Source: a virus
Reading direction: 5' to 3' (one strand)
IMG/VR virus record: IMGVR_UViG_3300037480_000065
Location: 1-28,835 of that record
DNA length: 28,835 nt
Both the position numbers and the translations under genes were made by a program. Shown piece after piece: positions 1-28,835 of this stretch (positions are counted from its first letter, which is position 1; each line of letters opens with the position of its first letter). The notes below the pieces were generated by a model that saw only the letters and a list, made by a program, of their open reading frames with translations, did no database searches and was not told the origin of the DNA.

Positions 1-2037
1 CTCTCCGCCGGCTCCGGTATCATCCATGGTACTAATTACACCGTCAATTAAATCAAGTGACGGTAATATAAGCTCAAACGCATTGTATGTATCAATCCAT
101 TGCTTTGGTGAAACATTACTCCCTATTACTACCCCTTGACTGACCTCTGTATTATGATCTGTAACTGTTTGATCACCGCCTACCTGCACCCATACCGGCG
201 TTCCACCCGTCCCACCTTCATAATATCTAATCGTGTTACCTGTTGCCTCTATTTTTATCCATGTATTAACTACATGTGTCGAGGTTATTAGGTTACTTAC
301 TGATCCTGCTACGTTTTTATCAAGGAAAAAGTTAGTTCCATCCGTTCTAAATCCTATAAAATTATTACTATCTACTAATCTTAAACAGACGTAATTATCT
401 GATAAATCCGTCGTACTTCCCGTTACTCTAAATGATGAGTTATGATTTGCAGTTCCATTATCATCATGAATATAAAGTCCAGGACCGGCTGCAGTGACAA
501 ATAATTCATTTGAAAATACAGTTCCTGAACCGGCACCACCTGACACTAATACCCATGCTGTGCCTAAATCTGGGGTATGAGACTCTAAATTAGTTGGGCC
601 ACCTTCTGAAAAGGTATCGGAAAAGAATATAGTAATTGAAGGGACTACAGTGCCAATCGTACCAACAGCCCCAACACCCGCTTCGCCAGTTAAAGAAACC
701 GACACCGATGGAGATAAAGAACCAACAGCGCCAATGCCTTCCTCACCTGACAAAGCGACTTGTGCCGCCGCTGATGGAACGATTGTTCCAACGTCACCGG
801 CACCTTCCTCGCCGGTTAACGAAACTGATATTGCAGGGAACAAATTCCCTTCAGATCCGGTGCCTTCTTCACCAGTTAGAGCGACTTGCGCCCCTACTGA
901 GGGAGTGAGTGTGCCTTCTGCACCTGTACCCTCTTCCCCAGTCAATGAGACTGATATCGCAGCAGATAAAGAACCCTCTGCTCCAGTTCCCTCTTCGCCG
1001 GTTAGAGCTACAAAAACGCCTGCGCTTGGAACTAAAGTGCCTACATCGCCTGTAGCCTCTTCTCCTGTCAGTGAAACTGATATTGCAGGTGATAGAGAGC
1101 CCTCTTCACCGATACCTTCCTCACCGGTTAATGGGACACTGACAGATAAGGTTAAACTTCCCTCGGCACCGGTGCCCTCTTCACCAGTTAATGGAATTGC
1201 TATCGCAGGTGATAAAGAGCCCTCGGTACCTGCTCCCTCTTCACCTGTTAATGGAACTGATATTGCAGGTGATAGAGAACCTTCAGATCCGATACCCTCT
1301 TCGCCGGTGATAGGTATATCTACGCCAGAAACTGGAACTAATGTTCCCTCACTGCCAGCACCTTGATTTCCTGTTAACGAAACCGATATAGCAGGAGATA
1401 AGTCCCCTTCCGCACCAACACCTTCCTCACCAGTTAATGCGGCCTGTTCACCAGTATCTAAACTTGTAGCCCTAAATTCAGTGATCCAATCAGTATTATG
1501 ACTATTTGCGCCACGTATTCCGCAGGAAACTTCTGTTTGGTGATCAGTCTCACCTGTCGCGCTATGTATTAAATTATATGTTCCCGGCGTTGCTCCCGTT
1601 CCACCTTCGTATAATTCTATGGTAGTACCAGACGCTAGAACCTTTATCCATTCGTCTTGAACCCCTTGAGATGAATCTAAATCAGTTATAGATCCAGCAA
1701 CATTCCTGCTTAATCTTCTACCAGATGAGCCTGAACCAAATAATTGCCAGCCATACCAATTATCCTCATCAACAAGTCTTACGCATACATAACTACTATC
1801 AAGTTGAGATCCAAATACAACAGTTTTAATCTCAATTTCTTGATCTGCACCAGATAATTCAGGATCAATCGCGTAATAAAATGGCGTTGTGTTTTTACAT
1901 CTAATTACATCGGTTGCGCCACGCACAATTGCGTCACCTGACGATCCCACAAGTGTCCAAGCCGTCCCAGTATCAGGGGTATGATCCTCAAGATTTTGAT
2001 TAGATGTTTCTGTAAAGGTATCAAGAAAATCAGCCAC
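1..2037 (-). CDS. Repeat-containing tail/fibre protein (3' end outside window)
   Basis: This reading frame is open for 679 codons from a GTG at 2037 to the left edge. The GTG overlaps the upstream stop by 8 nt and has a GGAG about 10 nt before it. No ATG occurs until near the end, so GTG is the only good start. Residues 1 to about 195 form a beta-rich module beginning DTFTETSNQNLEDHTPDTG. Residues about 199-463 are 13 tandem units of 20-22 residues of the type LTGEEGTGAEGSLSPAISVS. Residues about 468-655 are a second copy of the first module (NLESHTPDLGTAW, YVCLRLVD, KNVAGS, YEGGTG shared). The modules look like jelly-roll carbohydrate-binding domains of phage surface proteins; that fold is inferred. 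A host-surface-binding fibre or decoration protein is likely. Confidence 0.85.
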   Translation of the reverse strand, partial: MADFLDTFTETSNQNLEDHTPDTGTAWTLVGSSGDAIVRGATDVIRCKNTTPFYYAIDPELSGADQEIEIKTVVFGSQLDSSYVCVRLVDEDNWYGWQLFGSGSSGRRLSRNVAGSITDLDSSQGVQDEWIKVLASGTTIELYEGGTGATPGTYNLIHSATGETDHQTEVSCGIRGANSHNTDWITEFRATSLDTGEQAALTGEEGVGAEGDLSPAISVSLTGNQGAGSEGTLVPVSGVDIPITGEEGIGSEGSLSPAISVPLTGEEGAGTEGSLSPAIAIPLTGEEGTGAEGSLTLSVSVPLTGEEGIGEEGSLSPAISVSLTGEEATGDVGTLVPSAGVFVALTGEEGTGAEGSLSAAISVSLTGEEGTGAEGTLTPSVGAQVALTGEEGTGSEGNLFPAISVSLTGEEGAGDVGTIVPSAAAQVALSGEEGIGAVGSLSPSVSVSLTGEAGVGAVGTIGTVVPSITIFFSDTFSEGGPTNLESHTPDLGTAWVLVSGGAGSGTVFSNELFVTAAGPGLYIHDDNGTANHNSSFRVTGSTTDLSDNYVCLRLVDSNNFIGFRTDGTNFFLDKNVAGSVSNLITSTHVVNTWIKIEATGNTIRYYEGGTGGTPVWVQVGGDQTVTDHNTEVSQGVVIGSNVSPKQWIDTYNAFELILPSLDLIDGVISTMDDTGAGGE
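465..2037 (-). repeat. Two homologous domains flanking 13 tandem 60-66 bp repeats
   Basis: Inside the large tail gene, about 1440 down to 650 holds 13 consecutive units encoding LTGEEG-type repeats. A 20-residue form ends in SPAISVS and a 22-residue form ends in VPSxGxxVA; the two are mixed. Units are protein-level repeats with silent differences, so they are not a recent DNA amplification. The flanking domains (about 2037-1450 and 640-70) are clearly homologous to each other. Confidence 0.85.
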
Positions 2038-3013
2038 CTTCCTGCTCCAGAAGGTCTATTATGTGCTGATCTATAAATCCTTTTTGAGGATCTAAATAGC
2101 CTCTTATATTTTTTAAAATGTCTCCTTGTAAAGTTGATTTTGTATAAATTTCTTGAGGCAAGTCTTTATTTTTTAACGCATCATTGAATCTTTTTTTTGT
2201 TTTTGAATCATTCAATACTTTAAACTTACTTGGCTTGGTAGTTGGTAATAATTCCGAATCTGTGGCTATTGAAATAGCTTCAGTATCAAAAACATTATCA
2301 GCACTGACAAATACTAAAACTTTGTTATAAATTGGTATACCTGAATTATTTGGGTCTTGATAAGCATGATAATTTTTTATTTTAATATCAGGCCGCGTAA
2401 TTGATTCATTTACAAAATCAACAATAGGACTATGAACGTATCGACCCCCTGGTAAATCTTCTATCCATGTAGTTGATATATACCCGGCTATTGTGGCAAA
2501 TACTGGTTTCTTACCAACGACAATAACTGGATTCCCTTGGCCATATTCATCTAAATTACTGTTCCCAATACCAACTTTTAATTCTATGATGTCGTTCTTA
2601 TTTACATCATTTCTGATTATTTCAAACGACCATAACGCTTCAAATCCTGAACTCTGAATAGGCTCACCGCCTGCAAGCCCATCACTTTCATTGAATCCAT
2701 TGTTAGTCGAGATGTAAGTAAAATTTGTGAGGCGCTGTACAGTATGAGAATTGTCGATAATGTTATTGGTAGGAACTAATCTAATGATAGAGCTTGAGTC
2801 AGTAACAGCAAACCAACCATTATTATTATGCCTGTACCAAAGCTTTATTTTGCCACGCCATAAATCACCTGAAATTTCCTCAATGCCAGCACGATAGAGA
2901 TACGTTGTCTCAGTGTCTAAAATTAATGGGGTATTTTTAAAACCCTTAATGATAGAACCTGACTCGGGACCGTCGTCATAAAAGGCCCAGTCTGTATGCC
3001 TTAGAATAGCCAT
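2030..3013 (-). CDS. Putative virion/tail protein
   Basis: A 327-residue protein in the left structural operon. I recognise no family. The sequence is rich in beta-type segments, Asn, Ser and aromatic residues and lacks a signal peptide or membrane segment, which suits a virion surface protein. The C-terminal 60 residues are more helical and charged (KKRFNDALKNKDLPQEIYTK). The start at 3013 lies 4 nt after the upstream stop and has no clear ribosome binding site, so translation is probably coupled. It overlaps the repeat-bearing tail gene downstream by 8 nt, which suggests the two products act together, perhaps as fibre base and fibre. Confidence 0.75.
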   Translation of the reverse strand: MAILRHTDWAFYDDGPESGSIIKGFKNTPLILDTETTYLYRAGIEEISGDLWRGKIKLWYRHNNNGWFAVTDSSSIIRLVPTNNIIDNSHTVQRLTNFTYISTNNGFNESDGLAGGEPIQSSGFEALWSFEIIRNDVNKNDIIELKVGIGNSNLDEYGQGNPVIVVGKKPVFATIAGYISTTWIEDLPGGRYVHSPIVDFVNESITRPDIKIKNYHAYQDPNNSGIPIYNKVLVFVSADNVFDTEAISIATDSELLPTTKPSKFKVLNDSKTKKRFNDALKNKDLPQEIYTKSTLQGDILKNIRGYLDPQKGFIDQHIIDLLEQEGG

Positions 3014-3016
3014 TTA

Positions 3017-3568
3017 TCATGTGAAATCACGTAATAGAGCTAATCTATCACCCTGAACCGGGGAAGCTACATTATTGACAAAATTATATATCTCGTGCCA
3101 TGCATCACTGGTATTTTCTCCAGCCGTAACAATGTCTGTTTCATCGCTAAAACCATCTGATTTAACCCTGGCGTCGACTGTATCTGCCTCAGTTACCAAA
3201 TTAGTAGAATTATCTAATTCAATAAAATCACTGCCCGCATCTGTGATTAATGTATCATCAGGAGAATTATTGGCACCATTAGAAAAACCTGTATTAGTCA
3301 CATTACGGCCAATTTGAAATCCCGTGAAGAACCCTGCACCTGCCTGACATTCAATCCGTTTAGTAGAAGAATTTACACTCAAAACGCGCTCACCTGTATC
3401 TGGCAAATCATAGATTGTTCGTGTGAATACATTAGTTGACGCAATATTGGCTTGCTGCAAATCCTGGTAAGATTCTTCTGCAGCAAGGATAGCATTTACT
3501 AAATTCCTGGAATGTTGCTGCAAAATACTTTCGAGTTCATCTACATCAATATTTTCATTAAAACTCAT
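3017..3568 (-). CDS. Putative structural protein
   Basis: A 183-residue acidic protein of unknown family. Residues 1-50 are predicted helical (VDELESILQQHSRNLVNAIL, then a Gln/Glu-rich stretch). The rest is Asn/Ser/Thr/Asp-rich and probably beta-structured. A helical oligomerising N-terminus followed by a beta-rich region is common in small fibre or fibre-adaptor proteins, but that role is inferred from position only. The start has a good GAGGG upstream. It sits between two other structural genes of the same leftward operon. Confidence 0.75.
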   Translation of the reverse strand: MSFNENIDVDELESILQQHSRNLVNAILAAEESYQDLQQANIASTNVFTRTIYDLPDTGERVLSVNSSTKRIECQAGAGFFTGFQIGRNVTNTGFSNGANNSPDDTLITDAGSDFIELDNSTNLVTEADTVDARVKSDGFSDETDIVTAGENTSDAWHEIYNFVNNVASPVQGDRLALLRDFT

Positions 3569-3603
3569 TGTTATACCCTCATACGATGTATGTTTGTTTG
3601 CTA

Positions 3604-4074
3604 TTACGCTATTCTTACCAGCCCATCAGTAGCGTCATTGGTGGGCATAGTTAGTGTGAAATCAGCCGCCGTAATATCCTGAGAGCTAAAAGTATGAACA
3701 GAAATTTCCTCTTTACCTGTCGCAGAATCGTTGTATAACACTGCAGCATCAAAGGGAGCACTGGACGTTAGAGCTGTCCAGGTTAAATTGGCCGAAGGGG
3801 TCCAGAAGGCTGTCGTACCACTTGTAGTTGGAGCTGTTGCATTAATTACAGGTTTCCCACCCTGGGTGTAGTTACCAGATGCAGCAAGTTCCCCAGTGGT
3901 ATTGTAAACGGTATCAGCCACGCCTCTACTTGCTGACACCAAGAACAGAGCCAAATTGAAAACATCCTTGGTAGTTACAGTTCTAACCCCGTTTGCTGCT
4001 TGCGCTCCGAACGCATGAGAGCCGTTTAAAAATTCCTGCTTTGCTGATGTACACATTGCTTGTACGTTTGCCAT
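3604..4074 (-). CDS. Small phage virion protein (beta-rich family)
   Basis: A 156-residue protein. From about residue 40 it matches a pattern I know from many tailed-phage structural clusters: a strand with NLALFLVSASRG, then a TTGELAASGNYTQGG segment, then TAPTTSGTTAFW, a central LTWTALTSS, and a C-terminal TLTMPTNDATDGLVRI. Members usually lie near tail-fibre genes and are annotated as hypothetical virion proteins; the exact role is not known to me. ATG at 4074 has a GGGAG ribosome binding site. Confidence 0.7.
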   Translation of the reverse strand: MANVQAMCTSAKQEFLNGSHAFGAQAANGVRTVTTKDVFNLALFLVSASRGVADTVYNTTGELAASGNYTQGGKPVINATAPTTSGTTAFWTPSANLTWTALTSSAPFDAAVLYNDSATGKEEISVHTFSSQDITAADFTLTMPTNDATDGLVRIA

Positions 4075-4088
4075 TTCTTAATCTCCCG

Positions 4089-4295
4089 TTATTTCAACAT
4101 TGCTGCTATACCTTCGGCGGCAATATTTCGTTTAAGTGTTACGTGGGCCCCACGCTTTACAATCACCCCATCAAGGCGCCATTCTGTCCATGTAGTATGC
4201 TCATTATCGTTATCTAAAAAACCATCTGTTTTAACCAAGAGGTCTTCCTCCATCATTAGCCTTACACCATCGATTTCTACCAATATGTCAGCCAT
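4089..4295 (-). CDS. Small protein, first gene of left structural operon
   Basis: A 68-residue protein of no recognised family, acidic in the first half (DILVEIDGVRLMMEEDLLVK) and basic at the end (VTLKRNIAAEGIAAMLK). It is the first gene after the sigma70-like promoter at 4324-4352. An AAGAGG ribosome binding site lies about 8 nt before its ATG. Its position at the head of a structural operon suggests a small virion or assembly protein, but nothing in the sequence proves that. Confidence 0.65.
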   Translation of the reverse strand: MADILVEIDGVRLMMEEDLLVKTDGFLDNDNEHTTWTEWRLDGVIVKRGAHVTLKRNIAAEGIAAMLK

Positions 4296-4323
4296 TATAA
4301 AAACCTCTTAGTATGATCATAAT

Positions 4324-4352
4324 ATTTAATACCACAGATATCTACGTGTCAA
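4324..4352 (-). promoter_or_regulatory. Sigma70-like promoter for left structural operon
   Basis: Reading leftward there is a perfect TTGACA (4352-4347), a 17-bp spacer and TTAAAT (4329-4324, 4 of 6 to consensus). The predicted start is near 4317, about 20 nt before the ATG at 4295. It lies just after the leftward terminator, which is where a new operon would need a promoter. Confidence 0.6.
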
Positions 4353-4375
4353 ATCACTACCACCATATATTGCCC

Positions 4376-4398
4376 AAAAAAAAAGCCCATTTAAGGGC
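4376..4398 (-). terminator. Leftward intrinsic terminator of early operon
   Basis: On the minus strand GCCC-TTAAAT-GGGC forms a 4-bp GC stem (4398-4385) followed by nine T (4384-4376). The stem is short but the T-run is long. It lies downstream of the last gene of the leftward early operon and before the promoter of the left structural operon. Confidence 0.6.
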
Positions 4399-4505
4399 AA
4401 TTTGAGAGAGATAAAACGATGGTGTCTTTTCTCAACACTTGATTAAATTTTAGCCTAAAAACCTTAATTTGCAACTATTAAAACCTTGTTATTTCAGATA
4501 TTCCA

Positions 4506-4534
4506 TTGCTATTTACTCAGGTATAGTCTATATT
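4506..4534 (+). promoter_or_regulatory. Candidate promoter of isolated rightward unit
   Basis: TTGCTA (4506-4511), 17-bp spacer, TATATT (4529-4534, 5 of 6). The predicted transcription start near 4541 is about 15 nt before the ATG of a 37-residue ORF, which has a GGTGA site between. Everything else from 1 to 12073 is on the other strand. Confidence 0.4.
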
Positions 4535-4555
4535 CCAGCCAAATTGGTGATAATT

Positions 4556-4669
4556 ATGTGTGATTTCATGACCTTGAAAGAATTTCTGGAATTTGTTGAC
4601 GGTATGCCTCTCTTTTTGAAGTTGATGTATGCTAAGGAGCAAATGCTGCTTGGTGAATTCATCAGTTAA
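4556..4669 (+). CDS. Small rightward ORF, 37 residues
   Basis: Encodes a 37-residue protein beginning MCDFMTLKEFLEFVDGM and ending LLGEFIS. It is amphipathic-helical in character with Leu, Phe and Met repeated. A GGTGA lies 5 nt upstream of ATG and a promoter-like sequence lies at 4506-4534. A longer reading (from 4469) adds N-terminal residues with no ribosome binding site. It is the only rightward gene candidate in the left 12 kb and sits between a terminator and the end of the early operon. No family is recognised. The ORF is short enough to be chance. Confidence 0.4.
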   Translation: MCDFMTLKEFLEFVDGMPLFLKLMYAKEQMLLGEFIS

Positions 4670-4719
4670 TTTGGCTCCCCGTTGGCTCGTTCGCTACTCA
4701 TAGCTTTAGCCACGCTGTC

Positions 4720-4917
4720 TTAGCTCATCGTTTGTGTGTTACTGATTCGTTTATATGCTTCCATACACGTTGGATGCCAGTCTGCTGGAGGAAAACCTTC
4801 CTTAACATAGCAAGTGCAACACAGCTTCCTATCTCCAATGTGGTGCATTTCTGATCTCTCTTTACATTTGTCACACATAACCAATCGATTATCATTCGAT
4901 ACGATCATATTACCCAT
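4720..4917 (-). CDS. Small zinc-finger-like protein
   Basis: A 65-residue protein with two CxxC pairs (CDKC at about residue 15 and CCTC at about residue 33) and a His pair between them (MHH), typical of a single zinc-binding knuckle. AAGAGG precedes the ATG by 8 nt. It is the last gene of the leftward early operon. Small zinc-finger proteins of this size in phage early regions are often host-takeover or regulatory factors, but no specific function can be assigned. The 300-odd bases between it and 4376 hold only the small rightward unit and the terminator. Confidence 0.7.
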   Translation of the reverse strand: MGNMIVSNDNRLVMCDKCKERSEMHHIGDRKLCCTCYVKEGFPPADWHPTCMEAYKRISNTQTMS

Positions 4918-4932
4918 ATCTATATCCTCTTA

Positions 4933-5121
4933 TTAATCATCAAGTTCTTCTTGTAGTTTGTCGGCAAAGTCGCGCAATCCTCGGTTATAGGAAGCACATT
5001 CATTGACTGTTGGAAACTGGCTTACAATCTTCTGGAAGTCGTATAGTTCTTCGATAATGCGACGTTTTTCTTCTTTGATTACATCAACCATCATCCCAAG
5101 TGTTTCAATGTTCGTTTGCAT
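4933..5121 (-). CDS. Small helical early protein
   Basis: A 62-residue, acidic, almost entirely helical protein (VIKEEKRRIIEELYDFQKIV in the middle, DFADKLQEELDD at the end) that could form a short coiled coil. Start ATG at 5121 has an AGGAGA ribosome binding site. No family is recognised; it belongs to the run of small early genes. Confidence 0.65.
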   Translation of the reverse strand: MQTNIETLGMMVDVIKEEKRRIIEELYDFQKIVSQFPTVNECASYNRGLRDFADKLQEELDD

Positions 5122-5162
5122 ATTTATCTCCTATAGGCTACTGAGTGTGTTTCTAAGCCACT

Positions 5163-5357
5163 TTAACCATTTGCACTTTGCTTTACATAAGGCACTATCC
5201 AGGTATCATTTTCGTTATATGGATCACCATGGCTAGGATTCCTTTTCTTTTTTATTTCGCCGGTTACTCGATCTTCTGTGTAGAACACTTCCCAGTTCAC
5301 GAATACACGTGTCAGGTCAGGTTTGACCATGTCAGCTAGTTTTTTAACGTTGCTCAT
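5163..5357 (-). CDS. Small early protein, unknown
   Basis: A 64-residue protein with a probable beta-hairpin core (RVFVNWEVFYTEDRVTGEIK) followed by a polar tail. It starts 4 nt after the stop of the upstream gene and shows no ribosome binding site, so it is probably translated by coupling. No family is recognised. Confidence 0.55.
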   Translation of the reverse strand: MSNVKKLADMVKPDLTRVFVNWEVFYTEDRVTGEIKKKRNPSHGDPYNENDTWIVPYVKQSANG

Positions 5358-5361
5358 AGAG

Positions 5362-5634
5362 TTATGAATTCATACCATAAACCCATACAGGTTTACTGCC
5401 TTTTTTGTTTCCTGCGCCTGTATACCAACAAGCTTCCCCTGCCCGATCTTCAACAAATTCAGGGGCGAATCCAAATCTAACCCAATCTCTTTCTAATTCA
5501 TTAGGATTTACATCCTCATCTATTTCTTGACTAAACATTAATGCAGCCTGTTCTGCTGTTAATTCTCCAGTAACTACCATAGTTCCATCTGTAAAGCTTG
5601 CAGGCTCAGCAAAATTTTCTTCAAATTTTCCCAT
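5362..5634 (-). CDS. Small early protein, unknown
   Basis: A 90-residue acidic protein. I place the start at the ATG at 5634 because GGAGG lies 5 nt before it; an in-frame TTG at 5646 would add four residues but lacks that spacing. The centre contains LTAEQAALMFSQEIDEDVNP and the C-terminus is aromatic and glycine-rich (ACWYTGAGNKKGSKPVWVYG), suggesting a small SH3-like or zinc-free beta domain. No known family. Confidence 0.6.
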   Translation of the reverse strand: MGKFEENFAEPASFTDGTMVVTGELTAEQAALMFSQEIDEDVNPNELERDWVRFGFAPEFVEDRAGEACWYTGAGNKKGSKPVWVYGMNS

Positions 5635-5672
5635 CACTTCCTCCAAAGAATCAAAACACCATATAAATACTA

Positions 5673-5942
5673 TTACATCGTTTGTTGATTTTTTTGTAAA
5701 TACTGTTTCCTGGTTAATATTTCAAGCGGCCTTATACTGTAATTTCTATAAGTGAACGAATATAGATCCTTGTCGCCTTTCGTTTCCTTTTTCACAGCAT
5801 TATTAATTTTCTTAAAATGTATGCGAGCTAATTTTATAACATCAATATCTTTATTAGCTAATTCATACCAGTCTATTAACCTATCTACATCTTTGAAACT
5901 TTTTTTTGTTTCTTGAGACATGAAACTTATATCGATATTCAT
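5673..5942 (-). CDS. Small early protein, unknown
   Basis: An 89-residue Lys/Asp-rich protein with helical segments (DVDRLIDWYELANKDIDVIK, ARIHFKKINNAVKK) and a short aromatic part (YSFTYRNYSIRP). An AAGG lies upstream of ATG at 5942. The coding sequence is distinctly AT-rich, as are its neighbours. No recognised family or motif. Confidence 0.6.
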   Translation of the reverse strand: MNIDISFMSQETKKSFKDVDRLIDWYELANKDIDVIKLARIHFKKINNAVKKETKGDKDLYSFTYRNYSIRPLEILTRKQYLQKNQQTM

Positions 5943-5968
5943 TGTTATTTACCTTTATGGTGTGTTAT

Positions 5969-6160
5969 TTAATCAATGACAATTTTCTCTACATCTATTC
6001 CCTCAGCTTTAATCTTATTTAGGATTTCATCACGATTAGTAGCTGAAAATTGAAATTCTTTAATCTCTTTTCTTTCAACTACAAAATGAAAATTAACACC
6101 GAAAAACTTATAGGTTAATTCCATTTCATCAGGTATCTTAAACGCTATTGGTTTGCTCAT
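5969..6160 (-). CDS. Small early protein, unknown
   Basis: A 63-residue protein with alternating hydrophobic strands (MELTYKFFGVNFHFVVERKE) and a C-terminal helix (RDEILNKIKAEGIDVEKIVI), so probably a compact alpha/beta fold. AGGAGA is correctly placed before the ATG at 6160. It begins 27 nt after the stop of the out-of-frame helicase tail at 6187. Function unknown. Confidence 0.65.
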   Translation of the reverse strand: MSKPIAFKIPDEMELTYKFFGVNFHFVVERKEIKEFQFSATNRDEILNKIKAEGIDVEKIVID

Positions 6161-6186
6161 ATCTATCTCCTATTTATTTGTTGATA

Positions 6187-6290
6187 TTAAGCTGCATCTC
6201 TTCTGTGTGGCATTGGTCTGTTTCTATCATCACCAAGGAACTGCGGTGATTCATCTTGGATAAGGGATAGGCCGGTTTCTGTTATCAGGC
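6187..6290 (-). other. Helicase C-terminal repeat continuing in the +1 frame
   Basis: Just before its stop the helicase encodes DNRNRPIPYPR. In the +1 frame immediately after, the DNA encodes DESPQFLGDDRNRPMPHRRD and two Ala before TAA at 6189-6187. The two stretches align codon by codon (DNRNRPIP against DDRNRPMP) with most differences at third positions, so the second copy has been kept as protein. A single-base indel near 6253-6257, a sequencing error or programmed frameshifting would join them. Confidence 0.55.
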
Positions 6291-7156
6291 GTATACTGCA
6301 TAGATTCATGATTAAACCAGAGCTTAAAAGATCCTTCCCACTCTCCATGTCTTTGTTTTACGATTTTCAAAAAAGCGTCCGGCACATCATCAGCAACAAC
6401 GGCGCCAACGGCAATTTTTTCTTCTTTTGGTTTATTTCGATACTGAATAAAAACATTGTCTACAAGATCAGTAAGCTCCCCGGCTCCCCTGAAATCATGC
6501 TTTGTCGGTATCTTACCCTCTCCATGCTCACCTTTTCTCATATGGTGAACTATGTGAGTGTGGAAGTTTTCGTTTTTTGTCATCCAGCATATTTTATCAA
6601 CGAATCTCGCCTGCTGCTCGTAATCCTCTCGACCGACACCGCATTTCATAAGTGAGTCAATAACTATGTGATCAATGTCTAATATTTTAGCTGCCCAAAA
6701 CATCATAATTAAAATTCTATCCTGCTTTACCGTGTCTTGTTGATCATAGATCCATAATTTATCGTTTGTTGATTTTAAGAACTGTTGTACATATCCATCA
6801 TCAGGTAACCGACATCCAGATACTTGCCTTAACATCCTGGCCAGTGTCGCCTCGGGTTTCATTTCCATAGAGGCTATAAGCCATTTCTTGTGAAGATTCC
6901 ATGCACATACCTGGCCCAGCACTTGGCTTTTACCGTGTCCGTTATACCCACCCCAAATTGATACCTCACCGGGCCTCAGTTGCACCTTGTTGTGAGTTTT
7001 GCTCCAGGGTAAGCATTCGCCTGCCATACTTATATCGCCGTTTAGACGCTTAATCACGCCGTCTGTCCAATTGGAGGCACTACCGATATGTTGAAATTCT
7101 TTACCATTTGAGCTTTCCAGGAAATTAGCAAAATCGTTATCAGAGAAGACTTTCAT
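6251..7156 (-). CDS. DnaB-type replicative helicase (RecA-fold ATPase)
   Basis: A 301-residue protein corresponding to the RecA-like ATPase domain of hexameric DnaB/T7-type helicases, which unwind DNA at the fork using ATP. Walker A is GYNGHGKS at residues 70-77, Walker B is the hydrophobic strand ending in D167 (HIVIDSL), a polar loop HIVHHMRKGE lies at 201-210 and an RGAG motif with a following DLVDNVFIQYRN strand lies at 223-241. The first 55 residues do not resemble the DnaB N-terminal collar, so a short phage form is likely. ATG at 7156 overlaps the initiator stop as ATGA, tying it to the replication initiator. The C-terminus may be prematurely ended (see 6187-6290). Confidence 0.85.
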   Translation of the reverse strand: MKVFSDNDFANFLESSNGKEFQHIGSASNWTDGVIKRLNGDISMAGECLPWSKTHNKVQLRPGEVSIWGGYNGHGKSQVLGQVCAWNLHKKWLIASMEMKPEATLARMLRQVSGCRLPDDGYVQQFLKSTNDKLWIYDQQDTVKQDRILIMMFWAAKILDIDHIVIDSLMKCGVGREDYEQQARFVDKICWMTKNENFHTHIVHHMRKGEHGEGKIPTKHDFRGAGELTDLVDNVFIQYRNKPKEEKIAVGAVVADDVPDAFLKIVKQRHGEWEGSFKLWFNHESMQYTPDNRNRPIPYPR

Positions 7157-7824
7157 ATAGCCCCCTGAGTTTGTGAGGATATATCTAGCGAGTCAGATTT
7201 ATCTTTTTTCTCCCAAGTCCTAACACAAGCCTTCCAGTCCTTTATTTTTGCTTTCCCTCTCATCCATCCATTGCCTTGATACCAATCTATAAATGCCTCT
7301 GGATCGACATTGTTGCTACGCTCCTTGCAATAAGAAGAAACGTCTTCAAGAGAAGGTGGGATAAATTTTTTAGTAGGGGATTTACTCCCCTTATTATTAT
7401 CTTCTATTCTCTTCTTATCTAATCTTATCTGGCCGGAGTTATTCGGAGTTTCTCGGAGCTCTTCGGAGTTCTTCGGAGAAAAACTGTTAATTATTTGTTT
7501 CATTTGAGGATTTTTTGAGTTGGTATCGTCAAGTCTATATGCCATTTTTAGACAGGTAATTCTCCCATTACCGTTCTCGAACAATCCATACTTGACCATA
7601 TCTGACATCATATCCTGGACTTTTATCTGATCTAATCCCCACTCGTTTGCTATTGTTTCGGCATCATATTCAAGTTCAAAAGTTATATTCTTGCTAGATA
7701 TATCTCCAGCAATAAGCTCCAGACAGTACCAATATAATCCATATCCGATAATTCCATGTTTGTGCTTAAGTTTCCTTAACTTGGCGTCTATATGTGCCGT
7801 ACTGTCATGCTTAAACCATTTCAT
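7153..7824 (-). CDS. Replication initiator (DUF4373/DnaD-like N-terminus)
   Basis: A 223-residue protein. Residues 1-90 (MKWFKHDSTAHIDAKLRKLK, then GIIGYGLYWYCLEL and a winged-helix-like AETIANEWGLD) match the Lin1244/Lin1753-type domain found in phage replication initiators. Residues about 100-155 are a polar, disordered linker. The C-terminal part (DPEAFIDWYQGNGWMRGKAK, DWKACVRTWEKK) matches the end of DnaD/DnaT-like loader proteins. It should bind the origin and load the adjacent helicase. The start at 7824 was chosen because it overlaps the upstream stop as ATGA and has GGAGGG 7 nt before it. The linker-encoding DNA carries 10-bp iterons. Confidence 0.8.
   Translation of the reverse strand: MKWFKHDSTAHIDAKLRKLKHKHGIIGYGLYWYCLELIAGDISSKNITFELEYDAETIANEWGLDQIKVQDMMSDMVKYGLFENGNGRITCLKMAYRLDDTNSKNPQMKQIINSFSPKNSEELRETPNNSGQIRLDKKRIEDNNKGSKSPTKKFIPPSLEDVSSYCKERSNNVDPEAFIDWYQGNGWMRGKAKIKDWKACVRTWEKKDKSDSLDISSQTQGAI
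7381..7430. other. G-free AT-rich stretch, candidate DNA unwinding element
   Basis: Fifty nucleotides of the plus strand with no G, mostly T, A and C (TTATTATTATCTTCTATTCT in part), so the other strand is C-free. It directly adjoins the CGGAG iterons. Lambda ori has the same architecture: iterons in the initiator gene beside an AT-rich segment with strong strand asymmetry. Confidence 0.55.
7432..7481. repeat. Five 10-bp direct repeats (candidate origin iterons)
   Basis: Five adjacent 10-mers: GCCGGAGTTA, TTCGGAGTTT, CTCGGAGCTC, TTCGGAGTTC, TTCGGAGAAA. The CGGAG core is invariant and recurs at 7434, 7444, 7454, 7464 and 7474, exactly one helical turn apart. Because 10 is not a multiple of 3 the repeats fall in all three codon phases of the initiator gene, so they are not a protein repeat. 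A role as initiator-binding iterons is inferred. Confidence 0.65.
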
Positions 7825-7997
7825 GGGTGAGCCCTCCATCCACAACCGCATTGTTGAGTGATTATTAAAGACAAATAACAATACGGGCAGGAAATAATTT
7901 CGGGTAATCTACAGCCAAGGTCATTTAATTCTTTAACTTTTTGAATTACTTGCTCTAACCTTTCAGATTCTTTTATAGCCTCTAATTGATTATTCAT
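7821..7997 (-). CDS. Small zinc-binding protein before initiator
   Basis: A 58-residue protein: a charged N-terminal helix (EAIKESERLEQVIQKVKELN) and a C-terminal CPYC...CGCG knuckle that should bind zinc. I chose the ATG at 7997 because it overlaps the methylase stop as ATGA and has GAGGA 6 nt upstream; an ATG two codons earlier lacks a suitable site. Its stop overlaps the initiator start. It may assist replication, but only position suggests this. Confidence 0.65.
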   Translation of the reverse strand: MNNQLEAIKESERLEQVIQKVKELNDLGCRLPEIISCPYCYLSLIITQQCGCGWRAHP

Positions 7998-8563
7998 TGG
8001 CATTCCTCATAATTTACCTCATCGCCCCAAACATCCCATCCTTTTCGATTGCGTCTCGCAAACAGCTCTATCCTGGGTCCGTCACTTTGCGCTTCGATAA
8101 TGTCTTGAAATATCTCTGGCTTTTCGCTGTGTTGCATTGGGCGCTTAACTTCCCACCAAGTTGTATCAATCCGATTTTTTCCTGTAGGCATTTTCCCTCG
8201 CCTACCCAAGATTAGAAATTCTGTTGTGGGGCAATATAAACCGCCTTGCCCTGTTCCTTTTGGCTTTTTGCACCATGTTAATGTTTGGCAGTATTTGAAG
8301 CCCCACCCGGTCATTATGTCGAAAGCGTATGGTAAATATCTTTGAGTTACCCATAAGTACAAGTCGCAATTAGCTGCAGCAAGCCTGTCAATCTGCATTG
8401 CTGCAATTTCTTCAACCGTCATTGTCTCGTATGGCATTACGCTGTCTTGCGGGGCATAACTTGAGCCAGGCGGCGCAATGCTCGCTTTCCCCCACTTTCC
8501 ATATTTCCATGGCGGGTCAACAACAATAGTCGAATATTTACCAGCCCATTGATTAGGATTCAT
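7994..8563 (-). CDS. MT-A70 family adenine-N6 DNA methyltransferase
   Basis: A 189-residue protein of the MT-A70/Ime4-like family, which methylates adenine N6 using S-adenosylmethionine. The catalytic DPPW is at residues 16-19 (YSTIVVDPPWKYG), followed by the family landmarks ADLYLWVT-like CDLYLWVT, LTWCKKPKG, EFLILGRRGK, HSEKPE and the C-terminal RIELFARRNRKGWDVWGDE. It is full length for the phage type. An in-frame GTG just before the ATG is an alternative start; GGAGG serves either. Such solitary phage methylases usually protect against host restriction or mark replication/packaging sites. No cognate restriction enzyme is nearby. Confidence 0.92.
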   Translation of the reverse strand: MNPNQWAGKYSTIVVDPPWKYGKWGKASIAPPGSSYAPQDSVMPYETMTVEEIAAMQIDRLAAANCDLYLWVTQRYLPYAFDIMTGWGFKYCQTLTWCKKPKGTGQGGLYCPTTEFLILGRRGKMPTGKNRIDTTWWEVKRPMQHSEKPEIFQDIIEAQSDGPRIELFARRNRKGWDVWGDEVNYEECQ

Positions 8564-8566
8564 CAC

Positions 8567-8773
8567 TTACTTTCCCTCCCAGGAATAGCCTTTATGCCAG
8601 GCTTCCATCGTTGCTACCTGCTCGGGGCTCCTTTCTTTTATCAGTTTTTCCATAGTATCCAGAGCTTCTCTGCGCGTATGTGGGTCGTGTGTGGTCTGGA
8701 GGTGGAAATATGCCTCATTGATCTTGCGTTCCCTCTCTTGATCTATCTCAGCTTGTGTGGGTTCTATTTTCAT
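8567..8773 (-). CDS. Small helical protein
   Basis: A 68-residue charged, helical protein (EIDQERERKINEAYFHLQ, REALDTMEKLIKERSPEQ). The ATG at 8773 has AGAGG 7 nt upstream and is the preferred start. The frame stays open back to 8854 (a GTG and an ATG at 8833) but neither has a ribosome binding site, and that DNA forms an inverted repeat. The stop abuts the methylase start, so the two are likely co-translated. No family recognised. Confidence 0.65.
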   Translation of the reverse strand: MKIEPTQAEIDQERERKINEAYFHLQTTHDPHTRREALDTMEKLIKERSPEQVATMEAWHKGYSWEGK

Positions 8774-8790
8774 AGTGAAGCCTCTATAAA

Positions 8791-8866
8791 CTGACAATTC
8801 CAGCGGGTAGCATTCCCAGGACAAATAACGCATGGGAGCGTCGATTGGGGCCACTGAAATTGTCAG
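8791..8866 (-). promoter_or_regulatory. Candidate structured RNA leader
   Basis: In minus-strand RNA, CTGACAATTTCAG (8866-8854) can pair over all 13 positions with CTGGAATTGTCAG (8803-8791), using one U.G wobble that would be an A.C mismatch in the other orientation. Inside, TGGC/GCTA, CCCA/TGGG and a GACGC/GCGTT hairpin can stack. It lies between two genes and ends 17 nt before the ATG at 8773. A stem of this quality could arise by chance in a window this size, so the call is tentative. Confidence 0.35.
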
Positions 8867-8925
8867 ATTGTAAAGACCTCATATTTTGTCCTAATTGGCT
8901 GCTACTGCCGGTTGATTTGTTAAGT

Positions 8926-9090
8926 CTAGTATTTATCTTCTTTCTGTTCAAGCAAAAGATTCAATTTATATTCTATCCTGTCCAATTTTAAGGATAATGC
9001 CTCAATGTGATAAGGCGTACTATTTAAATTATCAAACTGCTGCGCTGCCCTTTTTTGCGCCAAAAACATATCAATATCTTCATCTTTCAT
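8926..9090 (-). CDS. Small early protein, 54 residues
   Basis: A 54-residue protein, MKDEDIDMFLAQKRAAQQF at the start and LDRIEYKLNLLLEQKEDKY at the end, helical throughout and probably coiled-coil. The ATG at 9090 has a GGA-containing site (TTAGGATGGGTT) upstream that belongs to a 30-bp repeat shared with the next gene. About 150 bp without another coding call follow it downstream, holding the inverted repeat at 8791-8866. Confidence 0.6.
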   Translation of the reverse strand: MKDEDIDMFLAQKRAAQQFDNLNSTPYHIEALSLKLDRIEYKLNLLLEQKEDKY

Positions 9091-9313
9091 AACCCATCCT
9101 AACCCTTAGTTTCTTCTGTTTTTAAATCAAAGCACAATCAAGAAAATCTTTAATTTCTCCAACTTCTTTTTCACTAATCAATGTCCCTACTAAACAATCA
9201 AGTATTTCCTGTTCATTGCAATCTAAAGCTGTTGTCAATCTTTCCAATGCTTCTTCAATTAAAAGTAATTCTTTGCCATCCATAACCCCTCCTAATCCTT
9301 GGTTTCTTCTGTT
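9091..9313. repeat. 30-bp direct repeat between small early genes
   Basis: 9091-9120 and 9284-9313 agree at 27 of 30 positions (plus strand: AACCCATCCTAACCCTTAGT against AACCCCTCCTAATCCTTGGT, then TTTCTTCTGTT in both). Each copy lies directly upstream of an ATG on the minus strand and carries its ribosome binding site and the tail of the preceding gene. This suggests a tandem duplication. Confidence 0.7.
9122..9283 (-). CDS. Small acidic early protein, 53 residues
   Basis: A 53-residue acidic helical protein (MDGKELLLIEEALERLTTAL at the start). The ribosome binding site is GGAGG, 4-5 nt before ATG at 9283. In the frame one base back, its 3' end would read DLKTEETKG and stop, matching the KTEETKD terminus of the next gene, so this gene may have suffered a small frameshift at its end. 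Function unknown. Confidence 0.6.
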   Translation of the reverse strand: MDGKELLLIEEALERLTTALDCNEQEILDCLVGTLISEKEVGEIKDFLDCALI

Positions 9314-9456
9314 TTTTCTTTACAAATAATATTAACTATATTTTGTATTTCAGTTTCATATTCACCTTCGTATGAATCAGCGCCATAAGCACCTTTACAG
9401 TCATAGTAAATACTTTTAATTAATTCTCTTATTGCTTTTGTTAATTCATCTTTCAT
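9292..9456 (-). CDS. Small early protein, 54 residues
   Basis: A 54-residue protein beginning MKDELTKAIRELIKSIYYDC and ending ICKEKTEETKD. Strong ribosome binding site AGGAGGG before the ATG at 9456. Its 3' end forms part of the 30-bp repeat that recurs before the gene at 9090. Its opening residues resemble those of its neighbours (MKDE, MKDI), which suggests the cluster arose partly by duplication. Confidence 0.6.
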   Translation of the reverse strand: MKDELTKAIRELIKSIYYDCKGAYGADSYEGEYETEIQNIVNIICKEKTEETKD

Positions 9457-9475
9457 AATCCCTCCTAGTCTTGTG

Positions 9476-9748
9476 CTATTCTTTACAATTTACAACTTCG
9501 TCTAACTCTTTACCGATCTTAAAAACATCCTCACGCTTTGCTATACCATCATGAATAGCCCAGCCCAATTTCACTAACTCGTTGTGCATTCTAAAGATTG
9601 AATTAGCTAGGGCAGTTCTGGAAAGTATCTTATCGTTGCAGCTTTTCCGATATACCTCATATTTATGAATAATAAGACTAATCGTTTCATCAGTAATCGG
9701 TCCCGAATTACTTTTAATCTCTGAATATAATTCCTCTATATCTTTCAT
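9476..9748 (-). CDS. Helical early protein, 90 residues
   Basis: A 90-residue mostly helical protein (DIEELYSEIKSNSGPITDET at the start, then DKILSRTALANSIFRMHNEL). It begins one nucleotide after the stop of the upstream gene. The pattern of two long helices with a Gly/Pro break would suit a small DNA-binding or adaptor protein, but no family is recognised. Confidence 0.6.
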   Translation of the reverse strand: MKDIEELYSEIKSNSGPITDETISLIIHKYEVYRKSCNDKILSRTALANSIFRMHNELVKLGWAIHDGIAKREDVFKIGKELDEVVNCKE

Positions 9749-9749
9749 A

Positions 9750-10055
9750 TCAATATATTACCTTCTCGAATTCTTCTGGTAGCTCGTAGTTGTCCCAAGG
9801 CATGTCTGAGGAATCATAATCACAAGACCATCTATTTGAGCCGTTACGCCAACATACAATACGACCATCTTCATCCCATTCCTTAAAATACCTATTCCTT
9901 CTTTCACTACCATATCCCCAAACCACAACAGGATCACCGTCTTTCAGGTTCGGGCGCTCTTTTAATTCCTCTTTAATTCTGTCTACAATTCTACCGTATG
10001 ATGCCATGGCTGCTTCAGCATGCTCAAGCTCACCTTTTAACCACTTTCTATCCAT
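9750..10055 (-). CDS. Early protein with helical N-terminus and SH3-like C-terminus
   Basis: A 101-residue protein. The start at 10055 (MDRKWLKGELEHAEAAM) has GGGAG 8 nt upstream; the longer open frame back to 10127 runs into the HNH gene and lacks a site. Residues 1-40 form a helix. The rest is beta-rich and aromatic (GDPVVVWGYGSERRNRYFKE, GRIVCWRNGSNRW, PWDNYELPEE), as in small SH3-like phage proteins. It overlaps the HNH endonuclease stop by 8 nt. Confidence 0.65.
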   Translation of the reverse strand: MDRKWLKGELEHAEAAMASYGRIVDRIKEELKERPNLKDGDPVVVWGYGSERRNRYFKEWDEDGRIVCWRNGSNRWSCDYDSSDMPWDNYELPEEFEKVIY

Positions 10056-10575
10056 TTTTTCTACTCCCATGATTAGCATGATAACCATATCTTTTATTTG
10101 CTTTCTTGCGAGCTTTAATCGCTTCACCTTTATTTTTGAAATAACCTATAACGATATTAATACCATTCGTATTAATTCTTGCTCGCCATCTGCCGCTTGC
10201 TTTGTGCCAGTCAACACCACAGAATCCACTGTCATTATTTTTGTTAAGCGTCCTATTCTGATGATTTTCCTGGTGGGTCGCTTCCTGTAAATTAGCAAGT
10301 CTATTGTCATCTCTTATTTGATTAATATGATCAACTTGATTTATTGGCATCCCGCCATACATGTATAAAAATACTAACCTATGGGCAAGATATAATCTTT
10401 TATCAAGTCTAATACTGATATACCCATATGTATCAGGGCATCCAGCCTTTTTAAGTGCTAACCGGCTATTAAATGACTTATGCCTATTATGGGTTTCGTC
10501 GCGTTGATTATGCGTAAATTCACCAGTAATAGGACTATAAGTTAAAAGTTCTTTAAGTCGTTTTTGTGTCAGCAC
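10048..10575 (-). CDS. HNH homing endonuclease with AP2 DNA-binding domain
   Basis: A 175-residue homing-type endonuclease. Residues about 60-110 are an HNH_3 nuclease domain (YLAHRLVFLYMYGGMP, then NQVDHINQIRDDNRLANLQ and HQENHQNR, with the characteristic DHI, N and H). Residues about 115-160 are an AP2-type DNA-binding domain (GFCGVDWHKASGRWRARI, GYFKNKGEAIKARKKA). These enzymes cut DNA at specific sites and spread their own gene. The start is GTG at 10575 with GAGG 9 nt upstream. No intron boundary is evident, so it is probably free-standing. Confidence 0.92.
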   Translation of the reverse strand: MLTQKRLKELLTYSPITGEFTHNQRDETHNRHKSFNSRLALKKAGCPDTYGYISIRLDKRLYLAHRLVFLYMYGGMPINQVDHINQIRDDNRLANLQEATHQENHQNRTLNKNNDSGFCGVDWHKASGRWRARINTNGINIVIGYFKNKGEAIKARKKANKRYGYHANHGSRKNG

Positions 10576-10617
10576 TAGTCATCACCTCACCGCCGTTGTC
10601 TATGTGGTTTTTTATGT

Positions 10618-10770
10618 TCATAGCTTCTTCCCTACTAATTCCGAATAGATAAGCAGTAACATTCCTACAATCATATCAATGCCACCTCCTGATACATCAT
10701 CAATTGCAATCTGTTTTATTATTCCCAGAATGACTAACAATGCACCAAATATCATTAATATTATTTTCAT
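10618..10770 (-). CDS. Small two-helix membrane protein
   Basis: A 50-residue protein, MKIILMIFGALLVILGIIKQ then a short polar loop (IDDVSGGG) and a second hydrophobic stretch (IDMIVGMLLLIYSELVG), giving two predicted membrane helices. It starts with an ATGA overlap on the upstream gene. Small early membrane proteins of phages can act in superinfection exclusion or membrane remodelling; nothing here decides which. Confidence 0.6.
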   Translation of the reverse strand: MKIILMIFGALLVILGIIKQIAIDDVSGGGIDMIVGMLLLIYSELVGKKL

Positions 10771-10961
10771 TCTATAACCTCTCTAGTCACTTTGATGATT
10801 CTGGTTTTATCCAATGGTTTGGAATTAGAGTGGAATGAATCTATAAAATTCTGAGCATCATTTAAACTTTCAAATCTTTCGTTCCATTCATACCAGAAGC
10901 CTTTCTTTGGTATGGCTATCTCTGGTGGTATCCACTCTTCAGCCACATAATATGTTTCCAT
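10767..10961 (-). CDS. Small phage protein, unknown
   Basis: A 64-residue protein. The N-terminal half is aromatic (YYVAEEWIPPEIAIPKKGFW) and the C-terminal half has the pattern RFESLNDAQNFIDSFH...TRIIKVTREVIE, which resembles small phage proteins that accompany replication genes, where the last strand is a conserved TRI-VxR-type sequence. Its ATG overlaps the preceding stop by one base (TAATG). Confidence 0.65.
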   Translation of the reverse strand: METYYVAEEWIPPEIAIPKKGFWYEWNERFESLNDAQNFIDSFHSNSKPLDKTRIIKVTREVIE

Positions 10962-11443
10962 TACTTAATCTCCATCCTTAATTTGTCTCTGAGTTTTACT
11001 TTCTCAATAATTGATTTATGGCCGGCTTCCTTATTACATTCCTTATGCGCTAAAACAAGATTTTCCATTCTATTACCACCGCCATGATTTATTGATAGTA
11101 AGTGCTCTAATGTCATATCGTTGTCTGCCATTTCTTTACCACAATAAAAACATTGATTACCATCACGATCTAATAACTGTTGCTGTCGTTTTGAGAGCAT
11201 CACCCTGTTTTTTGGCTTGCCCTGGCCTTTCCATTTTTTGTTCCCCAGGAAGCAATCAACAGCCTCGTCCACAAAAGGTGAGTTCACAGAAAACCCACGT
11301 TTTGCCTTATAGATAACTCCCGTACCCAAAATACTTTTGAATCTAATTAACTCATATTCATTTGTGGCTGGCAGCATTTCACAACCGCGTGATTCAAGCC
11401 ATTTTCTGAACTTGGGTATTTTCTTGGTTGTTAACTCATTCAT
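10961..11443 (-). CDS. HNH endonuclease
   Basis: A 160-residue nuclease. The C-terminal 65 residues form a classical HNH domain: CFYCGKEM, TLEHLLSINHGGGNRMENLV and LAHKECNK, giving the zinc cysteines, the catalytic His of the LEH motif, and the N and final H. The N-terminal half (WLESRGCEMLPATNEYELIR) resembles a small substrate-recognition domain. The start at 11443 lies 5 nt after the preceding stop with GAGG 10 nt upstream; the longer frame overlaps the previous gene. It could be a homing enzyme or a DNA-processing nuclease of the early operon. Confidence 0.88.
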   Translation of the reverse strand: MNELTTKKIPKFRKWLESRGCEMLPATNEYELIRFKSILGTGVIYKAKRGFSVNSPFVDEAVDCFLGNKKWKGQGKPKNRVMLSKRQQQLLDRDGNQCFYCGKEMADNDMTLEHLLSINHGGGNRMENLVLAHKECNKEAGHKSIIEKVKLRDKLRMEIK

Positions 11444-11448
11444 CCTAC

Positions 11449-11892
11449 TTAATCCTCGATGACAGCGTAGGCAATGATGTCTGATACAGCTTGATTCGCC
11501 AATAGTCCACATTTAATAATTTCTCCATTCCTGTATTTCAACCAGACAGATTGATTTGCTTTTCCTTGTGCTGGCAATGTGCCTTTATAATCAATCCAAT
11601 TAATACGGGTAGTGGCTTCGGGATCGGGGATACATTTAGAGGCGTAATAATTTACCCCTACCTGATCTAAAAGTTGATAATCACTTCCATCAAAATTAAG
11701 GAAATATGCTTTATCACCATCATCATCCAATACAGGCTGTAGAAAGCGGAATTCAGGTTGTTCAGCACGCCTTTTCCTTTCAAGCTCTATTTCATTTAAG
11801 TTATTTTCCAAGCAATTTATAGACTCTCTCAAAGATTCTGCTTTTGATTTCAATTCAAGGTCTGTTGCTATACATACTGTGTCACTAGTCAT
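11449..11892 (-). CDS. Early phage protein with coiled coil and C-terminal beta domain
   Basis: A 147-residue protein. Residues 10-45 are a coiled coil (ELKSKAESLRESINCLENNL). The C-terminal half (RINWIDYKGTLPAQGKANQS, VWLKYRNGEIIKCG, DIIAYAV) follows a pattern seen in many small phage proteins: W..w.G..P, v.vk.rdG and a terminal DIIAYrV. Its role is not known to me. It is the second gene of the operon, 1 nt after the repressor stop (TGAGATG). Confidence 0.65.
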   Translation of the reverse strand: MTSDTVCIATDLELKSKAESLRESINCLENNLNEIELERKRRAEQPEFRFLQPVLDDDGDKAYFLNFDGSDYQLLDQVGVNYYASKCIPDPEATTRINWIDYKGTLPAQGKANQSVWLKYRNGEIIKCGLLANQAVSDIIAYAVIED

Positions 11893-11893
11893 C

Positions 11894-12073
11894 TCAATTA
11901 CCCCATATATCAGGTCTTAATTGCTTGAAGGTTAACTTAGACAGCTTCTTAACTGTCCTTAAATATTTAATAGGTACTTTCTTCCAGCTAAATACTGCTT
12001 GCCTTGATATTCCAAGTTCTTTTCCTAGGCTGGAATATCCCCCACATCTTTCAACTATAGTTTTTATTTTCAT
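11894..12073 (-). CDS. YdaS/Cro-like helix-turn-helix repressor
   Basis: A 59-residue DNA-binding protein. The HTH is SLGKELGISRQAVFSWKK (about residues 15-32), and the protein ends LRPDIW, a hallmark of the YdaS/Cro-type regulators of lambdoid phages. As first gene of the leftward operon it probably represses one or both divergent promoters. Its ATG lies only 7 bp after a perfect TATAAT, so its mRNA should be leaderless or nearly so, as lambda cI from PRM is. No ribosome binding site can fit. No second repressor gene is opposite it. Confidence 0.85.
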   Translation of the reverse strand: MKIKTIVERCGGYSSLGKELGISRQAVFSWKKVPIKYLRTVKKLSKLTFKQLRPDIWGN

Positions 12074-12080
12074 GCTATAG

Positions 12081-12110
12081 ATTATACACCTAGAATTTAT
12101 TTCTTGTCAA
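12081..12110 (-). promoter_or_regulatory. Leftward early promoter (consensus)
   Basis: TTGACA (12110-12105), 18-bp spacer, TATAAT (12086-12081): both hexamers are perfect. Transcription should start at about 12073-12075, at or within two bases of the repressor ATG at 12073. Confidence 0.8.
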
Positions 12111-12118
12111 GGGTTGAC
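12106..12118. promoter_or_regulatory. Dyad GTCAA-GGG-TTGAC joining the two -35 boxes
   Basis: A perfect 5-bp dyad with a 3-bp centre. Its arms are the inner parts of the leftward TTGACA and rightward TTGACC. A dimeric repressor bound here would cover both -35 boxes, but the symmetry may simply reflect back-to-back promoter elements. Confidence 0.4.
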
Positions 12119-12142
12119 CTTACATTGTTTATCCTCTAATAT
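12114..12142 (+). promoter_or_regulatory. Rightward early promoter
   Basis: TTGACC (12114-12119), 17-bp spacer, TAATAT (12137-12142). Predicted start about 12149. The -35 box is back to back with that of the leftward promoter, only 3 bp apart, so one bound protein could control both. Confidence 0.6.
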
Positions 12143-12150
12143 TAATATTA
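12137..12150. promoter_or_regulatory. Perfect 14-bp palindrome, candidate operator
   Basis: TAATATTAATATTA is its own reverse complement. It covers the -10 box and predicted start of the rightward promoter. That position suits a repressor site for the Cro-like protein encoded next door. AT-only palindromes occur readily by chance, so binding is inference. Confidence 0.5.
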
Positions 12151-12200
12151 TCAGTCCCGTGAGTGATGGGGCACTGATCGAAAACTGAAATTATCACTCA
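12150..12200 (+). promoter_or_regulatory. Structured 5' leader, possible pseudoknot
   Basis: At the very 5' end of the predicted rightward mRNA, ATCAGTCCC (12150-12158) pairs with GGG (12169-12171) and ACTGAT (12173-12178), with one bulged C. The loop TGAGTGAT (12160-12167) is perfectly complementary to ATCACTCA (12193-12200), allowing an H-type pseudoknot or an alternative helix 15 nt before the ribosome binding site at 12216. Confidence 0.4.
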
Positions 12201-12225
12201 ATCAATAATCAACTTGGAGAATATC

Positions 12226-12516
12226 TTGGAAAATATCACTGAATATGTACTTACCTGGGATAACTTTTTTTACTCATCAGGCGTAGCTATGTGGACACTC
12301 TTAATCATTTACTTCTCAGGCATGGCTTTTATTAAATTTCAAGATAAGTGCCAATGCAAACGACATTCAAAAATCGCACGCGCTTCTCGAAAAGAAAATA
12401 TGGCTATATATATTAAAAAGCCAAACGATTTGGAAATCTCCAATGGTGACGGTCATATCGGGAAATTCATAAAAAGAGAGATAGAGGGGAAAAATAATGA
12501 CACATCTAACTCATAA
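12226..12516 (+). CDS. Single-pass membrane protein, first rightward gene
   Basis: A 96-residue protein. Start taken as TTG at 12226 because GGAG (12216-12219) lies 6 nt upstream; a TTG at 12214 would absorb that site. Residues about 16-38 are a membrane helix (GVAMWTLLIIYFSGMAFIKF), followed by a CxC and a basic stretch (CQCKRHSKIARASRKEN) that should face the cytoplasm, and a polar tail. As first gene of the rightward operon it sits where lambdoid phages place regulators, yet it shows no DNA-binding motif. Function unknown. Confidence 0.6.
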   Translation: MENITEYVLTWDNFFYSSGVAMWTLLIIYFSGMAFIKFQDKCQCKRHSKIARASRKENMAIYIKKPNDLEISNGDGHIGKFIKREIEGKNNDTSNS

Positions 12517-12742
12517 TCAAAAAGTAATACATGGAATGAGAGCGCCCGTGTGTGTGAGATGGCAGGAATGCAATTTTAATTACAATGGCGGAGAAATTAC
12601 CGTTCAGTATAACTATTGTGACGGGGAAACTGAGTTAAATTCTGTAAGGATTGGCAATTCTGAATGGCTTGCAAGCCTTAGCGATGAGTGTACGACTGAA
12701 ATAGAAAACATGTGTGCTTATAGAGAGGAATCACAATTATGA
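12497..12742 (+). CDS. Small early protein, unknown
   Basis: An 81-residue acidic protein with five cysteines, beta-rich in the middle (GGEITVQYNYCDGETELNSV) and ending in an acidic segment. The ATG overlaps the end of the previous gene by 20 nt and is preceded by GAGGGG. Its stop overlaps the next start as ATGA. No recognised family. Confidence 0.65.
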   Translation: MTHLTHNQKVIHGMRAPVCVRWQECNFNYNGGEITVQYNYCDGETELNSVRIGNSEWLASLSDECTTEIENMCAYREESQL

Positions 12743-13704
12743 AGGATGAAAAAGGCCTGGCCATTGTTGCCGATTTAACAGCTATACAGGTTTTCGGCGA
12801 TGAAAATACGGCTGATAAATTAATCGAAGACATCGAAAACGAAGTAAAGAGCGTTGTAGTTGATATATCTACTGCTAAAGGTAGAAAGGAAATCGCTTCT
12901 CTTGCATACAAAGTCGCGCAATCAAAAACCGCGCTCGATCAACTAGGTAAGGATCTTGTCGCCGACTGGAAGAATAAGGCTAAAGGTGTGGACAAGGAAA
13001 GAAAACATATCAGGGATCGCCTAGATGCCTTGAGGGATGAAGTGCGCCAGCCATTGACAGAATGGGAAGAATCAGAAGAAAAACGCATTTCAGCCGAAAA
13101 GTTAGCCATTGAAATTAACATGCTTCACATTATCGCACTTGATGAAAACGAGCTATTTGATCGCCGCATAGAAATAGAGCGCAAAGAGGAAGAGCAACGA
13201 AAGGCTGAAGAGGACCGGCTAGCAAAGGAAGAGGCTGACCGAATTGAGAGAGAGCGTGTAGAGCGTGACAAACTTATCGCAGAGGAAGCTCAGCAAAAAG
13301 CAATACGCGAAGCTGAAGAGAAAGCCAGACGCGAGAAAGAAGAGTCTGAGCGAAAAATCAAGGAAGCAAAAGAATCAGAAGATCGTGCCAAGCGTGAAAA
13401 ACAGGAAGCATTAGAGGCCGCAGAAGAAAAAAGATTGCGTGATATCAAGGAGGCAGAGGAAAGAACTAGGCGCGAAGCTGATGCAAAAGAGCAGGCACGT
13501 ATTAAGGCTGAGCAAGAGGCTAAACGTGAAGCAGATTTAAAGGCCGCCAACAAAGAGCATCGAAGAAAGATTAATAATGAAGTTTTGCAAAGCTTAATAT
13601 CGTCCGATATGGCGCCAGGTTTAAAGCTGAGCCAAGCCCAAGCAAAACTACTCATAGGCTTGATGGCTACTGGCGAAATAAAGCATGTAACAATCAATTA
13701 TTAG
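12739..13704 (+). CDS. Long coiled-coil protein of the recombination module
   Basis: A 321-residue protein. Residues 1-115 resemble the N-terminus of a phage family found next to exonuclease genes (DLTAIQVFG, STAKGRKEIASLAYKVAQSK, VRQPLTEWEE). Residues about 116-285 are an uninterrupted, highly charged coiled coil of Glu/Ala/Lys/Arg, TolA-like in composition. A short globular end (SSDMAPGLKLSQAQAKLLIG) follows. The role is not established; genes of this type usually precede a ssDNA-binding protein and a lambda-type exonuclease, as here, so a structural or scaffold role in recombination is inferred. Database hits to TolA would reflect only the coiled coil. Confidence 0.8.
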   Translation: MKDEKGLAIVADLTAIQVFGDENTADKLIEDIENEVKSVVVDISTAKGRKEIASLAYKVAQSKTALDQLGKDLVADWKNKAKGVDKERKHIRDRLDALRDEVRQPLTEWEESEEKRISAEKLAIEINMLHIIALDENELFDRRIEIERKEEEQRKAEEDRLAKEEADRIERERVERDKLIAEEAQQKAIREAEEKARREKEESERKIKEAKESEDRAKREKQEALEAAEEKRLRDIKEAEERTRREADAKEQARIKAEQEAKREADLKAANKEHRRKINNEVLQSLISSDMAPGLKLSQAQAKLLIGLMATGEIKHVTINY

Positions 13705-13713
13705 GAGAATAAA

Positions 13714-14256
13714 GTGGAAAAAACACATTACAGAAAGGCTTTTAATTCGCCGTATTTGAGCAGTGCGGACATTGTGGAGCCTACAGTACTAACGATTAAA
13801 TGCGTAAAACTTGAGGGAGACAAGTCTAATAAAACAAAGGATCTGTTTAACACCGCGTATTTTGTTGAAGGTGAAATAAGGCCCGGTGAAGTATTAAAGC
13901 CAATGATCTTGAATGCGCATAATTCTAAGATAATGGCAGATTTGACTCAGTCCAAATTTATCGATGACTGGATGAACATCCCTGTAACTATCTACGTCGA
14001 TACCAATGTCAAGTTTGGCCGTGACACTGTAGAAGGGCTCAGGATAAGCGCCGAGCGTCCACGGATGCGTAAAAAGCTTAAGCAAGGCACTCCAGCATGG
14101 AATAACGCAATCGAGGCATACAAGCGCGATGGCAATTTAGAGGCAGTCTTGAAGCATTGTGACGTATCAGACGATGATGCTGTGCTCATTCGCAGTCTAG
14201 CGGTTGATACTCCAGAGACGGACACGGCGCCTGGAGAACAGAATGATTTGGCATGA
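13714..14256 (+). CDS. Probable ssDNA-binding/recombination accessory protein
   Basis: A 180-residue protein starting with GTG at 13714 (AGGAG 7 nt upstream). The opening HYRKAFNSPYLSSADI, the VLTIKCVKLEG strand, LNAHNSKIMADLTQSKFIDD and PVTIYVDTNVKFGRDTVEGL are typical of a phage family located between a coiled-coil gene and an exonuclease. The N-terminal 120 residues look like an OB-type beta domain, then a helical segment, then a disordered acidic tail (DTPETDTAPGEQNDLA) as in SSB proteins. No separate annealing protein is visible, so this is the best candidate partner of the exonuclease. Function is inferred. Confidence 0.65.
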   Translation: MEKTHYRKAFNSPYLSSADIVEPTVLTIKCVKLEGDKSNKTKDLFNTAYFVEGEIRPGEVLKPMILNAHNSKIMADLTQSKFIDDWMNIPVTIYVDTNVKFGRDTVEGLRISAERPRMRKKLKQGTPAWNNAIEAYKRDGNLEAVLKHCDVSDDDAVLIRSLAVDTPETDTAPGEQNDLA

Positions 14257-14866
14257 TGTAGAACAAAATACGGATGAATGGCTAGATTTACGCACCGGGA
14301 AACTAACCGCCTCCAGCATGGCCAAAGTTATGGCCAATTATGGCAAGGCTTTCGGTGAGCCTGCAAAAAAACTTGCTGTGTCTATTGCTGTCGAGCAAGT
14401 CACCGGGAAGCGTATTAATGGATCAAGTTTCAGCAACGAACATACCGAGCGCGGACATATCCAGGAACCTATTGCCAGGGCATTGTATGAAGAGGAAAAC
14501 TTTGTTGTTGTGTCGAATGGAGGCTTTTTTGAATCAATTGAACCTCTTGGCTGCTCTCCTGACGGCTTGGTGTATAACGATGGATTAATTGAGATCAAGT
14601 CTGTTTTAGATCATGTCCATTATGCAAACATTAAACGTAACGATATTGATCCTGCCTACAAGTGGCAAATCTATTTTAATTTATGGATAACAGGAAAAAA
14701 GTGGATTGATTTTGTAAGCTATTGTGCAGACTATCCAGAAGATAAGCGTTTATTCATTGTAAGAAAATACTATGTCGATTGCATCGAACAGTTTGCAATG
14801 ATGCAACAAAGGATAGGTGATTTTTTTAAATTGGTGGACGAGGCTAAATTAACTATTCTCGAATAG
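14243..14866 (+). CDS. Lambda-exonuclease family (YqaJ-type) recombinase nuclease
   Basis: A 207-residue nuclease of the YqaJ/lambda Exo family, which degrades one strand of a DNA duplex 5' to 3' to feed strand annealing. Start chosen at 14243 (GGAG 6 nt upstream); it overlaps the preceding gene by 14 nt. The N-terminal motif is WLDLRTGKLTASSM; RGHIQEPIARALY carries the helix glutamate E75. The active site is CSPDGLV...LIEIKS with D107, E117 and K119, the same spacing as D119/E129/K131 of lambda Exo. The length is close to the family norm (lambda Exo 226). Confidence 0.92.
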   Translation: MIWHDVEQNTDEWLDLRTGKLTASSMAKVMANYGKAFGEPAKKLAVSIAVEQVTGKRINGSSFSNEHTERGHIQEPIARALYEEENFVVVSNGGFFESIEPLGCSPDGLVYNDGLIEIKSVLDHVHYANIKRNDIDPAYKWQIYFNLWITGKKWIDFVSYCADYPEDKRLFIVRKYYVDCIEQFAMMQQRIGDFFKLVDEAKLTILE

Positions 14867-14872
14867 CTTCTC

Positions 14873-14937
14873 CCCTGAGTCTGGCAGGCATTGATTGCAT
14901 GTGGCCCGCGTGTTATCCAGTCAGGGCCCCGAAAGGG
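14873..14937 (+). promoter_or_regulatory. Candidate structured RNA between exonuclease and next gene
   Basis: The 95-nt gap after the exonuclease can fold. CCCTGA (14873-14878) and CTGG (14881-14884) pair with CCAG-TCAGGG (14917-14926) to give 10 bp around a 32-nt loop. This is followed by CCC-GAAA-GGG (14928-14937), a GNRA-tetraloop hairpin. The gap is GC-richer than its surroundings. No T-run follows, so it is not a plain terminator. Confidence 0.35.
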
Positions 14938-14961
14938 ATTTAATATTGGAGATAATGCGTT

Positions 14962-15285
14962 ATGAACCTAATTAAAAAAATCTTTACTTTTTCAAACAAG
15001 CATCGTTCATGCATAGATGATGATTCAAAAGAGCCTGTTAGATATGCACACAGCAAGACATTGCAAGAAGCAAAAGATTTTGCTGAACGACTTGAACTTG
15101 AGTTAAGACTTATCAAACAGGTAGATGATTTGCTTAATGCTCCGATGATCAAAAGGAATAAAGATAAGCATCTGATGCTCACTCTCCCACCAAAGGAATG
15201 GTTAAACAATGGTAAGCCGTTAATTGTTCTATTTTCATTAGAAACAGGTAAAGCAATCTCTGCATATTTTGACCAGGAAGATTAA
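14962..15285 (+). CDS. Unknown protein of rightward operon
   Basis: A 107-residue basic protein. The N-terminus is Lys/Phe-rich (MNLIKKIFTFSNKHR), the centre is helical (LQEAKDFAERLELELRLIKQ), and the end is strand-like (PLIVLFSLETGKAISAYF). GGAG is upstream of ATG. It follows the folded gap at 14873-14937, so translation may be influenced by that structure. No family recognised. Confidence 0.65.
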   Translation: MNLIKKIFTFSNKHRSCIDDDSKEPVRYAHSKTLQEAKDFAERLELELRLIKQVDDLLNAPMIKRNKDKHLMLTLPPKEWLNNGKPLIVLFSLETGKAISAYFDQED

Positions 15286-15295
15286 GGAGAAAGAC

Positions 15296-15541
15296 ATGAT
15301 ACCAGAAGGAATATGCCAGTGTGGATGTGGTGCAGAAACTACTATCTGCACAAGAAACTCAAAAAAAGATGGTCATGTAAAAGGGGAGTTTCATAAATAT
15401 TTAGTAGGTCATAACGGCGGCAGTAAATGGATGAATGGAAAACGTGTTAAGAAAGAAGATAAAGCAGATTGGTCTATATTGAGCAGGTCAATTCTTTTCT
15501 CCACTAAACTGAATCAACAATTTGGAAGTATAGCGAAATGA
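15296..15541 (+). CDS. Remnant of HNH-endonuclease-type zinc module
   Basis: An 81-residue protein (start at 15296, AAGGAG upstream). Residues 5-45 carry CQCGCGAETTICTRNSKKDG, then VKGEFHKYLVGHN. This is the N-terminal zinc-binding module that precedes HNH domains in many phage homing endonucleases (CxCGCG, then VKGxPxxFIxGHN). The HNH domain itself is missing; after a WMNGKRVKKEDK stretch the sequence becomes unrelated. It is probably a decayed homing endonuclease or a reused stand-alone module. Confidence 0.6.
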   Translation: MIPEGICQCGCGAETTICTRNSKKDGHVKGEFHKYLVGHNGGSKWMNGKRVKKEDKADWSILSRSILFSTKLNQQFGSIAK

Positions 15542-15696
15542 GAGTATTTTTACTTAGATTATTAATAGGATGGTGGGCAGTTCCGTTAATGTGGATATTT
15601 TATTTTCCTATATTCTTTTTATTAACAGGTTCAAGAGAAAAATCAATTAATTTTGTTTCTGATTTATCAAGAGTTTGTTGGTATGGATCTAATTAA
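15538..15696 (+). CDS. Small hydrophobic membrane protein
   Basis: A 52-residue protein with a long hydrophobic N-terminal half (FLLRLLIGWWAVPLMWIFYF and onward to about residue 30), enough for one long or two short membrane helices, then a polar tail. Its ATG overlaps the previous stop (ATGA). No family recognised. Confidence 0.6.
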   Translation: MRVFLLRLLIGWWAVPLMWIFYFPIFFLLTGSREKSINFVSDLSRVCWYGSN

Positions 15697-15713
15697 TAAT
15701 TGGGGAGTATAAA

Positions 15714-15854
15714 ATGAACAAAAACAAACTCCACCTAAAAGACTACCTAGCCCTAGCGGCGATTATCATTGTGCTGGCAGCCATGGGCCTGGATATTCAG
15801 CCTGATCCTGAATGCACTGGAATAACATTGGATGGGATTTGTTATGAGCGATAA
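15714..15854 (+). CDS. Small membrane-anchored protein
   Basis: A 46-residue protein: basic N-terminus, one membrane helix (LALAAIIIVLAAMGL), then a short exterior tail with two cysteines nine residues apart (CTGITLDGIC) that could form a disulphide in the periplasm. GGGGAG precedes the ATG. Function unknown; size and topology suit a periplasm-facing membrane peptide. Confidence 0.6.
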   Translation: MNKNKLHLKDYLALAAIIIVLAAMGLDIQPDPECTGITLDGICYER

Positions 15855-16155
15855 AAATATTAATCTTGAGTTTGGTCAAAAGATTACGATAACTCATAAA
15901 TATAGACGTAAAGTTAAATCTATTCCTAGAGAAAATGATCGGTATCATATGATTGATCAATGGAAAACTTGGGAACCTATGCCTTTTGAATCCATAGGTA
16001 TTTTCCTAGGATTTAGAACGCTATCCAATGATATTAGAGAACATGATAGTTATTATGGATATTATTTTAACCCAAAAGAACATTTTAAGGCTGCGCTAGT
16101 TTGCCCTGGGCCAAATCTAAATTCTGTCTATGTGCCGTTAGATAGTATTGAGTAA
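15844..16155 (+). CDS. Unknown protein of rightward operon
   Basis: A 103-residue protein; ATG at 15844 overlaps the previous gene by 11 nt, with a GGGA about 10 nt upstream. An earlier in-frame ATG at 15832 is possible. The sequence is aromatic and basic in the middle (RTLSNDIREHDSYYGYYFNP, ALVCPGPNLNSVYVPLDSIE) and likely beta-structured. No recognised family. Confidence 0.6.
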   Translation: MSDKNINLEFGQKITITHKYRRKVKSIPRENDRYHMIDQWKTWEPMPFESIGIFLGFRTLSNDIREHDSYYGYYFNPKEHFKAALVCPGPNLNSVYVPLDSIE

Positions 16156-16161
16156 GTTGCC

Positions 16162-16392
16162 ATGAATAATATAGTAACTTTTTTTATGATTCTTTGCCTT
16201 ATTTGGTTTGCATCAATTGTATTTTTTCCAGATACAGATAAACAACCAATAGGCTATTACCAAACAGATGTAGGCAATCTATCTGCTGAATTCTATAGCT
16301 GCGACTTTGGTATTCTCACCAACATAGAACGGATTAATATCTTTGATGAAGAGAATATACCTATTAAATGTAATCCTGAGAGGAAAGAATAA
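16162..16392 (+). CDS. Small exported or membrane-anchored protein
   Basis: A 76-residue protein with an N-terminal hydrophobic segment (IVTFFMILCLIWFASIVFF) that can be a signal anchor, followed by an acidic exterior domain with two cysteines. No cleavage motif is obvious. Weak ribosome binding site. Its stop overlaps the next start (TAATG). Function unknown. Confidence 0.6.
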   Translation: MNNIVTFFMILCLIWFASIVFFPDTDKQPIGYYQTDVGNLSAEFYSCDFGILTNIERINIFDEENIPIKCNPERKE

Positions 16393-16580
16393 TGAGAGTA
16401 AAGCCTGGAGACACACTGTATTTTGATGATGACTGGGAATCGACATATTTAGGCCCAGATATGTACTCAATATTTGATGGCTTAGACGAAATAGAAGGAG
16501 AAGAGATGATTATATATAAGGCTGTTGTTGTTGAGCCTGAAACATATATTTATCGAAATGGAGAATGGGTATTAAAATGA
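16392..16580 (+). CDS. Small acidic protein
   Basis: A 62-residue acidic protein rich in Tyr and Trp (DTLYFDDDWESTYLGPDMYS; ends YIYRNGEWVLK). AGAGGAA precedes the ATG. Its stop overlaps the NinB start (ATGA). Highly acidic, aromatic small phage proteins can mimic DNA, but that is speculation here. Confidence 0.6.
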   Translation: MRVKPGDTLYFDDDWESTYLGPDMYSIFDGLDEIEGEEMIIYKAVVVEPETYIYRNGEWVLK

Positions 16581-16999
16581 AAAGTAAAACTTTCACAATT
16601 CCGTTTAGATCTAAGCAGGCAGTCTGTAAAGAAATACAGGAGCTGCCGCCTGGTGAATGGGACGTTACTATAAAAGAGCATAAAAAAAACAGGTCAATCA
16701 AAATGAATAGTCTTCTGTGGTTATGGATTAACCTTGTAAAAGACTGGCACTTAGAGCACGAAGGGAAATTTTATACATCCGATCAAATTAAAGATGGCTT
16801 TCAAAAGTTATTTTTAGATATGGAACTTGTAGAGACACCTTTCGGTAGCACGGTAAAACCACAAGGGACATCGACTCTTAAAGTCAAAGAGTTTGCGGAA
16901 TTTCTTGAAAAAATAGAGATGTATTGTGTGACTGAATTGGAATTAATATTGCCGAGGCCTGACGATCTTTATTGGGCTAGTATGGGAATTAAACGATGA
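16577..16999 (+). CDS. ninB: NinB/Orf-type recombination mediator
   Basis: A 140-residue protein of the lambda NinB (Orf) family, a ssDNA/SSB-binding recombination mediator that can replace RecFOR. Diagnostic parts are the N-terminal strand FTIPFRSKQA, VTIKEHKKNRSIKMNSLLWL (lambda: VTIQERNRSLDQNRKLW), the middle KFYTSDQIKDGFQKLF, STLKVKEFAEFLEKIEMY and a final DDLYW. Size matches lambda NinB (about 146). It opens a nin-like cluster (NinB, YbcO-type, NinX, RusA), which supports the call. Confidence 0.9.
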   Translation: MKSKTFTIPFRSKQAVCKEIQELPPGEWDVTIKEHKKNRSIKMNSLLWLWINLVKDWHLEHEGKFYTSDQIKDGFQKLFLDMELVETPFGSTVKPQGTSTLKVKEFAEFLEKIEMYCVTELELILPRPDDLYWASMGIKR

Positions 17000-17163
17000 A
17001 TAATGAAAAATTACAAGCATTTATTAAGGATATTCAACAACAGTATGAATATTTTGAACAAGCCTCAAAAGATGAGGGAGATGAAGAATACGCTAAAGGG
17101 TCGAGAGATGCTTATGGTTATATATTAGACACTTTGCCAGAATGGATGACAGAAGATGAATGA
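16996..17163 (+). CDS. Small acidic protein between NinB and YbcO-type nuclease
   Basis: A 55-residue acidic protein, MNNEKLQAFIKDIQQQYEYF at the start, then EGDEEYAKGSRDAYGYILDT. It is helical, resembling small phage proteins with a conserved YAKG-x-RDAY helix. ATG overlaps the NinB stop (ATGA) and its own end overlaps the next gene by 8 nt, so translation is coupled on both sides. Confidence 0.65.
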   Translation: MNNEKLQAFIKDIQQQYEYFEQASKDEGDEEYAKGSRDAYGYILDTLPEWMTEDE

Positions 17164-17497
17164 TGAGACATTCTGCAATGAGACATGGGAAAAGCTACAG
17201 AAGCAAAAGCCTGTGCATTCCAAAAAGATAAGGGATAGTGCCATGGGCGAAGAATGCACTATGGGCTCCCCTAGATGCAATGGTAATCCAGCCAGTGTAT
17301 GCCTAAGACACTCAAACCTGATAGAGCATGGCAAGGGCAGGGGATACAAGACAAGTGACCTGGATGCGTTCTACGGCTGTCAGGGGTGCGAGGACTGGTT
17401 CACTGATCCTAAAGTTGATAGGGATCTGCGCTATTGTTTATATGAAAGGGCAAAGATTAGAACCCATCTAAGGCTTAAGGAGAAAGGATTGATATGA
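17156..17497 (+). CDS. YbcO-type (DUF1364) HNH-like nuclease
   Basis: A 113-residue member of the DUF1364/YbcO family, a beta-beta-alpha-metal (HNH-like) nuclease of lambdoid nin regions. Family landmarks are KKIRDSAMGEECTMGSPRCN, the CNGNP motif, the conserved RHSNLIEHGKGRGYKTSD segment (usually AHL...GMGxK), FYGCQGCEDWF (usually YACSxCHD) and the C-terminal RAKIRTHLRL helix. In most relatives the CxxC is followed by His; here it is CQGCE, so one expected active-site or metal residue may be changed. The N-terminal 20 residues are an extension. Confidence 0.82.
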   Translation: MNDETFCNETWEKLQKQKPVHSKKIRDSAMGEECTMGSPRCNGNPASVCLRHSNLIEHGKGRGYKTSDLDAFYGCQGCEDWFTDPKVDRDLRYCLYERAKIRTHLRLKEKGLI

Positions 17498-17826
17498 ATG
17501 AATTAATAGGTGCTGAATTAGATAAAGCAGTATCTGAGGCAATTGGTAACCCATGGCATAAACCTAATCATGGAAACTGTTGCACTTGTCAAACTTGTGG
17601 GTGGGACCATGATAATTGCCAGTGTGGATATTCTGATGATTGGTCACAAGCTGGACCGCTTATTGAGGAATATAAGATTGTATTAGTTTATGACTATGAC
17701 CGATCAGAATGGGAAGCGGAAATGTCTAGGTCAGATGATGAGACCGGAGTTTTTAGGACAGGTCCAACCCCATTAATCGCAGCAATGAGAGCATTGGTAG
17801 CAAGTCAGGAAATAAAAACGATATGA
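17494..17826 (+). CDS. ninX: NinX-like (DUF2591) protein
   Basis: A 110-residue protein with the NinX/DUF2591 frame: opening MNELIGAELDKAVSEAIG, the mid motif GPLIEEYKIVL and the ending TPLIAAMRALVASQ, which is close to the family signature TPLIAAMRxYVASxxG. Between the first two parts is an inserted cysteine-rich stretch (CCTCQTCGWDHDNCQCG) that looks like a zinc ribbon and is not usual in NinX. Biochemical function of NinX is unknown. AAGGAG precedes the ATG and it overlaps RusA as ATGA. Confidence 0.82.
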   Translation: MNELIGAELDKAVSEAIGNPWHKPNHGNCCTCQTCGWDHDNCQCGYSDDWSQAGPLIEEYKIVLVYDYDRSEWEAEMSRSDDETGVFRTGPTPLIAAMRALVASQEIKTI

Positions 17827-18221
17827 GGATATTAGCTATCGACCCTGGCAACGAAAAGAGCGCATGGATTCAATATGATATAACCCCATGCACAAAACCA
17901 AGGATGACCCAAAGAGACAAATGGAAAACCAGGCCGGAAACGCAAAGATATTGGGCGTTTAAAGATGAGGTAAGGCTGAAAAATGTAATTTTGCCAGAAT
18001 ATGGATACCACGTCGTTTTTATCATACCTATGCCAAAGAGTTGGTCAAAGAAAAAACGTGAAGAAATGAACAGACAACCTCACAAACAGAGACCAGATAA
18101 AGACAATCTGGAAAAGGCATTATTAGATGCGATCTATGATGATGATTCGACAGTGTGGGACGGCAGAGTTACAAAGTTATGGGGTGAATCTGGCATGATT
18201 ATTGTCAGCACTGAGACATAA
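17823..18221 (+). CDS. rusA: RusA-family Holliday junction resolvase with RuvC-like N-terminus
   Basis: A 132-residue endonuclease that resolves Holliday junctions. From about residue 18 it is a phage-type RusA: YDITPCTKPRMTQRDKWKTR, AFKDEVRL, PMPKSWSKKKR, PDKDNLEKALLDAI and WDGRVTKLWG. The acidic residues D92, D94 and D113 keep the spacing of D70/D72/D91 in E. coli RusA. The first 17 residues, MRILAIDPGNEKSAWIQ, are not RusA-like but match the first strand of RuvC-type resolvases (IDPG, Asp at position 7). No other in-frame start exists between the two parts and ATGA coupling to NinX supports translation from 17823. Confidence 0.9.
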   Translation: MRILAIDPGNEKSAWIQYDITPCTKPRMTQRDKWKTRPETQRYWAFKDEVRLKNVILPEYGYHVVFIIPMPKSWSKKKREEMNRQPHKQRPDKDNLEKALLDAIYDDDSTVWDGRVTKLWGESGMIIVSTET

Positions 18222-18230
18222 AAGAGAGAA

Positions 18231-18446
18231 ATGCAAAAAATAACCGAAATGGTCCCAGAAAATATGCCTAACTGGGCAAAGGACGCTTTTGATAAAGGTC
18301 AATTTTTTTACATAGCTTGTGACAGAGTTGAGAAATATGAAAAAGTGCTGAAAAGTATCGCTATGAATACATGTTGCGACAAGTGCCAAGAGGCTGCGCT
18401 CGTAGCAATGCAGGCGTTAATAGATAATAAGTGTGAGTCAATTTAA
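18231..18446 (+). CDS. Small protein after RusA, unknown
   Basis: A 71-residue helical protein (NWAKDAFDKGQFFYIACDRV, then a TCCDKCQEAALVAMQALI helix) with five cysteines, two of them a CxxC. It occupies the place of antiterminator Q or another late regulator in lambdoid maps, but has no DNA-binding motif I can identify and is too short for Q. AGAGAG lies upstream of the ATG. Confidence 0.6.
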   Translation: MQKITEMVPENMPNWAKDAFDKGQFFYIACDRVEKYEKVLKSIAMNTCCDKCQEAALVAMQALIDNKCESI

Positions 18447-18467
18447 TTGAGATAACTGGAGAAGAAA

Positions 18468-18887
18468 ATGAATAATGGAGAAAAAGGATTAACAGTATTA
18501 TTGTTACTTCAGATAGCACTAATATTTGTCGTAATATTGTTTATTCTATTTAAATCTATATCTAATGCCTGTGCTGATAATTACCGCCGCGACGATATAA
18601 CGGTTAATGTCTATCCTACCGAGACTGTTCATACAACCGATCACACAACCAATGTTATACAAAACTTTGATTATCGAGGTACAGCGATGGGGTTAGCCTC
18701 GGATCACTCCTATCAAATTGATACCGGAGCCGTACAATCAGACTTTGTTTGTAGCACTTACGAAGGAGTAAAGGCGTGCTCTTTTGGGACTGCCAAGAGT
18801 TTCGATAATAAATATATGATTAAGGGATCTATTGTTAAGTCAGGCAGTAAGGATGCCGCGACTATCGGTGTTGGATGGAGGTGGTAA
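18468..18887 (+). CDS. Signal-anchored protein with YadA-anchor-like C-terminus
   Basis: A 139-residue protein. Residues about 9-29 are a strongly hydrophobic signal or anchor segment. Residues 35-70 are a Thr/Asp-rich spacer. Residues about 72-139 read like a shortened trimeric-autotransporter (YadA) anchor: AMGLASDHSYQIDTG, ACSFGTAKSFDNKYMIKGSI, then DAATIGVGWRW with a terminal aromatic residue, as in outer-membrane barrels. A trimer would be needed to complete such a barrel. It may alter the host outer membrane late in infection. GGAG precedes ATG. The YadA link is pattern-based, not proven. Confidence 0.6.
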   Translation: MNNGEKGLTVLLLLQIALIFVVILFILFKSISNACADNYRRDDITVNVYPTETVHTTDHTTNVIQNFDYRGTAMGLASDHSYQIDTGAVQSDFVCSTYEGVKACSFGTAKSFDNKYMIKGSIVKSGSKDAATIGVGWRW

Positions 18888-18889
18888 TC

Positions 18890-19189
18890 ATGGTAACAAA
18901 AAGAGCATATGAACTATGGTCAAAGGCGTTAGAAAACAAACCATTATGGATTGTTATACTCGCATTGGCTTTGTCGGTAACAGGTAATGGCGTTCTTATC
19001 AGTAATTTTATAGATGAGCAACAACCAAAAATAGAAGTTGGTGAAATTACTACCAAGCCGCAAATAGTTCACAAAATCGAGCCATGTGAATGTGAAGTTA
19101 CTTGCGTTGTAGAAGATGTTAACTGTGTCATAGACCACATCGATTCAACGCGACAACATGAAAAAGATGTTCACGATATAAGGGGGTAG
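18890..19189 (+). CDS. Single-pass membrane protein with cysteine-rich tail
   Basis: A 99-residue protein. Start at 18890 is preceded by GGAGGTG. Residues about 17-38 are a membrane helix (LWIVILALALSVTGNGVLIS), followed by an exterior or periplasmic part with four cysteines (PCECEVTCVVEDVNCVID). The layout is that of a small type-II membrane protein; an inner-membrane spanin is possible, yet a better spanin pair lies at 20033-20462. Function unknown. Confidence 0.6.
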   Translation: MVTKRAYELWSKALENKPLWIVILALALSVTGNGVLISNFIDEQQPKIEVGEITTKPQIVHKIEPCECEVTCVVEDVNCVIDHIDSTRQHEKDVHDIRG

Positions 19190-19191
19190 AT

Positions 19192-19605
19192 ATGTATATG
19201 GGATATTATGAAGAGGGCGATAAATGCCGTGAGAAAGACTGCAAGGGAACGCTTGAGTATCCAGAGGTTGAAAATTGCTCCTGTCACATTAACCCACCAT
19301 GCCAGGTTTGCACAAATAACCCGCTCACATGTAACGAATGCGGATGGGAAGAGGAGGCACCTGATTACAAGGACGTGCAAGTAGCGCCAGGGCTTTCAAT
19401 GCGTGAGTACAAGCCGCTCCAACTGGATAAAACTAAGATTGATTATCGAAGCAAAATGCACAGTTCCTCAACAATGATTAAGGAAGGTGTGTATCCAGAT
19501 GGTGCCACAAAGACAGAGGTACAAAAAGTTGTAAATGGCACTTTCGGCGGACGATTTGAAGAATTTGGAAATGGACGTTTTAAATTTGTGGCTTATACGG
19601 ATTGA
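19192..19605 (+). CDS. Phage zinc-ribbon protein
   Basis: A 137-residue protein. The first 55 residues contain C-x4-C, CSCHINPPCQVCTNNPLTCN and CGW, a cysteine pattern seen in a common phage protein family beginning YYEEGDKC; it should bind one or two zinc ions. The C-terminal half is charged and beta-rich (TEVQKVVNGTFGGRFEEFG). GGGGG precedes the ATG. The family has no defined function to my knowledge. Confidence 0.7.
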   Translation: MYMGYYEEGDKCREKDCKGTLEYPEVENCSCHINPPCQVCTNNPLTCNECGWEEEAPDYKDVQVAPGLSMREYKPLQLDKTKIDYRSKMHSSSTMIKEGVYPDGATKTEVQKVVNGTFGGRFEEFGNGRFKFVAYTD

Positions 19606-19613
19606 AAGGAAAA

Positions 19614-19784
19614 ATGAATACACATTGCCCCTTATGCAATCAACAACATTCAGGGGAATGCCCTACTTGGTTTGAATGTAAAATATGCTTTGAATTCTTC
19701 CTTAAAAAAGTAAAGTGTCCTAAAAAGATAAATGGGGTTGTAATTGATATTTGTCCTAAATGTTATCAGGACCAGGAGAGATAA
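19614..19784 (+). CDS. Small zinc-finger protein
   Basis: A 56-residue protein with CPLC, C-x-x-x-x-x-C-x-x-C (CPTWFECKIC) and CPKC, enough for two zinc sites. ATG at 19614 has AAGGA upstream. An in-frame TTG at 19602 is unlikely to be the start. Function unknown. Confidence 0.65.
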   Translation: MNTHCPLCNQQHSGECPTWFECKICFEFFLKKVKCPKKINGVVIDICPKCYQDQER

Positions 19785-20036
19785 ATGAGTTTACCATCAA
19801 TAAAATCTGTAATGCCAGGGCAATCACTTGGTGAATTACTAAGGAACTTACAAGGATATGGGAAGCCTAGAGTCGGCTTATTCAACAATGGCTGGCATGT
19901 TTCCGTCGATATGTACGTGACTTCAAAAGGGGCTTCCTTCGAAATTAAGTCAGATTTTACTCATGACACACCGGAAGAGGCTGCACAGGTTTGCTTGCAT
20001 AGAGTGCATGAAACATTGGCTGATTTAAAAAGTTAA
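19785..20036 (+). CDS. Last gene of rightward operon, unknown
   Basis: An 83-residue protein. Its middle is beta-rich (VGLFNNGWHVSVDMYVTSKG, ASFEIKS) and it ends in a helix (TPEEAAQVCLHRVHETLADL), a compact alpha/beta layout seen in small phage proteins of unknown function. AGGAG precedes the ATG, directly after the previous stop. Its TAA overlaps the TAA of the converging spanin gene, so no terminator separates the two operons. Confidence 0.65.
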   Translation: MSLPSIKSVMPGQSLGELLRNLQGYGKPRVGLFNNGWHVSVDMYVTSKGASFEIKSDFTHDTPEEAAQVCLHRVHETLADLKS

Positions 20037-20281
20037 TCATGGGTGGTGAGAATCGTATCTCTTAACTCATGGGTATATCCAATACACTGCCCCATTTTGA
20101 TACCGATGTTATCCCAAACATCTTTGGGGACATAGACATAGTCACCCATATTCTTCACCCTTTCATCCTCAATCTCAGGGTAATTCGGTGGGTCCTTTAA
20201 AGGTAAATCCCTAACAAAAATACCAGTACATCCGATATTACTTATCGTTAAGGCTAGAATAATCACCTTTATCAAATTCAT
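20033..20281 (-). CDS. Candidate outer-membrane spanin (lipoprotein)
   Basis: An 82-residue protein with an N-terminal signal ending in NIGC at residue 18 (MNLIKVIILALTISNIGC), a plausible though imperfect lipobox. The mature part starts with a short Pro-rich stretch (LPLKDPPNYPEIED), as in Rz1-type lipoproteins. The gene starts inside the preceding membrane-protein gene (44-nt overlap), the arrangement typical of spanin pairs. GAGG lies 6 nt before ATG. The o-spanin role (outer membrane fusion in lysis) is inferred from lipobox and overlap. Confidence 0.65.
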   Translation of the reverse strand: MNLIKVIILALTISNIGCTGIFVRDLPLKDPPNYPEIEDERVKNMGDYVYVPKDVWDNIGIKMGQCIGYTHELRDTILTTHD

Positions 20282-20462
20282 CCTTCACCTCTTTGGTTTT
20301 TTCATTAGTCCTCTTTCTGCCTTCTTTAGCTACCTTCTCAGCGACTTTCTGCCTTTCCTTACCCAAGACCTTAACTTTCGTTAGTTGTGCCCTGGAACGT
20401 GCCAGGAAGGCCACACAGACAGCTAAGATGGCGGATAGGATGGCTATTATTTTAGCTTTCAT
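20238..20462 (-). CDS. Candidate inner-membrane spanin
   Basis: A 74-residue protein: membrane helix at residues about 4-21 (KIIAILSAILAVCVAFLA), then a Lys/Glu-rich coiled coil (VKVLGKERQKVAEKVAKEGR and on). This is the topology of Rz-type i-spanins, though at half the usual length. It overlaps the holin-like gene by 4 nt and the lipoprotein gene by 44 nt. With so short a periplasmic domain, spanning to the lipoprotein would need a long partner, so the assignment is moderate. Confidence 0.6.
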   Translation of the reverse strand: MKAKIIAILSAILAVCVAFLARSRAQLTKVKVLGKERQKVAEKVAKEGRKRTNEKTKEVKDEFDKGDYSSLNDK

Positions 20463-20641
20463 TTACGTGATACCGCATCCTTAATACTAATCACAGCAAT
20501 ACCCCCTAAAATCATCTGAATAGCCGCGGTAAGATCCATAGCTTTAGTATATCCACCATAAACACCACCGGTAATCATTACCATACCCGTCCAGTTGGAT
20601 TTGCTCGCTATGAAATCGCCTGTTGTTTGTTTGAATTTCAT
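20459..20641 (-). CDS. Candidate holin
   Basis: A 60-residue protein with a polar basic N-terminus (MKFKQTTGDFIASKSN) and two hydrophobic, glycine-rich segments (GMVMITGGVYGGY and LTAAIQMILGGIAVISI) ending in a basic tail (KDAVSRK), resembling small class II holins. It directly precedes the spanin pair in the same direction, and AAGGAG is well placed before ATG. No endolysin gene adjoins it, so the role depends on an enzyme outside this window. Confidence 0.55.
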   Translation of the reverse strand: MKFKQTTGDFIASKSNWTGMVMITGGVYGGYTKAMDLTAAIQMILGGIAVISIKDAVSRK

Positions 20642-20651
20642 TTATTTCTCC

Positions 20652-22463
20652 TTATGGCGTATTTTTCCAATCTATTGAAACAACCTGTACACCTGGAGGC
20701 CCGTTACGAGTTATTTGTGTACTGTCAATATTGAAATACCCATCCATGATCATTTTATGTATATCGCCACCTGCATCACGTAATAGCATGAGTTCTTCTA
20801 CAACAGAGGAAACAGGATCTAACAATACAATTGTTTTGCCAGTTAAATCAGTATTTTTAAAATGATGAGGAAAATCATTCATGTCTGAATTTTTAAACTC
20901 CTTTGTGATCTCAATTTCCTTGAACGCAGGCGTTTTCATAAACTCAGCCCTTGCTTTTTGGTGATTAATTTTAGCTTGCAAAGGCGTTTGTTCAGGCAAT
21001 GGCCTTTCTAATCCAGGCGGAAAATCGTAAACAGTTTTGAAGTTTCTTCCTGACTCTTTATCGTTTCGATCTGGTGTTATATTAGTGGGGCCATTATTTG
21101 CCCAGGCAGGATCTTTAGCTGAATTAATGGCTAAGATATCTCCACTTCCATTATCGATGATTGCTTCGAGAAACAAAGCAATATCCCCATCACCTAAATC
21201 ATACGGAGGGGAAGCTTGAAAATATCTGACTTGAAAATAATAAGTAATACCAGTATTAAGCGATCTTAAGCCTATCTCAGAAGCGTAAGAACCACCAACA
21301 CCAGCGACAACTTGAACATCATTTGCTGGGGCATTAGATCCATCTCTTGATAATGCAAGGCCTAACGAATAAAGACCACCCGTATAAGCAATATCGGTTA
21401 GCAATATCCCTGGGGTTGCGGTATTTTGCTGTATTGTCTCTTTTAATTCACCTATGCCTATTGCACTACTGGCGATGTCACTTTGATCAATTTCATTAGA
21501 GAAACTAACTTTGGCATAGGTCGCTGCGCCATTAGCTAAACCATCAGTAGGTATTTGAGTTTCAGGAGTACCAGTATGGTCATGTGCGACAAAAGATACA
21601 TCAATAGCACTTGTTCCTTCCCATCCAGTCGCACCTGTTGTGGTGTAATGAATACTATCTCCAGGATTTAGTGTAATTGAGGCAACACCATTTATCGTTT
21701 CTGCGGCATCTCCATCCATTGTAACCACGCCAGCACCAGAGTTAATTAGACCTCCATTAAAACCATAGCCCGCAGTGGCAACAGGAAGCATTGTGATTAG
21801 GGTTGTGCCGGTAACACTAATTAAAACCCCTCTATCTTTTAATTCAACCGTATAAGGCGCGGCCTTGGCTAAGATACCATTCATGTATGGCCAGTTTGAT
21901 ACAGTTGATATTAATTCATACGTTGCTGTAGCTGAACTATAAACAACTACTGCTATTTGATCTTCCTTAATATCATCGGCCACCATGGCAACATTGAATT
22001 TCTTATTTATTGGTAAGGTTGCTGTGGCATCGATTGTTAGAGTCATGGCGCCAGTGTTTGTGGTTGGCGCTGTGAAAATATAAGTCTGGCCGTCGACTAA
22101 TGCAGTTATCGAAGGTGAGGCGTTTGCAATAATATCATTAGTACCAGATACACCCTCAAGAATCGTATTACCTACCTGGCTGCCTTCTCCGAGTGATAGC
22201 TCGTTGAACTTTTGGACGTTCTCAAAATTTTCAACCTTCATCGAGTAATGACCGGGTACCCATATCTTATTTTCTGATCGACCATCTGGGCCGGTACGTT
22301 GAGGATTATCCAAAGGAATACTTAATTCTCTATCTGCATAGATTGTTATTGTATTGAGTTTTGCATCCAAATTTTCCTGGCCAATATAGATAAAACCGTT
22401 AACCAGTAGTTCGCCGGTTGCTTCATCAATATACTGTTGGTCTTCATTTACTATGGCAGCCAT
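20652..22463 (-). CDS. Tail fibre/spike protein with P22-like head-binding N-terminus
   Basis: A 603-residue protein. Residues about 5-90 (NGFIYIGQENLDAKLNTITI, LDNPQRTGPDGRS, WVPGHYSMKVENF) resemble the head-binding domain of P22-type tailspikes, with the typical Y-IGxxNLD and PGHYSMKV patterns. Residues 100-330 are Thr/Gly/Ala-rich beta repeats; the C-terminal 250 residues form another, more mixed domain (YYFQVRYFQASPPYDLGDGD, DGYFNIDSTQITRNG). It should sit at the tail tip and contact the cell surface. No catalytic motif is obvious. GAGGAA precedes the start; the preceding stop overlaps it (TAATG). Confidence 0.82.
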   Translation of the reverse strand: MAAIVNEDQQYIDEATGELLVNGFIYIGQENLDAKLNTITIYADRELSIPLDNPQRTGPDGRSENKIWVPGHYSMKVENFENVQKFNELSLGEGSQVGNTILEGVSGTNDIIANASPSITALVDGQTYIFTAPTTNTGAMTLTIDATATLPINKKFNVAMVADDIKEDQIAVVVYSSATATYELISTVSNWPYMNGILAKAAPYTVELKDRGVLISVTGTTLITMLPVATAGYGFNGGLINSGAGVVTMDGDAAETINGVASITLNPGDSIHYTTTGATGWEGTSAIDVSFVAHDHTGTPETQIPTDGLANGAATYAKVSFSNEIDQSDIASSAIGIGELKETIQQNTATPGILLTDIAYTGGLYSLGLALSRDGSNAPANDVQVVAGVGGSYASEIGLRSLNTGITYYFQVRYFQASPPYDLGDGDIALFLEAIIDNGSGDILAINSAKDPAWANNGPTNITPDRNDKESGRNFKTVYDFPPGLERPLPEQTPLQAKINHQKARAEFMKTPAFKEIEITKEFKNSDMNDFPHHFKNTDLTGKTIVLLDPVSSVVEELMLLRDAGGDIHKMIMDGYFNIDSTQITRNGPPGVQVVSIDWKNTP

Positions 22464-24298
22464 TATTGTTCCTCAATAGTTTCTGAGATTGGGAATTCTG
22501 ATTGCTGTTTTTCTATTGATTCTGCAAGAAAAACAGCACTTGAAGCCAGTATTTTCTGCCCTTCTGGAAGTTTCTTTAAGGCTGACTTGAAAGTCTTGAA
22601 ATCAATATTATTTCTCAGCAATAGTTCGGTAAGTTGTGCCGAGTTGCGCTCATTAGGTGAGGTATTTTTAACATATGCCCTGACCACCTCTGTGCCATTT
22701 CTTCCTGCTCTAACTACCGCATTGGCCATCTCTGCGTTATTTCTAGTTAATCGCTGCGCCAGGCCCTTAGATACTTGACCGATAGCAGGGACTAAAACAG
22801 CGCCTCCAGGGCCACCCACGGCCGCGCCGCCAGCGACACCCAGTGAACCTAACAGCATACTTGTTGCTTGCCCTTCACCAAATCCGAACTTACCAAGACG
22901 CTTGGCAATATTTTCAGCAGTCCCACCTTTTACCACGGCCTCCATTGCGCTTATTTCTTCAGCAGAGAACATTTTTAACCGCTTTTTGTTATTAAGAATT
23001 GATCTAAATTGTGTCCTCAACCCATTTTCAAATCCGCTAGCCTGAAGACTCGCCTTTCTAAAAGCTTCATCTAAAACTTCAGACTTTCTCGCTCGACTCC
23101 ATAATTGCCGAGCATCTTTATACTGAGCGCCTACATTTACACCGGGGGTTTTGGCGAAATCATCTGGTTTAACCTGGTCAAGAAAGTCATCAATCTTATT
23201 AATCATGATCGTTCCTAGTCTTGCTTCATCAGGCTCTATTGAATTGGCGGCGCTCTGTGCAACACGTCTCAAAGTATCAATATTGGTTAATTGTTGCTCA
23301 GTTCCTGCGATCTGCTCAAATTCATCTAATGCGGCTGATACTTTTGGATGAATTCTACGATTAAAGCCTTGCCGTTGTATTTCTTTTGTCAATTGTGCGC
23401 TTAACGCATTAGTGCGGGCCGGTTTTAAGACAGCACCAAGGTCGTCAATTTCCTGGTAAATCTCCCTAGAAGCACTCTTAAGGCCTTCCACAGTAGGGGC
23501 TGCGTCTCTTAATAGCTTTTTTGCGCTTGGAGTGGTGAGCTTTTTACTGAATTCTGCAGTTTTTGTGAGACCAGGTGCGGCAAAACTACCGAGAACACTA
23601 GCCACAAACTGCCCTGTAGGTCCAGCACCGGCCTCTCTAGCAACCTCGCCAGATGCGGCCCCTGTTGTCGCTGCCAAAGCTTGCGCTGCTGGTTGAGCCG
23701 TTAAGAATTCACTCACAGCAGGCGCGGCTCCAGCTATTTGTCTACCCGCACCTATAACAGCACCTGTACCTGTTAAAGCCTGACTAACACCTCCCACAAC
23801 TTGCTCAATAGGGGTTTCTGGCTGTGGTACACCTGCTTGTGTTAATAATTGCGGGACGACTTGCGTGGAGGGAACTGCCAGCCCTGGGAGGGCCTCTGTA
23901 ACGCCTGGAATTTGTATTAAACCTTGTCTAACCAGTTCAGCGCCTAAAGCGGGAATAGAGGTGAGTCCTTCGGCGCCAGCCCTAACGGTAAGACCCAACT
24001 GCCTACCGATAGTATCTAAAATTGTTTGTTCGCCTACATTCTCCGTAAGAGTTTGTTCAATCTGGCCTCTCTCTGTTCTTTCGTCGGCTCGACCCCGAGG
24101 AATTTCTCCGGCCAAATCCGATCCATCACCATTTGCACTAGGCTGGATATCAGCCACGCCAGCGCCACCAACCCCAGAAATTCCACCATCTTGCAATCCT
24201 CCAAATATTTCCTGTAATTCTAGTTGAGTAGGCGGAGAATCGCCAGTTAGACGCAGTTTACGCCCTGTTTGTGGGTCAGTGACTAGGAAGGTAGGCAT
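22463..24298 (-). CDS. Large ejection (internal virion) protein
   Basis: A 611-residue protein whose opening, MPTFLVTDPQTGRKLRLTGD followed by SPPTQLELQEIF, is typical of a large protein in P22-like tail/ejection clusters. Residues about 95-230 are Ala/Gly-rich with amphipathic helices (AGAEGLTSIPALGAELV, AQALAATTGAASGEVAR). The middle is helical (TPSAKKLLRDAAPTVEGLKS), with a glycine-rich hydrophobic stretch (LLGSLGVAGGAAVGGPGG) near 480-500. This pattern suits a protein ejected with the DNA that inserts in the host envelope, as P22 gp16/gp20 do. No lytic transglycosylase motif was found. Confidence 0.75.
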   Translation of the reverse strand: MPTFLVTDPQTGRKLRLTGDSPPTQLELQEIFGGLQDGGISGVGGAGVADIQPSANGDGSDLAGEIPRGRADERTERGQIEQTLTENVGEQTILDTIGRQLGLTVRAGAEGLTSIPALGAELVRQGLIQIPGVTEALPGLAVPSTQVVPQLLTQAGVPQPETPIEQVVGGVSQALTGTGAVIGAGRQIAGAAPAVSEFLTAQPAAQALAATTGAASGEVAREAGAGPTGQFVASVLGSFAAPGLTKTAEFSKKLTTPSAKKLLRDAAPTVEGLKSASREIYQEIDDLGAVLKPARTNALSAQLTKEIQRQGFNRRIHPKVSAALDEFEQIAGTEQQLTNIDTLRRVAQSAANSIEPDEARLGTIMINKIDDFLDQVKPDDFAKTPGVNVGAQYKDARQLWSRARKSEVLDEAFRKASLQASGFENGLRTQFRSILNNKKRLKMFSAEEISAMEAVVKGGTAENIAKRLGKFGFGEGQATSMLLGSLGVAGGAAVGGPGGAVLVPAIGQVSKGLAQRLTRNNAEMANAVVRAGRNGTEVVRAYVKNTSPNERNSAQLTELLLRNNIDFKTFKSALKKLPEGQKILASSAVFLAESIEKQQSEFPISETIEEQ

Positions 24299-25374
24299 TA
24301 CTCAATAACCTCAATAGTAAATCTGCCAGCGCCTTGTGTAGCTGGCTGTGCTGGTTGTTGTTCTCTTATTGCCTTTTGATTTCTTCCACGTTCCAGCCAG
24401 TCAGCCGCAGTGTTTCCTGGCTTGCTTAAGAAAATGGCTTGTTCTTCGAGGTAATTAGCCAGTTTTTCCTGTGCTGCAATTTTATTCTCAGCCCATTCAA
24501 TAAGATCAGGCCCATCCAAAGTAGTAGGCAGAGCAGTATCCATTGCCAGATTAAGCTCACCTTCAGATAGCGCGCCAAACGTGACAGCACCAACAACATC
24601 AAGTCCTAATTCATTCTTGATTTGAATTAACCGCCTTGTCGATGCTCTGAAACTTGGCAATCTATCGGCAAGGGGTCCGGTCTGTGCCCCACCCCTGACT
24701 TCCTCTATAACCCTCCTTAGTTTTATGTTGTTCGCACGCATTTTGTCTGTTGTTTCTAGGGCTTGATTTGCTACTTTAGCGGCCCCCACGCCTAACCCTC
24801 TGCCTTTAGCGCGTCTTTGTTGTATGTCTATACCCCTATCTTCGCCCGCCTGTATGATGGCCTTTTCGTCTGGTGTTGGCTGTACTACCTCTACAGTCCC
24901 ATCCTTACGAACAATTCTTGTCCCACCGCCCGGTAAGAATTCCGAGGATTGAACTTGAGATAGACCATCGATTTGATCCGCCTGCTCGTCTGCCCTTAAT
25001 TCTCGCTCCAAAATCTTGTCAGCATTCCCAGCCGCCCTGGCTGTTCGGGTCAAGAACAGGTTTAGCTCGTCAGGATTATTGATATTCAAACCGTCTGTGA
25101 ATAACGTTGGATCTTTGCCAGCCCGTATAGCTTCCTGACCTAAGATAGCTAATTGTTTGCGCTGAGTCGTAAAATCTTCAAGGTCGCGTATGCCCAAAAA
25201 TTGGACACCTGTTTCTTTAAAGTCTTGCTGCAGCGTTTCAGCCTGAGTTCTCTCCTGTCGTAATTGATCCTCACGCTGCCGCTCTGCTCTTATCCCAAGC
25301 GCCTCACCCAGCGCCGTGGATAACGGCGAGACATCAGGCGTTAATTGAAAACCACGCGCATCGACTAATGCCAT
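24298..25374 (-). CDS. Ejection-type (DNA transfer) protein
   Basis: A 358-residue, helix-rich protein (GIRAERQREDQLRQERTQAE, NADKILERELRADEQADQ, NKIAAQEKLANYLEEQAIFL). The opening VDARGFQLTPDVSPLSTALG and the long charged helices match DNA-transfer proteins that lie between a gp7-like and a larger ejection gene in P22-like phages. It overlaps its neighbours at both ends (10 nt and 1 nt). Function as ejected pilot protein is inferred from order and composition. Confidence 0.7.
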   Translation of the reverse strand: MALVDARGFQLTPDVSPLSTALGEALGIRAERQREDQLRQERTQAETLQQDFKETGVQFLGIRDLEDFTTQRKQLAILGQEAIRAGKDPTLFTDGLNINNPDELNLFLTRTARAAGNADKILERELRADEQADQIDGLSQVQSSEFLPGGGTRIVRKDGTVEVVQPTPDEKAIIQAGEDRGIDIQQRRAKGRGLGVGAAKVANQALETTDKMRANNIKLRRVIEEVRGGAQTGPLADRLPSFRASTRRLIQIKNELGLDVVGAVTFGALSEGELNLAMDTALPTTLDGPDLIEWAENKIAAQEKLANYLEEQAIFLSKPGNTAADWLERGRNQKAIREQQPAQPATQGAGRFTIEVIE

Positions 25375-26210
25375 GTCACTAATTCCTTATTAAGTTCAGG
25401 ATAATCAATAACATCATAACCGCCAAACTCACTTACATGGTGCGGGAAAATCTCCTTGACTTGAGTGGACAAATACCCAACTGTTGGAAATGTCTTCACA
25501 AAAGAATCACCGAGCTCGGGTATCCAATCCCACCGGACTAAGTCTAGCGGTCCAATTTTGCCAATCTTTTTGATATTTTCTTTAAGACGAGGGTCACTGA
25601 AAGCCCCTTGCAAAGCGCCAGCGCCCAATGTACCGCCCAAGTTAAGTAAGTTCTGAATACCTTGAGTACGTGCCTGTTGTGAACCCAAAATTCCAGAGGC
25701 AGTAGCCTGAGCTCCGCCAGTGATTGCTTGAATTATTTGCTGCGTTAGGTTGCCGGTCTGGCCAGCTTCAGCAGATGTCGCGGTCAACCCAGTACCCGCT
25801 AAATTCTGCTTTCGTCCTGTCAATAGCTGTTCTAATTGTAAGGCAAGATCTGTCGGGATCCGCGCACCTTCCTCGATAGCCGCCCCTGAACGGGACAAAC
25901 CACCGGCCGCCAAGGTGCCTTCAATACCGCGCTGCCTTTCTTCAACCAGACCGCCAAAAGCCTCGCCGCCCATGATTTGATTAATAATCTGATCAAGACC
26001 ACCCACGGTAGACGCCGCCTGCACACCTGGCAAGGCCTCTCTTCCAGCCTCAAGAAATGGCGCAAACTGCCCTCGCGTAATGCCAAGCTGTTCCTGTAAG
26101 ACTCTTAGAGCCTCTTCAAATCCCTCCGCCTGGACACCAGCGGCTTGACCTGTCGCCTTTGCGCCAGGTCCGCCAGTAAAAATACCTGCAAATTCGTCAA
26201 GTAATCCCAT
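25365..26210 (-). CDS. Ejection-type protein with S74-like C-terminal domain
   Basis: A 281-residue protein. Residues 1-200 are Gly/Ala/Gln-rich helices (EEALRVLQEQLGITRGQFA; GQTGNLTQQIIQAITGGAQA), as in P22 gp7-type DNA-transfer proteins. Residues about 204-281 resemble an intramolecular-chaperone (peptidase S74) domain: FSDPRLKENIKKIG, then WDWIPELG, PTVGYLSTQVKEIFPHHV, GGYDVIDYPEL. S205 and K210 keep the five-residue spacing of the self-cleaving Ser/Lys dyad of endosialidase chaperones. Whether it cleaves is unknown. AGGTGA precedes ATG. Confidence 0.75.
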   Translation of the reverse strand: MGLLDEFAGIFTGGPGAKATGQAAGVQAEGFEEALRVLQEQLGITRGQFAPFLEAGREALPGVQAASTVGGLDQIINQIMGGEAFGGLVEERQRGIEGTLAAGGLSRSGAAIEEGARIPTDLALQLEQLLTGRKQNLAGTGLTATSAEAGQTGNLTQQIIQAITGGAQATASGILGSQQARTQGIQNLLNLGGTLGAGALQGAFSDPRLKENIKKIGKIGPLDLVRWDWIPELGDSFVKTFPTVGYLSTQVKEIFPHHVSEFGGYDVIDYPELNKELVTWH

Positions 26211-26217
26211 ACATCAC

Positions 26218-26484
26218 CTATGTTATGATTGCCCTATCTTGCACGCGCCTCCATACCGATCCATCACTGAAAGCTAATGTGGCGCCGCCTGATTCATCTG
26301 ATACATAAATACCCATTCCCACGTTATCCTCTGCAGATATCACCGTGGCCACTGTAAATGGTGGAAATTGCCAGCCATTAATAGCACGTTCAACCGATTC
26401 AAGATAAGCCTGGTGCTGCTCAGTAGGCACACCCTCTATCGTTATCTTATCCCCAGCAAGGGGGGTATCTACAATTGTTGTCAC
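26218..26484 (-). CDS. Small tail/head-completion protein
   Basis: An 88-residue protein starting with GTG (GGAG 5 nt upstream), overlapping the tail hub gene stop as GTGA. The C-terminal 40 residues (ISAEDNVGMGIYVSDESGGA, AFSDGSVWRRVQDRAI) follow a widespread phage motif in which a DGxxWRRVxDrA strand closes the domain. The pattern appears at the C-termini of various tail proteins. Its role is not known. Confidence 0.65.
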   Translation of the reverse strand: MTTIVDTPLAGDKITIEGVPTEQHQAYLESVERAINGWQFPPFTVATVISAEDNVGMGIYVSDESGGATLAFSDGSVWRRVQDRAIIT

Positions 26485-27842
26485 CTTAGCTCCACTATAA
26501 GTTTAGACGCTGAGAAATCAATGTCTTCCCCGGTAAATAACCGTATTCCCATAAAACCCTCGTAATATCCCATTCCTCCAGGATAATTCCAGCTGAGTTT
26601 ATTGGTATATTTGCCAACATCGCCAGTATTTCTGTGAAAAACATCACTATAAAGCACGTTATTATCTGACAACTGCAATGCAACGGAGCCAATGCCGGTA
26701 TTAAAGCCCTGTGATAAACGATATTCCAGGCTTTGTGCTGAAAACTCATTATCTGTTTCAAACGCCATATCAATCAAGCGCACAAAAGGAGAACCGTAAT
26801 CAGTATTGATCGCGTCAAATCGGCCGAAATTATCTTGAAACATGCTGTAATATTTACGATCAAACTGAGTGATAAAACCAGCATGCCACACCTCGCTATG
26901 ACCATCAAGAAGGGTGTCCAGTCCAAACCAATTGCCCCCTAAAAATCCAAAAGCGTCTCGCGCCAGCGTAAAAGTAGCTATGTCATAGCCGTGCCACTTA
27001 ATACGTCCTGTTACTGCCCGGGCGAGCTCTTCCTCTGAATATGTGGTTAAAATTGAATCGATATACTCATTCGATATCTTTGGCGCCACACCTTGAGATA
27101 TCGAATAAATACCCACATCCTGTTTTTTCTCTTTGCCTATAAATAAAAAGGTATTGTTGTATTCCAGTAATCCGCCCAAATAACCATTGTCAGTACGCGC
27201 GTTCAAGCGTCTAAAGGGGATAGTAGTACCAACTTGGTCGCCAAAATCCCTAAACTGCTCGAAAGAGTCTTCACCACCGATATATAGAACGTTTCTAAAA
27301 TTAACACACACCTTGTTTTTGTCAGGCAATTCTTCAGCATCGAAAAACGAGGTTGTTTGTATTGTTCCGCCGGCGCCTACATCACTGAAAAAGGCCGGAC
27401 TACCGTCAGTCGGCACATAGACAAAACGGCCGTTGATGTGCGTTACTGAATCAGAGGGAAGAAATTGTGGGCTGACTATTTGAGTTAAAACATCAGATTT
27501 ATCAAGCGTATAACCATCACCACCCTTTACGATGATAACAGCATCATTAAAGCCGATTGCGAAATCTATGTTCCTGGTTCCGGTAATGGTATCAATGACG
27601 ACGCCAACACCTGTAATTGGATCAATTCTAACAAGATCATTTGAATAAACACCGTACAGACTGCCATTCCACTCAAAACCACCACGAGCCACGCCTGTGA
27701 TTGTATTTACGCTACTTATTCCTGGGCGTTGTATGATGGGGCCAGCTGCATTCCAGCAGTTCCTGAGCGCTCTCCTCGTCTGTGGGAGCTTATCTGTGCC
27801 TTCAAGGCCTAATGGGAAATCAATCTCAGCCAAGGGTATCAT
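26481..27842 (-). CDS. P22 gp10-like packaged-DNA stabilisation / tail hub protein
   Basis: A 453-residue homologue of P22 gp10 (472 residues), which sits below the portal and closes the head after packaging. Typical stretches are PGISSVNTITGVARGGFEWN, GSLYGVYSNDLVRID, DSVTHINGRFVYVPTDGSPA, VCVNFRNVLYIGGEDSFEQF and TYSEEELARAVTGRIKW. I start it at the ATG at 27842, overlapping the gp4-like gene by 17 nt. The frame stays open upstream to 28034, but that DNA is coding in another frame. The ribosome binding site is weak (AAGG). Confidence 0.88.
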   Translation of the reverse strand: MIPLAEIDFPLGLEGTDKLPQTRRALRNCWNAAGPIIQRPGISSVNTITGVARGGFEWNGSLYGVYSNDLVRIDPITGVGVVIDTITGTRNIDFAIGFNDAVIIVKGGDGYTLDKSDVLTQIVSPQFLPSDSVTHINGRFVYVPTDGSPAFFSDVGAGGTIQTTSFFDAEELPDKNKVCVNFRNVLYIGGEDSFEQFRDFGDQVGTTIPFRRLNARTDNGYLGGLLEYNNTFLFIGKEKKQDVGIYSISQGVAPKISNEYIDSILTTYSEEELARAVTGRIKWHGYDIATFTLARDAFGFLGGNWFGLDTLLDGHSEVWHAGFITQFDRKYYSMFQDNFGRFDAINTDYGSPFVRLIDMAFETDNEFSAQSLEYRLSQGFNTGIGSVALQLSDNNVLYSDVFHRNTGDVGKYTNKLSWNYPGGMGYYEGFMGIRLFTGEDIDFSASKLIVELR

Positions 27843-28266
27843 CCTTATCAAAAAACGTAGTATTAACATGTCGGTTACGGTGATTACCCTGCCCTCTTGG
27901 TAGGGTATCTCTAGGGATAGGCTTTGGAATAGTAATGACCTGAGACTTGGTAAGCATATCCTGATAAGTGGTACCTGCATTGGTCCGTAGCTGCGGCGAT
28001 ATCTGTGTGCCTGGGAATAATGGATGTAACTCAATAGCCAGATTAAATATAATGGTATTAGTCAGTCCCATGGGCTCTGATAGTTCGCTGCCTACAGCCT
28101 CAAGAGGCACAGCGCCAAAATCAATACCGTCATCCATCCAGCGGGCAATCATACTGTTAAGCATACGCCACCCGGTTTCCATTGACTCAGGACTGGCCGG
28201 TTTAAGGGCCGAATGTGCGCCGATTTGACCCAATGCGCTTTCGATTATCAGCGTTCCGCTAGACAT
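27826..28266 (-). CDS. P22 gp4-like tail accessory factor
   Basis: A 146-residue protein matching the P22 gp4 family, which binds the portal and begins tail assembly. Landmarks are LIIESALGQIGAHSALKPAS, the helix GWRMLNSMIARWMDDGIDFG (pattern aLxxLNxMlaxWxxDGi), and NTIIFNLAIELHPLFPGTQI. P22 gp4 is 166 residues; this is slightly short at the C-terminus. P22 gp4 is reported to have muramidase activity, but no catalytic motif can be judged here. ATG overlaps the preceding stop (TGATG). Confidence 0.85.
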   Translation of the reverse strand: MSSGTLIIESALGQIGAHSALKPASPESMETGWRMLNSMIARWMDDGIDFGAVPLEAVGSELSEPMGLTNTIIFNLAIELHPLFPGTQISPQLRTNAGTTYQDMLTKSQVITIPKPIPRDTLPRGQGNHRNRHVNTTFFDKDDTLG

Positions 28267-28436
28267 CAGCCGGTACCCGGATCAGTTAATGCGTCAAGCT
28301 CTGTATCAGTTAACTGGTCAGGCTTCTTTTTAGCAGGTTTTTTAGCCTCCTTCCAGCCTATGCTTTCACAGTGCTCAATCGTCTCAGGTCGATCGTTTGT
28401 CTCGATCTCCTGACCATTTGGCTTTATCCACTTCAT
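28266..28436 (-). CDS. Small protein between coat and gp4-like gene
   Basis: A 56-residue protein: MKWIKPNGQEIETNDRPETI at the start, then an alpha segment and a Lys-rich region (KEAKKPAKKKP) and an acidic end (TDTELDALTDPGTG). It occupies the usual place of a head-completion or head-tail connector peptide in this map order. AGGAG precedes the ATG. The gene is coupled to the next one (TGATG). Confidence 0.65.
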   Translation of the reverse strand: MKWIKPNGQEIETNDRPETIEHCESIGWKEAKKPAKKKPDQLTDTELDALTDPGTG

Positions 28437-28450
28437 AATGACTCCTTAGT

Positions 28451-28470
28451 GGGGCGAGTTTCCCCGCCCC
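28451..28470 (-). other. GC-rich hairpin after coat gene
   Basis: GGGGCG-GGGAAACT-CGCCCC on the minus strand forms a perfect 6-bp GC stem with an 8-nt loop between the coat gene and the next gene. No T-run follows, so it is not a standard terminator. It could protect the 3' end of coat mRNA or weaken read-through. Confidence 0.45.
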
Positions 28471-28496
28471 TGTTGTAAGTGCTTGATATAGCTTAA

Positions 28497-28835
28497 CTAT
28501 ACCCCAAAACCCTGTCCAGCAAAGAACGGATTAAACGTCACATACGCTGGCAAAAGATCGAAACGCACCTTCTGCTTGTTCGCATCACCATCCGAGTATC
28601 TTGATACTCGAATAGACATACCATCTTTAGTTGTTGCGATGGTATCTGTAGCGAACAGCTTTTTCAGTGGAACCGAACCCAGTCCAAAGGCCTGCTCATG
28701 ATAGAACAGGTTAGGCTGGTACACAGTCGATGCAGCGGGGTTGATAATGGTAACCACATCACCGGATGTGATCGCACTATCAACGCTGTTGTATTGACCG
28801 TTAGCCTCATTGATACCGGGGCCAGCCACTACGAC
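28497..28835 (-). CDS. Major coat protein, C-terminal part (P22-type fold likely)
   Basis: The last 112 codons of a gene entering from the right edge; the frame is open to the edge, so an internal GTG at 28829 is not the start. The segment NLFYHEQAFGLGSVPLKKLF, then MSIRVSRYSDGDANKQKVRF and the end AYVTFNPFFAGQGFGV fit the C-terminus of P22 coat (gp5)-type major capsid proteins, in which an AFGxxxVxL strand is followed by a VRVxR strand and a D-LxG-x-NP end. Position upstream of gp4- and gp10-like genes agrees. Confidence 0.75.
   Translation of the reverse strand, partial: VVVAGPGINEANGQYNSVDSAITSGDVVTIINPAASTVYQPNLFYHEQAFGLGSVPLKKLFATDTIATTKDGMSIRVSRYSDGDANKQKVRFDLLPAYVTFNPFFAGQGFGV

Follow-up and report, generated by a model that had tools for sequence, protein, structure and literature searches.

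Short helically phased repeats followed by a 5-nt repeat element mark a putative replication origin inside the gene of a Lin1244_N-type phage initiator

The DNA stretch analysed here (the window; 28,835 bases), a linear 28.8-kb virus record with P22-like features, carries inside the gene for a replication initiator an array of short repeats spaced by one helical turn, followed by an A+T-rich run that is itself built of 5-nt repeats (Table 1). The array and the adjacent run very probably constitute the replication origin of the phage, embedded in the linker-coding part of its own initiator gene. Among the relatives of this gene, the spacing is kept across changes in the repeat letters and in the encoded protein, which makes the region a very probable start site of copying. 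The relatives possess two elements under selection at the DNA level, in fixed order, the phased array and then the 5-nt repeat, and the type of the phased repeat matches the subtype of the initiator.

Table 1. Features of the putative origin and its surroundings (positions in the window)
Feature	Position	Strand	Basis
Phased array of five CTCCG repeats with an exact period of 10 bp (plus strand CGGAG)	7434-7478	-	Sequence; 10/11-bp counterparts in relatives
G-free (plus strand) A+T-rich run, 51 nt, 75% A+T, holding the 5-nt repeats	7380-7430		Sequence
Six tandem 5-nt repeats, GATAA GATTA GATAA GAAGA GAATA GAAGA; proposed unwinding element	7400-7429	-	Sequence and family statistics
Replication initiator gene, 223 aa, ATG at 7824; encloses the whole feature	7153-7824	-	Translation; PF14297; PHROG 2562, 391
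N-terminal winged-helix-like domain; proposed repeat reader	7570-7818	-	Pfam match, residues 22-104; AF2 helices and two-strand wing
C-terminal domain (approximate bounds); proposed helicase/loader contact	7200-7370	-	PHROG 15768/28809; AF2 pLDDT ~81-94 by block
DnaB-like helicase gene, 301 aa, adjoining the initiator gene	6251-7156	-	PF03796, E=1e-8; PHROG 5482/239/19

The sequence-only reading of this DNA had described five CGGAG copies at an exact 10-bp period, and a recount confirmed their positions (7434, 7444, 7454, 7464 and 7474), with no other copy between 7000 and 8000. Because the host gene lies on the minus strand, the repeat on the coding strand is CTCCG; the successive units are CTCCGAAGAA / CTCCGAAGAG / CTCCGAGAAA / CTCCGAATAA / CTCCG, and the full coding-strand reading is TTTTTCTCCGAAGAACTCCGAAGAGCTCCGAGAAACTCCGAATAACTCCGGCCAGATAAGATTAGATAAGAAGAGAATAGAAGATAATAATAAG, that is, a 10-bp unit with a 5-bp invariant core. 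Even three phased copies were encountered in 0 of 100 dinucleotide shuffles of the window and are thus not a chance expectation anywhere within it. When the protein was held fixed and the codons were replaced by synonymous ones (n=200,000), at least four phased CTCCG arose in 0.0185% of the recodings and five in none. Likewise, the linker of the window matches itself at lag 10 beyond the level of synonymous recoding (p=0.001), and lags 7-9 and 11-15 are not significant. It had been argued from the original reading that a period out of phase with the codons cannot be explained by selection on the protein; the conclusion holds by virtue of the synonymous-codon test, but the phase argument alone is no proof. 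Similarly, the sites are indeed helically phased but, contrary to what was supposed, not unusual for their family, in which short phased sites are common; the period met most often there is 11 bp, the exact 10 bp of the window being a variant.

At its N-terminus, the initiator matches Lin1244_N (PF14297, formerly DUF4373; E=9e-11, 42.8 bits versus a curated cut-off of 25), and the protein also matches two PHROG replication initiation families, 2562 and 391. The match to PHROG 391, 'replication initiation O-like', spans residues 64-189 (E=3e-5), and there is no Pfam Phage_rep_O match in the same protein. Together with the matches of the adjoining gene, these Pfam and PHROG assignments bear out the proposed pairing of a DUF4373-type initiator with a DnaB-type helicase. 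The N-terminal domain was modelled by AF2 with pLDDT of 59-92 by block; a Foldseek search against the PDB gave no match at E<=0.001, with weak winged-helix resemblances only, and the full-length model is of low quality over the linker. The linker is predicted to be disordered (AlphaFold pLDDT <50 at residues 117-148) and the repeats fall inside this segment, in agreement with their earlier placement in a disordered linker. Relatives carry unrelated domains in place of the C-terminal domain of the window. For instance, the same N-terminal domain is joined to unrelated C-terminal domains in L047 (Phg_2220_C), L041, L066 and others, the repeat linker being the joint between the swapped domains, as in lambdoid initiator mosaics.

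Several other features of the record were noted in passing. A gene for an MT-A70 type DNA methyltransferase (7994-8566) is located just upstream of the initiator gene. The starts of three short genes on the minus strand (9077-9467) have in common a repeated leader similar to TTCATCTTTCATAACCCATCCTA, with copies at 9079, 9272 and 9445, which suggests duplicated small genes or ribosome-binding leaders. A 60-bp tandem repeat (1056-1302; 4.1 copies, 69% match) lies in a large minus-strand ORF (1-2037) without a Pfam match. Rfam and tRNA scans found nothing.

Searching viral contigs and, in one scan, bacterial genomes yielded 107 non-redundant relatives of the initiator gene, 104 of which were retained after a score cut; near-identical phage DNA and plasmid relatives were also sought and none were found. 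Each gene was compared with recodings in which every codon was swapped at random for a synonymous codon of the same gene. Across the 104 genes, self-match in codons 0-30 after the domain was in excess at lag 11 (Z 17.0) and lag 10 (Z 6.6), that in codons 22-52, an interval chosen by position alone and independently of GANNA content, at lag 5 (Z 19.6), lag 10 (Z 18.5) and also other multiples of lag 5, and that in the stretch between the domain and the 5-nt repeat alone at lag 11 (Z 20.6) and lag 22 (Z 10.3), all of these being combined values that overstate certainty because the rows are treated as independent. In the same test (n=104), Z was near zero for the flanking domain and C-terminal regions. 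When the rows were strictly clustered, the 41 that remained gave Z 10.0 at lag 11 and Z 11.4 at lag 5, and the signal is also found within the larger subgroups. Taken individually, 62 of the 104 genes are significant at lag 10 or 11 (p<0.01) and about a quarter are not at p<0.05. A second, distant branch of 12 genes has excess at lag 11 (Z 6.9), lag 10 (Z 4.5) and lag 5 (Z 4.2), with repeat sequences that differ again (GTTCAACGGAN, CTTCGAACGAC, AATGCGAACGC). On average, the relatives share 59% protein identity over the domain and 27% over the linker. The question raised with the initial reading, namely, whether relatives keep phased repeats while the linker protein drifts, is thus answered in its favour: the spacing is kept at 10/11 bp, and not only the linker protein but also the repeat letters change.

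Tandem repeats devoid of any role at the DNA level could, in principle, have arisen by slippage or reflect low complexity of a disordered linker rich in Lys, Glu, Asp and Arg, as might be surmised from the predicted disorder, from simple peptides such as RLDKI and from the period-10 array that Tandem Repeats Finder reports here. We regard this explanation as highly improbable, given that the excess of periodicity persists with the protein fixed, that none of the periods (10, 11 and 5) is divisible by 3 and that the sequence turns over while the phase stays. Moreover, slippage would not yield the mixed 10- and 11-bp steps present in the array of L007, or the alternating orientation of TCCCGA/TCGGGA in L015.

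The letters of the repeats at this same place differ between subgroups, namely, CTCCG, TCATG, TCCCG/TCGGG and TCCGG. CTCCGA repeats are found in L001, L014, L066 and the window, and TCCGG/TACGG repeats in L028, L036 and L037, whereas GTCATG recurs approximately every 11 bp in, for example, L041 (GGGTCATGATG GGGTCATGATG GGGTCATGCCA TAGTCATGATG GAGTCATGCAA); the repeat of L008 is GTCTCCCGAGA. In L086, which belongs to the subgroup of the window, a 21-bp (7-residue) repeat is present, in which TCCGA alternates with TCGGAG every 10/11 bp (mean 10.5 bp per site). Recognizable TCATG-type repeats extend to homologous genes of cultured phages, including Pseudoalteromonas phage Pq0, Vibrio phage 1.236.O, Vibrio phage Athena1, Escherichia phage mEp515 (host K-12) and Pantoea phage PdC23. 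As in the window, the initiator gene of Pq0 and Vibrio phage 1.236.O has a DnaB-like helicase gene as its neighbour; in a Porphyromonas phage, the neighbour encodes a DnaC-like loader and in PdC23 a lambda P-like protein. Such neighbours suggest that the initiator fits the part of a functional stand-in for lambda O.

It is with the segment immediately following the wing (post-winged-helix), and not with the rest of the domain, that the repeat type co-varies. The segments RLDxSMTSN or TSATSN are accompanied by TCATG in 45 of 48 cases, and the segments DEYT, DDYT and DTNS by CCG-type repeats in 45 of 47 and by TCATG in none; within the latter set, RxDEYT goes with TCCCG/TCGGG, and DDYT and DTNS go with CTCCG or TCCGG. 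A tree of the preceding domain shows 11 changes of repeat type and 10 of the segment; an independent-pairs test was underpowered, with only 4 well-supported pairs (sign test, median p 0.5). Because the segment adjoins the array, the two could travel together, so that physical linkage could contribute to their correspondence.

Binding alone would explain both the phasing and the co-variation with the protein, and the array might therefore serve the initiator or another phage protein as a site for autoregulation or segregation, that is, as an operator or a parC-like centromere, instead of an origin. In plasmid centromeres, ParR binds 10/11-bp repeats that are likewise short and phased at one helical turn. 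This possibility nonetheless appears improbable: the constant 5-nt C-free element downstream and the location in an initiator gene that has a helicase or loader gene as its neighbour would be left unexplained, an operator deep within a coding region would be unusual, and no ParA/ParM/ParR family or partition ATPase was detected among the ORFs scanned, which included part of the small ones.

The G-free A+T-rich run reported beside the array in the sequence-only reading is present, although its extent had to be amended from 50 nt (7381-7430) to 51 nt; it ranks second in length among the G-free or C-free runs of the window. The longest G-free run (9864-9930, 67 nt) is in a minus-strand ORF (9750-10127), where no phased repeats were noted. 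The run beside the array is itself ordered: read on the minus strand from 7429 down to 7400, it consists of tandem GANNA repeats, the complement of which reads TNNTC. In the relatives, the GANNA element directly follows the phased array, as in GATAA GATTA GATTA GATAA GAATA, GAACA GAACA or GAAGA GAAGA. At least five tandem GANNA on the coding strand are found in 77 of the 104 linkers, compared to 3.8 expected by synonymous recoding, and a scan of both strands of the flanking DNA (494 kb) gave 0 such matches. The peptides RLDKI, NRTEQ and EEKRR recur in the linkers because the GANNA repeat encodes them. Runs of at least four GANNA are present in only 5 of 56 initiator-like genes recruited by C-terminal similarity, and the feature is therefore not universal among phage initiators. 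In some initiators (L316, L437), the 5-nt element is replaced by a different short period, as exemplified by the linker peptide VDVDVDVD in L316 and by GAATTA runs in the Escherichia coli phage mEp515; the unwinding element may therefore tolerate other periods. By analogy with known origins, we propose that the 5-nt element is a strand-asymmetric unwinding element.

Alternatively, the true origin could be located elsewhere, e.g. in an intergenic iteron cluster, with the element described here acting as an accessory or secondary site. Since the record is a linear fragment that may be incomplete, further candidate sites are possible, and GC skew does not single out the initiator gene, turning at ~12.2 kb in the window and at 22.7 kb in Pq0, versus 19.0-19.7 kb for the Pq0 initiator. 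Both turns, however, coincide with a divergent promoter region, and since the skew is dominated by gene direction, it is uninformative on the origin and gives no support. We assign very little probability to an origin elsewhere, considering that there is no second array of its kind in the 28,835-base record, that the lag-10/11 self-match level of the array was reached in 0 of 510 background windows and that the same place is marked across the family as a whole.

In phage lambda, the origin lies within gene O and comprises iterons and an AT-rich tract (PMC7466680). As in lambda and its Stx-phage relatives, the repeats described here are within the initiator gene, between N-terminal DNA-binding and C-terminal partner domains, several putative initiator sites stand beside an asymmetric AT-rich tract, and a helicase-recruiting gene adjoins (PMC7466680). 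Unlike in lambda, the AT-rich tract is a 5-nt tandem repeat and the Pfam domain matched by the initiator is Lin1244_N, not Phage_rep_O. Lambda iterons are ~18-19 bp long, imperfectly palindromic and 4-6 in number, whereas the sites here have a short core of 5-8 bp, occur once per helical turn and do not form ~18-19-bp palindromes. The Rep proteins of plasmids bind iterons jointly with one strand of an unwinding element that itself contains repeats (PMC4081077), and RK2 oriV with TrfA provides a parallel in its winged-helix initiator and in direct repeats next to an unwinding element with short repeats (PMC4081077). The unwinding repeats are 13-mers in these plasmids and 5-mers here. Plasmid iterons, furthermore, are ~17-22 bp long and located outside the gene. 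The DnaD Recognition Element of the Bacillus subtilis oriC consists of pairs of TnnT on one strand (PMC10201434). This element and the DnaA-trios resemble the present arrangement in having short-period strand-asymmetric repeats next to double-strand sites, and TNNTC recalls TnnT, although the period of the DnaA-trios is 3 versus 5 here. We treat this likeness as an analogy only, a lead; the DnaA box (TTATNCACA, <=1 mismatch) does not occur in the array and has 37 matches in the window versus 35.4 expected, and no DnaD family domain was found by Pfam in the proteins tested, including the initiator. In Francisella phage KIRK, a putative lambda-like origin has been annotated by its authors in association with the replication gene ORF43, which codes for a 5-residue repeat, KDNNK x3 (PMC7924643); compared by description, that case concerns a single phage, and no family-wide or DNA-level selection test was noted for it (PMC7924643). 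A search of the open literature found no study of Lin1244 or DUF4373 origins, and a prior description in subscription journals is possible.

We infer initiator binding, DNA opening, strand choice, helicase loading and the replication function itself, the mechanism by analogy with lambda and iteron plasmids. The initiators would bind the short sites through the N-terminal winged-helix region, one per helical turn, and, once bound, would align along the same face of the helix, forming a compact complex beside the C-free/G-free element. The complex would then open the element made of 5-nt repeats and probably retain one of its strands in a manner that depends on sequence, and the C-terminal domain would bring the DnaB-like helicase, the product of the neighbouring gene, onto one strand.

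More generally, it is about an even call whether Lin1244_N-type initiators use a two-part DNA code, in which co-evolving phased sites would be combined with a widespread GANNA/TNNTC single-strand unwinding and loading code read by the initiator or the helicase machinery, and RLDKI, NRTEQ and EEKRR would be by-products. The finding supplies a sequence-based rule for finding the origin across the many phages and prophages that have a Lin1244_N initiator, among them cultured phages of laboratory hosts, and offers an account of the odd repeated peptides in initiator linkers. It also makes testable both the assembly rule of one initiator per helical turn and a 5-nt single-strand code for opening or helicase loading, comparable to the 3-nt DnaA-trios and the TnnT elements at bacterial oriC.
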